Positions 1 through 64,000 of a stretch of 64,000 nucleotides of DNA are shown here, piece by piece. A program made the position numbers and the translations under genes. This DNA comes from Chryseobacterium sp. (lineage in GTDB: Bacteria; Bacteroidota; Bacteroidia; Flavobacteriales; Weeksellaceae). Numbering within the stretch: position 1 is the stretch's first letter; each line of letters opens with the position of its first letter. Below the pieces are notes generated by a model. That model searched no databases and was not told the origin of the DNA. It saw only the letters and a program-made list of their open reading frames with translations. The DNA lies in NCBI GenBank assembly GCA_027492795.1, contig JAPUEB010000024.1, forward strand, positions 62,001 to 126,000. The letters run 5' to 3'.

Positions 1-2313
1 TACAGAAGATTGGTAATGATGTATGCCGATGTTGTTGTAGAAAAAGCCGGAGGAATGGAACCTGCAAAAGGAAAAGGAATCCGTAAACTGATGGACGAAC
101 GTTTGGAGGAAATGAAAAAGAAAAAAGGCGTAGAATTGGATACAGAACTTTCTGCCGACGATTTGAAAAAATTAGTAAAAGAATTTAAAGAATTAACCAA
201 AAAACATCTAAAAGTAGAATTCCCGGAAAATCCTTGGGATCAATTGATGGGCGGCGTTGGAGCAGTTTTCGCTTCTTGGAACGGAAAACGCGCCATTGAA
301 TACCGAAGAATTGAAAGAATTCCTGATGATTGGGGAACTGCCGTGAACGTTCAGGCGATGGTTTTCGGAAATATGGGCGAAGATTCCTGTACAGGTGTTG
401 CGTTCACGAGAAATCCTGGAAATGGAGACGACCATTTTTATGGAGAATATTTAATAAACGCTCAAGGTGAAGACGTTGTTGCGGGAATCAGAACGCCGGC
501 TCCAATTAATGAAACTTCCAAAAACGACCATTCTAAAGATTTGCTGACTTTGGAAAAATTTATGCCGAAACAATACAAAGAACTCGATGAATATCAGCAA
601 AAATTAGAAAAACATTACAAAGACATGCAGGATATTGAGTTTACCATCGAGAAAGGTAAATTGTTTATGTTGCAGTGCAGAGTTGGAAAAAGAAATGGAG
701 TTGCCGCTGTGAAAATGGCTGCAGATATGTTTAAAGAAAAATTAATTGACGCCGATACTGCAGTAATGAGAGTAGGTCCAAATCAGTTGGTAGAACTTCT
801 TTTACCAATGATTGATCCTGAAGAAGAAAAGAAAAACAAACCTATCGCAAAAGGACTTCCTGCAGGACCTGGAGGTGCTGTTGGTCGCGTGATTTTCTCA
901 TCTGAAGAAGCCGTTCTTTGGGGATTGAGAGGTGAAAAAGTAATCTTGGTTCGTGAAGAAACTTCTCCTGAAGATGTGGACGGAATGCACAAATCTCAAG
1001 CAATTTTAACGACAAAAGGAGGAATGACTTCTCACGCCGCACTCGTTGCGAGAGGTTGGGGAAAATGCTGTATCGTTGGGTGTAACGACATTGAAATTCA
1101 CGAAAAAGAAAAATATTTCGTAACAAAAGACGGCAAAAAAATCCATGAAGGAGAATGGTTGACATTGAACGGAACAAAAGGTGTTGCTTATGAAGGCGTT
1201 TTAGAACTTTCTAACGTTGATTTAAATAAAAACGCATCTTATCAATCTTTAATGAAATTGGTGGATAAAGCCAAAACTTTAGGCGTAAGAACCAATGCAG
1301 ATACTCCGAAAGATGCTGAACAAGCGAATTATTTTGGAGCAGAAGGAATTGGATTGTTCAGAACTGAACATATGTTCTACGGAGAAGGCAGCGAAAAACC
1401 ATTATTCTTACTCAGAAAAATGATTATGAGCACCACCGTTAAAGAACGTAAATCCGCTTTGAATGAATTATTCAAATATGTTAAAAAAGATATCAAAGCA
1501 ACCTTGGAAGTAATGCACGGGAATCCTGTGACGATTCGTTTGCTTGATCCACCTTTACATGAATTTGTTCCTCACGATAAAGAAAAATTGCAGGAATTGG
1601 CGAAAGAATTAGGCGTAAGAATGAGCGTTTTGAACAGAAGAATCCTTGCCCTTCACGAAAACAACCCAATGTTGGGACATAGAGGTGTTCGTTTAGGTGT
1701 TTCTTACCCAGAAATTACCGAAATGCAGGTTCGCGCCATTTTGGAAGCAGCAGGTGAACTGCAAAAAGATGGCAAAAAAGCCTTCCCAGAAATTATGATT
1801 CCTGTGGTAATGGGACGTCACGAACTTCGCCACCAGAAAGAAATCGTGGACAAAGTGTATACCGAAGTTTTAGAAAAATTAGTTTTGAAAAACATTCCGT
1901 ATATGTATGGAACGATGATTGAAACTCCAAGAGCCGCACTGAAAGGCGATTCTATGGCGATGGTTGCCGATTTCTTCAGTTTTGGAACGAATGACTTAAC
2001 GCAAATGTCTTTCGGTTTCTCAAGAGACGATATCGGTGGATTTTTACCAAAATATTTGGACTTAAAATTATTGCCAGAAGATCCATTCGTTTCCATTGAC
2101 CAAACTGGTGTTGGTGAATTGATTAGAATTGGTGTGGAAAAGGGTAGAGGAATCAAAAAATCTTTGAAAGTCGGAATCTGCGGTGAACATGGCGGTGATC
2201 CAGAATCCGTGAAATTCTGTCACAGATTAGGATTGAATTACGTTTCTTGTTCTCCTTTCCGAGTTCCAATTGCGAGATTGGCTGCTGCGCAGGCTGCAAT
2301 TGAGGATAAATAG
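1..2313 (+). CDS. ppdK: Pyruvate, phosphate dikinase (5'-truncated by window edge)
   Basis: This enzyme interconverts pyruvate + ATP + phosphate and phosphoenolpyruvate + AMP + diphosphate in the cytoplasm. The reading frame is open to base 1 (YRRLVMMYADVV), so the N-terminal part of the ATP-grasp domain lies outside the window; about 770 of the usual 870-910 residues are present. Visible landmarks are the swivelling phosphohistidine domain with GGMTSHAALVARG (catalytic His codon at 1033), the PEP/pyruvate-binding barrel with FGTNDLTQM, the C-terminal CGEHGGDP signature, and the catalytic Cys in SCSPFRVPIARLAAAQA. The gene stands alone and is followed by strong hairpins. The PPDK signatures separate it from PEP synthase and enzyme I. 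Identity is very sure; the true start is not visible. Confidence 0.97.
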   Translation, partial: YRRLVMMYADVVVEKAGGMEPAKGKGIRKLMDERLEEMKKKKGVELDTELSADDLKKLVKEFKELTKKHLKVEFPENPWDQLMGGVGAVFASWNGKRAIEYRRIERIPDDWGTAVNVQAMVFGNMGEDSCTGVAFTRNPGNGDDHFYGEYLINAQGEDVVAGIRTPAPINETSKNDHSKDLLTLEKFMPKQYKELDEYQQKLEKHYKDMQDIEFTIEKGKLFMLQCRVGKRNGVAAVKMAADMFKEKLIDADTAVMRVGPNQLVELLLPMIDPEEEKKNKPIAKGLPAGPGGAVGRVIFSSEEAVLWGLRGEKVILVREETSPEDVDGMHKSQAILTTKGGMTSHAALVARGWGKCCIVGCNDIEIHEKEKYFVTKDGKKIHEGEWLTLNGTKGVAYEGVLELSNVDLNKNASYQSLMKLVDKAKTLGVRTNADTPKDAEQANYFGAEGIGLFRTEHMFYGEGSEKPLFLLRKMIMSTTVKERKSALNELFKYVKKDIKATLEVMHGNPVTIRLLDPPLHEFVPHDKEKLQELAKELGVRMSVLNRRILALHENNPMLGHRGVRLGVSYPEITEMQVRAILEAAGELQKDGKKAFPEIMIPVVMGRHELRHQKEIVDKVYTEVLEKLVLKNIPYMYGTMIETPRAALKGDSMAMVADFFSFGTNDLTQMSFGFSRDDIGGFLPKYLDLKLLPEDPFVSIDQTGVGELIRIGVEKGRGIKKSLKVGICGEHGGDPESVKFCHRLGLNYVSCSPFRVPIARLAAAQAAIEDK

Positions 2314-2321
2314 GCTTTAGG

Positions 2322-2354
2322 AGACCTTATAGGTTTCGGAAACCTATAAGGTCT
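2322..2354. repeat. Perfect 15-bp palindrome after ppdK
   Basis: Arms 2322-2336 and 2340-2354 (AGACCTTATAGGTTT and its exact complement) are separated by three bases. No T-run follows, so it is more like a dispersed intergenic palindrome than a simple terminator. It is the first of three hairpins in a row. Confidence 0.7.
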
Positions 2355-2377
2355 AAAAATAATTCTTCAATAAAAAT

Positions 2378-2410
2378 AAACCTTCAAGGTTTTTAAAACC
2401 TTGAAGGTTT
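2378..2410. repeat. Perfect 16-bp palindrome (CCTTGAAGG type)
   Basis: Arms 2378-2393 and 2395-2410 are exact complements around one base (AAACCTTCAAGGTTTT). The layout is like the preceding palindrome but the sequence differs. It is likely a dispersed flavobacterial intergenic repeat; function unknown. Confidence 0.7.
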
Positions 2411-2419
2411 GGATATTAA

Positions 2420-2449
2420 GACTTCCAAATGTGGAGGTCCTTTTTTTTT
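2420..2449 (+). terminator. Rho-independent terminator of ppdK
   Basis: A 7-bp stem (GACTTCC/GGAGGTC, one G-T wobble) with a 6-base loop is followed by a run of nine or ten T. It lies between ppdK and the next plus-strand gene. Confidence 0.7.
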
Positions 2450-2495
2450 GTTGAAACATTTTCATTAAATTTATTTCATTAAATTTTTTAAAAAA

Positions 2496-2939
2496 ATGGA
2501 AACTCCAAACATCACCAAAAAATATTCCAACGGCGAGATCAGCATTATTTGGAAACCAGCGCTTTGCATTCATTCCACCAATTGTTGGAAAGGACTTCCC
2601 GAAGTTTTCAAGCCTAGAGAAAAACCGTGGATCGTTCCTGAAAATGCCGATAGTGAAACCATTATTCAACACGTAAAAAACTGTCCAAGCGGAGCATTGT
2701 CTATTGAAAAAAAGGATGAGGTTTCAGCAGAAAATATTGTAGTAGAAGGAAAAAATATAGAACCTCTAAAAATGGACGTTACGCCAAACGGTCCAATTCT
2801 CATTCATGGAAATTGCAACATTAATTTTAATGGCGAAACCACCGAAAAATCTGGTGTTACGGCACTTTGCAGATGTGGTGCATCTTCAAACAAACCTTAT
2901 TGTGACGGGAGTCATGCAAAAATTGGCTTTCAGGGATAA
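2496..2939 (+). CDS. Divergent 4Fe-4S (YjdI-type) plus CDGSH iron-sulfur protein
   Basis: A 147-residue cytoplasmic protein with two iron-sulfur modules. Residues about 5-70 match the divergent mono-cluster ferredoxin domain (Fer4_19, as in E. coli YjdI), with conserved cysteines in CIHSTNC and VKNCPSGAL. Residues about 125-145 carry a CDGSH (mitoNEET-type) 2Fe-2S motif, CRCGASSNKPYCDGSH, with the expected three Cys and one His. The linker around residues 85-110 (ITPNGPILIHG-like) is usual for this pairing. The role is unknown; such proteins are thought to take part in electron transfer or cluster handling. It starts at an ATG after an A-rich stretch and ends in a perfect palindromic terminator. 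Confidence 0.88.
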   Translation: METPNITKKYSNGEISIIWKPALCIHSTNCWKGLPEVFKPREKPWIVPENADSETIIQHVKNCPSGALSIEKKDEVSAENIVVEGKNIEPLKMDVTPNGPILIHGNCNINFNGETTEKSGVTALCRCGASSNKPYCDGSHAKIGFQG

Positions 2940-2941
2940 AA

Positions 2942-2967
2942 AAATCCGCAGAAATTTCTGCGGATTT
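2942..2967. terminator. Perfect 26-bp palindromic terminator
   Basis: Exact 13-bp arms (AAATCCGCAGAAA/TTTCTGCGGATTT) start three bases after the CDGSH gene stop. Closely related hairpins recur at 3648-3675 and 4553-4580. Confidence 0.75.
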
Positions 2968-2977
2968 ATTGATTATA

Positions 2978-3006
2978 TCGTCATTACGAGCGTAGCGAAG
3001 TAATCT
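2978..3006. repeat. Dispersed intergenic repeat (GTCATTACGAGCGTAGCGAAG type)
   Basis: The segment CGTCATTACGAGCGTAGCG followed by AAGTAATC belongs to a short repeat type common in intergenic DNA of many bacteria. A second copy in the opposite orientation is at about 34387-34416 (TTGCTTCGCTCCGCTCGCAA then TGACG). No function can be assigned. Confidence 0.5.
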
Positions 3007-3055
3007 GCTGAATTTAACATCGCTATTTTCAGCTCTTTTTTATGTTTTCTAAAAA

Positions 3056-3529
3056 TTACTTTTTAGTCAATTTATATTCTTCTTTCATTACTTTATCGTC
3101 AAGTGAAGAAACCATCCAAACGTTGCCTTCGCCAACTTTGAAGATTTTCTGCAGTCCTTCTTTTTCACCGTTGTTCAAAGTGATGAAAGAACCGTCTTTG
3201 CTCCACGTAAAAGTTCCTTTTTCAGTAGTTTTTCCGTCTTTTTCTTCCAGATAATTTTCGTCCAAAGTGTAGGTTTTGTCTGAATTAAGCGTAAGCGTTG
3301 TTTCAATTCCTGGACAAGATGCGCAAGGTAATTTTCCGGTGTAAGTTCCGTTCCAATCTACTGAAGTTTCGGTAGTATCACCTTTTGCTACTGTTGCGGT
3401 GCTGTCGGTTTTTGGAGCTTCGGGAGCAACTTCGGCTGCAGGAGCATCGTTAGTTTTCACTTCTTCAGTTTTTTTGCATGAAGTTAAGGCAAGACCTGCT
3501 ACAAGAACAGGCAAAATGAACTTTTTCAT
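3056..3529 (-). CDS. NlpE-like (copper resistance protein N-terminal family) lipoprotein
   Basis: 157-residue predicted lipoprotein. The signal peptide ends in the lipobox LALTSC at about residues 13-18, followed by a charged, Ala/Glu/Pro-rich linker to about residue 55. The globular part (about 58-157) matches the NlpE N-terminal domain: WNGTYTGKLPCASCPGIETTLTLNSD with the CxxC pair, then a beta-rich tail (GTFTWSKDGSFITLN, FKVGEGNVWM). In E. coli NlpE signals to the Cpx system and was linked to copper tolerance; whether this homologue does so is unknown. It is monocistronic. Confidence 0.85.
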   Translation of the reverse strand: MKKFILPVLVAGLALTSCKKTEEVKTNDAPAAEVAPEAPKTDSTATVAKGDTTETSVDWNGTYTGKLPCASCPGIETTLTLNSDKTYTLDENYLEEKDGKTTEKGTFTWSKDGSFITLNNGEKEGLQKIFKVGEGNVWMVSSLDDKVMKEEYKLTKK

Positions 3530-3647
3530 AATAGATTTATAATGTTTTTTGATAACGGCAATTGATTATCAAATGTTATGCAAAATTTTCTGAAAACAAC
3601 ATTATTTTGAAAATTTAACATCTAACGAAAGCGTGTTAGTTAAAAGA

Positions 3648-3680
3648 AAATCCGCAGAATTTCTTCTACGGATTTGTTTT
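3648..3680 (-). terminator. Terminator of the 3687-4457 hydrolase gene
   Basis: A 12-bp stem (3648-3659 with 3664-3675, one wobble) and 4-base loop. Read on the minus strand it follows the hydrolase stop and leads into TTTTCTTTT. The stem-loop is identical to that at 4553-4580. Confidence 0.75.
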
Positions 3681-3686
3681 TTTAGA

Positions 3687-4457
3687 TTAAGGTTTCGTTT
3701 GGTTAATCATCCAGTTCAATATATTAACGGAGGTATCTTTATAAGCTAATTCGGGAACGTCGAAATGTGTTGCTCCAGTATAAATTTTTAATTGAGCATT
3801 TCCACCCAAATTATTTATCATAGTAACAATAGTGGTGCTGCTTGTAGGACTTACAATAGTGTCCGCTGAACCAACAACTGCCCAAACAGGAATATTTACA
3901 TAATTTGCAGAGTTGGAAACCGTCACGCTTCCGCTCAAAGGTGCAATACAACTAAATTTGGAACTGTAAGTTGCTCCCAAACTCCACGTTCCACTTCCGC
4001 CCAAACTGTGGCCAGTAAGACTGATTTTTTTGATGTTAATATTTTTGGCAGCCACCACATTATCAATCATTTGATTAAGGGATACTGCAATTTGCTCCCA
4101 AGTTTTATTTGCGGGACATTGTGGCATCAAAACATAAGCAGGAATATCAGCAATCGTTTTGTCATAAATAAATTTTGGAAGACTTCCACCAACAACCAAA
4201 GCCAAATCGCTTCCTCTGCCGCTTCCACCGTGAAGATAGATAATTAAAGGCATATTTGCAGTCGGATTTTTTGGTATGTAAAGCCAATAGCCAAGATTTC
4301 CATCATTTGCAGAAGAGAAAGAATTTTGTGTCATTGAAGCCTCAGAAGTTGGATTTAATGGAGTTGTATTTGTTACCTCATCATTTCTTGAACATGAAAA
4401 AAGTGCAAAAACAAGCATTAAGAAAATAGAAATTTGCTTTGTCATTAAGGGTTTCAT
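3687..4457 (-). CDS. Secreted alpha/beta-hydrolase lipoprotein (predicted esterase/peptidase)
   Basis: 256-residue predicted lipoprotein. I place the start at the ATG at 4457 because it directly precedes a signal peptide with lipobox (MKPLMTKQISIFLMLVFALF then SC); the longer frame to 4610 would run through the terminator of the upstream gene. The alpha/beta-hydrolase fold shows YLHGGSGRGSDL (oxyanion region), nucleophile GHSLGGSG, acid GSADTIVSP and catalytic His in GATHFDVPELAY. It resembles PHB-depolymerase/predicted-peptidase type enzymes; the substrate is unknown. It probably acts at the cell envelope. Confidence 0.85.
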   Translation of the reverse strand: MKPLMTKQISIFLMLVFALFSCSRNDEVTNTTPLNPTSEASMTQNSFSSANDGNLGYWLYIPKNPTANMPLIIYLHGGSGRGSDLALVVGGSLPKFIYDKTIADIPAYVLMPQCPANKTWEQIAVSLNQMIDNVVAAKNINIKKISLTGHSLGGSGTWSLGATYSSKFSCIAPLSGSVTVSNSANYVNIPVWAVVGSADTIVSPTSSTTIVTMINNLGGNAQLKIYTGATHFDVPELAYKDTSVNILNWMINQTKP

Positions 4458-4552
4458 TTTAGTTACTATTTTTTTAGAGAGATGAAAGTTAGAAAGGTTA
4501 AAAAAAATAGAGAATTTTCTTGAAAATACTACAATATTACATTCAGCAAAAA

Positions 4553-4580
4553 AAATCCGCAGAATTTCTTCTACGGATTT
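4553..4580 (-). terminator. Terminator of pruA
   Basis: A 12-bp stem-loop with the same sequence as the one at 3648-3675; on the minus strand it is followed by T8. It lies just downstream of the P5C dehydrogenase gene. Confidence 0.8.
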
Positions 4581-4622
4581 ATACATAATTTTGTAATCTT
4601 CGGACTTCAAACTTCGGACTTT

Positions 4623-6248
4623 TTACCCCAAAAACGGATACTTATAATCCTTCGGGCTCACAAATGTTTCTTTAATAGAACGCACAGAAACCCAACGCAA
4701 TAAATTCATTTTAGAACCTGCTTTGTCGTTGGTTCCAGAAGCTCTCGCTCCACCGAAAGGTTGTTGTCCTACAACTGCTCCAGTTGGTTTGTCGTTGATG
4801 TAGAAGTTTCCTGCTGCATTTTCCAAAGCGTGATAAGCTTCGTCAATTGCGTAACGGTTTTTCGCGAAGATAGAACCTGTTAAAGAATAAGGCGAAGTTT
4901 CATCAACCAATTTCAAAGTTTCTGCCCATTTTTTGTCTTCGTAAACGTAAATCGTCAAAATTGGACCGAAAATCTCTTCACACATCGATGAATATTGAGG
5001 ATTTGAAGTTTCAATTACCGTAGGTTCTACAAACCATCCTTTTTTATCATCACATTTCCCACCGAAAATTACTTTGGCATCTTTTGCTTTTTTTGCAGCT
5101 TCAATGTAAGATTTACATTTATCGAAAGAAGCTTGATGAATCACGGCATTCACAAAGTTGGAAGGATCTTCCGGAGAACCCATTTTGATGGATTTCAACT
5201 GGTCGCCCATAATTTTTTGAACGTCTTTCCACAAAGATTTTGGAACATAAGCTCTAGAAGCAGCTGAACATTTTTGTCCTTGATATTCAAAAGCTCCTCT
5301 CACCAAAGCAGTGGCAACAGCAGCTGCATCTGCACTTGGATGAACCATCACGAAGTCTTTTCCGCCGGTTTCGCCTACAATTCTTGGGTAAGTTTTGTAT
5401 TTGTGGATGTTGTCGCCAATCATTTTCCACATTCCTTGGAAAACGGAAGTAGAACCTGTAAAATGAAGTCCTGCAAAATCTGGATGAGAAAGCACTTTTT
5501 CCGCAGTTTTTGCTCCAGGTGTATAAATTAAGTTAATCACACCATCAGGAAGTCCTGCTTCTTTGAAAATTTCCATGATTACTTGCGCAGAATATACTTG
5601 AGAATGAGAAGGTTTCCAAACGACAACATTTCCCATCATCGCCATACAACTTGGCAAATTTCCGGCAATTGCGGTAAAATTAAATGGAGTTACGGCAAAG
5701 CAAAACCCTTCCAATGGACGATATTCTGCCCTGTTCCAAATTCCTTCGCTCGAAACAGGCTGTTCCGCATACATTTCTGTCATAAATTCCACATTGAAAC
5801 GTAGGAAATCTATAAACTCACAAGCGGAATCTATTTCGGCCTGCATTACGTTTTTTCCTTGTCCAATCATGGTTGCAGCGTTCAGTTTGTCTCTGTAAGG
5901 ACCTGCCAATAAATCTGCAGCTTTCAGGAAAATGGAAGCTCTTTGTTCCCATCCTAAAGCGTTCCATTGTTTTTTTGCAGCCAATGCTGCTTCAATAGCT
6001 GCATCAACGTGGCTCATATCACCTTGATAATAAAAACCGAGGTCATGTTGGTGATCCTGTGGAGATTCTATTCGGGTTTTGTTTTTAGTTTTTACTTCTT
6101 TACCACCGATATACATTGGGATTTCCACTTTTTCCTTCCACATTTTTTTATAGGTAGAAATTAGGGATTTTACATCGGCAGAACCAGGTTCATAACTTCT
6201 TACGGGTTCATTAATAGCGTATGGAACTTGTGAAATAGCTTTTGACAT
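4623..6248 (-). CDS. pruA: L-glutamate gamma-semialdehyde (1-pyrroline-5-carboxylate) dehydrogenase
   Basis: 541-residue aldehyde dehydrogenase that oxidises glutamate semialdehyde/P5C to glutamate with NAD+, the second step of proline catabolism. It is the stand-alone (non-PutA) form of the usual length. Motifs: NAD-binding and fold core VVWKPSHSQVYSAQV and FTGSTSVF, general-base Glu in VGETGGKDF, catalytic Cys327 in GQKCSAASRAYVP, and C-terminal PFGGARASGTNDKAG. No proline dehydrogenase gene is nearby. A TAACTTTG -7 box lies on the minus strand at 6280-6287. Confidence 0.96.
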   Translation of the reverse strand: MSKAISQVPYAINEPVRSYEPGSADVKSLISTYKKMWKEKVEIPMYIGGKEVKTKNKTRIESPQDHQHDLGFYYQGDMSHVDAAIEAALAAKKQWNALGWEQRASIFLKAADLLAGPYRDKLNAATMIGQGKNVMQAEIDSACEFIDFLRFNVEFMTEMYAEQPVSSEGIWNRAEYRPLEGFCFAVTPFNFTAIAGNLPSCMAMMGNVVVWKPSHSQVYSAQVIMEIFKEAGLPDGVINLIYTPGAKTAEKVLSHPDFAGLHFTGSTSVFQGMWKMIGDNIHKYKTYPRIVGETGGKDFVMVHPSADAAAVATALVRGAFEYQGQKCSAASRAYVPKSLWKDVQKIMGDQLKSIKMGSPEDPSNFVNAVIHQASFDKCKSYIEAAKKAKDAKVIFGGKCDDKKGWFVEPTVIETSNPQYSSMCEEIFGPILTIYVYEDKKWAETLKLVDETSPYSLTGSIFAKNRYAIDEAYHALENAAGNFYINDKPTGAVVGQQPFGGARASGTNDKAGSKMNLLRWVSVRSIKETFVSPKDYKYPFLG

Positions 6249-6279
6249 ATCTTAATTTTTATAGATTTCTTAATTTTTA

Positions 6280-6287
6280 CAAAGTTA
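6280..6287 (-). promoter_or_regulatory. -7 element of pruA
   Basis: TAACTTTG on the minus strand, 31 bases before the pruA ATG. No good TTG -33 box at the right distance. Confidence 0.45.
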
Positions 6288-6494
6288 AGATTTTTGGGCG
6301 GATGTAAAAAGTAATATGAATTACTAAAACTAAAGTATATAAAGACATTTTAGTGATTTTTTAAATGTTGGGTAAATTTTGAAGTTTGAATTTGGAATTG
6401 AAAGTGTCTATGCTTCTAATCTTTTTATTGTTAATGATATTGATTTTACTAAAATTGATTTCTTAATTTACGTAACCACATTTTCAAATTTCAT

Positions 6495-6502
6495 TATTTT
6501 TG
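6495..6502 (+). promoter_or_regulatory. -7 element of prfB
   Basis: TATTTTTG ends four bases before the prfB ATG at 6507, so the transcript probably starts at or very near the start codon (leaderless). No clear TTG -33 box. Confidence 0.5.
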
Positions 6503-6506
6503 CAAA

Positions 6507-7616
6507 ATGATTCAAGCCGAACAATTTAAAGATATAAAAACCAGAATTGAGGATTTGCACAAGTTTCTTCAGATTGAAAAGAAGAAAATTGAAATTTCCA
6601 ACGATGATGAAAAAACCGCAGCACCCGAATTTTGGAACAACGCAAAGGAAGCCGAAACCTTTCTGAAACAACTCCGTTCCAAGAAAAAATGGGTGAATGA
6701 TTATGGAGAAATCAACACTCAGTTTGAAGATTTGCAGGTTTTAATGGAATTCGCCAAAGAAGACGCCGATTCTGAAAAAGAATTGGAAGAGCAGTTTCCG
6801 CAATTGGTGGAAAAAATTGAAAATCTGGAATTCAAAAATATGCTTTCCAACGAAGGCGATGAACTTTCGGCGGTTTTACAAATAACTGCAGGAGCAGGAG
6901 GAACAGAGTCTTGTGATTGGGCGTCAATGTTGATGAGAATGTATAAGATGTGGGCGGAAAAACAAGGCTACAAAATCCGAGAGCTGAATTTTCAGGAAGG
7001 GGATGTTGCGGGAGTGAAAACCGTGACTTTGGAAATTGAAGGTGAATTTGCGTTCGGATATTTGCGCGGTGAAAACGGTGTTCATCGGTTGGTGAGAATT
7101 TCTCCTTTCGACAGTAATGCGAAACGTCATACAAGTTTTGTTTCGGTTTATGTGTATCCTTTGGTTGATGACACGATTGAAATTAACATCAATCCGGCAG
7201 ATATTTCCTTTGAAACGATGCGAAGTTCCGGAGCCGGCGGACAAAACGTCAATAAAGTTGAAACCGCAGTTCGTCTTCGTCACGCACCCACAGGAATTAT
7301 TATTGAAAACTCCGAAAGCCGTTCCCAACTTCAAAATAAGGAAAAAGCAATGCAGTTGCTACGTTCCAGATTGTACGAAATGGAATTGGAAGAACGAATG
7401 AAAGCCCGTAACGAAATTGAAGCTGGAAAAATGAAAATAGAATGGGGCAGCCAAATCCGAAATTACGTGATGCATCCTTATAAATTGGTAAAAGACGTTC
7501 GCTCTGGTTATGAAACTTCCGACGTTGAAGGTGTGATGAACGGAAATTTAACACCGTTTTTGAAAGCATTTTTGATGGCGGATGGAACTTCGGTTTCGGA
7601 TGATTTGGAGTTTTAA
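6507..7616 (+). CDS. prfB: Peptide chain release factor 2
   Basis: 369-residue class I release factor for UAA/UGA. The tripeptide SPF at residues 199-201 marks RF2 rather than RF1, and GGQ at 244-246 ([20 protein letters not shown]) is the peptidyl-tRNA hydrolysis loop. The coiled N-terminal domain is at about 1-110. The gene is one uninterrupted frame: where E. coli has CUU-UGA with a +1 programmed frameshift, this gene reads CTT CAG (L21-Q22, HKFLQIE), so the autoregulatory frameshift is absent. The ATG at 6507 lies four bases after a -7 box. Confidence 0.96.
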
Positions 7617-8063
7617 GTTTGGTGCAAAGTTGATGCAAGTTGCAATTGGTGCAAAACAGATTTTACAAATATAATTTTTGAGGTCATTAGTTAATTACAT
7701 ACGATAATGATATTTTAACATTGATTATCAAGCAAATACAAAGATATACGCAAAATTTGTCATGCTGAAAGCATCTCTAAAAAGATTATTTAGATTCCTA
7801 CGGAATGACAAACCCTATGTTTATAGGGATTATTAAGTATGAAGTTAAGTTATGACCTCTATATAATTTTTTTTAAACTTTTCCTTAGTATTGCCTTGCA
7901 GAACATCTTTGATGTTCCTTTGTATATCTTATTTTTTTCAAAGAATTAAAAAAAACTTTGTCTGTCTTTGCGTTAAAGCAATTCCCGCAGATTTTGCAGA
8001 TTTTTTAAAATGAATTTTGTCTGTCTTCGCAATAAAAAATTCGTGCATTCGTGGCAAATTCTC
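7617..8063. other. Intergenic region with decayed dispersed repeats
   Basis: No convincing gene. It holds an imperfect GTCATGCTGAAAGCATCTC ... GGAATGACA inverted arrangement (7758-7810), two related stretches reading TTTGTCTGTCTT(T/C)GC (about 7957 and 8018), and ATTCGTGCATTCGTGGCAAA (8040-8059), which partly resembles 11153-11195. These look like remnants of short intergenic repeats. Confidence 0.4.
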
Positions 8064-8071
8064 TATTTTTG
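8064..8071 (+). promoter_or_regulatory. -7 element before the sterol-desaturase-family gene
   Basis: TATTTTTG seven bases before the ATG at 8079; no TTG -33 box seen. Confidence 0.4.
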
Positions 8072-8078
8072 AAATGCA

Positions 8079-9047
8079 ATGAAAGATCAAATAACTCAAT
8101 TTTTCAATAACCTCGGATTGTTTAGTCCGTTGGATTTTACAGATCCGGTGACGTATTTCATTCCCGGATTTATTTTATTGATTTTGGGCGAAACTTTTCT
8201 CTATCAAATTCCACAAAAACTGTTTACCAAAAAACTCGTAAAAGACGAACTTTCCAGTATTGGTCTTGGTTTAGGCGCAGTTTTGCTTGATTTTGGAATG
8301 AAAGCCATTTCACTTTCCTATTTCTTTTGGATTTACAATAATTTTAGGTTAACGGATGCTTTTGGTGTTGGTGAACTCTCGAATTTAGTATCATTACAAT
8401 GGAATTTAGAACATTGGTGGTTATGGCTTTTGGTTTTGATTGTTCAAGATTTTGGTTTTTATTGGCACCACCGTTTGAGTCATAAAATTCGATTATTTTG
8501 GACGGGACACGTGAATCATCATTCTGCGAAACATTTGAGTTTTGCGATTGCGTTGAGACAAGGTTGGTTCGAGATTATTTACCGCGATATTTGGTACATT
8601 CCGTTTATTATCATTGGTTTTCATCCGTTGATGATTTCGATGATGCATCAGTTCAATCTTATTTTTCAGTTTTGGCCTCACACAGATGCGATTGGAAAGT
8701 TGGGTTGGTTCGATAAAATTTTCAATTCACCAAGCAATCACCGCGTTCATCATTCACGACAAATTGAAGAACTCGACAAAAATTATGGCGGAATTCTGAT
8801 GATTTGGGATCATCTTTTTGGCACTTATCAATCTGAAAAATCGATAAAACACGAGTATGGAATTTTAACCAACGACCACAGTTACAATGTTTTCAATATT
8901 GTTTTTGATGAATTTGGGAAAATGACAAAAGATGTGAAAAATGCACCTGATTTCAAGTCAAAAATGATGTATATTTTCAATGCTCCAGGTTGGAAACATA
9001 TCGGAAAAGATGAGCGGATTTCGGTGCTGCAGAAAAATGCGAAATAA
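8079..9047 (+). CDS. Sterol desaturase / fatty acid hydroxylase family membrane protein
   Basis: 322-residue integral membrane di-iron oxygenase. Hydrophobic segments lie at about 22-42, 60-85, 105-130 and 165-195. The histidine clusters of the family are present: HHRLSH (about 130-135), HVNHH (about 146-150), an isolated His in MMHQF and HRVHH (about 220-224), which together would bind two irons. The substrate cannot be told from sequence: sterols, fatty acids, carotenoids and ether lipids all occur in the family, and flavobacteria normally lack sterols. It lies upstream of dedA in the same direction, so a role in membrane lipids is a fair guess. Confidence 0.88.
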   Translation: MKDQITQFFNNLGLFSPLDFTDPVTYFIPGFILLILGETFLYQIPQKLFTKKLVKDELSSIGLGLGAVLLDFGMKAISLSYFFWIYNNFRLTDAFGVGELSNLVSLQWNLEHWWLWLLVLIVQDFGFYWHHRLSHKIRLFWTGHVNHHSAKHLSFAIALRQGWFEIIYRDIWYIPFIIIGFHPLMISMMHQFNLIFQFWPHTDAIGKLGWFDKIFNSPSNHRVHHSRQIEELDKNYGGILMIWDHLFGTYQSEKSIKHEYGILTNDHSYNVFNIVFDEFGKMTKDVKNAPDFKSKMMYIFNAPGWKHIGKDERISVLQKNAK

Positions 9048-9094
9048 ACAATGTTAAATAATCTTAATAATTTTTAATCAAAACTTAATTACCT

Positions 9095-9102
9095 TATTTT
9101 TG
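9095..9102 (+). promoter_or_regulatory. -7 element of the dedA gene
   Basis: TATTTTTG 16 bases before the ATG at 9119. It gives dedA its own promoter despite the short gap to the preceding gene. Confidence 0.5.
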
Positions 9103-9118
9103 TGCCATATCAATATTT

Positions 9119-9790
9119 ATGGAGCATTTTGAAAGTTGGAAGGATCTTCTGAATCCTGAATTTTATATCAAACTTGGAGGTTTTTGGTTAATTCTTTTCA
9201 TCGTTTTTGCAGAAACAGGTCTTTTCGTTGGTTTTTTTCTTCCCGGCGATTCTCTTCTCTTTGTATCCGGAATTTATGCGCAGGAATTGGTAGCCAATAC
9301 TTTTGGTGCTACAGGAAGCGATTTGCTGGATACCACCATTCTTTCTTTGTGCGTTGCAGCTGCTGCAATCATCGGAAATCAGGTAGGATATTGGTTTGGA
9401 AAAAAAACCGGACCTGCGCTTTACAACAGAGAAGATTCTTTCTTTTTTAAGAAAAAATATCTTCACCAAGCTCACGATTTTTTCGAACAACATGGTGCTT
9501 TAGCAGTAATTATGGCGAGGTTTCTCCCAATTGTGCGTACATTCATGCCCATTGTTGCGGGAATTGTAAATATGGACAAAAAGGAGTTTTTGCGCGATAA
9601 TATTATTGGTGGTTTATTATGGGCTTTTTCCCTAATTTTTGCAGGACATTATCTGAATGAACTTTTCAAAACTCAATTCGATGTTGACCTGAAATCGCAT
9701 TTGGAAATGATTATTATTGTAATAGTGGCGGTTACAACACTTCCGGTTATCTTTAAATTTTTCTTTAGCAAACATAAAGACAGACATTAA
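9119..9790 (+). CDS. DedA family membrane protein
   Basis: 223-residue DedA/VTT-domain (SNARE-associated type) protein of the inner membrane, with hydrophobic segments at about 18-40, 60-88, 145-170 and 195-218. Family hallmarks are GFFLPGDSLLF near residue 38 and ARFLPIVRTFMPIVAGI near 137, with the conserved acidic and arginine residues. Members act as lipid scramblases or flippases, including undecaprenyl-phosphate recycling, and support envelope homeostasis; the precise substrate here is unknown. A hairpin terminator follows. Confidence 0.92.
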   Translation: MEHFESWKDLLNPEFYIKLGGFWLILFIVFAETGLFVGFFLPGDSLLFVSGIYAQELVANTFGATGSDLLDTTILSLCVAAAAIIGNQVGYWFGKKTGPALYNREDSFFFKKKYLHQAHDFFEQHGALAVIMARFLPIVRTFMPIVAGIVNMDKKEFLRDNIIGGLLWAFSLIFAGHYLNELFKTQFDVDLKSHLEMIIIVIVAVTTLPVIFKFFFSKHKDRH

Positions 9791-9811
9791 ACCTCGAAAA
9801 ATAAAATGAAT

Positions 9812-9842
9812 AAAAGCCTATCGAATATGATGGGCTTTTTTT
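9812..9842. terminator. Terminator between dedA and the convergent esterase gene
   Basis: A 9-bp stem (AAAAGCCTA/TGGGCTTTT) with 10-base loop, followed on the plus strand by a T-run. It probably serves dedA and perhaps the convergent gene at 9844. Confidence 0.75.
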
Positions 9843-9843
9843 G

Positions 9844-10713
9844 TCAGCTTTTTATCCAGTTTAAAATTTCTGGTAAAATAATGCTGTCACGCTTATATTT
9901 GCTGAAAAATCTGGGAGTATGACCAGTTTTTTTCATGAAAATTAATTGATGCGGAACATTTTTTTCAGAGAGAACGGAATCGAGTTTTAATCCTTGATTT
10001 TTATCCACCAAAAAATCGGTATCGCCCTGAAAAAGCAGAGTAGGAACATTTGAAACATTCGCAATCGGGCTTGCTTCCTTAAATTTTTCTGATAAATTTT
10101 TTCGGTCAAATTTTTCTCCAACTACTGTTTGAATCGTTGGTGAACTGTATTTGGAATAAAGAGATTTTGTATAATTATCAGTGAAAAAATCGGTTGGTCC
10201 GCTTAGAGAAATCAGTTTTTTTACCTGTTCCGGATTTTTGTAGCCATAAAGCAAAGAAATATGCGCACCCGCACTTTCTCCCAATAAAATATAGTTGTTG
10301 GGCAAGAGTTTGGCTTTCGGCGCAATTTTGTTGAATTCTTCAATGGCCAAACCAATATCATCAAGCTGTTCCTGATAAGTGATTTTCTTCTTTTTTGAAA
10401 CCAATCTATAGTTAATATTTACGGTAGGAATATTATGTTTGAAAAGATACTTTTGAATCATAATCATGTGTTCCTTTCGACCGTATTTCCATGCGCCACC
10501 GTGAACAATCATTACGACTGGTGAATCTTGTGCATATTTTGCTGGGAGAAAAATATCCATTTTCTGTTTTTTGTGTTCACCGTATTTTTGGTTAAATATT
10601 TTCTGCTGATGTTCTGATCCTACCCAAATTCTGTGTTTTGTATTGCATGAAGTTAGGATCATCCCGAGAAGTCCTATCACCCAAAAATGATATTGTAAAA
10701 TGTATTTTTTCAC
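9844..10713 (-). CDS. Alpha/beta-hydrolase lipoprotein (BD-FAE/HSL-like esterase)
   Basis: 289-residue predicted lipoprotein with an N-terminal hydrophobic helix and lipobox MILTSC at about residue 23. The alpha/beta-hydrolase domain has the oxyanion HGGAWKYG motif, nucleophile GESAGAH, acid in FQGDTDFLVD and His in KKTGHTPRFF. HGG plus GESAG place it with hormone-sensitive-lipase-like and bifunctional feruloyl/acetyl-xylan esterases rather than with the unrelated hydrolase at 3687. The likely role is carboxylesterase at the cell surface or periplasm; the substrate is unknown. A TATTTTTG -7 box lies on the minus strand at 10739-10746. Confidence 0.86.
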   Translation of the reverse strand: MKKYILQYHFWVIGLLGMILTSCNTKHRIWVGSEHQQKIFNQKYGEHKKQKMDIFLPAKYAQDSPVVMIVHGGAWKYGRKEHMIMIQKYLFKHNIPTVNINYRLVSKKKKITYQEQLDDIGLAIEEFNKIAPKAKLLPNNYILLGESAGAHISLLYGYKNPEQVKKLISLSGPTDFFTDNYTKSLYSKYSSPTIQTVVGEKFDRKNLSEKFKEASPIANVSNVPTLLFQGDTDFLVDKNQGLKLDSVLSEKNVPHQLIFMKKTGHTPRFFSKYKRDSIILPEILNWIKS

Positions 10714-10738
10714 ACTTCAGTTGTAGTAAAATCTATTC

Positions 10739-10746
10739 CAAAAATA
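10739..10746 (-). promoter_or_regulatory. -7 element of the 9844-10713 esterase gene
   Basis: TATTTTTG on the minus strand, 25 bases before the start codon. Confidence 0.45.
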
Positions 10747-10844
10747 GTGAAATTGAGATATATCATTTTAGTTGAGAAAATTTTCCTTGTAAAAAAGCAT
10801 GAGAACCTTTCGCTCAGTGAAATTCTTTTGTTTTTTTATCTTTT

Positions 10845-11021
10845 GAAATATTTGTCCAATAAAAAACCTTATTCCACTAGTAAAACTCTAAATAAAAAAC
10901 CATAAAAACCTTATTCCTTTACTGTAAAAATCAATTTATCTGCTAATGGAATAAGGTTGAACTTTGCTATCCGATAGAAAAGATTACTAATGGAATAAGA
11001 TTTTTGATTTAATGCTCATTT
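10845..11021. repeat. Dispersed palindromic element, copy A
   Basis: A non-coding element of about 177 bp with four CCTTATTCC/GGAATAAGG motifs: two direct (10867, 10909) and two inverted (10948, 10992). The outer pair extends as CCTTATTCC-A-CTAGTAA against TTACTAATGGAATAAG, so the element can fold as a nested hairpin. A diverged copy with the same order and flanks (GAAATATTT at the left, TTTTTGATT near the right end) is at 34088-34266. No ORF inside. It could be a MITE-like or structured RNA element. Confidence 0.7.
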
Positions 11022-11068
11022 TTATAGTAATAAAATTTTATTTTAGCCAATTTTATGAAACTTTCCAA

Positions 11069-11122
11069 GCGTGCGGAGCTCACCACATCGTTTTCCTCAT
11101 GCGGTTTGTCGCTTGAGGAAAA
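11069..11122 (-). repeat. REP-like hairpin element, copy 1
   Basis: On the minus strand it reads CCTCAAGCGACAAACCGCATG then AGG, a spacer and GAGCTCCGCACGC. It matches the plus-strand element at 14755-14805 (CCTCTAGCGACAAGTCGCAA then GAGG ... GCTCCGCACGAG). A dispersed repeat of unknown function. The rest of 11123-11269 shows nothing more than AT-rich sequence and an imperfect stem before the dnaJ stop. Confidence 0.5.
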
Positions 11123-11269
11123 TCATAGTAAATTGAATAAAAGAAAAATGTAAATTCGTGCTTCACTTCGTCGAATCTCTGATTGCGTGGCAAAAAACCT
11201 TTAGCAGCTATAAATTCAACAAAAAAAGAGACCTCAAAAAAGCCTCTCTTCTACTAATTTTAAATTTTA

Positions 11270-12394
11270 CTAACTGAATAAATCCTTCACTTTATCGAAG
11301 AATGTTTTTTCTTTTCCGGAAGGTTCCGCCACCATGTTGCCATCAGAAAGTTGTTTCTCAAAAAACTCTTTTTGTTCCGAAGTCAAATTTTGTGGCGTCC
11401 AAACATTGATGTGGACGAACATATCTCCTTTTCCGTAACTGTCGAGACTTGGAAGTCCTTTTCCAGCCAGTCTCAATATTTTTCCGGATTGCGTTCCTGC
11501 GTCCACTTTTATTTTTACTTTTCCGCCAACGGTAGAAATTTCTTTTTGTGTTCCCAAAGCTGCTTCAGCAAAGGAAATGTATAATTCCTGATGGAGATTG
11601 TCGCCTTCACGTTTAATGCTCTTATCTTCTTCTTCCTCCACTACCACAAACAAATCTCCCGGAGTTCCACCAAAAGGCGCATCGTTACCTTTTCCACGAA
11701 CATTCAACTGAATTCCGTCCCTCGCTCCGGCTGGAATATTGATGGTTACTTCCTCGTCTGTTTTTACGAGTCCGTGTTCATTCGCTCCCGCTGGAATTTT
11801 ATCTGCAATTTTTCCTAAACCTTGACAAGTTCCACACGTGGTTTGGGTTTGCATTTGCCCGAACATCGTGTTCATCACTTTAATTTGCGCACCGCTTCCG
11901 TTACACGTAGTACAGGTTTTTGAAGTAACACCTGCCGCCAATTTCATTTTTTTGACTTTGATGGTTTTCTGCGTTCCGTTCACCATTTCTTCAAGGTTGA
12001 GTTTGATTCTCACCCTCAAATTGGAACCGCGAACCTGCTGTCTTCCACCGCCAAATCCGCCAAAACCGCCGCCGCCAAAGTGTCCACCGAAAATATCTCC
12101 AAATTGCGCAAAAATATCTTCCATGTTCATTCCGCCACCGCCGAAACCGCCGCCAAATCCTCCGTTTCCGCCAAGTCCGGCGTGTCCGAACTGGTCGTAA
12201 CGAGCACGTTTGTTGCCGTCGCTCAAAACTTCGTAAGCTTCTGCTGCTTCTTTGAATTTTTCTTCGGCAACCGTATCTCCCGGATTTTTATCGGGATGAT
12301 ATTTTATCGCCATTTTTCGGTAGGCTTTTTTTATTTCTTCTCCCGATGCGGTTTTGGAAACTTCCAAAACCTCGTAATAATCTCGTTTAGTCAT
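11270..12394 (-). CDS. dnaJ: Chaperone protein DnaJ
   Basis: 374-residue Hsp40 that stimulates the DnaK ATPase and delivers substrates. J domain at 1-70 with HPD ([10 protein letters not shown]), Gly/Phe-rich linker to about 125 ([11 protein letters not shown]), then the substrate-binding domains. The zinc region is reduced: only CTTCNGSG and CGTCQGLG are present, instead of four CxxCxGxG motifs, so at most one four-Cys site remains. This agrees with what I know of flavobacterial DnaJ. The start is taken at [12 protein letters not shown] (12394; another ATG lies at 12400); the frame extending to 12454 would add an unrelated Ser-rich segment. It is downstream of grpE. Confidence 0.96.
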
Positions 12395-12475
12395 TGTCAT
12401 AATTGATAAATGATGAATGATAGATGATAAAGAAAGCGAAAAATCGCTTATCAATTATCGATTATCATTTATTTT

Positions 12476-13015
12476 TTAGTTTCCTGTAACCACTTTTGCA
12501 AAACGAATCACCCTGTCGTTCAATGTGTAACCAGTTTCGATAACATCTACAATTTTGCCTTTCAAATCTTCTGATGGCGCAGGAATTTGAGTGATGGCTT
12601 CGTGAAAATTAACATCAAAATCATCGCCGGCTTTTACCTCGATAACTTTTAGCCCTTTTTCGTATAATTTGCTTTTAAATTTTTGATAAATCAGTTCAAC
12701 GCCTTGTAAATCTGCTTCGTTACCGTGTTCTGCGATGTTTTTTAAGGCTCTTTCAAAATCATCAAGAACGCCCAACATTGAAATCATCATATCCTGATTG
12801 GCGTATTGGAAAAACTCCATTTTTTCTTTCGCAGTCCTTTTTTTGAAGTTATCGAACTCGGCGTAAAGACGAATGTAACGGTCTTTTTCCTCTGCCAAAA
12901 GTTCTTCCACAGAAGGTTGCTCTGTCACATTTTCAGTAGTTTCTCCTTCAATATTTGTATTCAAATCTTCCTGATTATCCAATATTTCATCGTATTTATC
13001 GTGATTTTCTGACAT
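12476..13015 (-). CDS. grpE: Nucleotide exchange factor GrpE
   Basis: 179-residue DnaK exchange factor. It has an acidic disordered N-terminus (about 1-40, many Glu/Asn), a long coiled coil (about 40-95, LLAEEKDRYIRLYAEFDNFKKRT), and the C-terminal beta-wing domain ending in GYTLNDRVIRFAKVVTGN, the family signature. The gene precedes dnaJ with about 80 bp between them, forming a grpE-dnaJ operon; dnaK is not in the window. No heat-shock operator (CIRCE) was seen upstream. Confidence 0.95.
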   Translation of the reverse strand: MSENHDKYDEILDNQEDLNTNIEGETTENVTEQPSVEELLAEEKDRYIRLYAEFDNFKKRTAKEKMEFFQYANQDMMISMLGVLDDFERALKNIAEHGNEADLQGVELIYQKFKSKLYEKGLKVIEVKAGDDFDVNFHEAITQIPAPSEDLKGKIVDVIETGYTLNDRVIRFAKVVTGN

Positions 13016-13288
13016 AATTTTAATTTTTATACTTTCTATTTTTCAAAATTTTTGCCAAATGATTTTTTTGGACAAAAGGGCAGGATTTTGGGCTGGAAGA
13101 TGGGTGATGGATGCTGGAAGTTTTGCGATCCGCTGTTCTTATTATTGTATTGATGATGAAAATCTTTGATTTTCAAAACTTTTGTGTCCTTGTCAAAGCT
13201 TGTCAACTTTTAAAATTGAATAATTGTAAAGTTTGCTTTTGTGATAAAAATTATAAAGTAGTTTTTTGAAGTGCATTTTCGCCTTAAT

Positions 13289-14605
13289 CTAAAAGAATGT
13301 TTCAATCAAAAGGTAAAGATTCAAAACTATAATAATGGCAGAAATTATCCAAGCCGAAATTTTTAATATTGGTTTATTTACGAATTTGCCCATTTTTAGT
13401 TTGTCGCTGGTGAACATTACGAGCGGAACGACTGCAAAACTCAACTGCATCGAGAGGATTACCTGACTTAAAACCAATAAATCTGTTGTTCCTCTTTCTC
13501 CGTAAATTAGGGTGATAATGATGGCTGGAATTACAGCAATTAATCTTGTGATGAGTCTTCTTAACCAAGGTTTTAGGCGAATGTTGAGGAATCCTTCCAT
13601 TACAATTTGTCCAGCGATTGTTCCTGTTAATGTAGAGTTTTGTCCGGATGCTAAAAGTGCGATGGCGAAGAAAATACTGGCTAAACTTGTTCCTAAAATC
13701 GGAGCCAACATTTTGTAGGCATCGTGAATATCAGCAACATCTTTGTAGCCCGATGTGTGAAAAGTGGCTGCAGCCACGATTAAAATGGAGGCATTGATAA
13801 AAAAAGCGATGAAAAGTGATGCGGTGCTGTCGATGGTGGCAAATTTGATGGCTTCGCGTTTTCCGGATTCGTTTCTTTCGTAATTTCTGGTTTGAACGAT
13901 GCTTGAATGTAAGTACAAATTATGCGGCATCACGGTTGCACCTAAAATTCCAATCGCGATGTAAAGCATTGATGGATTAGTGATGATTTCTTTCTGTGGT
14001 AAAAGTCCGTGTAAAATTGGCGCGATTTCGGGTTTGCTTAAAATGATTTCGTAAGCAAAACATCCTAAAATTGTTAAAATTAAGACCGCAACAACTGCTT
14101 CAAGCCAGCGAAAGCCGCGAGATTGGAGTAGTAAAATCAATAAAACATCAATAATCGTGATGACAATTCCCCAAATTAATGGAATTCCAAACAATAAATT
14201 TAAAGCAATTGCCGAACCGATAACTTCAGCTAAATCACACGCAGCGATAGCGATTTCACAAAAAAACCATAAAACAAAATTCACTTTTGGTGAAAAATGG
14301 TCGCGACAAGCCTGTGCTAAATCTCGTTCTGCAACAACCCCTAGTTTTATGGATAAATGCTGCAAAATCATCGCAAAAATATTAGAAATGAGAACCACTG
14401 AAAGTAAAGTATAGCCAAATTGTGCACCTCCTGCAATATCTGTTGCCCAATTTCCGGGATCCATGTATCCAACTGCAACCATTAATCCAGGACCTGCGAA
14501 TGCGAAGAGTTTTCTCCAAAAATTTCCGTCTTTAGGAATATTTATAGAAGAAAATACTTCGGGTAAGGAATTGCTGTGCTTTTCGCGTTGCCAAGGTTTT
14601 CTCAT
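13289..14605 (-). CDS. mntH: Nramp family divalent metal (Mn2+/Fe2+) transporter
   Basis: 438-residue inner-membrane proton-coupled importer with about 11 hydrophobic segments. Family motifs are DPGN at residues 49-52 in TM1 ([12 protein letters not shown]) and MPHN at 226-229 in TM6 ([13 protein letters not shown]), the metal-binding residues of Nramp. [20 protein letters not shown] near residue 325 is also typical. The promoter contains a perfect 18-bp palindrome between the -33 and -7 boxes, indicating metal-dependent repression. The metal is inferred to be manganese, possibly iron. Confidence 0.95.
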
Positions 14606-14651
14606 TGTTTAAATTGCAGAGTTTTTTTAGAAAAACTAAAAATTCATTTTG

Positions 14652-14682
14652 CAAAAATATAAATGTTAGATTAATCTAACAA
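14652..14682 (-). promoter_or_regulatory. mntH promoter with MntR/DtxR-like operator
   Basis: On the minus strand TTG (14680-14682), a 20-base spacer and TATTTTTG (14652-14659) form a good Bacteroidetes promoter. A perfect 18-bp palindrome, TGTTAGATTAATCTAACA (14664-14681), fills the spacer. The TTAG-n-TTAA-n-CTAA pattern resembles DtxR/MntR-family operators, and its place would block RNA polymerase when occupied. The regulator itself is not in the window. Confidence 0.75.
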
Positions 14683-14754
14683 ATTTTATTTGGGAAATCT
14701 TATTTTTTTATTTTGATAGTTTTGTTTACTTTGAACTTCAGCAGTTTTAGAAAT

Positions 14755-14805
14755 CCTCTAGCGACAAGTCGCAAGAGGTTAACATTGTGTCGCGCTCCGC
14801 ACGAG
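14755..14805 (+). repeat. REP-like hairpin element, copy 2
   Basis: CCTCTAGCGAC/GTCGCAAGAGG forms a hairpin (14755-14778) followed by GTCGCGCTCCGCACGAG. The same layout is found on the minus strand at 11069-11122. It lies between the mntH promoter and the terminator of the OmpA-type gene. Confidence 0.5.
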
Positions 14806-14861
14806 CCAAAAACACGTTTTATTCTTCGGAATAAGTAAGATTGATTTCTAATTTTAAACAA

Positions 14862-14890
14862 AAAAAAACCGCCCAAAATTGGACGGTTTC
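14862..14890 (-). terminator. Terminator of the DUF937-OmpA gene
   Basis: The stem AAACCG-CC/GG-CGGTTT (one mismatch) with a 6-8 base loop, read on the minus strand, is followed by a run of nine T. Confidence 0.75.
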
Positions 14891-14911
14891 ATTTATTTTA
14901 TAACCTTTAGA

Positions 14912-16213
14912 TTATTTTGTAAATCTGATAGAAGTTTTTCTGTCAGCTTCTCTTTCTTTATCAGAAGCAGTTTCAGCAACAGTTGCAAATTCTTCACCGT
15001 AACCTTCAGCTCCTGTAACTTGTGCAGAACCTAAAGCAGCTTTTACAGCATCAGCTCTTTTTTGAGATAAAGCTTTGTTACCTTTATCGTCACCTTTCTT
15101 ATCTGTGTAAGCTCCAATTTTTACTTTAGCATCTGGATAAGCAGCAAGGATTGCTTTTAGGTTTTCCAACTGAACTTTAGACTCTGGAGTTAAAGTAGTT
15201 GTTCCAAACTCGAAGTTTAAGTTATCGAAGTTGAACCATTTTGTTTTCAAAGCAGCTTCGTCAGCATTTTTGTACTCATCAGAGTTCAAGAAAGCTACCA
15301 CCTGATCTTCGATACCGCCTTTGTAAGCGTTCAAAGTTTTTCCACCAGGAAGTGTAACTGTAGTAGATTCTTTAGTTGTAGTTACAACAGCAGTTGAATC
15401 TCCTGTTACAGCTGTTGCAGCAGTATCAGTTTCAGAAACTACAGCAGTAGAATCGGTAGTAGTTGTAGTAGTATCTGCGTCTTTTTTATTGCACTGCTTC
15501 CATAGGAACCAACCTGCCAATAAAAGAAGCAATAATGGTAACAACCATTTCCAGATAGATCCACCACCACCGTTGTTGTCATCTCTGTCAACATTTACGT
15601 GTGTAGAACCGCCTCTGTTTACTTCAACTTTTGGAGCATCGTAAGAAGAAACTCTTACTTTTTCAGTATCTACGTTTACTTTTGGAGCGTCAGTTCCTCC
15701 GAACAAATTACCAAGGCCTAAAGATCCTAAAGAAAGACCTGCAGGAAGCAATGTAGAAACAATACCTTTTTGATCTCCTAAAAGTGAAGAAATTCCTGAA
15801 GCACCAAGGTTGTTATCAGCAGCGTATTTTCCAACTGAACCTAGAGCAGCACCCGTAACCATATTCAAAAGAGAATTAGTAGAAGAGTTGCTAACACCTG
15901 AGAAACCGGAAATTGCGTTTACCAATCCACCTACTTTATCTCCGAAAATTGCAGATAATACTGTAGAAATCAAAGAATTATTAGAAGAACCTCCTAATAA
16001 ATTACCAAGAAGACCGCTAGAAGCAGCACCAGTAATTGCATCAAGAACACCTGGTTTGTCTGCATTGTTTGCAAGACCACCTACTACAGCAGGAAGTAAT
16101 CCGCTGATTGCTTTTGAAACACCAGATTCGCTTTCTCCTAGTTGAGAAGCAGCTTGAGAAACCAACGCAGGACCTAGTTGTCCTTTGATAAGATCAATCA
16201 CGTTTAATGACAT
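14912..16213 (-). CDS. DUF937 (YidB-like) - transmembrane - OmpA-domain protein
   Basis: 433 residues. Residues 1-165 form a DUF937/YidB-like domain rich in Gly, Ser, Leu and Ala (GLLPAVVGGLANNAD, ISSLLGDQKGIVSTLLPAGL). One membrane helix at about 222-240 (WKWLLPLLLLLLAGWFLW) follows, then a Thr/Val-rich linker (about 245-290). The C-terminal OmpA domain (about 325-433) has FEFGTTTLTPESKVQLENL and KIGAYTDKKGDDKGNKALSQKRADAV and should bind peptidoglycan. With no signal peptide, topology would place DUF937 in the cytoplasm and OmpA in the periplasm. The function is unknown; it may be an envelope tether. A TACCTTTG -7 box lies at 16243-16250. Confidence 0.88.
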   Translation of the reverse strand: MSLNVIDLIKGQLGPALVSQAASQLGESESGVSKAISGLLPAVVGGLANNADKPGVLDAITGAASSGLLGNLLGGSSNNSLISTVLSAIFGDKVGGLVNAISGFSGVSNSSTNSLLNMVTGAALGSVGKYAADNNLGASGISSLLGDQKGIVSTLLPAGLSLGSLGLGNLFGGTDAPKVNVDTEKVRVSSYDAPKVEVNRGGSTHVNVDRDDNNGGGGSIWKWLLPLLLLLLAGWFLWKQCNKKDADTTTTTTDSTAVVSETDTAATAVTGDSTAVVTTTKESTTVTLPGGKTLNAYKGGIEDQVVAFLNSDEYKNADEAALKTKWFNFDNLNFEFGTTTLTPESKVQLENLKAILAAYPDAKVKIGAYTDKKGDDKGNKALSQKRADAVKAALGSAQVTGAEGYGEEFATVAETASDKEREADRKTSIRFTK

Positions 16214-16242
16214 AATAGTTTAATTTTTAAGTTAATGTGAAC

Positions 16243-16250
16243 CAAAGGTA
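16243..16250 (-). promoter_or_regulatory. -7 element of the DUF937-OmpA gene
   Basis: TACCTTTG on the minus strand, 29 bases before the start codon. No TTG at a normal -33 distance. Confidence 0.4.
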
Positions 16251-16330
16251 GCAATTCTAATTCCAAATTGCTAAAAAATATGTAAATTTTGTAAAAAATT
16301 ATATAAAAATTAATAAGATTCGCATAATTT

Positions 16331-17806
16331 TTAGTAAGATTTTGCGAAAATTACCCTTTGTTTAGACGGTTTTCCAGAAATTAATGAAACGCCATCTTCC
16401 AAATTATTATTGAGTGGAATACATCTGATGGTTGCTTTTGTTTCTTCTTTAATTTGTTCTTCCTCTTCAGCGGTTCCGTCCCAATGCGCAGCGATAAATC
16501 CACCTTTTTCTTCCAGAACTTTTTTGAATTCATCGTAGGAATTTACTTCGGTAATGTTTTCTTCACGGAAATTAAGTGCCTTTGCGTAAATGTCTTTCTG
16601 AATTGTTTGAAGCAACTCCTCTATATATATATCAATATTTTCAAGAGGTTTTACTTCTTTGGTTAAATTATCCCTTCTCGCGATTTCAACGGTTTTGTTT
16701 TCCAAATCTCTTGCTCCCATTGCGATTCTTACAGGAACGCCTTTCAGCTCGTACTCTGCGAATTTCCAGCCCGGCTTATTTTTATCGTCGTTATCGTATT
16801 TTACGGAAATTCCTTTTGCCCTTAATTTATTTTGAAGTTCAAAAGCAACTTCATCAATTTGCTTCAACTGTTCTTCTCCTTTAAAAATTGGAACGATCAC
16901 CACCTGAATTGGAGCCAAAGTCGGAGGTAAAACCAATCCAAAATCATCGGAATGCGCCATGATCAAAGCTCCCATCAATCTCGTGGAAACGCCCCAAGAA
17001 GTTGCCCAAGCGTGTTCTATCTTCCCTTCGTTATTGGTAAATTTTACATCAAAAGCTTTTGCGAAATTTTGTCCTAAAAAGTGCGAAGTTCCGGCTTGAA
17101 GCGCTTTTCCATCCTGCATCATTGCTTCAATACAATAGGTTTCTTCGGCACCGGCAAATCTTTCAGAAGCGGTTTTTATTCCTTTTATTACAGGCATTGC
17201 CATGAATTCTTCGGCAAATTCTGCGTAAACTTCCAACATTTTTTCAGTTTCTTCGATGGCTTCTGCTTTTGTTGCGTGTGCAGTATGACCTTCCTGCCAA
17301 AGAAATTCCGCAGTTCTTAAAAAAAGTCGCGTTCTCATTTCCCAACGAACAACATTCGCCCATTGATTAATCAAAATCGGCAAATCACGGTAACTTTGAA
17401 TCCAGTTTTTATAGGTGTTCCAAATAATGGCTTCGGAAGTTGGACGCACGATAAGCTCTTCCTCCAATTTCGCATCTGGATCTACAATTAATTTATGTGG
17501 ATTATCTGGATCAGTTTTTAGTCTGTAATGTGTTACTACAGCGCATTCTTTAGCAAAACCTTCTGCGTTTTTTTCTTCTGCTTCAAAAAGGCTTTTCGGA
17601 ACAAAAAGTGGGAAATAAGCGTTTTGATGTCCTGTTTCTTTAAACATTTTGTCCAGCTGATCGCGCATTTTTTCCCAAATCGCAAATCCGTAAGGCTTGA
17701 TCACCATACAGCCGCGAACTCCGGAATTCTCTGCTAAATCTGCCTTTACAACAAGCTCGTTGTACCATTTACTGTAATCTTCTTCTCTTGAAGTAAGTTT
17801 TGCCAT
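16331..17806 (-). CDS. proS: Prolyl-tRNA synthetase (ProS type 3, eukaryote/archaeal-like)
   Basis: 491-residue class II synthetase charging tRNA-Pro. It lacks the bacterial INS editing insertion and has the type 3 architecture: the catalytic core with [16 protein letters not shown] (about 137-152), [16 protein letters not shown] and [15 protein letters not shown], an anticodon-binding domain ([12 protein letters not shown], about 300-400), and the C-terminal extension ending in the aromatic FAKSY, which resembles the terminal Tyr of archaeal ProS. The start [19 protein letters not shown] fits the family. Neighbours give no operon context. Confidence 0.96.
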
Positions 17807-17949
17807 TTTTTATAAATTGTTTTTAACTTTTCAAATCCTTTGTTATCTAAAGTAAAAAGCCTATTTTTACTCTGTATTTTATACTGCAAAATTGGTATAA
17901 TTTTAGTATAATATGCAAATATAAATTAAATTAAACTTTTCTCATTATC

Positions 17950-18999
17950 ATGAAAAAAATTATACAATCAAACATTTTAGAAATCCTAAAATCCAAAGCG
18001 GTTTTAGCGGTTTCCGGAGCTTTGGTTCTTATTTCCTGTGGAACTCAAATGGGAGGATACAGCGAAACAGACGGTGTGTATTACGACCCGAATAAAGATA
18101 CTCTTCCGGAAGGTGTTGTTTACCAAGGAAATCAGGTTGGACAGGACTACAATTATAATGATTCAACCTACATAGAAGATGTGCGTTCCCGAGATTGGCA
18201 AAAAAACAGCAAATATTGGGACAAAGATTCGCAAAGTTCCGATTGGGGAGCTTATGCAGGTTCTGAAACCAATTATTATAATAATAACTATTATGGATGG
18301 GGGTCTCCTTGGGGATATTACAGTCCGTATTGGGGATCCGGATTCGGTATGAGCTTCTCTTTTGGATGGGGTTATTCGCCTTGGAGTTATTACAATTATC
18401 CATATTATTACGGTTATAATCCATATTATTTTGGATATAGCCCTTATTACAGCCCTTATTGGGGGTATTATGGAAGTTATTATCCATATTATGGAGGTTA
18501 TTACAACAATCCTTATTATTATGGTTACGCTCCAATGTATCCTACACAAAGAAGTGGAGCAAATGGAAGATTTTATAATTCTTATCAAGGTGGACAGTTG
18601 AAACAAGCCAATAGTAATGGATTTAGAAGTGCAAACCAAAATATGAATAGAAATTCCCAAAATAACGGTTTTAGAAATCCTAATACTAGAACATTGCAGG
18701 ATAATCAGCCGGTAAGAAGTTCTTCTGATTCCCCAAGATTCAGAACACCACAAAACAGAAATATAGATTCACAACAAGATCAAACACCAAGATACAATCC
18801 GCCAAGACAACAGCCAACAAGGCAGCAACCAACTTATGACAATACACCAAGATACACTCCGCCTGCAAGATCGAATGATGGTGGTTTCCGTTCCGGTGGA
18901 TTTAATAACGGTGGTTCCAGTTCTTCAGGCTCATCAGGTGGAGGATTCAGATCAGGAAGTTCTTCCAGTGGAAGTACAAGATCAGGAGGTTTCAGATAA
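17950..18999 (+). CDS. Tyr/Gly-rich low-complexity lipoprotein of unknown function
   Basis: 349-residue predicted lipoprotein: a long N-region, hydrophobic helix and lipobox ALVLISC near residue 30. Residues 45-95 are soluble-looking, with many Asp and Asn (DGVYYDPNKDTLPEG, DWQKNSKYWDKDSQ). Residues about 100-200 are extreme low complexity: Tyr, Gly, Pro, Asn and Trp in YYG, YNPYY and SPYW repeats. Residues 200-349 are Asn/Gln/Arg/Ser-rich and end in Gly-Ser-Phe-Arg repeats. No family is recognised. It probably lies on the outer membrane and is mostly disordered. It is 22 bases upstream of a FadL-like porin and likely co-transcribed with it. Confidence 0.75.
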   Translation: MKKIIQSNILEILKSKAVLAVSGALVLISCGTQMGGYSETDGVYYDPNKDTLPEGVVYQGNQVGQDYNYNDSTYIEDVRSRDWQKNSKYWDKDSQSSDWGAYAGSETNYYNNNYYGWGSPWGYYSPYWGSGFGMSFSFGWGYSPWSYYNYPYYYGYNPYYFGYSPYYSPYWGYYGSYYPYYGGYYNNPYYYGYAPMYPTQRSGANGRFYNSYQGGQLKQANSNGFRSANQNMNRNSQNNGFRNPNTRTLQDNQPVRSSSDSPRFRTPQNRNIDSQQDQTPRYNPPRQQPTRQQPTYDNTPRYTPPARSNDGGFRSGGFNNGGSSSSGSSGGGFRSGSSSSGSTRSGGFR

Positions 19000-19021
19000 T
19001 TAATAACATTTATTTTAGAAA

Positions 19022-20464
19022 ATGATAAAAAAATCTTTAGTTGTTTTAAGCATTTCAGCAGCCTTTTTTGCACAGGCTCAGGATGTATCTACATTAAGAA
19101 ATTCCATCGATGTTTATTCAAACACTTTGGCAAACGGTTCAGCAAAATTTAATGCAATGTCAGGTTCTACGGGAGCTTTGGGAGGTGATGCAACTGCTTT
19201 GCTCAATAATCCTGCAGGTTTGGGTGTAGCTATTTCTAGCAATATTGGTGGGACTTTAGGCTTTCAAAGCTATAATAACAATTCTTCATTAGGAGGTAGT
19301 TCTATAGATTACAGCAAAAGAAATGTAGATGTAGCCAATTTTAACGGTACCGCTTCTTTTCAGCTTTTAACAGAAAGTCAGTGGAAATTTGTTAACCTAG
19401 GAGTTAATTACAGCAATAGAAATTTAGATAATTATATAGAAACCGCAGGAAACAAAAATATTGTCATCCAAAAACAATTGGAAGACAATAATGGAAACCT
19501 TCTAAACGGTAATTTAACTTATGCAGGACACGCTTACGACAGAACCGGAAGCCACAGCAAAATGGGAATTGGTATTGGTGCAAATTATGCTAATGCCATT
19601 TATTTTGGAGCAGGTTTGAATTTTCACACCACAAATTTGGAGCAATACGACTCTGCGAAATTTCATCTGGATTTAGATAATTCTACCGATACTTACAGAA
19701 AGCAATACACTCCTTTTTCAGAGCAGGGAAGTGGTTTTTCTGCAAGTTTGGGAGTTATTGGAAAGGTGAATAACCAATTTAGATTGGGTGCAGCACTCGA
19801 AACACCGACTTGGTGGGGAATTGAGAGAGTTTATACCGATCATTATGTAGATAATTCCGGCTATATTTCTTACGATAATTTTACAGAAAACAGAACGTTC
19901 AGATCTCCTTTGAAAGCAACTTTAAGCGCAGCATTTGTACCCAACAAAAATTTTGCGTTAAATATTGATTACGGAATTGGACTTACAAAACCGAAATATA
20001 AAGTAGAAGGACCTGCAGAAACAGAGTTGAACGCATTTTTTGCAGATAACAGTAGAGCAGTTTCTGAAGTTAAAGTAGGAGCGGAGTACAGAATAAAAGC
20101 CTTCCGTTTGAGAGGAGGTTTTTCCCATGCAAGCAATCCTTTCGATGCGGTAAGTTTATCTTCTTATAATGCAAACGGAAGTGTAGGAAACAACAGCTAC
20201 AGCAACTTGATTTTAGGCAAAAGAAATACGGTAGGAGCAGGTTTAGGATATGATTTCAAATCAATGTATATCGATTTGGCTTTCCAAAATCAAAATTCGG
20301 AATACAGCAATCCTTTCCTTTATGGAAGCGTAGTGAACGCAGGTTCCGGATATACAACAGGTTATTATTCTGCGAACTTCGATGTTACTTCTGCAAACTC
20401 TGTGGTATCTACTGTAAAAAATTCAACGAATTTGGTATCGCTAACTTTAGGTTGGAAGTTTTAG
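19022..20464 (+). CDS. Outer-membrane beta-barrel protein, OMPP1/FadL/TodX-like
   Basis: 480 residues with a signal peptide (cleavage near AQAQ at about 20). The mature N-terminus reads SAKFNAMSGSTGALGGDATALLNNPAGLG, the family hallmark that forms the plug; the rest is amphipathic beta strands ending in a terminal aromatic, LGWKF, as required for barrel insertion. FadL relatives import hydrophobic compounds such as long-chain fatty acids; the frequent database label hemin receptor for such flavobacterial proteins is not supported by any motif here. It follows the Tyr-rich lipoprotein gene by 22 bases. Confidence 0.88.
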   Translation: MIKKSLVVLSISAAFFAQAQDVSTLRNSIDVYSNTLANGSAKFNAMSGSTGALGGDATALLNNPAGLGVAISSNIGGTLGFQSYNNNSSLGGSSIDYSKRNVDVANFNGTASFQLLTESQWKFVNLGVNYSNRNLDNYIETAGNKNIVIQKQLEDNNGNLLNGNLTYAGHAYDRTGSHSKMGIGIGANYANAIYFGAGLNFHTTNLEQYDSAKFHLDLDNSTDTYRKQYTPFSEQGSGFSASLGVIGKVNNQFRLGAALETPTWWGIERVYTDHYVDNSGYISYDNFTENRTFRSPLKATLSAAFVPNKNFALNIDYGIGLTKPKYKVEGPAETELNAFFADNSRAVSEVKVGAEYRIKAFRLRGGFSHASNPFDAVSLSSYNANGSVGNNSYSNLILGKRNTVGAGLGYDFKSMYIDLAFQNQNSEYSNPFLYGSVVNAGSGYTTGYYSANFDVTSANSVVSTVKNSTNLVSLTLGWKF

Positions 20465-20508
20465 AAGTAGAAATTATTTTAGATGATTGCATAAAGTATA
20501 GAATAATC

Positions 20509-20599
20509 GGAAATTAATTTTCTTCGTTTTCCCCAACCCTAAAGGGTGCGAAGAAAATCAATTTCCTCCCTTTAGGGTCGGGGAAAAGAAATTGATTTT
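20509..20599. repeat. Interleaved inverted-repeat mosaic
   Basis: Alternating segments A-B-A'-B'-A''. A (20509-20526) is complementary to A' (20549-20566) with one mismatch. B (20527-20546) is complementary to B' (20568-20587) with one mismatch. A' (20553-20565) is also exactly complementary to A'' (20587-20599). The pairings compete with or cross one another. The CCCTAAAGGG core of B resembles repeats common in flavobacterial intergenic DNA. Confidence 0.65.
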
Positions 20600-20649
20600 C
20601 ATTATATTCATTTAAGTAAAACTTTTAGTAATCATTAGTTTTAAAAAAA

Positions 20650-20677
20650 AACTCCGATATTTTCGGAGTTTTTTTTT
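20650..20677. terminator. Bidirectional terminator between convergent porin and ZIP genes
   Basis: The stem AACTCCGA/TCGGAGTT with a short loop is flanked by A-runs on the left and T-runs on the right, serving both convergent genes. Confidence 0.8.
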
Positions 20678-20679
20678 GT

Positions 20680-21369
20680 TTAATGGGCGTGAAACTGATG
20701 CATCAGCATCGCCATAGCAACTCCCAAAACTACCAATCCAATCTTGATCCAGTTGATATTGTGATTTTTATTGCTCTCGAAAATGATAACCGAGGAAATG
20801 TGCAGGAATATTCCACCTACAATCGCAAGGAAGTAAGTTTTCAAGTTTTCATCAAAATATTTACCTAAAAAAACACCCAAAGGCGAAGCCAAAGCAAAAA
20901 GGGCAATAATAAACCAAGAAGATGAGGTGAATTTTTTATTTTGAACCAAAAAAGCCCCTAAAATAAACGAAATCGGTAAGTTGTGCACCAAAATCCCCAT
21001 TAAATAGGGCGAAAAAATATTGGTTTCGTTGGCAAGTGGAATTCCTTCTATAAATGCGTGAATAAACATACCAATCATTAGTGCTAAAGGCAAAATTCTG
21101 TTTTCAGAATGATGATGAAAATGACCGTGTTCAAAACCTTTCGTAAGATTTTCCAAAAGCATTTGCAGCAGAACGCCGCCAATTACCCAAATCCCGATGT
21201 TGTGGTTTTCGGAATGGTAAACTTCCGGAAAAACTTCGTTTAAACAAACCGTAATCAAAAAACCGGCACTTAAAATCAGCAGGTATTTGGCGAATTTTTC
21301 ATTTTTTCCGAAAAATTTTCCGAGGAGAACGCCGATGAGGACGCTTAAAATCAATAAAAGAATTATCAT
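20680..21369 (-). CDS. ZIP family metal transporter
   Basis: 229-residue inner-membrane transporter with about eight hydrophobic segments. The metal-site helices are recognisable: HAFIEGIPL (about 113-121) and LVHNLPISFILG (about 137-148), with a His-rich cytoplasmic loop HGHFHHH at about 92-98. The substrate is probably zinc, with other divalent metals possible. The start is one base after the stop of the methyltransferase gene upstream, so the two form an operon. It ends in a bidirectional terminator. Confidence 0.92.
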   Translation of the reverse strand: MIILLLILSVLIGVLLGKFFGKNEKFAKYLLILSAGFLITVCLNEVFPEVYHSENHNIGIWVIGGVLLQMLLENLTKGFEHGHFHHHSENRILPLALMIGMFIHAFIEGIPLANETNIFSPYLMGILVHNLPISFILGAFLVQNKKFTSSSWFIIALFALASPLGVFLGKYFDENLKTYFLAIVGGIFLHISSVIIFESNKNHNINWIKIGLVVLGVAMAMLMHQFHAH

Positions 21370-21370
21370 T

Positions 21371-22111
21371 TCAATTTGATTTTAAAATAAAAATACAACG
21401 CGGCGAATTTTCCAAATCGAAATCTTCCAAATGATAATTTCCAAATATTTTTTCTACTGAAAAACCACTTTTTTCAGCTAAAGAAGTAATTTCTTCAACC
21501 GTGTGAAGTTTTACTTTTTCAAAATATTCGTGCGGAATTCCATTTTCGTCTTTGAAAATTATGTCTTTAATCACGTGTTGGTTTTCAATTCTTTTTTTGA
21601 TAAAAAAATCAATTTCGCCTTTTTTGATGATAGTTTCAGGAACTAAAGTATTTTTTACAAATCGTTCATTCAGAAAATCCAAAACAAAAATTCCGTCTTT
21701 TTTCAACGCATTTCTTACCGAAGAAAAAACTTTTTTATCATCATTTTCATCCTCAAAATACCCAAAACTGGTAAAAAGATTAAAAACTGCATCCACTTTT
21801 TCATCAACCAAATTTCCGAAAATCTCGTCACGCATATCGTGAACCTCAAAATTCAATCCCGAAGTTTCAAACTGTTTTGTAAAAAGGATACTTTCCTCCG
21901 ACAAATCCACTCCCAGAACATCGTAACCCATTTTGTGCAGAAAAACCGAATGTCGCCCTTTTCCGCAAGCTAAATCGATGATTTTGGAACCTTTTGGAAG
22001 TTTCAAAAAATCGGTAAGGTGAGATATGAAGTTTTCCGCCTCCTGAAAGTCGCGGTCTTTGTAGAGAATATGATAATATGGCGTATTAAACCATTCTTTG
22101 AACCAAGCCAT
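21371..22111 (-). CDS. Class I SAM-dependent methyltransferase
   Basis: 246 residues. The start is taken at MAWFKEWFNTPYYHILYKDRD (22111), a typical N-terminus of this group, because the longer frame to 22153 reads through the likely promoter. The Rossmann SAM site is IIDLACGKGRHSVFLHKMGYDVLGVDLS (about 42-69), motif II is VDAVFNLFTSFGYF and the post-core includes DGIFVLDFLNE. The substrate is unknown. A TATTTTTG -7 box ends four bases before the ATG, implying a leaderless mRNA. It overlaps an operon with the ZIP gene, although no functional link is evident. Confidence 0.85.
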   Translation of the reverse strand: MAWFKEWFNTPYYHILYKDRDFQEAENFISHLTDFLKLPKGSKIIDLACGKGRHSVFLHKMGYDVLGVDLSEESILFTKQFETSGLNFEVHDMRDEIFGNLVDEKVDAVFNLFTSFGYFEDENDDKKVFSSVRNALKKDGIFVLDFLNERFVKNTLVPETIIKKGEIDFFIKKRIENQHVIKDIIFKDENGIPHEYFEKVKLHTVEEITSLAEKSGFSVEKIFGNYHLEDFDLENSPRCIFILKSN

Positions 22112-22115
22112 GTTG

Positions 22116-22123
22116 CAAAAATA
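22116..22123 (-). promoter_or_regulatory. -7 element of the methyltransferase-ZIP operon
   Basis: TATTTTTG on the minus strand, four bases before the ATG at 22111; this supports that start choice. Confidence 0.5.
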
Positions 22124-22213
22124 ACTAAATTTGCCAAATAATGCAGTCAGCAATCAGCAATCGGCAATCAGAGCGATTCAGAAAGCAGACTGCCGAAAGC
22201 CGAAAGCAATTTT

Positions 22214-23368
22214 ATGAACACCGAAAATTTAAAAATCCAAATAAAGACCTTCTTCGGATTGGAAGAGGTTCTCGCTGAAGAAATTAAGAAACTTGGCGGA
22301 AAAAACGTCGAAATCAAAAACCGCGCGGTAAACTGCGAAGGCGACCTTGGTTTCCTCTACAAAATCAACTATTCTGCGAGAACGGCGGTGAAAATTTTGG
22401 TTCCGGTGCATACTTTCAAAGCATTCAGCGAAAATCAGTTTTATGAAAGATTGCTGAAATTCAGTTGGGACGAATTGATGGATGTGAACCAGACATTTGC
22501 CATAGATTCCACGGTTTATTCCGAAACTTTTCGCCATTCGCAGTTTATGTCTTTGAAAATGAAGGATGCGATTGCCGATTTCTTTAAAAATAAATACAAA
22601 AAACGTCCGGACGTAGATCCCCAAAATCCCGAAATAAAATTTCATCTTCACATTGATAGAGAATTGGTAACGATTTCGATGGATTCTTCCGGTGATCCAC
22701 TTTTCAAACGCGGTTACCGAAAAGAACAGGGGGAAGCGCCGATTAACGAGGTTTTAGCTTCGGGAATGCTGCAATTGTCAGGTTGGGACGGAAAAGGAAA
22801 TTTTCTGGATCCAATGTGTGGTTCAGGAACGCTTTTGATAGAAGCTGCGATGATTGCGATGGATTTACCGGCGCAGATTTTCAGAAAAAACTTCGCTTTC
22901 CAAAATTGGAACAACTATGACGAGGAACTTTTTCAAAAAATAAAAGAATTCCGCATCAACAGGGTTCGCGAATTTACTGGAAAAATTGTTGGTTACGATG
23001 TTGATGCAAGAATGTTGAATGCGTCAAGAATCAATGTCGAAGTTGCTGAAATGGAGGACGTTATCGAAGTAAAAAAACAAGATTTTTTTGAAAGCAAAAA
23101 AGAACTTTTTCCTTTGTTGATGGTGTTCAATCCACCTTATGATGAAAGAATTACCATAAACGATGACGATTTTTACAAAAAAATAGGTGATACCTTCAAA
23201 CAAAATTATCCAAACACATTAGCGTGGCTTATTTCCTCGGATTTAGAAGCCGTGAAAAAAATTGGTTTGCGACCTTCCCGAAAAATCAAACTTTTTAATG
23301 GAAAATTAGAGTGTAGATTTTTGCAGTATGAGATGTATGAAGGAACGAAGAAAGGTGGGGGAGTTTGA
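22214..23368 (+). CDS. THUMP-domain rRNA (guanine-N2) methyltransferase, RlmL-like
   Basis: 384 residues. N-terminal ferredoxin-like/THUMP RNA-binding module (about 1-160: FFGLEEVLAEEIKKLGG, RTAVKILVPV, FHLHIDRELVTISMDSSGDPLFKRGYR). Methyltransferase domain: a DPMCGSGTLLIEAA SAM motif at about 200 and catalytic NPPY at about 312. This matches the RlmL (N-terminal half of RlmKL) group that modifies G2445 of 23S rRNA in E. coli; such proteins are often mislabelled as adenine DNA methylases. It is divergent from the methyltransferase-ZIP operon. Confidence 0.9.
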   Translation: MNTENLKIQIKTFFGLEEVLAEEIKKLGGKNVEIKNRAVNCEGDLGFLYKINYSARTAVKILVPVHTFKAFSENQFYERLLKFSWDELMDVNQTFAIDSTVYSETFRHSQFMSLKMKDAIADFFKNKYKKRPDVDPQNPEIKFHLHIDRELVTISMDSSGDPLFKRGYRKEQGEAPINEVLASGMLQLSGWDGKGNFLDPMCGSGTLLIEAAMIAMDLPAQIFRKNFAFQNWNNYDEELFQKIKEFRINRVREFTGKIVGYDVDARMLNASRINVEVAEMEDVIEVKKQDFFESKKELFPLLMVFNPPYDERITINDDDFYKKIGDTFKQNYPNTLAWLISSDLEAVKKIGLRPSRKIKLFNGKLECRFLQYEMYEGTKKGGGV

Positions 23369-23425
23369 GAGGGGGAGAGTTTGAGAGTTTGAGAGTTTGG
23401 GAGTGGGAGAGTTTGGGAGATGGAG
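23366..23425 (+). repeat. Purine-rich GAGAGTTTG microsatellite
   Basis: Short direct repeats GAGAGTTTG, GAGAGTTTGG and GGGAGTGGG follow the RlmL-like stop. The strand is almost free of C. Slippage-prone, no ORF. Confidence 0.6.
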
Positions 23426-23504
23426 TTGTTTAGTGGTGTAATTGTTTAGTGGAATAGTTTTTTAGTTTTTTTGCTAAAGATTATTTTTAATTATAAATTA
23501 TTAA

Positions 23505-23615
23505 ATCAACAATTAACACATCAAAAATCAGCATATTAATTTATCAAAAAAATCAAAAATCATCACATTAAAAAATCAACACATCAATAAATCAACACAT
23601 TAACACATCAAAAAA
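23505..23615 (+). repeat. G-poor ATCAACACAT/ACATCAAAAA repeats before the GT2 gene
   Basis: Irregular direct repeats of ATCAACACAT, AACACATCA and CAAAAATCA fill the 110 bases before the glycosyltransferase start. Almost no G occurs on the plus strand. The TTG start codon of the next gene is embedded at the end of it. Confidence 0.55.
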
Positions 23616-24614
23616 TTGAACACCATTTCCATCATCATCGCCATTTACAACCGCAAAGACGAACTTTTCGAATTGCTAAATTCTTTGACGCGGCAAACCG
23701 ACAAGGATTTTGAGATCATCATTGTGGATGACGGTTCGCAGATTAATCTTCGCCCAACTGTGGAAACCTTTCAGGAAATGCTGAATATTCAATTTTTCAG
23801 AAAAGATAATTCCGGACCGGGTTTGACGCGAAATTACGGAGCAAAAAGAGCGAAAAATAATTGGCTGGTTTTTGTGGACAGCGACGTGATTGTAGAAGAA
23901 GATTATATTGAAAACATCAAGAAAAATATCGATAAAACTCCTTGTGATGCTTTTGGTGGAGCAGATAAAGCTCATCGAGGTTTCAATTTGATGCAGAAAG
24001 CCATTTCTTATTCTATGACTTCTGTTTTCACAACAGGCGGAATTCGTGGAAGCAAAAAATCGGTAACGAAATTTCAGCCAAGAAGCTTCAATATGGGCGT
24101 GAAAAAGGAAGTTTTTCTAAAAGTGGGCGGTTTCTCGGAAATGCGGATAGGAGAGGATCCGGACTTAAGCATGACGCTCTGGGAAAATGGTTTTACTACA
24201 GCTTTTTTTGATGATATTGGTGTTTATCATAAACGCAGAGTGGATTTTGGAAAATTCTCGAAACAGGTGTATCAATTTGGTTGCGCGAGACCGATTCTGA
24301 ACCAGCGACATCCCAATTATGTGAAGATTTCTTTTGCGTTTCCATCTTTGTTTTTAATAGGATTTTTTTTAGGAGTAGTTGAGTATTTTTTCCTTAAAAA
24401 AGGTTTTATTCTCGCGTTTTACGGACTTTATACTTGGATTGTTTTCTTTCATGCGATGTTTAAAACGAAGAATATCAGCATTGCCGGAATGGCGGTTATT
24501 TCTACATTTATTCAGATGTTTTCTTATGGTTATGGCTTTTTGAAATCGTGGTTTTTGCTGAATGTGATGCGCATGAAACCGGAAGATGCGTTTCCACATC
24601 ATTATCATCAATAA
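23616..24614 (+). CDS. Glycosyltransferase family 2 with C-terminal membrane helices
   Basis: 332 residues. GT-A domain: NTISIIIAIYNRKDELFELL at the N-terminus, IIIVDDGS nucleotide-binding Asp pair, and the VFVDSDVIVEEDY DxD-type motif near residue 90. The acceptor/base region is GEDPDLSMTLWENGF (about 190). Two or three hydrophobic helices at about 235-300 anchor it in the inner membrane. The start is TTG at 23616: an in-frame stop lies 15 bases upstream, and the conserved fold begins at the next residues, so no ATG start is possible. The sugar and acceptor are unknown. Confidence 0.9.
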   Translation: MNTISIIIAIYNRKDELFELLNSLTRQTDKDFEIIIVDDGSQINLRPTVETFQEMLNIQFFRKDNSGPGLTRNYGAKRAKNNWLVFVDSDVIVEEDYIENIKKNIDKTPCDAFGGADKAHRGFNLMQKAISYSMTSVFTTGGIRGSKKSVTKFQPRSFNMGVKKEVFLKVGGFSEMRIGEDPDLSMTLWENGFTTAFFDDIGVYHKRRVDFGKFSKQVYQFGCARPILNQRHPNYVKISFAFPSLFLIGFFLGVVEYFFLKKGFILAFYGLYTWIVFFHAMFKTKNISIAGMAVISTFIQMFSYGYGFLKSWFLLNVMRMKPEDAFPHHYHQ

Positions 24615-24619
24615 AAAAA

Positions 24620-24640
24620 CCTCGAAATACGAGGCTTCTT
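24620..24640 (+). terminator. Terminator of the GT2 gene
   Basis: Stem CCTCG/CGAGG with loop AAATA, followed by CTTCTT. Weak T-run. Confidence 0.5.
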
Positions 24641-24731
24641 GCATTATTAAAAGTAATTTTTTCTCATCATTCTATTTTCAGAATCATGGCTCAAAGTAAA
24701 TGAAAAAATGATTAATAAAAATTAACTTTTG

Positions 24732-25313
24732 TTAAGTCGCTTCCTCTATTCTCTTTTTGATTCTGCTTAATGAAACTGGCGTAATGCCTAGAAATGAGGC
24801 TAAATGCTTATCCGGAACGCGTTCATATAAATTAGGATATTTATTCAGCAATACTTTAAAACGTTCTTCAGGATTATAAATGATAAAATCTTCCACTCGC
24901 TCATACATCCTCTTCAAAAGTTTTTGGTTGGAACTGAGCATTATTTTCAGAAGGAATATGTTTCTTTTGCCCAATTCCTGTATTTCATCATAATTAATTT
25001 CCAAAAGTTCTGATTTTTCCAAAGCTTCCCAGGTAAGACGTGCCGGTTTTTTATCGAAATAGCAAGCCGGATCAGAACCAAATTCTTTTTGCCACCTTAA
25101 AAATAATGTCTTTTCTTCACCGTCTTCATCTAAATAATATCCCCGTAAAAGCCCCTTTTTTACATAAAATACATGAGGAGAATAAAATCCGCTCTGTAGG
25201 TAAACTTCATTTTTATTCAGCTTAACCAGCTTTACGCTCCGATAAATTTTCAGAAAATCGGTTTTGGGGAGATCTCTCAATAAATCGACAATGAAATTAT
25301 CAAATAGTTCCAT
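24732..25313 (-). CDS. Crp/Fnr family transcriptional regulator
   Basis: 193 residues. N-terminal cyclic-nucleotide-binding-like beta roll (about 25-115: VYLQSGFYSPHVFYVKKGLLRGYYLDEDGEEKT), a long dimerisation helix (about 120-145), and a short helix-turn-helix near the C-terminus (DKHLASFLGITPVSLSRIKKRI, about 167-188). The RxS residues that bind cAMP in Crp are not evident, so the effector is unknown. The start is two bases after the stop of the upstream E1 dehydrogenase gene, so the two appear co-transcribed. Confidence 0.9.
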   Translation of the reverse strand: MELFDNFIVDLLRDLPKTDFLKIYRSVKLVKLNKNEVYLQSGFYSPHVFYVKKGLLRGYYLDEDGEEKTLFLRWQKEFGSDPACYFDKKPARLTWEALEKSELLEINYDEIQELGKRNIFLLKIMLSSNQKLLKRMYERVEDFIIYNPEERFKVLLNKYPNLYERVPDKHLASFLGITPVSLSRIKKRIEEAT

Positions 25314-25315
25314 AT

Positions 25316-27394
25316 TTATTGGGAAAACATTTTCATGATAAGACTAGAAAGCTTTTCCGCATTCGGAAGCATCGCTTTTTCGGACTCCATATTGATGGGA
25401 ACCGCAGGTAAATTCAATGAGCCTATTGTTTCTACAGGTGCGTCCAAATATTTAAAACAATTTTTTGAAATTCGGTGCGCAAAAGCTTCTGCAAAGGAAT
25501 TTTGAATTTGTTCTTCCGTTAAAACAATACACTTTCCGTGAAGTTTTACTCTTTCGTAAACCAATTCTTCATCTAAAGGAATCAAAGTTCTTAAATCAAT
25601 CACTTCCACTCGTCCGCCGAAGTTTTTCGCAGCTTCTTTTGCCCAGAAAACGCCCATTCCGTAAGTTACCACAACCAAAGTTCTACCTTTTTCGGTTTCT
25701 GTTTTATCAGCTTCTGCTACAATATTTGCTTTTCCGAAAGGTAAAATATAATCTTCTGCGGGTTCAATGGTTTTTGCGTCTTCCGTTCCCGGAACTTTGC
25801 TCCAGTAAAGACCTTTATGCTCCAACATTACTACCGGATTTGGATCGTAATAAGCCGCTTTCAATAAACCTTTAAAATCTGCGGCGTTGCTTGGATAGGC
25901 GATTTTTATCCCTTTAATATTTGCCAAAAGACTTTCCACACTTCCGCTGTGATAAGGGCCTCCTCCTCCGTAAGCTCCAGTTGGAACACGAATAATGTTG
26001 CTCACCGGAAATTTTCCCTGACTTAAATAACAGGATTTTGAAACTTCTGTAATCAATTGATTGATTCCCGGATAAATATAATCGGCGAACTGAACTTCTA
26101 CAATAGGTTTTAGTCCAACCGCACTCATTCCAACGGTAGAACCGATGATGTAGGCTTCCTGAATGGGTGTGTTGAAAACTCTTTTATTGCCAAATTTAGC
26201 ACCTAAAGTTACCGTTTCGCGGAAAACTCCGCCAATTCTTTCACCAACATCCTGTCCGTAAAGCAACGCTTCCGGATGTTTCCACATGATTTCCTGAATG
26301 GCGTGAATTGCAGCATCTACCATCACAATTTTTTCCGTTGCATCACTTGGAACTCTTGTTCCCACTTCCTCGGTAATTGGTGTTGGAACGAAAACGTGGT
26401 TTTCTACATCTTCGGGTTTTGGGTCATCTGCATTTTGGGCTTTTTCGAAGGCTTGTTCTATTTCCAAACGGGCTTTTTTCTCCATTTGTTTCAGCAATTC
26501 TTCATCAATGCCTTCTTCCTCCAACAAATATTTTCTTAATTTTAAATTGGGACACTGTGCGCGACATTTTTCCAGCTCTTCCTCTTCACGGTAAAATTCA
26601 CGGCGAACTCCGGAAGTATGGTGACCAATCAACACGGTTTTTGCACAAACGAGAAGCGGTTTTCTTTCGTTTCTTACAAAGTCTATCGCCTGTTTCATGG
26701 CTTCGTAACTTTCTACAAAATTGGTTCCGTCCACACGCATTCTGTTTAGTCCAATAAAACCTGCTGCAAAATCATACGCGTCGGAAGTTCTGGCTTCCTC
26801 TTTGGTAACGGAAATTCCCCATTCATTGTCCTGAACCAGAAAAATAATCGGCAACTGATGCAGCGCTGCAAACTGAAACGCTTCTGAAACTTCGCCTTCC
26901 GTAATGGAATTGTCGCCAAAACTGCAAACCACCACCGGATTTTTTTCAAATGTTTGAAGATTAAATTCCTGAATATACTTTATTCCCTGTGCAACTCCCG
27001 TTGTTGGGATTCCCTGCATTCCGGTGGCAGAACTTTGATGAATAATTTTCGGTTTATCCTCTTCCCGACTGGAAGGATGCGAATAATAGGAACGACCACC
27101 CGAAAAAGGATCGTCTTTTTTTGCCAACAGCTGCAGCATCAGTCGATACGGTTCCCAACCCATTCCCAAAAGCATACTTTCATCCCGATAATACGGCGAA
27201 ACCCAATCTTCCTTCGTCAAATGATACGCTGTAGCCAACTGAATGGCTTCGTGACCGCGCGAAGTAGAGTGCACATATTTGGTAATCGGTCTGTTTTCTT
27301 CATAAATATCTGCCATTGCTTTAGCAAGCATCATATGGTTGTAGGCCTTCAAAAGGACGTCTTGTAAAACGGTTGGTTTTGTGTCAAATTCCAT
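25316..27394 (-). CDS. Fused alpha/beta E1 component of a 2-oxoacid (branched-chain) dehydrogenase
   Basis: 692 residues. Start taken at MEFDTKPTVLQDVLLKAYNH (27394), which lies five bases after a TATCTTTG box; the frame to 27457 runs past the promoter. The N-terminal half is E1-alpha (YYRDESMLLGMG, TPP/Mg motif CSFGDNSITEGEVSEAF ... QDNEWGIS). The C-terminal half (from about 365) is E1-beta (LYGQDVGERIGGVFRET, VFNTPIQEAYIIGSTVGMSA, EVQFADYIYPGINQL, VRVPTGAYGGGGPYHS-like). It decarboxylates 2-oxoacids with thiamine diphosphate and passes the acyl group to E2 lipoyl. The branched-chain assignment is inferred; E2 and E3 are not nearby. Confidence 0.92.
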   Translation of the reverse strand: MEFDTKPTVLQDVLLKAYNHMMLAKAMADIYEENRPITKYVHSTSRGHEAIQLATAYHLTKEDWVSPYYRDESMLLGMGWEPYRLMLQLLAKKDDPFSGGRSYYSHPSSREEDKPKIIHQSSATGMQGIPTTGVAQGIKYIQEFNLQTFEKNPVVVCSFGDNSITEGEVSEAFQFAALHQLPIIFLVQDNEWGISVTKEEARTSDAYDFAAGFIGLNRMRVDGTNFVESYEAMKQAIDFVRNERKPLLVCAKTVLIGHHTSGVRREFYREEEELEKCRAQCPNLKLRKYLLEEEGIDEELLKQMEKKARLEIEQAFEKAQNADDPKPEDVENHVFVPTPITEEVGTRVPSDATEKIVMVDAAIHAIQEIMWKHPEALLYGQDVGERIGGVFRETVTLGAKFGNKRVFNTPIQEAYIIGSTVGMSAVGLKPIVEVQFADYIYPGINQLITEVSKSCYLSQGKFPVSNIIRVPTGAYGGGGPYHSGSVESLLANIKGIKIAYPSNAADFKGLLKAAYYDPNPVVMLEHKGLYWSKVPGTEDAKTIEPAEDYILPFGKANIVAEADKTETEKGRTLVVVTYGMGVFWAKEAAKNFGGRVEVIDLRTLIPLDEELVYERVKLHGKCIVLTEEQIQNSFAEAFAHRISKNCFKYLDAPVETIGSLNLPAVPINMESEKAMLPNAEKLSSLIMKMFSQ

Positions 27395-27399
27395 AGAAA

Positions 27400-27407
27400 C
27401 AAAGATA
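27400..27407 (-). promoter_or_regulatory. -7 element of the E1 dehydrogenase-Crp operon
   Basis: TATCTTTG on the minus strand, five bases before the ATG at 27394; implies a leaderless mRNA. Confidence 0.5.
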
Positions 27408-27537
27408 ATGATTTTTTGTAGAGTTCTATATGATGTGTTTTCAATGATAATCCACAACTTGAATTTTTGCGATTTTTAGTTAATCAAAAACAATTTTTTT
27501 TGGATCATATCTTTCTTTATGTTCACAATTCTTTTTA

Positions 27538-27684
27538 ATGTTGTTTGAAAATCCAAAAGTTTGCAGAAAAATGTGCATGGTGTTAAAACCCATCTTGAAC
27601 CTCTGTACAGAAAGCACCGTTTTCGAGAAGTTCGTCCTGAAGAATTGGGGGCAGTGTTTTTCAGAAGGTTTTGAAAATACCTAA
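27538..27684 (+). CDS. Unrecognised 48-codon ORF upstream of cas12a
   Basis: An ATG frame of 48 residues with four Cys (MLFENPKVCRKMC then MVLKPILNLC ... NWGQCFSEGF). The stretch 27541-27665 has a visibly higher GC content than the AT-rich DNA on either side, which is why I list it. A weak TATCTTTC box lies 22 bases upstream. No family is recognised and no Shine-Dalgarno-like sequence is clear. It may be a remnant of an older gene or pure chance. Confidence 0.2.
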   Translation: MLFENPKVCRKMCMVLKPILNLCTESTVFEKFVLKNWGQCFSEGFENT

Positions 27685-27700
27685 AAAAATTAGATAATTG

Positions 27701-27751
27701 ATTTTTTTTCGATACAGGTTTTATAACTCAATCTACAATAGTAGAAATTTA
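27701..27751 (-). ncRNA. Solitary CRISPR-handle copy with guide-like tail (CreR-like candidate)
   Basis: On the minus strand, 27751 down to 27731 matches the last 21 bases of the array repeat exactly, including the whole mature Cas12a crRNA handle AATTTCTACTATTGTAGAT. The other 15 bases of the 36-base repeat are not conserved. The bases that follow begin TGAGTTATAAAACCTGTATC and would be the guide. Its first seven bases match a TTTA-flanked site in the cas12a leader (27801-27807). Known crRNA-like regulatory RNAs of Cas systems have this design. Transcription is not shown; no convincing minus-strand promoter is visible. Confidence 0.6.
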
Positions 27752-27775
27752 TGGCGTAAAATTAAATTATTTTTT

Positions 27776-27783
27776 TATTTTTG
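27776..27783 (+). promoter_or_regulatory. -7 element of cas12a
   Basis: TATTTTTG 38 bases before the cas12a ATG. No TTG -33 box at the expected distance. The start of transcription would fall near 27788-27791. Confidence 0.5.
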
Positions 27784-27787
27784 AAAA

Positions 27788-27811
27788 TATATTTACAGAT
27801 TAACTCATAAA
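27788..27811 (-). promoter_or_regulatory. Putative Cas12a self-binding site in the cas12a leader
   Basis: On the minus strand, TTTA (complement of 27808-27811) is a canonical Cas12a PAM and is followed directly by TGAGTTA, the first seven bases of the guide-like tail at 27730. Pairing stops after position 7, which would suit binding without cleavage. The site sits at the predicted transcription start and 5' untranslated region of cas12a. Confidence 0.5.
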
Positions 27812-27821
27812 AATAAATATC

Positions 27822-30800
27822 ATGAAGAATTTAACACATCAATTTCCTCTTTCCAAAACACTTCGCTTTGAACTGATTCCACAAGGAAGAACATTGGAAT
27901 TTATCCAAAAAAATGGATTGCTTTCAGAAGATGAGCAACGCGCCATCAAATATCAGGAAGTAAAAAAACTGATTGACAATTATCACAGAACTTTTATAGA
28001 TGCCGCATTAATAGGTTTGCATTTTAATGATATTAGTAGATATGAAGAATTATACTTTCTTCCAAATAAAAACGATGAAGAAAAAGCAGCATTGAAAGAA
28101 CTACAAAGAATGATGCGTTCGAAAGTTGCAGCCCGATTTTCCAAAAATCCCTCAAAGGAAATTACAGAAAGGTTTCAGAATATTTTCAAGAAAGAATTAA
28201 TCAAGAATGATCTTCCAGAGTATCTTGACAATGATGAAGAAAAGAAAACGGTGGCAGAGTTTGATAGTTTCACGACCTATTTTTCCGGATTTTACACCAA
28301 TCGTGCGAATATGTATTCCGCTGATGAAAAATCTACGGCAATTTCTTATCGGATTGTCCATGAAAATTTGCCAAAATTTTTGTCGAACAAAAGAGTTTTC
28401 GAGAAATTAAAAAAAAATTATCCTGAACTAATAATAGAAGCAATTAAAGAAGTCCAACCGATTTTGCAAGGTGTCGAACTGGAATCAATGTTTAAGGTGG
28501 AGTATTTTAATCAGTGTTATCGCCAGTGTGAAATTGAATTTTATAATCTAATGATTGGTGGGAGAAGGGAAGAGAATTCATCGCCAGTTCGGGGTTTTAA
28601 CCAAATAATCAACCTTTATCGCCAAAAACATAAACTCAAAAAAACTGATATTCCCAATCTGACTGTTTTGTATAAACAGATTTTGAGCGAAAAAGAAAGT
28701 ATGTCTTGGTTGCCGGACCAATTCGAAAACGACCAAGAAGTTTTGGAAAGCATTGAAAGTTTCTATCAATCAGAATTGCTAAATTTTGAAACAGGAACTG
28801 AGAATATTAATGTTTTTGCTCAAATCAAAAAACATTTTGCCGAACTAAATTCTTTTGATTTGTCCAGAATTTTTGTTCGCAATGATCTTTCTTTGACTCA
28901 GATTTCTCAACTAATTTTTAGAGATTGGTCTCTTATTAAGACTTCTCTTGAAGTGAAATACGAACAGGATTATCCGAATTGGGAGAAAACCAAAAAAGAA
29001 ATAGAAGAAAAAGAAAAATTTCTGAAAAAAGCTTTTTTCAGTATCGAAGAAATTCAAGATGCGCTCGATTTTTACGTAATCACAAATGAGGAACTGAAAA
29101 GTTTTGCAGGAAAATCAATTTTATGTGAATACTTTCAATCGTTCTTAGGGTCAGAGAAAGAGGGAGTTCCGGATTTTTTTGCGAATATTTCAGAAAGGTA
29201 CGAAAGTATAACGAACCTTTTGAATTCAGATTATCCTTCGGATGAAAATCTGGCTACTGACGAAGTTTCTATTGAAAAAATAAAAAATTTCTTGGATGCG
29301 CTGCTTGGTTTTCAACAGTTTATAAAACCATTAAACGCTCAGAGACTGGAAGCCGAAAAAGACGAAGCATTTTATAATGATTTTAATCTGCTTTTTGACC
29401 AAGTTTCTAAGATTATTCCCCTTTATGATAAAGTGAGAAATTATCTTACCAGAAAACCATATTCCACCAAAAAATACAAACTGAATTTTGAAAATTCCAC
29501 GCTCATGGATGGTTGGGATTTAAACAAAGAAGCCGATAACACAACAGTTTTATTGAGAAAGCATGGAAAATACTTTTTAGGAATTATGAACAAAAAGTAT
29601 AATAAAATATTTAAAGAATATCCTTATGATTCAAACGGGAAAAACTTTGAAAAAATTATTTATAAACTTCTTCCTGGTGCAAATAAAATGTTACCGAAGG
29701 TTTTTCTTTCTAACAAAGGAATCCAGAATTTCAAACCATCGCAAGAAATTCAGGATAACTATAAAAGGGAAACACATAAAAAGGGAGCCCTGTTTGTGAA
29801 ACAAGATTGCCATAAATTGATTGATTTCTTTAAAAAATCCATCAAGAAACATGAAGATTGGTTGAAGTTTGGCTTTGAATTTTCAGATACCAAAAATTAT
29901 GAAGATTTAAGCGGTTTTTATCGAGAGGTTGAAAATCAAGGATATAAAATTACATTTGACGATGTTTCGGAAGATTATATTAACAAAATGGTAGATGAAG
30001 GGAAACTCTATTTATTTAAGATTTATAACAAAGATTTTTCGTCATATAGTAAGGGAAAACCGAATATGCACACGCTGTATTGGCAGATGCTTTTTGATGA
30101 AGAAAACTTAAAAAACGTCGTATATAAATTGAACGGACAAGCTGAAGTTTTTTACCGAAAAAAATCGATAACCAAAAACATCATTACACACAATGCCCAT
30201 AAAGGAATTCCTAACAAAAATACGCTCAATCCAAAGAAGGAAAGCACTTTTGATTACGATATCATAAAAGACAAAAGGTTTACCGAAGATAAATTTCAGT
30301 TTCACGTTCCGATAACGATGAATTTTCAGTCGAAAGGAAACGGAAATATTAATCAAACTGTAAATGAATATCTAAAAAACACCAATGATGAAATAAAAGT
30401 TATCGGTATCGACCGCGGTGAAAGACATTTGCTTTATTTTACCTTAATCAATCAAAATGGTGGAATCATCAAGCAGTTTTCCTTGAACGAAATCGAAAGC
30501 AACAATTTCAAAACAGATTATCATCTGTTGTTAGACGAAAAAGAAAAAGGAAGACAAGCCGCCAGAAAATCATGGAAAACCATCGAGAATATTAAAGAAC
30601 TTAAAGAAGGTTATCTGAGCCAAATTGTACATCAGATCGCAAAATTAATTGTGGATCACAATGCAATCGTGGTTTTGGAAGATTTGAATTTCGGTTTTAA
30701 ACGTGGGCGTTTCAAGGTGGAAAAACAAGTCTATCAAAAATTTGAAAAAATGCTGATTGACAAACTAAATTATTTGGTTTTCAAGGAGAAAAATAATACA

Positions 30801-31550
30801 GAATATGGTGGTTTGCTCAATGCTTATCAACTTACTAATAAATTCGAGAGCTTCCAGAAATTAGGCAAACAAAGCGGCATCCTTTATTATGTTCCAGCAT
30901 GGAACACGAGTAAGATAGACCCTGAAACCGGTTTTGTTAATTTATTTTTTAACAAGTATGAAAATCTGGAAAAAGCCAAGGAATTTTTTGGCAAATTTAA
31001 GTCGATTTCATTCAATACGAATGAAAACCATTTCGAGTTCGATTTTGACTACGGCGATTTCACCAGAAAAGCGGAAGGCAGCCGAAGAAACTGGACTGTG
31101 TGTACCTACGGAAAAAGAATTGTTTCCTATCGGAATCCGCAAAAAAACAGCGAATGGGATTATAAAAACGTTATTTTAACAGAAGAATTTCAAAAACTGT
31201 TTCAAGAAAATGGAATTGATATTTCAAAGGATCTGCAAAAGCAGATTTTAGAAAAAAACAATGCCGATTTCTTCAAAAAACTGATGGATTTGTACCGACT
31301 TACTTTACAGATGAGAAATTCCGACAAAAATCAAGATTATTTGATTTCTCCCGTGAAAAATAAAAATGGAAAATTCTATAATAGTGAAGAAGCAAAAGAA
31401 ATATTGCCTGAAAATGCAGATGCGAATGGTGCTTATCACATCGCAAAAAAGGGACTTTGGGTGTTGGAGCAAATCAGCAAAACAAAGGATTTGAAAAAAC
31501 TGAAACTGGCAATTTCCAATGAAGATTGGCTGAATTTTGTGCAACAGTAA
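27822..31550 (+). CDS. cas12a: CRISPR-associated endonuclease Cas12a (Cpf1)
   Basis: 1242-residue RNA-guided nuclease of type V-A, in the range of known orthologues (about 1200-1300). N-terminal signature KNLTHQFPLSKTLRFELIPQG, PAM-reading region GKYFLGIMNKKYNKIF and KLLPGANKMLPKVFLS. The crRNA-processing/WED region is around residues 790-815 (H790, THNAHKG, NPKKES). The RuvC site is intact: D864 (IGIDRGERH), E953 (VVLEDLNFGF), D1200 (ENADANGAYHIA), with the Nuc-lobe Arg R1165 in LQMRNS. So it should be catalytically active for both crRNA maturation and DNA cleavage, with a T-rich PAM. It is followed by cas4-cas1-cas2 and the array on the same strand. Confidence 0.98.
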   Translation: MKNLTHQFPLSKTLRFELIPQGRTLEFIQKNGLLSEDEQRAIKYQEVKKLIDNYHRTFIDAALIGLHFNDISRYEELYFLPNKNDEEKAALKELQRMMRSKVAARFSKNPSKEITERFQNIFKKELIKNDLPEYLDNDEEKKTVAEFDSFTTYFSGFYTNRANMYSADEKSTAISYRIVHENLPKFLSNKRVFEKLKKNYPELIIEAIKEVQPILQGVELESMFKVEYFNQCYRQCEIEFYNLMIGGRREENSSPVRGFNQIINLYRQKHKLKKTDIPNLTVLYKQILSEKESMSWLPDQFENDQEVLESIESFYQSELLNFETGTENINVFAQIKKHFAELNSFDLSRIFVRNDLSLTQISQLIFRDWSLIKTSLEVKYEQDYPNWEKTKKEIEEKEKFLKKAFFSIEEIQDALDFYVITNEELKSFAGKSILCEYFQSFLGSEKEGVPDFFANISERYESITNLLNSDYPSDENLATDEVSIEKIKNFLDALLGFQQFIKPLNAQRLEAEKDEAFYNDFNLLFDQVSKIIPLYDKVRNYLTRKPYSTKKYKLNFENSTLMDGWDLNKEADNTTVLLRKHGKYFLGIMNKKYNKIFKEYPYDSNGKNFEKIIYKLLPGANKMLPKVFLSNKGIQNFKPSQEIQDNYKRETHKKGALFVKQDCHKLIDFFKKSIKKHEDWLKFGFEFSDTKNYEDLSGFYREVENQGYKITFDDVSEDYINKMVDEGKLYLFKIYNKDFSSYSKGKPNMHTLYWQMLFDEENLKNVVYKLNGQAEVFYRKKSITKNIITHNAHKGIPNKNTLNPKKESTFDYDIIKDKRFTEDKFQFHVPITMNFQSKGNGNINQTVNEYLKNTNDEIKVIGIDRGERHLLYFTLINQNGGIIKQFSLNEIESNNFKTDYHLLLDEKEKGRQAARKSWKTIENIKELKEGYLSQIVHQIAKLIVDHNAIVVLEDLNFGFKRGRFKVEKQVYQKFEKMLIDKLNYLVFKEKNNTEYGGLLNAYQLTNKFESFQKLGKQSGILYYVPAWNTSKIDPETGFVNLFFNKYENLEKAKEFFGKFKSISFNTNENHFEFDFDYGDFTRKAEGSRRNWTVCTYGKRIVSYRNPQKNSEWDYKNVILTEEFQKLFQENGIDISKDLQKQILEKNNADFFKKLMDLYRLTLQMRNSDKNQDYLISPVKNKNGKFYNSEEAKEILPENADANGAYHIAKKGLWVLEQISKTKDLKKLKLAISNEDWLNFVQQ

Positions 31551-31599
31551 AAGCAGAAAAAAAAATCTTTGACATTTTGGAAAATAAAATTTTAGATAA

Positions 31600-32160
31600 A
31601 TGGAAAACTATATTCCCATATCATTTCTGAACGACTTTATTTTTTGTCCGCGATCTATTTACAATCATCAGTTGTATGCCAACTTCGATAAAATGATGTA
31701 TCAGGACAAAGTGCAGTTGGAAGGTTTGTCTGCACACGAAGCCATTGATAAGAAAAGGTATTCTGACAAGACTACCATTTTGCAAAATTTTGAAGTTTAT
31801 AGTGATGAATTCGGTTTGTTTGGAAAATTAGATGTTTTTGATGTAGAGAAAAAAACTTTAACCGAAAGAAAGAATCGGGTAAAAACCATATACGATGGCT
31901 ATTACCTTCAGTTGTATGCACAGTATTTCGGATTGCGAGAAATGGGATTTCAGGTGGAGCATTTGATCATCTATGAATTTACCAAAAACAAATCTTATCC
32001 TATAGAGTTGCCGGAAAATAATCTGCGGATGTTCGAAAAATTCAAACAAACGATTTTGGAAATTAGAAATTATTCTTTGCTTGGGAGTTCATTTCTCCCC
32101 AATAAAGCAAAGTGCGACAAATGTATTTATAACCTTTTATGTGATTTATCATTATGCTAA
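31600..32160 (+). CDS. cas4: CRISPR-associated exonuclease Cas4
   Basis: 186-residue RecB-family nuclease that trims and orients prespacers by PAM for integration by Cas1-Cas2. The four cluster cysteines are C16 (IFCPRS) and C172, C175, C181 (KCDKCIYNLLC). The nuclease core has GKLDVFD, the ERK triad and QLYAQY (QxxxY). It begins 49 bases after cas12a and overlaps cas1 by seven bases, consistent with one cas operon. Confidence 0.96.
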   Translation: MENYIPISFLNDFIFCPRSIYNHQLYANFDKMMYQDKVQLEGLSAHEAIDKKRYSDKTTILQNFEVYSDEFGLFGKLDVFDVEKKTLTERKNRVKTIYDGYYLQLYAQYFGLREMGFQVEHLIIYEFTKNKSYPIELPENNLRMFEKFKQTILEIRNYSLLGSSFLPNKAKCDKCIYNLLCDLSLC

Positions 32161-33125
32161 GTTTTCCCGATTACCATAAGAAAAGAATACTGGTAGTAAA
32201 CAGTACCCAAAGTCAGAAATTTGCGATAAAGAATGATAACCTCGTTGTAAAAGACGAGGAAGATAAAATTATTTTGCAGGATACCTGTTTTCGAATCTTA
32301 TCGGTTTGGATTATTGGCAACTGCTCTATAACGAGTGTTTTGCTGAAGAAAAGTAAGAAACACGGTTTTCCAATTTTTCACCTTACAACCAATTTTCGTC
32401 CCATTGGCATTTGGAATGCTCCAACGGAAGGCAATTTTCTATTGCGTTACAAACAATATCACTATAAAGGAAAAGAGGTTGCGAAAAGAATTGTAGTGAA
32501 CAAAATTGCGAACCAGTTGCGGTTGCTGAAAGATATACGAAAGAAAACCAATGTAGAAACGGAAGCCATAGAAAATTTGGAAAATTATCTCCTGAAAATA
32601 AAAACATTAAACGATAATTGGAAAGAAATATTGGGAATTGAAGGCATCGCCAGCAAAGTTTTTTTCAATGCCTATTTTTGGAATATGAACTGGAAAGGAC
32701 GACAACCACGCTCAAAAACCAATGAAATAAATGTGTTGATGGATATTGGATACACCTTCGTTTTTTATTGGATAGAAAATATGCTGAATCTTTATGGTTT
32801 TGATGTTTACAAGGGTGTTTATCATCAAAATTTTTATCAAAGGAAAAGCTTGGTTTGCGATCTTATGGAGCCGTTTCGATGTATTATAGATAAACAAATT
32901 CGGAAAGCATGGAATTTGGGACAAATAAAATCGGAAGATTTCAATATTATCCGCACCAAGTACCAGTTGAAACCCGAAAAAAACAAGCAGTATATTCAAT
33001 GGTTGATGCAGGCAATTTTGGAACATAAATCGGATATTTTTTATTATTGTCGGGATTATTACAGAGCGTTCATCCGAGAGAAATCTGCAGAAGAATTTCC
33101 CTATTTTGATATCAAAAAACAATGA
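32154..33125 (+). CDS. cas1: CRISPR-associated endonuclease/integrase Cas1
   Basis: 323-residue integrase of spacer acquisition. Metal-binding residues are E163 (LGIEGIASKVFF), H224 (VYHQNFYQRKSLV) and D236/E239 (CDLMEPFR), the usual Cas1 set, all intact. The N-terminal beta domain is at about 1-85, the helical catalytic domain after it. The ATG overlaps the cas4 stop (ATGCTAA), which suggests translational coupling. Cas2 follows after three bases. Confidence 0.97.
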   Translation: MLSFPDYHKKRILVVNSTQSQKFAIKNDNLVVKDEEDKIILQDTCFRILSVWIIGNCSITSVLLKKSKKHGFPIFHLTTNFRPIGIWNAPTEGNFLLRYKQYHYKGKEVAKRIVVNKIANQLRLLKDIRKKTNVETEAIENLENYLLKIKTLNDNWKEILGIEGIASKVFFNAYFWNMNWKGRQPRSKTNEINVLMDIGYTFVFYWIENMLNLYGFDVYKGVYHQNFYQRKSLVCDLMEPFRCIIDKQIRKAWNLGQIKSEDFNIIRTKYQLKPEKNKQYIQWLMQAILEHKSDIFYYCRDYYRAFIREKSAEEFPYFDIKKQ

Positions 33126-33128
33126 ACC

Positions 33129-33401
33129 GTGATAATTCTTACCTACGACATTTCGGACAATAAGCTTCGAACACGCTTTTCTAAGTTTCTTGAAAAATAC
33201 GGATACCGTTTACAATACTCCGTTTTCGAAATCAATAATAGCAAGCGTATTCTGTCTTTAATTCAGGAAGAGATAAAATCGAGATTCTCGAAGTGCTTTT
33301 CTGAAACTGACAGCGTGATGATATTTGATATGAGCGAAACTTGCAAAATCACTAAATACGGTTATGCAAAACATCAGGACGAAGATTTTATTATATTGTG
33401 A
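33129..33401 (+). CDS. cas2: CRISPR-associated Cas2
   Basis: 90-residue ferredoxin-fold protein that bridges Cas1 dimers. The N-terminus is IILTYDISDNKLRTRFSKFLEKYG, with the conserved Asp at position 7, followed by LQYSVFEIN. The start is GTG at 33129, three bases after the cas1 stop; no ATG is available before the conserved first strand. Confidence 0.95.
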   Translation: MIILTYDISDNKLRTRFSKFLEKYGYRLQYSVFEINNSKRILSLIQEEIKSRFSKCFSETDSVMIFDMSETCKITKYGYAKHQDEDFIIL

Positions 33402-33576
33402 AAAAAATGCTACATTTGTCTATTGGTCTTTGAAACAAAAAACTGCAAACCTCGGTCTTAATAATTTTTAACATCAAAACTCAGGAAGAAATGTCGAAAA
33501 AAATACATTGGAATGGTAAAACATCCTTTAAAATAGCATTTTCGAGTTGTTTTTCTGCCAATTTTTCCGATTTAGA
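33402..33576 (+). promoter_or_regulatory. CRISPR leader
   Basis: AT-rich non-coding DNA between cas2 and the first repeat. A TACATTTG -7-like box lies at 33411-33418 without a well-placed TTG; the array promoter could be this one or nearer the first repeat. The leader side is inferred from repeat orientation (handle at the 3' end of each repeat) and the decayed repeat at the far end. Confidence 0.6.
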
Positions 33577-33934
33577 GTTTTGAAGACCAATTAAATTTCT
33601 ACTATTGTAGATCTTTGGAAGGCGATGCACTAGCTACAGAGTTTTGAAGACCAATTAAATTTCTACTATTGTAGATTTTTGGTAAGATAGCTATTAAGGA
33701 TGCAGTTTTGAAGACCAATTAAATTTCTACTATTGTAGATCATCGCCACTGCATTTTTACCAATAAGGAGTTTTGAAGACCAATTAAATTTCTACTATTG
33801 TAGATATTAAAAAGTTCGGTAAGGTAATCCTCTGTTTTGAAGACCAATTAAATTTCTACTATTGTAGATGAAGTGCTGCTTCGCGTTCCAAAAGTTCTGT
33901 TTTGAAGACCAATTAAATTTCTACTGTTGTTCGC
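33577..33934 (+). CRISPR. Type V-A CRISPR array, 6 repeats and 5 spacers
   Basis: 36-base repeats start at 33577, 33641, 33705, 33770, 33834 and 33899. The first five are identical and end in the Cas12a handle AATTTCTACTATTGTAGAT. Spacers are 28, 28, 29, 28 and 29 bases. The sixth repeat is decayed at its 3' end (CTACTGTTGTTCGC in place of CTACTATTGTAGAT), so its handle hairpin is lost, as is normal for the leader-distal end. I recognise no spacer target, and I noticed none inside this window. Confidence 0.98.
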
Positions 33935-34087
33935 AAACACACCTAAGACAATTTATCGAATATCATTGTGTCGTGTCACGAAGATAAACGATTTTCCAGA
34001 CAAAAAACCCACAGATTGATTCGCTCCCAGGTCAAACGTATTAAAATTTTATCTTAAATTTAAGTATTGAGTTGTTCTTTATACAAC

Positions 34088-34266
34088 GAAATATTTATGC
34101 AAAAAAAACCTTATTCCCTTAGTAAAATTTCGATTAAGGAACTACAAAAGCCTTTTCCCTTATTACAAAAAAAGCGATTTTCCTGATATATGGAATAAGG
34201 GTGAGCTTCATGCTCATGTAAAAAGTTACTAAAGGAATAAGGTTTTTTGATTCTCTGCTGCATTTT
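34088..34266. repeat. Dispersed palindromic element, copy B
   Basis: Homologous to 10845-11021 over its whole length. CCTTATTCC at 34109, a mutated CCTTTTCCC at 34151, and inverted GGAATAAGG at 34192 and 34234. It lies about 150 bases after the last CRISPR repeat and has no ORF. Confidence 0.7.
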
Positions 34267-34386
34267 GAGTCAACCTTTATTTTCAGCGGCTGAAAAGTAG
34301 AGTGCCTATTGGAATAAAGTATTTACAATCTTGTTTTCTTGTAAGGAATAAAGAATTCATGGTATCTAACCTATTTTTTAATGCGT

Positions 34387-34620
34387 TTGGTTTGCTTCGC
34401 TCCGCTCGCAATGACGGTTTCACAGAAATGTGGAAAACTCCATTTTTTTTACGGTAAATTTTCCTCTATTTTTACAAAAATAATCTGAATCGAGGAATAA
34501 GTTTTGATATTGGTTGACTACCCCGTCTTTCGAACAAGTTCGAAATCCACCCCTTCAAAGAAGGGGAGTTTTCAGTCTTCAATCTCGTGTCTCGAATCTA
34601 AAAATCTCAAATCTCCCAGA
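34387..34620. other. Repeat-rich region before dnaE
   Basis: No gene. It holds an inverted copy of the GTCATTGCGAGCG-type repeat (34387-34416), a hairpin TCGAAC/GTTCGA around 34530-34543, a second hairpin CCCCTT/AAGGGG (34550-34566) and a stretch with several ATCTCRAATCT-like words. The area 33935-34087 shows nothing recognisable. Confidence 0.45.
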
Positions 34621-37600
34621 ATGTATTTAGTTTTTGATACCGAAACCACCGGTTTACCGAATAATTTTAACGCCCCGATTTCCGACAGCGACAATTGGCC
34701 GAGAATGGTGCAAATTGCGTGGCAACTGCACGATGAAAATGGAAATTTGGTGGAAAATCAGGATTATATCATCAAGCCTGAAGGTTATGATATTCCTTTC
34801 AATGCGGCAAGAATTCACGGTATTTCCACGAAAATGGCGATGGAGGAAGGTCGCGATTTAGCAGAGGTTTTGCAGGAATTTAATGAGGTTTTGAAAAAAG
34901 CCAAATTCGGGGTTGGACAAAACGTGGAGTTCGATTATAAGATTGTTGGAGCAGAGTTTTACCGTAAAGAAATTGAAAACGGTTTACAGGAACTTCCAAA
35001 AGCCGACACAATGTTGTTTGGAACGGAATATTGCCAACTTCCCGGCGGAAAAGGCGGAAAATTCAAGTCGCCGAAACTGGAGGAGATTTACGAAAAATTA
35101 TACGGTCACAAATTCGATGAAGCGCACAATGCAGCAGCAGACGTGAATGCAACGGCGCAAGTTTTTTTCGAAATGTTGAGAATTGGCGTGATTGAAGCCA
35201 AAGATTTGGGAATTTCGGAAGATTTAATTAAAAATTTCAGAACGAATAATCCAAATCCGATAAAACCTTTTGGAATAGTCATCAGAAGACAAGTTGCAGC
35301 ATCGAAAAAGAAAAAAAAGGCTGATTTTGGTGATACGGTTGAGGTTGATTTAGGAAGTTATTTTAATTTTCATAATCACAGTATTTATTCGTCGTTGCAG
35401 TCTTCTTCGGACATTTCGGATTTAATTAAAAAGGCTTTAAACAATAATTTTCCGGCGGTTGGAATGGTTGATTTGGGCAATTTAATGGGAGCGTTCAAAT
35501 TTGTTTCTGAAATTGAAAAAAGCAATGCCGCCATTAAAAATGAATATCAAACTTACCTCGAAAATAAGGCAAAAGCGGAGGAAGAAGGCGCGGAATTTAC
35601 CGAAAATGAGCCTCGAAAAGAACTTATTCCGGTTTTAGGCTGCGAATTTTATATTTCCGACCGTCCCGAACAAAAACAGTTTACCAAAGACGACCCCGAC
35701 AGAAGAACGAATGTCGTATTACTTGCCAAAAATTTCAACGGCTATAAAAATTTAGCAAAACTTTCGAGTTTGGGATATGTGAACGGTTTTTATTTCGGAG
35801 TTCCAAGGATTTCGCGACAGATGATTGCGGAATATAAAGATGATTTAATCGCTTTAACGGCGGGAACTTACGGCGATATTCCCAACACGATTTTAGAATT
35901 TGGGGAACAGAAAGGAGAGGAACTTTTTAAATGGTGGAAAGATACTTTTGGGGATGATTTTTATGTTCAAATCCAAAATCACGGTGTGGACGAAGAAGAG
36001 CATTTGAACGATGTTTTGTTGGAATTTGCCGATAAATATGAGGTAAAAATTTTAGCCCAAAATGAAACCTTTTATACCGAAAAATCGGACGCAAATATTC
36101 AGGATATTTTGTACTGCATCAAAGATGGCGAAAAACTCTCAACTCCCGTTGGAAAAGGCTTTGGAAAACGTCGCGGACTTCCAAGCAATGAATATTATAT
36201 TAAAGATGAAGAAGAATTAAAGCAAACCTTCCGCAATTTTCCCGATGCGTTCGAGGCTTACGAAGAATTTTTACAAAAATTTCAACCTTATACTTTAAAA
36301 AGGGATGTTTTGCTTCCGAAGTTTGATATTCCCGAAGAATTTTTGAGCGAAGAAGATGAAGATGCTTCGACAGGCTCAGCACAGGCTCAGAAAAGTGGCG
36401 AAAATGCTTTTTTAAGACATTTAACTTACGAAGGAGCCAAAGCAAAATACGGAGAAATCACGCCCGAAATTGAAGAACGTCTGGACTTTGAACTGGAAGT
36501 TATCGCAAACACCGGTTATCCGGGATATTTCTTGATTGTTCAGGATTTTTGTAATGAAGCCCGAAAAATGGGCGTTTCCGTTGGTCCCGGTCGTGGTTCT
36601 GCAGCTGGTTCTGCGGTTGCTTATTGCATAGGAATTACAAATGTGGATCCGATAAAATATGACTTACTTTTTGAGCGTTTTCTCAATCCGGAACGTGTTT
36701 CCATGCCCGATATTGATATTGATTTTGATGATGAAGGTCGCGATAAAGTGATTAAATGGGTGGTGGATAAATACGGAAAAACGAATGTGGCGCAAATCAT
36801 CACGTATTCGGTTTTGGGCGGAAAATCGGCGATAAAAGATGCGGGAAGAGTGTTGGATGTTTCCATTCCCGACACGAATAATATTGCGAAACTCATTCCA
36901 CCAAGTCCGGGAATGAACATTGAAAAAGCGCTCACAAAATACGATAAACTCGCTCCCGAAGACAAAGTTTTGGTGGATGAAATGAAGAAAATTCTTTCCG
37001 ATGAAACAGATTTTAGACACTCCGTTCTTTCGGCGGCGCAAAAAATGGAAGGCGCAGTTCGAAACACCGGAATTCACGCTTGTGGTGTGATTATTACGCC
37101 GGAAGATATTTCCAACCTCGTCCCCATCACGATTGCGGCGAAAGATGCGGAAATTATTGTTTCTCAATTCGATAACTCGGTGGCGGAAAGTGCAGGTCTT
37201 TTGAAGATGGATTTCTTGGGTTTAAGGACGTTGACCATCATTAAAGATGCCATAAAATTGGTAAAAGCCAATCACGGCATCGATATTAATCCTGATGAAA
37301 TTCCATTGGACGACGAGAAAACTTATCAATTATTCCAAGAGGGTAGAACAGTCGGGATTTTCCAGTACGAAAGTCCGGGAATGCAGAAATATATGCGCGA
37401 ACTGAAACCGACGGTTTTTGCAGATTTAATTGCGATGAACGCACTTTACAGACCGGGACCGATAAAATACATCCCGAATTTCATCAACCGAAAACACGGC
37501 ACTGAAGAAATTGTTTACGACCTTCCCGAAACCGAAGAATATTTGAAGGAAACCTACGGAATTACCGTCTATCAGGAGCAGGTAATGCTTTTATCCCAAA

Positions 37601-39282
37601 AATTGGCGAATTTTACGAAAGGTGAAGCCGATACGCTGCGAAAAGCGATGGGTAAAAAAATCATCAAAGATTTGGATAAAATGTATCCAAAATTCATTGA
37701 AGGCGGCAAGAAAAACAATCTGGATGTGGACCGTTTGGAGAAAATTTGGGACGACTGGAAAGCGTTTGCGGAATATGCTTTCAACAAATCTCATTCCACT
37801 TGTTATGCGCTAATTGCTTATCACACCGCGTATTTGAAAGCGAATTATCCTGCAGAATATATGGCGAGTGTGATGACGCACAACCTGAACAACACCAAGC
37901 AAATCACCATGTTTATGGAAGATTGCAAAAATATGGGTGTGGATGTTTTGGGACCGGATGTGAACGAAAGTCAGTACGAGTTTGCGGTAAACAATAAAGG
38001 TCAAATTCGTTTTGGATTGGGCGCTATCAAGGGCATTGGCGAAGGTCCGAGTGAAGCGATTGTAAATTCCCGTAAAGACGGCAGATTTGAAAATATTTTT
38101 CAATTTTTTGAAAGAATACCGAACGGACAAATCAACAAAAGGGTAGTGGAAAGTTTGGTGATTGCCGGTGCTTTTGATGAGATTGATAAATACCATCGCG
38201 CGCAATATTTCGACATCGATAACTCTGGAAGAACCACTATTGAAAGGCTTTTGCGCTACGGACAAAGTTTTCAGGACAATAAAAATGAGGTGGAAAATTC
38301 CCTTTTTGCAGATTTTGCAGATGAAGTGAAAATTGAGCCGCCGAAAATTGTTCCCGCTCCGGAATGGCCGAATATGTATAAACTCAATAAAGAAAAGGAA
38401 ATTATTGGCTTCTACCTTTCGTCACATCCTTTGGATGAATTTAAATACCAATATCAATTTATACAGGGAGCGCTTTCGAGAAAAGAAATTTTGGAAGGCA
38501 AAAAAGAACCGGAAATTGTTTTGGAAAAACCATTAATTCCAATAGAAAAAGATGATGAAACCGACGACGTAGAAATCATTGATATTGAACTGGAAGCCGG
38601 AGAAGAAGGCGAAATCATTGAAGAAGAAACCAAAAAAAATGTAGAAGCACGTGGAAGTTTCAACTTTTTGAATTTGGATGAACTGGATGCTTTTCGGGAT
38701 AAAAATTTCGGTCCGGAACAGATAAAATTGTTTGAAGAAATAAAGGATTACAAGGAAAAACAGAAATTCAACGCCAATTCCAAAGAATATATGGTGGCAG
38801 GTTTGGTAACGGAATACACGGTTCGCGACGGCAGAAACAGCGGCGAAAAAGTGGCTTTTGTGATGTTGGAAGATTACAGCGGAAGTTACAGTTTCCGATT
38901 GGGCGACCGTGATTATTTACGCCTTCGCGATAAGTTGGATGTGCAGCGTTTCGTGATTTTAAAAGTGAAATTTTCCATTTCTAAAGATGGACGAGTGTTC
39001 CTAAACGTTACCGACGTCATCGAACTGAAAGAAGCCTTTGAAAAATTTGCGAAAAGTGTTTCCGTAGTAATGGAAGTCCAAGATTTGCGGAAAGAAGACA
39101 TTGAGTTTTTCAAAAAAATCCTCAACGAAAACAAAGGCGAACAAAAAATGCAATTTTACATCAAAAATCCCGAAGACAACAGCCATATCGAATTGCATTC
39201 CCTAAAAAGTATGGTGAATATTGAAGGCGATTTGCTGGAGGTTTTTAATGAACGGAGCAAGTATGAGATTTTTTTGAATTGA
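34621..39282 (+). CDS. dnaE: DNA polymerase III alpha subunit with N-terminal proofreading exonuclease domain
   Basis: 1553-residue replicative polymerase. Start taken at ATG 34621 (MYLVFDTETTGLP), because the frame up to 34504 codes only repeat sequence. Residues 1-200 are a DEDDh exonuclease domain (FDTETTG, GQNVEFDYKIVG, HNAAADVNA). A PHP domain begins at about 248 (FHNHSIYSSLQSSSD, H251). The polymerase core has GPGRGSAAGSAVAY and catalytic D697, D699, D701 in PDIDIDFDDEGR. HhH and OB domains follow. Residues 582-590 (ASTGSAQAQ) look like a repeat insertion. An epsilon-type exonuclease fused to DnaE is known in flavobacteria. Confidence 0.95.
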   Translation: MYLVFDTETTGLPNNFNAPISDSDNWPRMVQIAWQLHDENGNLVENQDYIIKPEGYDIPFNAARIHGISTKMAMEEGRDLAEVLQEFNEVLKKAKFGVGQNVEFDYKIVGAEFYRKEIENGLQELPKADTMLFGTEYCQLPGGKGGKFKSPKLEEIYEKLYGHKFDEAHNAAADVNATAQVFFEMLRIGVIEAKDLGISEDLIKNFRTNNPNPIKPFGIVIRRQVAASKKKKKADFGDTVEVDLGSYFNFHNHSIYSSLQSSSDISDLIKKALNNNFPAVGMVDLGNLMGAFKFVSEIEKSNAAIKNEYQTYLENKAKAEEEGAEFTENEPRKELIPVLGCEFYISDRPEQKQFTKDDPDRRTNVVLLAKNFNGYKNLAKLSSLGYVNGFYFGVPRISRQMIAEYKDDLIALTAGTYGDIPNTILEFGEQKGEELFKWWKDTFGDDFYVQIQNHGVDEEEHLNDVLLEFADKYEVKILAQNETFYTEKSDANIQDILYCIKDGEKLSTPVGKGFGKRRGLPSNEYYIKDEEELKQTFRNFPDAFEAYEEFLQKFQPYTLKRDVLLPKFDIPEEFLSEEDEDASTGSAQAQKSGENAFLRHLTYEGAKAKYGEITPEIEERLDFELEVIANTGYPGYFLIVQDFCNEARKMGVSVGPGRGSAAGSAVAYCIGITNVDPIKYDLLFERFLNPERVSMPDIDIDFDDEGRDKVIKWVVDKYGKTNVAQIITYSVLGGKSAIKDAGRVLDVSIPDTNNIAKLIPPSPGMNIEKALTKYDKLAPEDKVLVDEMKKILSDETDFRHSVLSAAQKMEGAVRNTGIHACGVIITPEDISNLVPITIAAKDAEIIVSQFDNSVAESAGLLKMDFLGLRTLTIIKDAIKLVKANHGIDINPDEIPLDDEKTYQLFQEGRTVGIFQYESPGMQKYMRELKPTVFADLIAMNALYRPGPIKYIPNFINRKHGTEEIVYDLPETEEYLKETYGITVYQEQVMLLSQKLANFTKGEADTLRKAMGKKIIKDLDKMYPKFIEGGKKNNLDVDRLEKIWDDWKAFAEYAFNKSHSTCYALIAYHTAYLKANYPAEYMASVMTHNLNNTKQITMFMEDCKNMGVDVLGPDVNESQYEFAVNNKGQIRFGLGAIKGIGEGPSEAIVNSRKDGRFENIFQFFERIPNGQINKRVVESLVIAGAFDEIDKYHRAQYFDIDNSGRTTIERLLRYGQSFQDNKNEVENSLFADFADEVKIEPPKIVPAPEWPNMYKLNKEKEIIGFYLSSHPLDEFKYQYQFIQGALSRKEILEGKKEPEIVLEKPLIPIEKDDETDDVEIIDIELEAGEEGEIIEEETKKNVEARGSFNFLNLDELDAFRDKNFGPEQIKLFEEIKDYKEKQKFNANSKEYMVAGLVTEYTVRDGRNSGEKVAFVMLEDYSGSYSFRLGDRDYLRLRDKLDVQRFVILKVKFSISKDGRVFLNVTDVIELKEAFEKFAKSVSVVMEVQDLRKEDIEFFKKILNENKGEQKMQFYIKNPEDNSHIELHSLKSMVNIEGDLLEVFNERSKYEIFLN
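36364..36390 (+). repeat. Dispersed GCTTCGACAGGCTCAG-type repeat inside dnaE
   Basis: GCTTCGACAGGCTCAGCA followed by a second CAGGCTCAG gives a direct repeat at 36371-36379 and 36382-36390. This word is typical of intergenic repeats in Bacteroidetes genomes. It keeps the frame and adds ASTGSAQAQ in an acidic linker between the PHP and polymerase cores. Confidence 0.6.
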
Positions 39283-39360
39283 TTTAACCACAAAAGTGAC
39301 AAAAGTTTTTTTGATGGAAGATAAAACTTATTAAAAAGCAAAAAAGTTATTTGGAAACCC

Positions 39361-39397
39361 ACCCTTTCAGCGTTTGAAATCGCTGAAAGGGTTTTTT
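39361..39397 (+). terminator. Terminator of dnaE
   Basis: 12-bp perfect stem (ACCCTTTCAGCG and complement), 8-base loop and T6. Confidence 0.85.
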
Positions 39398-39563
39398 GTT
39401 TTGAAAAATTTAATTATTGAAAATTAATTAAACGCCTGTTCATATTTTACGTGATATGTATTCATAATGTTTTGATTTATAAATTTTTATAAATAAATGA
39501 AATATTAAGCAATATTTATTTATATTTACAGAAAGTAACCTTTTTTAAATTTAATATTTAGTT

Positions 39564-42464
39564 ATGAATAAAATCTATACTCTTGAACGCGCTTTTAATC
39601 GTTGGCGCAGTCTGCAAATCATTTGCTTATTGATTACATTTGCTGTTTTTTTGGGAACAACGAATGTGAATGCTCAAGTTAGCAGTTATACCTTTAGCCA
39701 AACCAGCGGAAGTTTTACGGAAATAGCTGGAGGTACGGTTTTAGGGACAGCTACTGCAAACACGGTTGCTGGAAGTTTGGATACTGCAGCGTTTCCAGTT
39801 ACATTGCCTTTTGCATTTAATTTTAATGGAGCTTCTTATAACGACGTAAGCGTAAATACCAATGGCTATATTACCTTTGGAACATTGGCTTCTACGGGCA
39901 GTGCGCCAATTTCTGCGACTACAGCTTGGGGAGGAGTGGCTTCCGCTTGGGGAGGAGATTTGAATTCTGTTTTTGATATTGCAGGAAAAACTGGCGAAAT
40001 GCGTTGGGAAACAATAGGTACTGCTCCTAACAGGCAAGTAGTTTTTCAATGGAAGTTTTTCCGACCGGCATATACCATTTCAACTACTGCAGCTTATGCT
40101 TTCAGTTTTCAAATTGTTCTTGAAGAAACAACCAATAAAGTTTCTTCAATATATACTGCCGGTTCTTATTTGGTTGGGAATACAAGTGTTTCTGGAACAC
40201 GGCAAATTGGCTTGAGAGGAGCTACAAATGCCGATTTCAATAACCGTACGAATGTAACAACGGCAAATTTTGACACTTCTACTGCAGGAACACTCAATAG
40301 TTCTTCGCAGGCATTCAATACTTTATCTGCACCACCGGGAATGCCATTTGATGGGCTTACTTATACTTGGACGCCACCAACGTGTTTTTCCCCTTCGGGA
40401 CCTTTTAATTACTCTGCAATTACTACGAATTCTGCAACAATGGCTTTTGTGGCATCATCGCCAATTCCTTCCAACGGTTACGAAATTTATTATAGCCCAT
40501 CGAACACTGCACCTACATCATCGACCGTTTTGGATGCTACGAACTCTGTTACCAGCATGACTGCAACCGCAAATATTTCCGGTATTTCTCCAAGCACTGT
40601 TTATTACGTTTGGGTACGGTCAAAATGTTCTGCAACTGAAACCAGTGGTTGGCTTTCGGCAGGAAGTTTTAACACGCTTTGTGTTCCTGCAACTGCACCA
40701 TATATTCAAAATTTTGATACTACTCCTGTAGGTTCTACCACTAATACCAATGCTCCTATTTGCTGGTCTTATTTAGAAACTGCTGGTTTTGCAGGTTATG
40801 GTTATGTAACTACAGGAAGCGCGGTATCTCCATCCAACAATTATTACCTCCAAAACAGTACCGCAACAACAGGAAGTCAAATGTTGGTATCACCACAAAC
40901 CACGAATTTGAGTGACGGTACGAAATGGACTAAATTTTCAGCGAAAGCAGGAGCAAGTACTGGTTATACTTTGGAAGTTGGAACCATGTCTGATCCTACA
41001 GATCCTACAACATTTACACTTTTAGGAACACCAATTACGCTTACTACCACTCATACGGTTTATTCTGTAATAATTCCTTCTGGTACAAATCAATATTTAG
41101 CTTTCAGACATGGAATGGGAGGAACTAGCAGGTCTATCTATATAGATGACATCAAGGTAGAAAATGTACCTACCTGTTGGGAGCCTACAAGTGTATCTGT
41201 TACAGGTCATACTTCTTCAAGCGGAACACTTTCTTGGACTGCGCCTACTGCGGGAAATCCTGTGAGCTATACCGTTTATTACAGTACATCCAGCACAGCA
41301 CCAACAGCTTCTACAGTTCTTACCAGCTCCAACTCTGCAACTTTTACAAGTGCTTCAGGAACCATCACCGGACTTAATCCTAGTACAAATTATTTTGTAT
41401 GGGTGAGAACGAACTGTTCTGGAACAGATTTTAGTGTATGGACGCCAACTTTTGTATCTTTTTCTACAGACTGTCAACCACCTGCAATTACAGGGACTAC
41501 AGGACAAACCGTTTGTCCTAACGCTACAGCAACATTAAGTGCAACTGCAGGTTCCGGCGCAACCATTAATTGGTATGATGCTGCAACTGGTGGAACTCTG
41601 CTTGCCACAGGAAGTTCTTATACTACACCAGCTTTAGTGAGTACCACTAATTATTATGTTACTGCTTCAGTAGGATCTTCAGCTCCCGGTGGAAAAATGA
41701 TATATTCTCCAAATCCTTCTAGTGGTGCAGGAACTACTAATTTTGGGTTGGTTTTTGATGTGATACAGCAGGCAACCATACAGTCCGTAACGATTTATCC
41801 GGTGAGTTCTACCAACGCATCAGGAACGGTTGTGGTAGATGTGATAGATGGAACGGGAGCTGTGGTGCAATCCGCAACTTTTAATGTAACGGGAGCTCCG
41901 ATTTCAGCTTTGGTGCCTCAAGTTTTAAATCTAAATTTTGTAATACCGGTAGGAACCAATTATAAAATGAGACCGGGAAGTTTCACAGGAATTTCTGGTT
42001 TGGCTTTTGATCCTTCAGCCAATGCTCCCGCAGGGAATTATGGGTATCCGTTTGTAGTTCCGGGAATTTTGTCTATAAATACCTCAACTTTAAGTGCTGC
42101 ACCTGCTAATACTGCAAGAAACGATTTATATTATTATTTCTACAATTGGCAGGTTTCCACAAAATGCGAAAGTGCCACTACAATGGTAACGGCTACGGTG
42201 GATAGCGCATGTATGGCGACTTCCGAAGTTGAGAATATTAAAGAAATAAAGATTTATCCAAATCCTTTTACAGATTTTATAACAATTTCTGAAGCGAAAG
42301 ATGTGAGTACTGTTCAAGTTATTGATATATCTGGAAGATTGGTAAAAACAATTACAAAACCAGCACGACAGATAAATTTACAAGATCTTAAATCAGGTAT
42401 GTATCTTTTAAAGTTTGAATTTAAGGACGGGGCTACAAAAATAGCGAAAGCGATTAAAAAATAG
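39564..42464 (+). CDS. T9SS-exported fibronectin type III/Ig-like surface protein
   Basis: 966 residues. A signal peptide (about 1-38, cleaved near VNAQ) and an N-terminal beta domain (FSQTSGSFTEIAGGT ... FNFNGASYNDVSVNTNGYITFG) similar to the one in the next gene. Fibronectin type III modules at about 272-370 and 530-635, with an adhesin-like beta-sandwich between them (PYIQNFDTTPVGSTT). An Ig-like module (CPNATATLSATAGSGATINWYD) at about 645-700. The C-terminal about 75 residues (KIYPNPFTDFITISEA ... SGMYLLKFEF) are a type A T9SS sorting domain. Likely a cell-surface or secreted adhesin; ligand unknown. Confidence 0.85.
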   Translation: MNKIYTLERAFNRWRSLQIICLLITFAVFLGTTNVNAQVSSYTFSQTSGSFTEIAGGTVLGTATANTVAGSLDTAAFPVTLPFAFNFNGASYNDVSVNTNGYITFGTLASTGSAPISATTAWGGVASAWGGDLNSVFDIAGKTGEMRWETIGTAPNRQVVFQWKFFRPAYTISTTAAYAFSFQIVLEETTNKVSSIYTAGSYLVGNTSVSGTRQIGLRGATNADFNNRTNVTTANFDTSTAGTLNSSSQAFNTLSAPPGMPFDGLTYTWTPPTCFSPSGPFNYSAITTNSATMAFVASSPIPSNGYEIYYSPSNTAPTSSTVLDATNSVTSMTATANISGISPSTVYYVWVRSKCSATETSGWLSAGSFNTLCVPATAPYIQNFDTTPVGSTTNTNAPICWSYLETAGFAGYGYVTTGSAVSPSNNYYLQNSTATTGSQMLVSPQTTNLSDGTKWTKFSAKAGASTGYTLEVGTMSDPTDPTTFTLLGTPITLTTTHTVYSVIIPSGTNQYLAFRHGMGGTSRSIYIDDIKVENVPTCWEPTSVSVTGHTSSSGTLSWTAPTAGNPVSYTVYYSTSSTAPTASTVLTSSNSATFTSASGTITGLNPSTNYFVWVRTNCSGTDFSVWTPTFVSFSTDCQPPAITGTTGQTVCPNATATLSATAGSGATINWYDAATGGTLLATGSSYTTPALVSTTNYYVTASVGSSAPGGKMIYSPNPSSGAGTTNFGLVFDVIQQATIQSVTIYPVSSTNASGTVVVDVIDGTGAVVQSATFNVTGAPISALVPQVLNLNFVIPVGTNYKMRPGSFTGISGLAFDPSANAPAGNYGYPFVVPGILSINTSTLSAAPANTARNDLYYYFYNWQVSTKCESATTMVTATVDSACMATSEVENIKEIKIYPNPFTDFITISEAKDVSTVQVIDISGRLVKTITKPARQINLQDLKSGMYLLKFEFKDGATKIAKAIKK

Positions 42465-42484
42465 ACTGAAATAATTTTAATTTG

Positions 42485-42516
42485 AAATGACCATTTTCTA
42501 ATGGTCATTTTTTATT
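42485..42516 (+). terminator. Terminator after the 39564-42464 gene
   Basis: Perfect 11-bp stem AAATGACCATT/AATGGTCATTT with loop TTCT, then T6. Confidence 0.8.
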
Positions 42517-42575
42517 AATATTATATGGGGTTTTTCAAACGGTTGTTTAATAGATGATATATTCTTGATTTTGTT

Positions 42576-42604
42576 TTGATATTCGCACTAAATGATTAAC
42601 TTTG
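42576..42604 (+). promoter_or_regulatory. Promoter of the 42634 T9SS gene
   Basis: TTG (42576-42578), 18 bases, TAACTTTG (42597-42604): a full Bacteroidetes promoter. The same -7 word is used by the next T9SS gene and, with one change, by the one after it. Confidence 0.7.
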
Positions 42605-42633
42605 CTTAAGACTAATTTTAAATTTTATTAACA

Positions 42634-45600
42634 ATGAAGAAACTTTTACTCGCGTGCATGATGGCTCTTGGTATAGGGGCGTCTGCACAAGTAGGTCCAC
42701 CTGCTTCTGCAAATCCTAATACCGTACCACAAGGTTATGGATTTACGCAAAGCAGCGGTACTTACACACCTCTTAGTGCTTCCAGAACTATTTGGCAATC
42801 TGGAGCAGCTTTAGGAACTGATGCCGCTTCGGCAGCAATTACTATCCCGTCTTTTAAGTTCAACGGAAAAACGTACACCACATTATACATTAGTAATAAT
42901 GGGTTTATCACATTCGGGACTGCACCATTAGCAGCTACATATACTGGACTATCAACAGATTCTGCAGTTGCTAACCTTGCGGAAGGAGCTGTAGCGGGTT
43001 TTGCTGCTAATTTGGTAAATGCCAATACCACTACATCAGAAATTGCTTATGAAACCGTAGGAACAAAATTTTCTGTTCAGTTTACCGATTTGAAGGTTTC
43101 TGGTGGTGCTGCTGCTCAATTATTGAATTTTCAAATTCAATTGGATTCATCCAATAATACCGTTGCTATTGTGTATGGTACTTGCGCGTCTGGTACTGCC
43201 ACAGCAACTGGTCAAGTAGGATTAAGAGGATCAGAAAGTTCTGACCAAAATAACAGAACTGGTACAAACTGGACAGCAACTACAGTTGGAACGACTACGA
43301 CATCTAATTGTACACTAGGCACAACAAATTCTACTACAGTTCCTGCTTCAGGATTAACATTTACTTATACTCCAGGAACTTGGGTAAGTTCACCTCCAGC
43401 ATATGCAACATTGCCTTACACCAACGATTTTTCCACTTGGACTAATGGTAATTCTACAGCAGACTTGCCTGGAGCCAACTGGAGAACTTGGCCAGCACGA
43501 GGAGATAATTCCTGGAGACAGAGTGATATAGCTACTTCGGGTTTCACAACAGCATCTGGCTGGACATCTACGACTGGAGGAGCTGCCATAGCAGCACCTG
43601 CAGTTGCGCCTACTGCAAGATTTCACTCTTACAACTGTGTAAACGCTTCAGGATATATGGATTTGTATGTAGATTTATCAACAGGTGGGGCTGGAAATAG
43701 AATTGTTAGTTTTGATTATATCAACACCAGCGGAACAGATGTATTAAATGTATTGCTTTCAACTGACGGTGGTGCTACTTTTACTTCGATGGGGCCAGCT
43801 CAAGCTGTAAGCGCTTCTTGGGCCAGTAAAAGTTACATCACAACTTCTACTTCTGCAACGGCGGTGATTCGTTTTATGGGAACTGGCGATAATGGTTCAA
43901 CAGATATTCAAATTGATAATTTATCCATTACTGTTTCTACTTCGCCACCAGCTTGTACAGCAATTGTTGCTCCAGCCAATGCTGCAACAGGAATTTCTTT
44001 AACACCGACAATTTCTTGGAATACATCTTCTCTCGCTTCTTCTTATCTTATTAACATAGGAACAACACCTGGCGGAACTGATATCCAAAATGGCTTGAAT
44101 GTAGGAAATGTTACTTCTTATACAATTGGAACTGGATCTACGCCTGCTTCAAATCCGTTATCATTTAATACCCAGTATTACATAACGATAATTCCTACTA
44201 ATACATACGGAAATGCAACCGGATGTACGGAAACCAGTTTCACTACTACCGCAACAATTCCATGTCCTACCGTTACTGCACCAGCGACAGGAGCAACAGG
44301 TCTAACATTTACGCCAACAATTACCTGGAATGCTGTAACTGGAGTTACCGGCTACACCCTAACTGTTGGAACTACTGCGGGTGGTACCGATATCTTGAAC
44401 GCACAGAGTGTAACAGGAACATCATATACTTTCGCTACAGCGCTTAATCCGAATACAAAATACTATTATACGGTGAATGCAGTTACTGCAACTAGCAGCT
44501 CCGCTTCATGTACAGAAAGAAATTTCACAACACAATGTGCCGCAATTACAGCTCCTTGGACTGAAAATTTTGATGGATTAACTACAGTTGGTTCAGCGGT
44601 ATTACCGTCTTGTTGGGCTACAAACGGAGGAACTAATTTTGCAAGTGCTACCGCTTCAGGAAACACTTACAATGATCCAAAATCTGCACCTAATTACGTA
44701 ACAATTTATTACCCTACAACAGCATCTTATCTTTGGACGCCTCTTACAACTTTAACGGCAAATCAGTCTTATGACTTCTCTTTCTATTGGGTTGGTGATG
44801 GATTGGCAGGATGGCAGAATGAGGTTTTAGTAAATAATATACAGGCTGCAACCGGTGCTACAAGCCTTACCACATTTATTACTCCAACGCAAACTACAAC
44901 TGGAGGTGGTAACAGTACAAATTATACTAAAGTAACCGTAACTTTCGTTCCAACAGCTACAGGTAATTACACATTCGGAATAAAAGGCTACGTTACTACG
45001 ACTGCACCTTATTATATGGGATTTGATGATTTTTCATTAAAAATTACACCTACATGTGTTGAGCCTACATTCCCTGCTACTCCAATATCTGGATTAACAG
45101 CATCTGGTGCTACAGTTACTTGGAATGCATCATCACCTGCGCCTGCAAGTAATTACGATATTTATTATAGCACAACGAATACTGCACCAACATCTGCTTC
45201 AACTCCTAACGCTACAAATGTAACAAGCCCATATACACTAACTGGTTTGAATGCGAACACTACTTATTACGTATGGGTAAGATCTCATTGTAGTTCTACT
45301 GATCAAAGTACTTGGGCAGGTCCTGTAACTGTATATACTGGTTATTGTGTGCCTTCATCAACATCTCAAGCAAGTTGGATATCCGCATTCACTTCCACAG
45401 GTGCAAGTCAGGATATGAATTATTCTGCAGCTACTGCAGCTACTGGAACTAATGGATACCAAGACCTTACAGCAAGCACAAATAAGATTATTAGTGCAAC
45501 TACTGGTACTGCTATTCCGGTTACATTAACAGCTGGTGGACCAACCGTAGGTATTGCTGTTTGGATAGATTGGAACAATAATTTGATATTTGAAGCCTCA

Positions 45601-46047
45601 GAAAGAATGTATGTAACTTCAACTTATACTACAACTACAACTGGAGCTACAATTACACCACCAGCAGGACAAGCTAATGGAAGTTATAGAATGAGAGTGT
45701 TGGTAGATTATAATAATTCTGCACCTAGTAATCCATGTGGAAGCATTACTAGAGGTGAATATGTGGATTATATTTTCCAAATTGATACTACTTTAGGAAC
45801 TTCGGAAATAGTTAATAATTCTAAAGAAATAAAAGTATATCCAAACCCATTCACCGATATTGTTAATATCTCTGATATTAAAGATGTGAAGAATGTTACT
45901 GTTGTTGATATGGCAGGAAGAGTGGTGAAAGCCATTGCAAACCCTGTTAGAGAGCTTCAGCTTGGCGATTTGAAATCCGGTATGTATATCCTTAAAATTG
46001 ATTACAAAAACGGAACAAGCAAATCTGTAAAAGCAATAAAAAAATAG
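42634..46047 (+). CDS. T9SS-exported FnIII/GEVED surface protein
   Basis: 1137 residues, the largest of the four. Signal peptide MKKLLLACMMALGIGASAQ. N-terminal beta domain (about 30-250) like that of the 39564 gene. Adhesin-like sandwiches at about 265-440 and 640-810. FnIII-like units (CTAIVAPANAATGISLTPTI, CPTVTAPATGATGLTFTPTI, CVEPTFPATPISGLTASGAT). A GEVED domain at about 910-1055 (VWIDWNNNLIFEASERM ... ITRGEYVDYIFQI). The C-terminal type A T9SS sorting domain ends in LKIDYKNGTSKSVKAIKK. Likely surface-attached or secreted; ligand unknown. It has its own promoter and terminator. Confidence 0.87.
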   Translation: MKKLLLACMMALGIGASAQVGPPASANPNTVPQGYGFTQSSGTYTPLSASRTIWQSGAALGTDAASAAITIPSFKFNGKTYTTLYISNNGFITFGTAPLAATYTGLSTDSAVANLAEGAVAGFAANLVNANTTTSEIAYETVGTKFSVQFTDLKVSGGAAAQLLNFQIQLDSSNNTVAIVYGTCASGTATATGQVGLRGSESSDQNNRTGTNWTATTVGTTTTSNCTLGTTNSTTVPASGLTFTYTPGTWVSSPPAYATLPYTNDFSTWTNGNSTADLPGANWRTWPARGDNSWRQSDIATSGFTTASGWTSTTGGAAIAAPAVAPTARFHSYNCVNASGYMDLYVDLSTGGAGNRIVSFDYINTSGTDVLNVLLSTDGGATFTSMGPAQAVSASWASKSYITTSTSATAVIRFMGTGDNGSTDIQIDNLSITVSTSPPACTAIVAPANAATGISLTPTISWNTSSLASSYLINIGTTPGGTDIQNGLNVGNVTSYTIGTGSTPASNPLSFNTQYYITIIPTNTYGNATGCTETSFTTTATIPCPTVTAPATGATGLTFTPTITWNAVTGVTGYTLTVGTTAGGTDILNAQSVTGTSYTFATALNPNTKYYYTVNAVTATSSSASCTERNFTTQCAAITAPWTENFDGLTTVGSAVLPSCWATNGGTNFASATASGNTYNDPKSAPNYVTIYYPTTASYLWTPLTTLTANQSYDFSFYWVGDGLAGWQNEVLVNNIQAATGATSLTTFITPTQTTTGGGNSTNYTKVTVTFVPTATGNYTFGIKGYVTTTAPYYMGFDDFSLKITPTCVEPTFPATPISGLTASGATVTWNASSPAPASNYDIYYSTTNTAPTSASTPNATNVTSPYTLTGLNANTTYYVWVRSHCSSTDQSTWAGPVTVYTGYCVPSSTSQASWISAFTSTGASQDMNYSAATAATGTNGYQDLTASTNKIISATTGTAIPVTLTAGGPTVGIAVWIDWNNNLIFEASERMYVTSTYTTTTTGATITPPAGQANGSYRMRVLVDYNNSAPSNPCGSITRGEYVDYIFQIDTTLGTSEIVNNSKEIKVYPNPFTDIVNISDIKDVKNVTVVDMAGRVVKAIANPVRELQLGDLKSGMYILKIDYKNGTSKSVKAIKK

Positions 46048-46070
46048 CTCTTTAATTAAACTATAAATAG

Positions 46071-46097
46071 AGCAGCTGAATTTCAGCTGCTTTTTTA
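46071..46097 (+). terminator. Terminator after the 42634-46047 gene
   Basis: Stem AGCAGCTGAA/TTCAGCTGCT followed by T6. Similar in sequence to the terminator at 49025-49052. Confidence 0.8.
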
Positions 46098-46178
46098 TTG
46101 ATATTAACTATATTAATATAATTTTTAGTGTTGTTTGTCTATATTCTATTTCTTTTTTAAAAATTTAATAGAAAATAT

Positions 46179-46209
46179 TTGTTAATTATTCAATTATCTT
46201 TTAACTTTG
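46179..46209 (+). promoter_or_regulatory. Promoter of the 46232 T9SS gene
   Basis: TTG (46179-46181), 20 bases, TAACTTTG (46202-46209). The ATG is 23 bases further on. Confidence 0.7.
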
Positions 46210-46231
46210 TTACATTATAAATAATAATTAT

Positions 46232-49000
46232 ATGAATAAACTTTTACTAACGTGCCTTATTTTTATAAGCACAATCCTAAACGCCCAAATTACATTGGGA
46301 AGTGGTACTACAACAGGTAGAATGCCTGTGGATAGCTTTTACGGATACACGTATTCGCAACAGATTTTTCCAAAATCTGAAATCAATGCAGATGCTGCCG
46401 GTAATATTACCGGGATAAAATTTTATCTTGGAAGTGCGGCAGTATTAACCAATACGACGGCTTGGAAAGTCTATATTGGGCATACGAACAAAACAAGTTT
46501 TTCTACAACCTCGGATTGGATTCCGGTTGCGCAACTAACTCAGGTTTTTGATGGTAATGTTACCAACAATAGTGGAGTAGTAACAATTGCTTTCACTACA
46601 CCTTTCGCCTATAATAACGTTGACAACCTCGTAATTGCCTGTGATGAAAATACTCCAAATTATGATGGTAGTTTAGATAGGTTTTATAATTATACAAGTT
46701 CTTCCAACTCTGTACTATATTATATAAGTGATACCGTAGACACGGATCCAGCCGCGCCTGGATTAGGAACTCAAAGCAATACTAAGTCTGTAATAACTTT
46801 TGATGGGCTTGTGCCGTCTGCAATACCAGGTTGCCCAACTGTTACAGCGCCTGCTGCAAATGCCACAGGTGTTTCAGTTACACCTGCTATTACTTGGGGG
46901 TCTGTTTCAGGAGCTACAGGTTATAAAATTTCTTTAGGATCAACACCGGGAGGAACCGATGTGCTGAATAATTTTGATGTAGGCAACGTAACTACATACA
47001 CTTTACCTACGGCTCTTGCATACAACAAAACTTACTATCTTAAAGTAAATTCATATAATGCAACTAATAACAGTGCAGGCTGTACGGAACAATCTTTCAC
47101 AACAGTTAATATCCCATGTCCAACTGTTTCTGCACCAGCCGCGAATGCAACTAACTTATCACTAACGCCCACAATAACTTGGGCTGCCGTTACAGGTGCA
47201 ACAGGTTACAAAATTACAGTAGGTACCACTTCTGGCGGTACAGATGTTTTGAATAACTTCGATGTAGGTAATGTAACTACATATACTTTTACAACCCCTC
47301 TTAATGGTTCTACCAAGTATTATTACACCGTAAATTCTTATGATGCTGTAAATACGTCATCTTCATGTACGATAAGGAATTTCACCACTTTATGTGGAGT
47401 TTTAAGTACACCTTACCTACAAGATTTTAATTCTGGTTTGTTGCCAAACTGTTGGAGTACATCCAGTACCAACAATACTGGATATGCGCTGTGGAGGTTT
47501 GCAGGTACTGCAGATTATGGAACAACAAACAATGGACAGACTGGTGGAACATATGCTTGGGTTGATGCTTCATCTCCTTATACAGGAATTCATGATGTAA
47601 CTTTGCAATCTCCACAGTTAAACCTCACAGGTTTATCATCGCCAATGGTTCAGTTCAGATGGTTTAAGAACCATGCTACAACTGCCACCGGAACTACACC
47701 TCCTGCTTATGATAATAACAATTTAACAATTAAAGTTAAAGATATTACAGGAACTACATGGGAAACCATATTTACTAATAATACTAATTTTTTAGGTTGG
47801 AGAACAGAATATATAACATTGCCAGCAACTTATTTGAACAAAACTATTGAGATTCAGTTTATAGTAGACAAAGACGTAGCAGGTAATGGTTATTTTTACG
47901 ATAATATCTTATTGGACGATGTACAGGTAAAAGAAACACCTACTTGTGTTGAGCCTTCATTATTAACGGTTTCAGCAATAGGGCAAACAACAGCTACAAT
48001 AGGGTGGACTGCACCTACAAGTGCGCCAGCAAATGGATATCAAGTTTATTACAGCACATCCAATACAGCTCCCACTTCTTCTACAGTTTTAAATGCTACA
48101 AACTCTGTTTCCAGTACAACAACATCAGCATTGGTTTCAGGGCTATCTCCTAACACTACTTACTATTTCTGGGTAAGATCAAATTGTGGTCCAGCAACTA
48201 CAAATGTAAGTACATGGACATTTGGGCAATCATTTAATACACTTTGTTCTTCTACTACACTTCCTTATAGTATGAATTTTGATAGTGCTACAACGCCAGG
48301 ATTACCAAACTGCATTACTAGTCAAAATGCTGGAGCAGGTAACAATTGGGTTACGGCTGCCGCTCCAACTTCGCCAGCAGGTTTTACGGGAAATGTAATG
48401 TTATATTCATATAATACCGCTAATGCTGCAAATGCTTGGTTCTTTACTCAAGGGGTAAATCTTACAGCGGGTACTACCTATTACATTTCATATAAGTATG
48501 GTAACAACTCTACTTTTTATAAAGAAAACTTAAAAGTGGCAGTAGGAACAGGAGCTGATGCTGCATCAATGACAACTGTGATTGCTGATTATGTTGATAT
48601 TCAGGACAATACAGTTCATAATATATTGAATATGACATTTACACCAGCTACAACAGGTGTGTACTATCTTGGATTCAATGCATATTCTATAGCCGATCAA
48701 TACTATCTATACGTTGATGATGTCCAAATAACTTCTACGCAGGTTATGGCTACATCTGAAATAGCAGCTAATGCTAAAGAAGTAAAAGTTTATCCTAACC
48801 CATTCACTGATATTGTTAATATCTCTGATATTAATGATGTGAAGAATGTTACAGTTGTAGATATGGCAGGAAGAGTAGTGAAAACTATTAATAATCCTGT
48901 TAGAGAATTACAGCTTGGCGATTTGAAATCCGGAATGTATATCCTGAAAATTGATTACAAAAACGGAACAAACAAATCAGTAAAAGCTATTAAAAAATAA
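46232..49000 (+). CDS. T9SS-exported FnIII adhesin-like protein
   Basis: 922 residues. Signal peptide of about 18 (ending LNAQ). The N-terminal domain (about 19-195, GSGTTTGRMPVDSFYGYTYSQQIF ... FAYNNVDNLVIACDEN) is shared with the next gene at high identity. Two FnIII-like units in tandem (about 200-295 and 296-388) both contain GGTDVLNNFDVGNVTTYT, an internal duplication. Adhesin-like sandwiches at about 390-565 and 670-835 flank an FnIII module. The C-terminal T9SS sorting domain is near-identical to that of the upstream gene. Likely a surface or secreted adhesin. Confidence 0.86.
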   Translation: MNKLLLTCLIFISTILNAQITLGSGTTTGRMPVDSFYGYTYSQQIFPKSEINADAAGNITGIKFYLGSAAVLTNTTAWKVYIGHTNKTSFSTTSDWIPVAQLTQVFDGNVTNNSGVVTIAFTTPFAYNNVDNLVIACDENTPNYDGSLDRFYNYTSSSNSVLYYISDTVDTDPAAPGLGTQSNTKSVITFDGLVPSAIPGCPTVTAPAANATGVSVTPAITWGSVSGATGYKISLGSTPGGTDVLNNFDVGNVTTYTLPTALAYNKTYYLKVNSYNATNNSAGCTEQSFTTVNIPCPTVSAPAANATNLSLTPTITWAAVTGATGYKITVGTTSGGTDVLNNFDVGNVTTYTFTTPLNGSTKYYYTVNSYDAVNTSSSCTIRNFTTLCGVLSTPYLQDFNSGLLPNCWSTSSTNNTGYALWRFAGTADYGTTNNGQTGGTYAWVDASSPYTGIHDVTLQSPQLNLTGLSSPMVQFRWFKNHATTATGTTPPAYDNNNLTIKVKDITGTTWETIFTNNTNFLGWRTEYITLPATYLNKTIEIQFIVDKDVAGNGYFYDNILLDDVQVKETPTCVEPSLLTVSAIGQTTATIGWTAPTSAPANGYQVYYSTSNTAPTSSTVLNATNSVSSTTTSALVSGLSPNTTYYFWVRSNCGPATTNVSTWTFGQSFNTLCSSTTLPYSMNFDSATTPGLPNCITSQNAGAGNNWVTAAAPTSPAGFTGNVMLYSYNTANAANAWFFTQGVNLTAGTTYYISYKYGNNSTFYKENLKVAVGTGADAASMTTVIADYVDIQDNTVHNILNMTFTPATTGVYYLGFNAYSIADQYYLYVDDVQITSTQVMATSEIAANAKEVKVYPNPFTDIVNISDINDVKNVTVVDMAGRVVKTINNPVRELQLGDLKSGMYILKIDYKNGTNKSVKAIKK

Positions 49001-49024
49001 TTTTTATAACAATTAATAGTATGG

Positions 49025-49052
49025 AGCAGCTGAGTTTTCAGCTGCTTTTTTT
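49025..49052 (+). terminator. Terminator after the 46232-49000 gene
   Basis: Stem AGCAGCTGA/TCAGCTGCT, loop of four, then T8. Confidence 0.8.
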
Positions 49053-49136
49053 TATTCATTTCTAAAAATTATTGATATTAAATTAAAATACAGTCGTTTA
49101 AATAAAAGTATTCCATGCATAATTTTGCAAAAGGTA

Positions 49137-49166
49137 TTGTAGGTTAAAAAAAAATGGTTAACTTTA
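49137..49166 (+). promoter_or_regulatory. Promoter of the 49189 T9SS gene
   Basis: TTG (49137-49139), 19 bases, TAACTTTA (49159-49166), which differs from the two preceding T9SS promoters in the last base only. Confidence 0.6.
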
Positions 49167-49188
49167 GAAATCATAAAACTTTAATAAT

Positions 49189-51888
49189 ATGAAGAAACTT
49201 CTACTCTCATGCCTTTTCTTTCTCGGCATGCTGTTAAATGCCCAAATAAATTTGGGAAGTGGTACGACACCGGGACGCTTACCCGTAGATTCCTATTACG
49301 GATACTCTTATACACAGCAGATTTTCACAAAAGCTGAAATAGGGGCATCCGCTGCAAATATTACTGGTGTAAAGTTTTATTTGGGTGCTACAGCATCATT
49401 AACGAACACTACTGCTTGGAAAGTGTATCTTGGACACACTACGAAAACAGATTTTACATCTACCACAGACTGGATACCCGTAACTCAACTTACACAGGTT
49501 TTCGATGGCAATGTAACAAATGTTAATGGTGTAGTAACGATTACATTCTCTACACCTTTTGCTTACAATAACGTAGATAACCTCGTTATTGCATGTGATG
49601 AGAATACATCCAGTTATAACGGCATTGGCGACAGGTTTTATGGATATACAGGACCTGCTAATTCCACACTTTATTTTATTGATGATGCTGTAAACCCCGA
49701 TCCCGCAGCACCTCCTGCAGGAACTCAAGTTGCGGATAAATCTGTTGTTACCTTATTAGGATTAACACCATCAGCTCCACCAGCATGCCCTACTGGTTTA
49801 GTACCTGCAGATGCTGCAACAAATGTTAGTAAAAATGCTACTCTCACTTGGGCTGCATCTACAGGAGCTACAAGTTATGATGTTTATTTAGGAACAACAG
49901 CAACACCGGCATTAGTAGCAAATGTTACTAGCACAAGTTACCAACCCTCACCTGTACTTAATTCCAATACTGTATATTATTGGAAGATTGTTCCTAAAAA
50001 TGCAGCAGGATCTGCAGTTGGTTGTACACAGCAAAGCTTCACTACAAACGATCAATTGGTATTTTGCACTCCAGTATATACCACTGGTACAACATGGGGT
50101 GATTTGATTTCTAATGTGGAAGTTGCTGGTACTACACTTTCAAACAATTCGGGAACTACAGCCGGTGGACCTTCTTATACTTACTATACTGGTCAGCCCA
50201 ATTATACAGGCTCAATGCAGGCAGGAGCCACTTATAATGTAACCGTAACAGTAGGTTCCTATGGTGACCAAAATGTAGCAGTTTGGATAGATTACAATGA
50301 TAATGGTATTTTTGAATCATCCGAAAGAGTAGGTTATTCTACAACTGCTATTGCTGGAAATGGGACGGCTACTTTTCCGATAACTCTCGCATGTAATCCA
50401 CCATTAGGAACACATAGAATGAGGGTTAGAGATGTATGGAGTACTGCTGGTAGCAGCATTGATCCTTGCAGTAGCTATGGCTATGGAGAAACTGAAGATT
50501 ACGATGTTACCATAACTGCAGCCGCAGCCTGTCCTGCTCCATCCATGGGAACAGCATCTAATATTACTACTACCGGAGCAACTTTAGCTTGGAATAAAGG
50601 ATGTACAGAAACCGCTTGGGATGTGCATGTAGCAGCAGCCGGTTCTGGTGCTCCTACTGGTACTCCTTCGCACCCAGGTGCAACTCCAAATACTGGATTT
50701 GCAGTAAGTGGTTTAACTGCAAATACTAATTATGAGTTCTGGGTAAGAGCAAATTGTGGTGCAGGTAGCTTCAGTACTTGGGCAGGTCCTTATACATTTA
50801 CTACGGCTCCTCTTCCTCCAGCAAATGACAATTGTGCTGCTGCTATTGCTTTAACGGTTAATCCAGATTTAAACTGTGGTATTGTAACAGCGGGTACAAC
50901 CATAGGAGCTACCGCTTCTACAGAAACAGCACCTACCTGTGGTGCAACTGGAACAAATGATGATGTTTGGTTTAAATTTGTTGCAACAAATACCAGTCAC
51001 CAAGTAAAATTAACCAATGTTAGTAATTTTACAGATATGGCAATGTCTGCATATACAGGAGCTTGCGGAAGTTTAGTTGCTGGAACCTGTAGTGATCCTG
51101 ATACAATGAGCTTATCCGGTCTTACTGTGGGTACTACCTATTATGTAAGAGTTTGGACATGGAGTTCTTCTACTACAACAGCCACTTTTGATATCTGTGT
51201 AGGAACGCCGCCGCCGCCTCCAGCAAATGATGCCTGTTCATCAGCAATTAGTGTTGCTGCATTTACAACTACTTATACTTCATATACCAATACACAAGAT
51301 GCTAGTGGTGCAACCAACAATGGAGGATTTGTCTCATGTGGTGCAACTGGAATGAATGACGGTGTTTGGTATTCTATAACAGGTAATGGTACCACCTATA
51401 CTGTAGCTGTTACTGGTGCTACTGGATGGGATTCCGCAATTGGAGTTTATACAGGGTCTTGTGGAAACTTTACATGTGTAGGTTCTGTAGATGCAGGAGG
51501 AACCGGGGGAGATGAAACATTTTCTTTTGGAACAATGAACGGAACTACTTACTACATCAACATAGGACAATATAGTTCCTCAACAGACAATCCTGAAGGA
51601 CCGTTCACTGTAACAGTGTCTACAGACGGTGTTATGGGTACATCAGAAATTATTGCAGATGCAAAAGATGTAAAAATCTATCCAAATCCATTTACTGATG
51701 TCTTGAATATTTCAGATATTAAAAATGTGAAAAATGTATCTGTTATCGATATGTCCGGTAGAATAGTGAAAACTATTCCAAATCCGGTAAGAGAGTTGCA
51801 TTTAGGAGATTTAACTTCAGGAACGTATGTTCTAAAAGTTAATTATAAAGATGGAACTACCAAAACTGTAAAAGCAATCAAAAAATAA
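49189..51888 (+). CDS. T9SS-exported GEVED/FnIII surface protein
   Basis: 899 residues. Signal peptide (MKKLLLSCLFFLGMLLNAQ) and the same N-terminal domain as its upstream neighbour (INLGSGTTPGRLPVDSYYGYSYTQQIF). FnIII-like unit at about 198-285. GEVED domain at about 295-440 (VWIDYNDNGIFESSERV ... GYGETEDYDVTI). A second FnIII unit (about 445-540). Two pre-peptidase-C-like beta domains (ANDNCAAAIAL ... and ANDACSSAISV ...) are separated by a PPPPP linker. The type A T9SS sorting domain is C-terminal. Function not known beyond likely surface adhesion. Confidence 0.86.
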   Translation: MKKLLLSCLFFLGMLLNAQINLGSGTTPGRLPVDSYYGYSYTQQIFTKAEIGASAANITGVKFYLGATASLTNTTAWKVYLGHTTKTDFTSTTDWIPVTQLTQVFDGNVTNVNGVVTITFSTPFAYNNVDNLVIACDENTSSYNGIGDRFYGYTGPANSTLYFIDDAVNPDPAAPPAGTQVADKSVVTLLGLTPSAPPACPTGLVPADAATNVSKNATLTWAASTGATSYDVYLGTTATPALVANVTSTSYQPSPVLNSNTVYYWKIVPKNAAGSAVGCTQQSFTTNDQLVFCTPVYTTGTTWGDLISNVEVAGTTLSNNSGTTAGGPSYTYYTGQPNYTGSMQAGATYNVTVTVGSYGDQNVAVWIDYNDNGIFESSERVGYSTTAIAGNGTATFPITLACNPPLGTHRMRVRDVWSTAGSSIDPCSSYGYGETEDYDVTITAAAACPAPSMGTASNITTTGATLAWNKGCTETAWDVHVAAAGSGAPTGTPSHPGATPNTGFAVSGLTANTNYEFWVRANCGAGSFSTWAGPYTFTTAPLPPANDNCAAAIALTVNPDLNCGIVTAGTTIGATASTETAPTCGATGTNDDVWFKFVATNTSHQVKLTNVSNFTDMAMSAYTGACGSLVAGTCSDPDTMSLSGLTVGTTYYVRVWTWSSSTTTATFDICVGTPPPPPANDACSSAISVAAFTTTYTSYTNTQDASGATNNGGFVSCGATGMNDGVWYSITGNGTTYTVAVTGATGWDSAIGVYTGSCGNFTCVGSVDAGGTGGDETFSFGTMNGTTYYINIGQYSSSTDNPEGPFTVTVSTDGVMGTSEIIADAKDVKIYPNPFTDVLNISDIKNVKNVSVIDMSGRIVKTIPNPVRELHLGDLTSGTYVLKVNYKDGTTKTVKAIKK

Positions 51889-51910
51889 AAGATTGTTCTA
51901 ATACCTAATG

Positions 51911-51938
51911 AAGGCAGCCAATTTGGCTGCCTTTTTTA
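51911..51938 (+). terminator. Terminator after the 49189-51888 gene
   Basis: Perfect 10-bp stem AAGGCAGCCA/TGGCTGCCTT with loop ATT, then T-run. Confidence 0.85.
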
Positions 51939-51989
51939 TTGGATTTCCATTATATCAATAAAAGTTAATACAAAAACTTGGAAACTTTT

Positions 51990-52019
51990 TTGGTTTTTTA
52001 GTTTCCTTTCGTATCTTTG
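51990..52019 (+). promoter_or_regulatory. Promoter of the TetR-TolC-MFP-RND operon
   Basis: TTG (51990-51992), 19 bases, TATCTTTG (52012-52019), 15 bases before the ATG at 52035. No clear TetR palindrome is seen close by. Confidence 0.7.
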
Positions 52020-52034
52020 CACCCGAAATTTATT

Positions 52035-52634
52035 ATGGAAGACAAAATACAATTCTTGGAAAAAGCCACGGAACTCTTTATAGAACACGGTTCCAAAACG
52101 CTTACGATGGACGACATTGCCAGAGAATTCGGGATGTCGAAAAAAACACTTTACCAAAAATACAAAAACAAGGAAGCTTTATTGGAAGAAGTTTTAGCGT
52201 TCAAACTTCAAGAAATTATCCAAAAAATGCAAAAACTGGATGTGGAAATTGATAATGCTGTCGAAAGAATGTTTTGCAGAGACGAGCAGATTGAAAAAGC
52301 CGTAAACTCCAACAAATCTATGATGATCAAACAGTTGGTGAAATATTATCCTGCCATCTTCAACAAACACATGCTGAATTTTTCCGACAAATTCTCCGAA
52401 GTTTTGGTAAGGAATATTGATAAAGGAAGAACTCAAGGCTATTACAGAACCGATTTCAATCCGGAAATCTATGCAAAAATGTTTTTTCAACTGATGCTTT
52501 CTTACGATAGCTCGCCGTTTTTAGCAACCGATAAAATAGACCGTGAAGCTTTTCAGCAAGAGGTAATGATGATGTATATGAATGCCATCACTACAGAAAA
52601 AGGTAAAGAAATTTTAAAAAATTTAATTAAATAA
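52035..52634 (+). CDS. TetR/AcrR family transcriptional regulator
   Basis: 199 residues. Start taken at ATG 52035; the frame reaches back to a TTG inside the -7 box at 52017, which cannot be translated from this promoter. N-terminal helix-turn-helix (about 5-50): ATELFIEHGSKTLTMDDIAREFGMSKKTLYQKYKNKEAL, the TetR signature. The remaining helical domain (about 55-199) should bind an inducer. It is first gene of the efflux operon (six bases before the TolC gene) and probably represses it. Confidence 0.92.
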   Translation: MEDKIQFLEKATELFIEHGSKTLTMDDIAREFGMSKKTLYQKYKNKEALLEEVLAFKLQEIIQKMQKLDVEIDNAVERMFCRDEQIEKAVNSNKSMMIKQLVKYYPAIFNKHMLNFSDKFSEVLVRNIDKGRTQGYYRTDFNPEIYAKMFFQLMLSYDSSPFLATDKIDREAFQQEVMMMYMNAITTEKGKEILKNLIK

Positions 52635-52640
52635 TTATCA

Positions 52641-53981
52641 ATGAAAATTAGATTATTAACCGCATTGGCTGTCACAGCGTTTTCTACAGGGCTTTTTGCA
52701 CAGCAAAGTTTTACCATAGACGAAGCGTGGAACTATGCCGCAGAAAATAATGTGAACGTTCAAAAAGCAAAAATAGATAGAACCATTGCCGAACAAAAAG
52801 TAAAAGAAACTACCGGAATCGGTTTGCCACAAATCAACGGACAGGGAAAATATAATTATTATCTAAAAATTCCTGTAACCTTGATGGATGCGAGCAAATT
52901 TCCCGGAAGTCAGGCTCCCGCAGGAACTATTGTAGAATTTCCGATGGGGCTTACTCACAACGCCAACTTCGGAGTTACCCTTACACAATTGCTTTTTAAC
53001 GGTTCCTATTTAGTGGGTTTGCAATCAGCAAAAGCCTACAAGGAAACTATGGCTTTAGCGGAAGAAAAAACCGAACTTTCCATTAAAGAAGCCATTTTAA
53101 TGTCTTACGCAGCAGTTTTGGTAACCGAAGAAAACATCAATAAGCTAGAAGAAAACAGAAAAGTAGCAGAAAAAGCGCTTAATGATACCAAAGCAACTTA
53201 TAAAGTAGGCTTAATAGAGTTCCAAAATGTAGAACAGCAGGAATACGGATACAAAAATTTGTTGACCAACAAGCAAAACTTAGAAAGAAACAGGGATAAA
53301 CTGATGAGCGCTTTGAAATATTTAATGGGATATCCATTGAATGAAAGTATGCAACTCACCACTTCTTTGGAACAATTGGTGGAGAAAAATAAAGGACTGA
53401 GTTCTCTGGAAGATTCCCAAAATGTTACCAACCACATTGATTATAAATTAAGCCAAAATGCTATAAAAATTAATCAATTGAAGTTGAAATTGCAAAAATC
53501 CAAAGCTTTACCTTCCTTAGCACTTTTTGCAAACTCCGGTTATACAACGGGCAATAATGAATTTACCATTTTCAATTCCAACAACAGATGGTTCAATTCC
53601 TCCATTATTGGTTTGCAGTTGGATGTGCCTATTTTCAGCGGAATGCAAAGATATTGGCAAACAGAACAGGCAAAACTAGACCTAAAAAAAGCAGAACTGG
53701 ACCTTAATGAAACCGAAAGAAAGCTGAAAAACAGCGCTTATGCAGCTTCTATTGATTACGATAACGCATACAATTCCCTAAAAACGGCAGAAGACCTTGT
53801 GAATTTGTCATCCAGCATTTACAACAAACAACAGATTAAATTTAAGGAAGGAATGGGAACCAGTTTCGATTTGCAACAGGCAGAAACGCAGTTATATAGC
53901 TCCCAATCTCAATATTATCAGGCCGCCATCAATTTGGTGCAGGCAAAAGTAAAACTGGATCAGGCTTTAGGAACACTTTAA
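52641..53981 (+). CDS. TolC family outer-membrane efflux protein
   Basis: 446 residues with a signal peptide (cleaved near LFAQ, about residue 20). Two TolC repeats of long helices and beta strands: FTIDEAWNYAAENNVNVQKAKIDRTIAEQKVKETTGIGLPQING, and in the second half LQLDVPIFSGMQRYWQTEQAKLDLKKAELDLNETERKLK. The outer membrane channel of a tripartite pump, with the periplasmic adaptor and RND permease genes directly downstream. Confidence 0.93.
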   Translation: MKIRLLTALAVTAFSTGLFAQQSFTIDEAWNYAAENNVNVQKAKIDRTIAEQKVKETTGIGLPQINGQGKYNYYLKIPVTLMDASKFPGSQAPAGTIVEFPMGLTHNANFGVTLTQLLFNGSYLVGLQSAKAYKETMALAEEKTELSIKEAILMSYAAVLVTEENINKLEENRKVAEKALNDTKATYKVGLIEFQNVEQQEYGYKNLLTNKQNLERNRDKLMSALKYLMGYPLNESMQLTTSLEQLVEKNKGLSSLEDSQNVTNHIDYKLSQNAIKINQLKLKLQKSKALPSLALFANSGYTTGNNEFTIFNSNNRWFNSSIIGLQLDVPIFSGMQRYWQTEQAKLDLKKAELDLNETERKLKNSAYAASIDYDNAYNSLKTAEDLVNLSSSIYNKQQIKFKEGMGTSFDLQQAETQLYSSQSQYYQAAINLVQAKVKLDQALGTL

Positions 53982-54020
53982 AAAAAACTTATAACCTTTA
54001 AAAAATTAAAATTCTACTTT

Positions 54021-55280
54021 ATGAAAAAAATATTAATTCCTATAATCGTTCTTGGCTCTTTCGCTGTTTCGTGCAAGAAGGAAACCGAAACAAAAAACGA
54101 AAAACTGGAAACTTTAATCAAAAATAAAGACGTAAAAGGTCTTCAAGCCTACAAAGACCGTCAAAAATTCAAACTCGACAGTTTGAACCAAGTGATGGGG
54201 CAAATTGATGCAGGATTAAACACACTTGGAGTTTCTGGCGCAGCAAGCGGAGTTGTTCAGGTAAGAAAATTGGAACTTTCCAATTTTGTCCACAGCATCG
54301 ATATCCAAGGTAATGTTACTACAGATCAGGATATTACGCTCACGCCGCAGTTCAATGGAGTTCTTACACTTTATGTAAAAGAAGGACAAAATGTTGGTCG
54401 CGGACAAGTAATCGGTAGAGTTTCCGACGGTGGTTTGCAAGATCAGCTAAAACAAGCGCAAATAAACGTTGCAGCGGTAAATGCACAACTTCAACAAGTA
54501 AAATCCAACGCCAATTTGGCGAGAATTGCTTACGAAAAACAAGCTGCACTTTGGAGACAGAAAATCGGTTCAGAATTTCAATATCTTCAGGCAAAAACCA
54601 ACTACGAATCGGCTCAAAAAATGATTTTGGCAACGCAAAGCCAAGTTTCTGCAGCACAAAAACAGGCAGATTTTGTAAGAACAAATCTTGGCAAAACCGC
54701 CATCGTTGCACCTTTCAGCGGAGTAGTGGATAAAGTGATTACGCAATCGGGTCAAGTGGTTTCAATGGCTCCTGCAACACCCATTTTAAAATTAATTTCA
54801 CTCGGAACAATGCGTGTAGAAGTGAAAATCCCTGAAACTTATTTGGCAAAAGTAAACCGCGGAACAGGTGTGAAGGTATTCTTCCCAACATTGAATAAAA
54901 CGGTAAATTCAAGCATCAGGTTGATCGGAAATTATATTGATCCAGCTACCAGAACTTTCACGGCGCAAATTCCGGTAAGCAACGAAGGTGGAGTAGTAAA
55001 ACCAAACCTTTTGGCTCAAGTTCAAATTCAGGATTATGTAAATCCGAATGCTATTCAAGTTCCGGCTCAATACATTTATGAAGATGCCGCAAAAAGACAG
55101 TTCGTTTTTGTAGCAACCAACGTGAACGGACAAAACGCAGTAGCGAAAAAAATGATGGTGAACGTGGGCGAAAAATCTGAAAATTCAGTAGAAATTGCAT
55201 CAGGTTTAAAAGCGGGCGACATCATCATCCTCGATGGTTCCAAAAACCTAACGGACGGACAGAAAATTAAAATTCAATAA
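54021..55280 (+). CDS. RND efflux periplasmic adaptor (membrane fusion) lipoprotein
   Basis: 419 residues, lipobox SFAVSC at about 13-18, so the protein is lipid-anchored. Coiled coil at about 25-65 and again in the hairpin at about 140-210. Split lipoyl domain (LTLYVKEGQNVGRGQVIGRVSDGGLQDQLKQAQ and GKTAIVAPFSGVVDKVITQSGQVVS), beta-barrel (VEVKIPETYLAKVNRGTGVKVFFP) and membrane-proximal domains. It joins the TolC-type channel and the RND permease. Forty bases separate it from the TolC gene. Confidence 0.93.
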   Translation: MKKILIPIIVLGSFAVSCKKETETKNEKLETLIKNKDVKGLQAYKDRQKFKLDSLNQVMGQIDAGLNTLGVSGAASGVVQVRKLELSNFVHSIDIQGNVTTDQDITLTPQFNGVLTLYVKEGQNVGRGQVIGRVSDGGLQDQLKQAQINVAAVNAQLQQVKSNANLARIAYEKQAALWRQKIGSEFQYLQAKTNYESAQKMILATQSQVSAAQKQADFVRTNLGKTAIVAPFSGVVDKVITQSGQVVSMAPATPILKLISLGTMRVEVKIPETYLAKVNRGTGVKVFFPTLNKTVNSSIRLIGNYIDPATRTFTAQIPVSNEGGVVKPNLLAQVQIQDYVNPNAIQVPAQYIYEDAAKRQFVFVATNVNGQNAVAKKMMVNVGEKSENSVEIASGLKAGDIIILDGSKNLTDGQKIKIQ

Positions 55281-55387
55281 GTCCAGAAACTGATTTGAAA
55301 ATACTATAAAAAAAGAAGAAAATGTAAAAATTCTTTTTAAAAAGGGTAAAAAAATAAAAATTTAACGTTAACCAACCACTCTGAAGT

Positions 55388-55421
55388 CCCTCTCCTTCGG
55401 AGAGGGATTTAGGGAGAGGAT
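55388..55421. repeat. CCCTCTCC-TTCG-GGAGAGGG hairpin repeat
   Basis: CCCTCTCCTTCGGAGAGGG forms a perfect stem with a stable tetraloop and is followed by ATTTAGGGAGAGG. This is a common intergenic repeat type in flavobacteria, here inside the efflux operon between the adaptor and permease genes. Confidence 0.6.
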
Positions 55422-55429
55422 TATTTATT

Positions 55430-58400
55430 ATGGACAAAAAAAATCACCACGAAAAAGAGAGTTTTATCTCGAGTTGGGCGGTAGATAACCGAACTACGGT
55501 TTATGTAATCACGTTCATTATTCTGATAATGGGGATTATTTCCTTTTTCTCGATGCCGCGCGAAAGTTTCCCGGAAGTGGTTCAGAACAATATTTATATT
55601 TCCTCCATTTATCCCGGTAACTCTGCGGAAGATGTGGAAAAAGTAGTAACCAAGGAGCTTGAAGACAAATTCAAAAACGTTTCGGGCGTTAACAAGGTTA
55701 CTTCCAACACTTTTCAGGATTATTCCCTGATTATTGTGGAATTTGATGAAAAAGTGAAACTCGCCGAAGCCAAACAGCGCATCAAAGATGAGGTGGACAA
55801 AGCAAAAGGCGACCAAGATTGGCCTACAATGGACAGTGGATCAAAAGTAGAGCCTAATGTTTTCGACCTCAATATTTCTGAAGAATTCCCTATTTTGAAC
55901 ATTAATTTTAAAGGAAATTATTCAAAATTTGATTTAAAAAGTTATGCAGAGGACGTAAAAGACGATTTGGAGGACATTCCTGAAGTAAAGGAAGCCCAAA
56001 TTGTTGGTGTGGACGATAACGAGGTGGAAGTTGCGGTAGATTTATTTAAAATGAATGCTGCGGGTGTAAGTTTCGACCAAATTATCGGCGCAATCCGTAA
56101 CGAAAACATGACGATTTCCGGTGGAAATTTAATTACGGACGGAAACAGAACCAACGTAAGAATTAAAGGTCAAATTTCTTCACCAAACGATTTAAATTCC
56201 TTTGTAGTAAAGCCCGGAGTAAGAATTCAGGATATTGCGACTGTAAAATTCAAAGAAAAAGAAAAAACCACATACGCCCGCGAATCCGGACGAGATGTGG
56301 TGATGATCAACCTGAAAAAAAGAGCAGGAACCAACATGATTTCTGCCATAGAACAGGCGAAAGAAAAAATAAAAAAAGCGCAGGATACTTATCTTCCGAA
56401 AGATTTGGAGGTTTCACTTTCTTCCGACCAATCTACACAGGTTGAACACCAAGTGAACGAATTGGCAAACCATATTTTAATCGGTATTTTGCTCGTAATG
56501 GCGGTTTTAAGCTTTTCAATGGGAATGAAAAACGCCCTTTTCGTAGGAGCAGCAATTCCGCTTTCGATGCTTATCGCCTTCTTTGTCCTGTATTTTATTA
56601 TGGGTGTCACGCTGAATACGATGGTGCTTTTTGCGATGATTATGGGTCTCGGAATGTTGGTGGACGACGGAATTGTGGTGGTAGACAACGTTTACGCCAA
56701 TATGGAAAAAGGATTGCCGAGAAGATTGGCTTCCAAATACGGTATCGGTGAAATTGCGTTTCCAGTAATTACTTCTACGTTGACGACGGTTTTTGCTTTC
56801 CTTCCGATGCTTCTTTGGCCGGGAATTATGGGAGAATTTATGAAATATTTCCCGATTACGATTTCCGTAACGTTGATGGCGTCTTTATTTGTGGCTTTGG
56901 TAATCAACGCTTCCATGACGGGAGGTTCGATGACATTGGACAATAAAAATTTAACCCAGAAACAGGCGAAAAAATACTCTTTAATATTTGCTGTGTTAGC
57001 CGTGGTTTTCGGAATTTTAAGATTGGTTACAGGAATTCCTTATTTCTTGGGAGTTACCACGTTTTCAATTTTGGCAATCATCGCCATTTGGTCTTACAAA
57101 AACTTTTTTCACGATAAAATTGAGCATTTTCAATATACCTTCTTCCCAAAATTGGCAAAAAAATACCAAGTTTTCCTTGGAAATCTTTTACAGGGTAAAA
57201 AACCGAGAAATGCTTTCTTGGGCGTAGTTGGAGTTTTGATTTTTTCCTTTATCCTTTACGGAATAATGATGGGAATTGGACGTTCCAAAGTGCTTTTCTT
57301 CCCGCAAAGTGAGCCAAAACAAACCATGATTTACATGGAATATCCGCAAGGAACCGATATTGGAAAAACCAATCAGGCAACAAAAATTGTGGAGCAGCGT
57401 GTTTTGGGCGTTTTGAATAAATATAAGGAAAAAGACGACAATTTCTTAATCGAGAGTATGGTAACCCAGGTTGGAAAAGGGGCGATCAATCCGCAGGTTG
57501 ACGCTGGTTCTGCCGCAGAAACGCCTTTCAAATCGAAAATTACCATTACTTATGTAGAATATGCGCACAGAAGAGGCATCAAAACTTCAAATGTGATGGA
57601 GGAAATTCGTTCCGCAATGCCGCAAATTCCTGGTTTGAACGTGATTGTGGAAGCCAACCAAAACGGACCACCTGTTGGTTATCCAATTTCCATCGAATTT
57701 AAAGGCGACAATTACGACGACCTTTTGGTGGAAGCCAACAAAATGATTGGATACATCAACGGACAGGGAATTCAAGGAATTGAAAAACTGCAAACCGATG
57801 TAAATAAAGAAAGTCCGGAATTGATCCTTGATATTGATAGAGAAACCGCAGGAAATTTGGGAGTTTCCACAGCTTACACCGGAATTACGCTTCGTAGAGC
57901 GCTTTTCGGGCAGGATATTTCTACCTTTAAAGACATAAAAGAAGATTACGATATTTCCGTAAGACTTCAGGAAGACCAGAGAAGAAACAGCAGCATGTTG
58001 TTCAATCAGCCCATTACGCTGAATGGCCCTCAAGGAGCGGTTCAGGTGCCGATTTCTACTTTTGCGAAAATGAAAGAAGAATTTACCTTCAACAAAATCA
58101 AGAGGAAAAATAATACGAGAACCATTATGGTTTACTCCAACGTTTTGAAAAATTACAACTCCAACGAGATTGTTCAGAAGATAAAATCATCGCTGAAAAA
58201 CTACAAAACTCCGGACGGAATTACTTACAGTTTCGGTGGAGAACAAGAGGAACAGGCAAAAAACATGAATTTCCTACTTTTTGCATTATTCTTGGCAATG
58301 GCGATGGTAACGGCGATTATTGTGTATCAGTTCAACTCGCTTTCCAAAACGCTCATCATTATGACGACCATTTTGCTGAGTTTTGCAGGAGTTTTCCTCG

Positions 58401-58984
58401 GATTGGCAATTACGGGAATGGATTTCGTAATCTTGATGACGATGATGGGAATTATTTCCCTCGCAGGAGTTGTGGTGAAAAACGGTATCGTCCTCATGGA
58501 CTTCTTCGTGCTGAAACTCGATGAAAAAGTAGATCAAAAAGGCGTGGAAACGCACGACGATTTGGAACTGGAAGAAGTGAAGGAAATCATCATTCAATCT
58601 GGAAAAGAAAGGCTTCGTCCTGTTTTATTAACGGCTACTACGGCGGTTTTAGGATTAATTCCGTTGGCAATAGGTCTTAATTTTGATGTGGCTTCGTTTT
58701 TAACAACGCTAAATCCACACATTTCATTAGGAGGTGATAACGTAGCGTTTTGGGGACCTTTGGCTTGGACGATTATCTTCGGATTAACGTTTGCAACGTT
58801 CCTTACATTAATAATCGTTCCGGTAATGTTCTACATTATTTCTAAACGAAAAATTAATGCGAGAAGAAAATATGTTGAAAGACACGCACACGATGCGGAA
58901 GAAGATGCCGCGGAACAGAAAAGGTTGAGGGAAATGTATCCGGAGGAATTTGAGATGCACCAGCAAAACTTAAATAAAGAATAA
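55430..58984 (+). CDS. RND efflux transporter permease (HAE1/AcrB-like)
   Basis: 1184-residue inner-membrane proton/drug antiporter, longer than AcrB (about 1050). Twelve TM helices are expected: TM1 at about 20-40, TM2-6 at about 340-490, TM7 at about 595-615 and TM8-12 at about 945-1150. Conserved stretches are SIYPGNSAEDVEKVVTKELE, GLGMLVDDGIVVVDN in TM4 (Asp pair of the proton relay) and MGIISLAGVVVKNGIVLMD. Extra hydrophobic segments at about 510-555 make up part of the extra length. The substrate is unknown. Last gene of the TetR-TolC-MFP-RND operon. Confidence 0.93.
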   Translation: MDKKNHHEKESFISSWAVDNRTTVYVITFIILIMGIISFFSMPRESFPEVVQNNIYISSIYPGNSAEDVEKVVTKELEDKFKNVSGVNKVTSNTFQDYSLIIVEFDEKVKLAEAKQRIKDEVDKAKGDQDWPTMDSGSKVEPNVFDLNISEEFPILNINFKGNYSKFDLKSYAEDVKDDLEDIPEVKEAQIVGVDDNEVEVAVDLFKMNAAGVSFDQIIGAIRNENMTISGGNLITDGNRTNVRIKGQISSPNDLNSFVVKPGVRIQDIATVKFKEKEKTTYARESGRDVVMINLKKRAGTNMISAIEQAKEKIKKAQDTYLPKDLEVSLSSDQSTQVEHQVNELANHILIGILLVMAVLSFSMGMKNALFVGAAIPLSMLIAFFVLYFIMGVTLNTMVLFAMIMGLGMLVDDGIVVVDNVYANMEKGLPRRLASKYGIGEIAFPVITSTLTTVFAFLPMLLWPGIMGEFMKYFPITISVTLMASLFVALVINASMTGGSMTLDNKNLTQKQAKKYSLIFAVLAVVFGILRLVTGIPYFLGVTTFSILAIIAIWSYKNFFHDKIEHFQYTFFPKLAKKYQVFLGNLLQGKKPRNAFLGVVGVLIFSFILYGIMMGIGRSKVLFFPQSEPKQTMIYMEYPQGTDIGKTNQATKIVEQRVLGVLNKYKEKDDNFLIESMVTQVGKGAINPQVDAGSAAETPFKSKITITYVEYAHRRGIKTSNVMEEIRSAMPQIPGLNVIVEANQNGPPVGYPISIEFKGDNYDDLLVEANKMIGYINGQGIQGIEKLQTDVNKESPELILDIDRETAGNLGVSTAYTGITLRRALFGQDISTFKDIKEDYDISVRLQEDQRRNSSMLFNQPITLNGPQGAVQVPISTFAKMKEEFTFNKIKRKNNTRTIMVYSNVLKNYNSNEIVQKIKSSLKNYKTPDGITYSFGGEQEEQAKNMNFLLFALFLAMAMVTAIIVYQFNSLSKTLIIMTTILLSFAGVFLGLAITGMDFVILMTMMGIISLAGVVVKNGIVLMDFFVLKLDEKVDQKGVETHDDLELEEVKEIIIQSGKERLRPVLLTATTAVLGLIPLAIGLNFDVASFLTTLNPHISLGGDNVAFWGPLAWTIIFGLTFATFLTLIIVPVMFYIISKRKINARRKYVERHAHDAEEDAAEQKRLREMYPEEFEMHQQNLNKE

Positions 58985-59002
58985 AAATTTCTTTTATAGA
59001 GA

Positions 59003-59036
59003 AAAAACGCTTCAGATTTCTGAAGCGTTTTTTTTG
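59003..59036 (+). terminator. Terminator of the efflux operon
   Basis: 14-bp complementary arms (AAAAACGCTTCAGA/TCTGAAGCGTTTTT) followed by more T. Confidence 0.85.
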
Positions 59037-59368
59037 TTTTTAGCCGAAAAAGGGAATATGTTCGCTTTTTTTGAGATGATAGTGTTAAACAAAATCATAC
59101 AAAAATCATACAAATTACGTATCAAAAATTACCTGTTTTTATTGAAAAAAAAGAAAATAACCTAACAATTGTTAATCTCAAGTGTTTTTTATTTCTACTA
59201 TGATAATCTTGTATAAACCCTTTAGAATTCGGGGGAAAGCATAATTTAAAAATTGCATTGGTTTTTTTTTGAAAGTAATCTCATATACAATAATAATTCA
59301 AAAAAAAATCAAATTTCATTTGTGTTATGCAATACATGAATATATTTTTGATTAACAAAACATACATG
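59037..59368 (+). promoter_or_regulatory. Upstream region of the small-secreted-protein cluster
   Basis: AT-rich, no gene seen. It shares two words with the region before the fourth paralogue: CAAATTACGTA (59111-59121; also 62002-62012) and ACAATTGTTAAT (59165-59176; also 62104-62115). Both contain palindromes (TACGTA, ACAATTGT). Candidate shared regulator sites. Confidence 0.4.
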
Positions 59369-60175
59369 ATGAAAACCAGATTAGCTACCGCATTTTCTTT
59401 GGTTTCATGTTTCTACTTTTCACAAGTGGGGATAGGAAACAATGTTACAACCTTCGACGATTCGGAAGTTTTGAAAATAGTTTCTTCAAACAGGGGAGTT
59501 CTTTTTCCCAATATTTCTATTCCGGATCTTAGCCAAGCTGCGCCTGTTGCCAATCCTGCAAACTCTTTGATTGTTTACAACACGAATACCGCATCTGGAA
59601 AAGGATTTTATTATTGGAAAGACAACAAGTGGAATCCTCTTTTGGATACCAACAACGTTTACAAATATTTGGGAATTGTAAATTCTACAAGTGTAGTTTC
59701 TACGGATTCCGGAGTTAACGATGCTACAGGAATAGGTGGGGTAGCTTATGCTATTGGTGAGCTTCCCTCTGCAAATCAGTGGCAGGAAATACCCGGTCTG
59801 TCGAAAACAGTTTCTATTTATTCTCCGGTAAACAGCGTGAGTGTAACGGCGGGTGGAATTGCGCAGATAAATTCTTCCGCATCGGATGATACCTATATGT
59901 CGTATTCCATAGCTTTGTTTATTGATGGCACTTTGCAGGGGGTGAGGAATTTTAATATTAGCGGTAACGAAAACTGTCTTTTAAATAATTTTAATGTGGC
60001 TTTTAACTTCAGTAATCTTACTATTGGAAACCACACTTTTAAAATTTACGAAACTTTAAGGGTGAACAACGTTTCTTCGCAAAGTATCACCTTCGGAGCC
60101 AAACATTCCTCTTGTTCCAATATCAATTCCACCATGGACAAGTCTTTAATGAACATACAAATTGTAGAAAAATAA
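59369..60175 (+). CDS. Small secreted protein of the VGIG/VGIN paralogue family (1 of 4)
   Basis: 268 residues from MKTRLATAFSLVSCFYFSQ; I prefer this start because it gives a normal signal peptide as in the paralogues (other ATGs lie at 59327 and 59366). The mature part begins VGIGNNVTTFDDSEVLKIVSSNRGVLFPNISIPDL, then SLIVYNTNTASGKGFYYWKDNKW. Residues about 120-268 are a beta-rich domain with conserved Cys (GNENCLLNNFNVAFNF, AKHSSCSNINSTMDKSLMNIQIV). No enzyme motif. The N-terminal pattern is common in flavobacterial secreted proteins of unknown role. The stop is followed three bases later by the next paralogue. Confidence 0.75.
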   Translation: MKTRLATAFSLVSCFYFSQVGIGNNVTTFDDSEVLKIVSSNRGVLFPNISIPDLSQAAPVANPANSLIVYNTNTASGKGFYYWKDNKWNPLLDTNNVYKYLGIVNSTSVVSTDSGVNDATGIGGVAYAIGELPSANQWQEIPGLSKTVSIYSPVNSVSVTAGGIAQINSSASDDTYMSYSIALFIDGTLQGVRNFNISGNENCLLNNFNVAFNFSNLTIGNHTFKIYETLRVNNVSSQSITFGAKHSSCSNINSTMDKSLMNIQIVEK

Positions 60176-60178
60176 GCC

Positions 60179-61015
60179 ATGAAAAAAATCGTTTCTTTTT
60201 TAATCTTTTTGCCAGCATTGTTTTTTTCTCAAATCGGCATTAATACTTCTTCTCCTCATTCCTCTTCCACGCTTCAAATTTCTTCCTCTAATAAGGGAGT
60301 GAGTTTTCCGAGAGTTTTTTTAAGCAGTTACACTGATAAAAGTGCCATTGTCAATTCAAATCCTACAGAATCGCTCATTGTTTACAATACGAACAGTGCG
60401 TTGCGTGGAAAGACAGGTTTTTACTATTGGGATAGCGCAAAATGGCAATATTTGTTTGATGATTTAAATGAAGCCAACCTTCTAAACAGTTCAAGATATT
60501 ATTCCGGTATTTCGTCAACAGGCTATACCTTCACAAAGGCTTCCAGTCAGTTTTATAGCACCACAGATTTAGCAATTGGCGCAACTATTAATAGTGAATG
60601 GACGGTTATAACAGACCTTACGAAAGATATAATTGTGGACCGTGCAACAAATGAGATCCTTTTCAACATTAATGGCATGGCGCAAGTAAATAATTCCTCC
60701 GGCGGAAAAAGTATTTTTAGTTCCATAGGATTTTTTATTGATGATAAATTGGTGGATGTGAAATTGATTTCAATTGATTTCGAGCAACCTTGCACCTATC
60801 GCGAGTTTACTATCTACTCTGTTGCAAGCAATATACCGGTGGGAAATCACAGGGTAAAATTTGCAATCAGGAATAGATCCACCAGTTCCACGCAAAACTC
60901 TTTAAGCGTAACATTTGGTGCTAAAAATTCCGCATCAAGCTGCAATAATACCATCTCTAATGACGAAGCGAAAATGAGCGGAACAGTATATGTAAACCAG
61001 CCGTACGTTTTCTAA
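60179..61015 (+). CDS. Small secreted protein of the VGIG/VGIN paralogue family (2 of 4)
   Basis: 278 residues with a signal peptide ending FFSQ and mature start IGINTSSPHSSSTLQISSSNKGVSFPRVFLSSYTD, then SLIVYNTNSALRGKTGFYYWDSAKW. The C-terminal beta domain repeats the pattern of paralogue 1: IGFFIDDKLVDVKLISIDFEQPCTYREFTIYSVASNIPVGNHRVKF and SVTFGAKNSASSCNNTISNDEAKM. It starts three bases after the previous stop, so the two are co-transcribed. Function unknown. Confidence 0.75.
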   Translation: MKKIVSFLIFLPALFFSQIGINTSSPHSSSTLQISSSNKGVSFPRVFLSSYTDKSAIVNSNPTESLIVYNTNSALRGKTGFYYWDSAKWQYLFDDLNEANLLNSSRYYSGISSTGYTFTKASSQFYSTTDLAIGATINSEWTVITDLTKDIIVDRATNEILFNINGMAQVNNSSGGKSIFSSIGFFIDDKLVDVKLISIDFEQPCTYREFTIYSVASNIPVGNHRVKFAIRNRSTSSTQNSLSVTFGAKNSASSCNNTISNDEAKMSGTVYVNQPYVF

Positions 61016-61081
61016 AAAAAAGGCTGAAACCAATGCATTCTATTCAAAAATTTTGAAAAATCTAAATTAAAATCTACACAA

Positions 61082-61900
61082 ATGAAAACCAAACTATATG
61101 TTCTTTTAACCTTTTGTTTCGCCATGTTCAACGGTCAGGTATTGCTCACTTCCAATCCATCGCTAAAGACAACCCCTGATCCTTCTTCGGTTTTGGATAT
61201 CTCCGATAATAATAAAGGAGTTCTATTTCCACAGGTTGCGCTTACCGGAGTTACCGATAAAGTTACAGTTCCTACACCAGTTGATGCACTTTTGCTTTAC
61301 AACACAAATACGCAGAGATACAATTATTGGAATGAAACTGCCCAAAAGTGGTATAAAAATTTTGATGTGCAAGACGGCGTTGATGTGATAGAGCTTACAA
61401 ATAATTTTACTTCATCATCCACATCCAAAACAGAAATTTCTTCATTTCCTTCTACAATGCCTCTTTATGCTTTAGAATCCGGCACAACAGGTTGGACAAA
61501 CTTAAACGTAAACACAACCATAAACATTACGAAAGCCAATAATACGAACTATATTCTTGCTGAAGGAATGGCGCAATTGGATAATACCAATAACAGCGAT
61601 AGGGAGTTCCAGTTTGCAATAGGTGTTTTCGTAGATGGCAAGCTGAAAATTGTACGTAAGTTCTACAAATTTGGCTCTGCAACCTGTATTTGGAAAAAAT
61701 TTAGTGTTTCAGGTGTTTTTAATAATTTGTCTGTAGGTTCTCATACCATACAGATTTATGCAGCTAACCTTCCAAAAGTGGGCGCAACAACCGGCTACAC
61801 AAATATTACCTATGGAGGGAATAATGTAGGAGGTTCTGGCTGTACCAATATTAATGATGATATGGCAAAAATATTTGTAACCGCACAGGTAACGCAATAA
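61082..61900 (+). CDS. Small secreted protein of the VGIG/VGIN paralogue family (3 of 4)
   Basis: 272 residues with a signal peptide ending FNGQ and mature N-terminus VLLTSNPSLKTTPDPSSVLDISDNNKGVLFPQVALTGVTDK, then LLLYNTNTQRYNYWNETAQKW. The C-terminal beta domain matches paralogues 1 and 2 (FAIGVFVDGKLKIVRKFYKFGSATCIWKKFSV, VGSHTIQIYAANL, GSGCTNINDDMAKIFV). Probably in the same operon as 1 and 2. Function unknown. Confidence 0.75.
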   Translation: MKTKLYVLLTFCFAMFNGQVLLTSNPSLKTTPDPSSVLDISDNNKGVLFPQVALTGVTDKVTVPTPVDALLLYNTNTQRYNYWNETAQKWYKNFDVQDGVDVIELTNNFTSSSTSKTEISSFPSTMPLYALESGTTGWTNLNVNTTINITKANNTNYILAEGMAQLDNTNNSDREFQFAIGVFVDGKLKIVRKFYKFGSATCIWKKFSVSGVFNNLSVGSHTIQIYAANLPKVGATTGYTNITYGGNNVGGSGCTNINDDMAKIFVTAQVTQ

Positions 61901-61907
61901 ACAAAAA

Positions 61908-61936
61908 AAGCTTCAGAATTTCTGAAGTTTTTTTTA
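61908..61936 (+). terminator. Terminator after paralogue 3
   Basis: Stem CTTCAGAA/TTCTGAAG followed by a long T-run. Confidence 0.8.
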
Positions 61937-62272
61937 AAATATTTTCTTTGTTTAGCATTTTCTTGGAAACAGGTGTACATTAAAATCACCTAAAAATACA
62001 GCAAATTACGTAGTAAACGGTATAAAGAATGTTCTTATAAAAAGCTTTTTGAGCTCTTAAAAATAGATTTTGAAAGGATAATCACCATTATTACAAAATC
62101 TTTACAATTGTTAATTTTTCTTTCATTGGTGGGGTTTTCGTGGAAACAGCAGAAAGTTAATATTATTGCTTTTTAGGAGAATATAATAATAAAATATTAA
62201 TAAAAAAAATCATTAATCCTAATTTTTTTTAATTTCCCTTGTTTACATTTAAGGTATACAAAAAACCACAAA
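61937..62272 (+). promoter_or_regulatory. Upstream region of paralogue 4
   Basis: No gene. It contains GCAAATTACGTA (62001-62012) and ACAATTGTTAAT (62104-62115), both also found upstream of paralogue 1. Otherwise AT-rich. Confidence 0.4.
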
Positions 62273-63196
62273 ATGAAAACAAAATTTATTAGCTTATTTT
62301 TGCTTGCATTTACAATGTTTATAAGTGCACAGGTTGGTATAAATACCGAAACTCCTTCCACAACCTTACAAGTCAAGGGAAAAGACGTCGCCAACAAAGT
62401 TGAAGGCGTTCTTATCCCAAAATTTACAGGTGACGAAATTTTTAATATGCCAATTACAGTTACTCCAGCTACAACAGGTGTAACATCTACCGTATCTATT
62501 GCTAATGAAGCAAACTTAGTATATGCAACTTCTGCAGCTTCTTCCGCAAACCAAGATAAGAATGGAAGGGGAGAATTTCTTACAACATCAGGATTTTTCT
62601 ATTGGGATCATCCAACCCAAAAATGGAGAAGATTTTTTGTTGCTACTTCTACTGCTGCCGGTAATGATGGTGTAGTAAAAATTAACGGGAATATGTCACC
62701 AGCAACAATGTCTTTGGGTGCTATTTCGGGCACATTTGGAACTGAAAAAAAGATTGCGTTTAGTTCACCATTGGTTTATGCGAGTGCTCCAACAACCAGT
62801 TGGCCGGAAAATACCCCAGGCTACAACGATACGTCTGTGAATAAAGATCAGTATGTATATTTAGACGGTAAATTGAGAGAAAATAATATCGAGGGGCAAG
62901 TTCACATCTGGAGACTAATTATAACTGCGGAAGCTGGTAGTGGCTCTTCTGGATCCGTGAAAGCGGCTCTTAAAAACCCGGACTCTGGCTTTATTGTAAA
63001 TTCTATTGTTCTCCTTCCAGCTGCATCAAATTTTAATCCCGGTCCGGTTTTAACATTCTATTTTTATACGATTGCGGATCAGCAAAGTTTGGCACTATCT
63101 CCCAGCACTCGTGGCTATGAAATTTGGTTAAGTGCAGATATGACGGTAACTGCAAGATTAGTATCCTTAACCCGTGTTTCTCTTTTCAAAGACTAA
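62273..63196 (+). CDS. Small secreted protein of the VGIG/VGIN paralogue family (4 of 4)
   Basis: 307 residues with signal peptide MKTKFISLFLLAFTMFISAQ and mature start VGINTETPSTTLQVKGKDVANKVEGVLIPKFTGDEIFNMPI, then NLVYATSAASSANQDKNGRGEFLTTSGFFYWDHPTQKWRRFF. The N-terminal half follows the family pattern, but the C-terminal domain differs from paralogues 1-3: no Cys pairs, and it ends RLVSLTRVSLFKD. It is a separate transcription unit. Function unknown. Confidence 0.75.
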   Translation: MKTKFISLFLLAFTMFISAQVGINTETPSTTLQVKGKDVANKVEGVLIPKFTGDEIFNMPITVTPATTGVTSTVSIANEANLVYATSAASSANQDKNGRGEFLTTSGFFYWDHPTQKWRRFFVATSTAAGNDGVVKINGNMSPATMSLGAISGTFGTEKKIAFSSPLVYASAPTTSWPENTPGYNDTSVNKDQYVYLDGKLRENNIEGQVHIWRLIITAEAGSGSSGSVKAALKNPDSGFIVNSIVLLPAASNFNPGPVLTFYFYTIADQQSLALSPSTRGYEIWLSADMTVTARLVSLTRVSLFKD

Positions 63197-63265
63197 TAAA
63201 TAATAAAAACTAGTAAAATTTAATAATTAAACTGAAAACATTAATTCACAAAATACAAATGATGG

Positions 63266-63290
63266 AACCCCGAATTTTCGGGTTTTTTTT
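63266..63290. terminator. Terminator between paralogue 4 and the channel gene
   Basis: Stem around CCCGAA/TTCGGG with flanking A and T; convergent genes on both sides, so it may serve both directions. Confidence 0.65.
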
Positions 63291-64000
63291 ATGAGATTTT
63301 TTCACCGCAACGTTTGCAGTAATTGGCGTCATCATCAATATCCGTATTATTACATCTGCTACAAACCAAATTATAAATTTGTCTTTTATTTCGCATTTCT
63401 GCCGTAATAATTCCTGTTGGAACCGCAATAATGGAATAACCAGCTAACATCAACAAAATTGAGAAAAATTTTCCCAAAGGAGTACTCGGTGAAACGTCGC
63501 CGTAACCCACCGTAGTTACCGTTACTACCGCCCAATAAATACTTTGCGGAATGCTCTCAAAACCTTCTTTATGTCCTTCCACCATATACATGATGGAGCC
63601 TACAATCACCGAAAAAATCATTAAAAAGAGAAGGAAAACGTATATTTTTCGTGAACTTTTTCTCATCGCTGTAATGATGAGCGAACCGTCGTTCATAAAG
63701 TCCATCAAATTCAAAATTCTGAAAATCCTAAGCATTCTCAGCATCCTTATAATGAGGAAATATTTTGTAATTGGCAAGAAAATACTGAGATAAAAAGGAA
63801 TAATCGCCAGTAAATCTATAATTCCAAAAAAACTGAAGATATAGGCTCTTTTATTTCTAATCGTAATGATCCTCAAAATATATTCTACCGTAAAAATAAG
63901 CGAGATAAAAATCTCTAAACCCACGAAAATCTTGTGGTACTTCAAGTCAAATGAAGGCACACTTTCCATCATTACAATAAAAGTGCTAACCAAAATTAGC
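63289..64000 (-). CDS. Voltage-gated-type potassium channel / ion transporter (5'-truncated by window edge)
   Basis: The frame stays open to the last base of the window, so the N-terminus (part of S1 and before) is missing; a TTG at 63993 is not a believable start. About 236 residues are visible. S2 to S4 include the Arg-rich voltage-sensor-like helix RMLRMLRIFRILNLM (about residue 83 of the visible part). The S5-pore-S6 unit has selectivity filter TVTTVGYGD and S6 with AVPTGIITAEM. The C-terminus ends with a small zinc ribbon (CSRCNNTDIDDDANYCKRCGEKIS). Six-TM potassium channel of the inner membrane; gating is not known. Confidence 0.9.
   Translation of the reverse strand, partial: LILVSTFIVMMESVPSFDLKYHKIFVGLEIFISLIFTVEYILRIITIRNKRAYIFSFFGIIDLLAIIPFYLSIFLPITKYFLIIRMLRMLRIFRILNLMDFMNDGSLIITAMRKSSRKIYVFLLFLMIFSVIVGSIMYMVEGHKEGFESIPQSIYWAVVTVTTVGYGDVSPSTPLGKFFSILLMLAGYSIIAVPTGIITAEMRNKRQIYNLVCSRCNNTDIDDDANYCKRCGEKIS

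What the first reader, a model, noticed from the sequence alone, without database searches (positions are those of the whole stretch)
27701..27811. Solitary crRNA-like unit upstream of cas12a whose seed matches the cas12a leader next to a TTTA PAM
Seen: 27731-27751, read on the minus strand, equals the last 21 bases of the array repeat, which include the whole Cas12a handle. The other 15 repeat bases, removed during maturation, are not conserved. The next bases (guide position 1 onward) begin TGAGTTA, and the only nearby copy of this word, 27807 down to 27801 on the minus strand, is directly preceded by TTTA. Matching ends after seven bases. The site overlaps the predicted start of cas12a transcription (TATTTTTG at 27776-27783). 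Known: crRNA-like regulatory RNAs (CreR type) guide Cas effectors, including Cas12a, to their own promoters by partial seed pairing, giving repression without cutting. Inferred: this unit is such an autoregulator, a safeguard that would be relieved when effector is drawn off by crRNAs or an inhibitor. By rough estimate a 7-base seed match at a PAM in so short a region should happen by chance well under once in a hundred cases.
Basis: partly seen in the sequence, partly recalled or inferred. Interest (0 to 1): 0.92.

Follow-up and report, generated by a model that had tools for sequence, protein, structure and literature searches.

The report
Self-repressing guide RNA of Cas12a (CreR-type)
Next to its cas12a gene this bacterium carries a lone guide-RNA unit whose first bases match the start region of cas12a, most likely so that Cas12a can sit on and turn down its own gene without cutting it; this kind of self-control is already known, and this looks like a new example.

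Summary
On the minus strand 27751-27731 equals the last 21 bases of the type V-A repeat. The next seven bases (TGAGTTA) recur at 27807-27801, directly after TTTA (27811-27808), beside a -7-like box before cas12a.

It is more than chance. TTTV-TGAGTTA occurs 6 times in the 2.96-Mb genome; 2 of 907 array spacers match their own cas12a leader this well.

Among 102 cas12a loci, 8 carry a solitary intact handle before cas12a. In 8 of 8 the guide matches a TTTA-flanked site 15-170 nt before the start, over 7-15 nt. In one orthologous pair handle-guide and target stay conserved (38/40, 20/21), the rest of the leader does not (91/198).

Best explanation: a CreR-type RNA by which Cas12a represses its own promoter. 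V-A CreR is in print, so this is a new member, with a divergent layout.

Weak points: the match is the shortest of the eight; a site inside another gene matches 8 nt; AsCas12a needs 17 nt for stable binding in vitro. No RNA or repression data exist here.

The parts
27731..27751 (-). Solitary Cas12a crRNA handle (TAAATTTCTACTATTGTAGAT)
   Evidence: Identical to the last 21 nt of the array repeat; the UCUAC/GUAGA hairpin is in the predicted fold, though the fold energy is no better than shuffles; only exact copy in the genome outside the array
27707..27730 (-). Guide of the crRNA-like RNA (24 nt: TGAGTTATAAAACCTGTATCGAAA); seed is 27730-27724
   Evidence: Follows the handle directly; nt 1-7 match the cas12a leader next to TTTA
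27784..27807 (-). Target in the cas12a leader; 27807-27801 pairs with guide nt 1-7
   Evidence: one of six TTTV-TGAGTTA sites in the genome
27808..27811 (-). PAM, TTTA
   Evidence: Read directly; TTTA also at 7 of 7 relatives with a unit
27776..27783 (+). -7-like box of the cas12a promoter, TATTTTTG (motif TAnnTTTG recalled for Bacteroidota)
   Evidence: Pattern match only; start of transcription would lie inside the target (inferred)
27757..27764 (-). Candidate -7-like box of the unit, TAATTTTA (one mismatch to TAnnTTTG), 7 nt before AATTTC
   Evidence: Pattern match only; exact boxes end 4-6 nt before the handle in L132, L027 and L041, 3 of 8 units against 2% of leader positions
27683..27709 (-). 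A-run / T-run that could fold and end the transcript (weak, A-U only)
   Evidence: Predicted fold; the terminator scan found none in 27395-27830
27822..31550 (+). cas12a, 1242 aa, the regulated gene and the effector
   Evidence: TIGR04330, 1485.7 bits, cut-off 300; solved Cas12a relatives
31600..33401 (+). cas4, cas1, cas2
   Evidence: TIGR04328, TIGR04329, TIGR01573
33577..33934 (+). CRISPR array, six repeats, the last one degenerate

Best explanation
A CreR-type autoregulatory RNA of a type V-A system. A short RNA is transcribed on the minus strand from between the PDH E1 gene and cas12a, starting at or near the handle (inferred). Cas12a takes it up by the handle, as it would a crRNA (inferred). 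Guide nt 1-7 pair with the cas12a leader next to a TTTA PAM (the sequence match is shown). Since pairing ends after seven bases, Cas12a should not cut but should sit briefly over the cas12a start of transcription and hinder RNA polymerase (inferred). When array crRNAs or an anti-CRISPR tie up Cas12a, repression is relieved (by analogy with published CreR).
For: Exact 21-nt handle, followed at once by a guide whose seed matches the cas12a leader beside TTTA. Chance is low: 2 of 907 array spacers reach 7 or more; six such sites in 2.96 Mb. 8 of 8 solitary intact handles within 900 nt upstream of cas12a, among 102 loci, have a TTTA-flanked seed match of 7, 8, 9, 9, 9, 11, 12 and 15 nt at -15 to -170; L015 and L132 are orthologous, so these are seven distinct guides. 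Of four solitary intact handles elsewhere in the loci, three match their cas12a leader over 1, 2 and 3 nt and one has a masked guide. Footprint in the L015/L132 pair: target 20/21, handle+guide 38/40, rest of leader 91/198 paired columns. Matches end below 17 nt in 8 of 8, the length at which AsCas12a binds stably and cuts (PMC6050341, passages). An exact -10/-7 box ends 4-6 nt before the handle in 3 of 8 units, against 81 of 4102 leader positions (2%) for a box 4-7 nt before; the window has one 7 nt before with one mismatch. So the RNA would start at the handle. The window Cas12a aligns to a solved Cas12a (5ng6, recalled as FnCas12a) through the conserved H and K residues of the crRNA-processing site and the first RuvC Asp (the roles of these residues are recalled).
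Against: Seven bases is the shortest match of the eight. A site inside a reading frame elsewhere (L134) matches 8 nt after TTTA, and the leader site has the fewest matches of the six genome sites over nt 1-16 (7, against 9-10), so seed pairing alone does not single out cas12a. AsCas12a did not bind stably below 17 matched nt in vitro. No RNA evidence. No close relative of the window locus with the unit was found: of 320 genomes in the family search only the window's own has Cas12a above the cut-off. Promoter boxes are pattern matches; the sigma-70-type scan found none on the minus strand and no terminator in 27395-27830. Targets lie within 35 nt of a box before cas12a in 5 of 8 loci, but so do 46% of random stretches of these leaders. 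The RNA folds no better than shuffles (z -0.07 to -1.16).
Confidence: 0.75

Rival explanations
1. Relic of an old CRISPR array or misplaced spacer integration, with the seed match a coincidence.
For: The window handle is identical to the array repeat over 21 nt, as a recent copy would be; solitary handles do occur near arrays (L042 and L069, 126 and 136 nt from an array); another genome site matches better.
Against: No second repeat, and the first 15 repeat bases are gone. The solitary handles elsewhere that could be tested (3 of 4) show no leader match, while 8 of 8 leader handles do. In L015, L027, L041 and L068 the loop differs from the array repeat shown for that locus while the stem is kept, which fits selection on the handle rather than recent copying.
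Confidence: 0.12
2. A decoy RNA that loads and occupies Cas12a (like phage Racrs, solitary repeat units that inhibit CRISPR-Cas) and does not act on the promoter.
For: Racrs are solitary repeats, viral ones often just behind a predicted promoter, and three V-A candidates inhibited a Moraxella bovoculi V-A system (PMC10651486, passages).
Against: The unit lies between a PDH E1 gene and cas12a; no search for prophages or acr genes was made. A decoy needs no PAM-flanked seed match in the leader, yet all 8 have one.
Confidence: 0.06
3. A CreA-like antitoxin guide that keeps a nearby toxin gene off.
For: CreA is a crRNA-like RNA that represses a toxin promoter through partial complementarity (review PMC12737573, passages).
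Against: The target is the cas12a leader itself. Between 27458 and 27821 there is no reading frame of 60 aa; six frames of 23-48 aa were listed and not examined further. CreT acts as an RNA, so this is not excluded by frames alone.
Confidence: 0.03
4. The RNA mainly regulates another gene; the other TTTV-TGAGTTA sites are the true targets.
For: Five other sites exist, one with an 8-nt match (L134, inside a frame); two lie 36 and 51 nt before genes, a GyrB/ParE-like gene (L138) and a T9SS-sorted protein (L139).
Against: Both upstream sites match 7 nt only. The one 10-nt match found, at GTTC, lies inside a coding frame. In the seven relatives the guide matches the cas12a leader; their genomes were not searched for other sites.
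Confidence: 0.04

Closest known systems
CreR, cas-regulating RNA (Liu et al. 2023, Cell Host Microbe; not held, known here through passages of reviews PMC12737573 and PMC13131331)
   Same: crRNA-like RNA, partial complementarity to the cas promoter, reported for types I-B, I-E and V-A with Cas12a as the repressor.
   Different: Here the unit is divergent from cas12a, keeps only the 21-nt handle of the repeat and pairs over seven bases. Whether the printed V-A cases share these traits could not be checked.
Cas9 autorepression (SpyCas9, cited in PMC13131331, passage; its long tracrRNA form, tracr-L, is recalled)
   Same: Effector represses its own gene; relieved by anti-CRISPRs.
   Different: Cas9; the guide is part of a long tracrRNA (recalled), with no solitary crRNA handle.
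CreA of CreTA (type I; review PMC12737573, passages)
   Same: crRNA-like RNA with partial pairing at a promoter.
   Different: Represses a toxin, not cas; no toxin gene seen here.
Racr RNA anti-CRISPRs (PMC10651486, passages)
   Same: Solitary repeat unit, V-A cases known.
   Different: Carried by phages and other mobile elements; the I-F one described acts by binding Cas6f and Cas7f; no promoter target described in the passages seen.

Membership tests
CreR (type V-A) | Solitary repeat-derived unit next to the cas operon | tested here: met
   27731-27751 minus, 70 nt between it and the cas12a start codon
CreR (type V-A) | Guide with partial, PAM-proximal complementarity to the cas promoter or leader, beside a proper PAM | tested here: met
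   7 nt after TTTA at 27801-27811; 8 of 8 handle-bearing leaders; controls; but one other genome site matches 8 nt
CreR (type V-A) | Complementarity too short for cleavage | tested here: met
   7 nt here, 7-15 in all eight, against 17 for AsCas12a (PMC6050341)
CreR (type V-A) | Target overlaps promoter elements of the cas operon | tested here: inconclusive
   Target abuts TATTTTTG and covers the inferred start; box by pattern only, and nearness to a box is common by chance
CreR (type V-A) | RNA expressed and bound by the effector | not testable with these tools
   No expression data
CreR (type V-A) | Represses cas; relieved by crRNAs or anti-CRISPR | not testable with these tools
   Needs a reporter experiment
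CreA/CreTA | Toxin gene under the target promoter | tested here: inconclusive
   Target lies in the cas12a leader; no reading frame of 60 aa between 27458 and 27821; an RNA toxin or very short frame is not excluded
Racr | Carried by a virus or plasmid | tested here: inconclusive
   Neighbours are a PDH E1 gene and cas genes on a 253,167-base contig; no prophage search was made

The most novel reading that the evidence does not exclude
The divergent layout makes one R-loop a double switch: Cas12a bound at 27784-27811 covers the cas12a start and also the upstream element of the unit's own divergent promoter, so RNA and effector are shut off together. More generally, V-A regulatory guides may begin as ordinary spacers captured from the cell's own cas12a leader and be disarmed just beyond the seed: in L034, L035 and L068 guide and target continue to agree for 6, 7 and 6 nt once one extra guide base is skipped (seen after the fact, and a general test of similarity beyond the seed was mostly not significant).
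Probability: 0.15. Interest if true: 0.65.

Novelty: new member of a known kind. Interest (0 to 1): 0.47.

Why it matters
It shows that self-repression of Cas12a by a solitary guide can be found by sequence alone. Eight cases with seven distinct guides keep the same rule: handle, TTTA, seed. It also poses a clear question: how can a seven-base match repress, and repress cas12a rather than other sites, when AsCas12a in vitro needs 17 for stable binding? The set gives natural variants (7 to 15 nt) to test the minimal pairing for repression without cutting.

Tried and rejected
Rfam search of 27000-34600 gave five hits, all below their gathering scores. Cas12a in viral contigs: 6 pattern matches, none a relative. 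Plasmids: one distant Cas12a, Butyrivibrio proteoclasticus, not examined for a unit. Better targets of the guide elsewhere in the genome: one 8-nt TTTA-flanked match (L134) and one 10-nt match at GTTC, both inside reading frames. The idea that each guide is a full copy of its target with a small insertion: not shown as a general rule. With free gaps, p ran from 0.002 to 0.92 over eight units, three below 0.05 (L035, L068, L132); by local alignment only L035 was below 0.05. Pairing beyond the seed is at chance, 21 of 72 against 22.2 expected. Near copies of the L015/L132 unit: in a pattern search of 16 genomes of that genus, only the starting genome had one. One of the five stretches folded (L132:3650-3750) was the wrong place.

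Loci left out of the count of 102: ten re-found under another id, judged by equal contig length (L091, L092, L094, L096, L097, L100, L102, L116, L125, L126), the window's own copy (L089), and weak or C-terminal pieces (L090, L106, L108, L112, L114, L115, L119-L123, L131, L133). Two weak N-terminal pieces below the cut-off (L110, L130) are in the count; 99 of the 102 have at least 150 nt upstream. One search kept the best 80 of 131 relatives; the other 51 were not seen. The spacer control used the 60 loci with a readable downstream array.

Full report
What is there. The window holds a complete type V-A system: cas12a 27822-31550 (TIGR04330, 1485.7 bits), cas4, cas1, cas2 and an array of six repeats at 33577-33934, the last one degenerate. 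The genome is in the same phylum as G626, whose contig has the length of L050's record, titled Bacteroidetes bacterium. Between a PDH E1 gene (minus strand) and cas12a lies one more copy of the 3' end of the repeat, on the minus strand: 27751-27731, 21 of 21 bases. Bases 27730-27724 (TGAGTTA) are repeated at 27807-27801 on the same strand, preceded by TTTA. The finding is correct in each of these details.

Is it chance? Several measures agree. Shuffled guides gave a run of 7 in 0 of 2000 trials. Array spacers, the natural control, reach 7 or more in their own leader (-250..+30) in 2 of 907 cases, and in 7 of 907 for -700..+30. The window guide reached 7 in 1 of 98 foreign leaders (all). In the whole genome TTTV-TGAGTTA occurs 6 times; three of the other five sites lie inside reading frames and two before genes. 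Against uniqueness: one of those inside a frame (L134) matches 8 nt, and over nt 1-16 the leader site has 7 matches against 9, 10, 9, 10 and 10 for the others. So the leader site is there more often than chance allows, but it is not the strongest match that the guide has.

Comparison. I collected cas12a loci (80, the best of 131; 21 further), plus the window: 102 loci, 99 with at least 150 nt upstream. Within 900 nt before cas12a, 8 have an intact handle that is not part of an array: the window, L015, L027, L034, L035, L041, L068 and L132. For each the first guide bases match a site after TTTA, at -15, -170, -26, -21, -130, -134, -115 and -99, over 7, 11, 9, 9, 8, 15, 9 and 12 nt. Starts were moved to the nearest in-frame ATG; for L041 the ATG chosen lies inside the gene, so its distances are overestimated. 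Handles with mismatches and array elements in the same scan reach at most 6. Of the four solitary intact handles not in the leader, L017, L018 and L042 reach 1, 3 and 2, and the guide of L069 is masked. L042 and L069 lie beside an array, L017 near a contig end, where it may be part of one. So the rule is handle in the leader, then seed match in the leader.

Footprint. L015 and L132 are orthologous (cas12a 92.9% and 95.4% identical over 1668 and 1118 nt). Their leaders align poorly (91 of 198 paired columns outside the two blocks, 340 columns in all), but the target with its PAM is kept (20/21) and so are handle and guide (38/40). That is what a working pair should look like. The other guides differ from each other; the window's and L027's share TGAGTTAT at an offset of two, with the unit pointing opposite ways relative to cas12a, which I take for coincidence.

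How it likely works. Cas12a processes and holds crRNAs by this handle (recalled). The UCUAC/GUAGA hairpin is in the predicted fold of the window RNA, though the energy is no better than shuffles. The window protein aligns with a solved Cas12a (5ng6) through the processing and first RuvC residues (identity as FnCas12a and roles recalled). An exact promoter box ends 4, 6 and 6 nt before the handle in L132, L027 and L041, and a one-mismatch box 7 nt before it in the window (the motifs TAnnTTTG and TATAAT are recalled). Only 81 of 4102 leader positions (2%) have such a box 4-7 nt before them. So the RNA may start at the handle, which would explain why the first 15 repeat bases are not kept. A sigma-70-type scan found no promoter on the minus strand here and no terminator. 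The target lies within about 35 nt of a box before cas12a in the window, L034, L035, L041 and L132, but 46% of random stretches in these leaders do too, so this is no evidence by itself. Pairing below 17 nt fits binding without cutting: AsCas12a needed 17 matched nt for stable binding and for cleavage (PMC6050341, passages read). The same result is the main argument against strong repression by seven bases; that test was in vitro with another ortholog.

Layout. In the seven relatives the unit points the same way as cas12a, and the site lies either between unit and gene (L027, L034, L035, L041) or upstream of the unit (L015, L068, L132). The window is the only divergent case among the eight. 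There the bound complex would cover the cas12a start and, by position, the upstream part of the unit's own promoter (inferred).

Known or new. Reviews describe CreR as a crRNA-like RNA in type I and V-A systems that represses cas operons (PMC12737573, passages; PMC13131331, passages: types I-B, I-E and V-A; PMC12948488, passages, names CreR without types). The primary paper (Liu et al. 2023) is not held, so I could not check which V-A species it treats or whether it has divergent cases. Five further searches were seen as listings, some cut (20 of 81, 15 of 361 and 12 of 107 rows); by title and abstract I saw no primary paper on V-A CreR among the rows listed. I file it as a new member of a known kind.

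Noticed in passing
L034, L035, L068 (guide against target): Guide and target agree again for 6-7 nt after one extra guide base beyond the seed, giving 15 paired bases in all; L041 has 15 without a gap. Noted after the fact.
   Followed up: partly
L018:11019-11035: A solitary handle directly before cas4 instead of cas12a, with a 6-nt TTTA-flanked match about 160 nt upstream; only 3 nt match in the cas12a leader.
   Followed up: partly
L019, L052, L075: Single array spacers with 8-nt TTTV-flanked matches to their own cas12a leader; probably chance, but could be regulatory spacers inside arrays.
   Followed up: no
window 33899-33934: The last repeat of the array has lost the end of its handle (CTGTTGTTCGC), a usual sign of the leader-distal end (recalled).
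   Followed up: no
L134, L138 and L139 around 1501: Other TTTV-TGAGTTA sites of the genome: an 8-nt match inside a reading frame (L134), and 7-nt matches 36 and 51 nt before a GyrB/ParE-like gene and a T9SS-sorted protein; possible side targets of the RNA.
   Followed up: partly
window 27730-27723 and L027 guide: The two guides share TGAGTTAT at an offset of two, although the records are from different phyla by label and the units point opposite ways.
   Followed up: no
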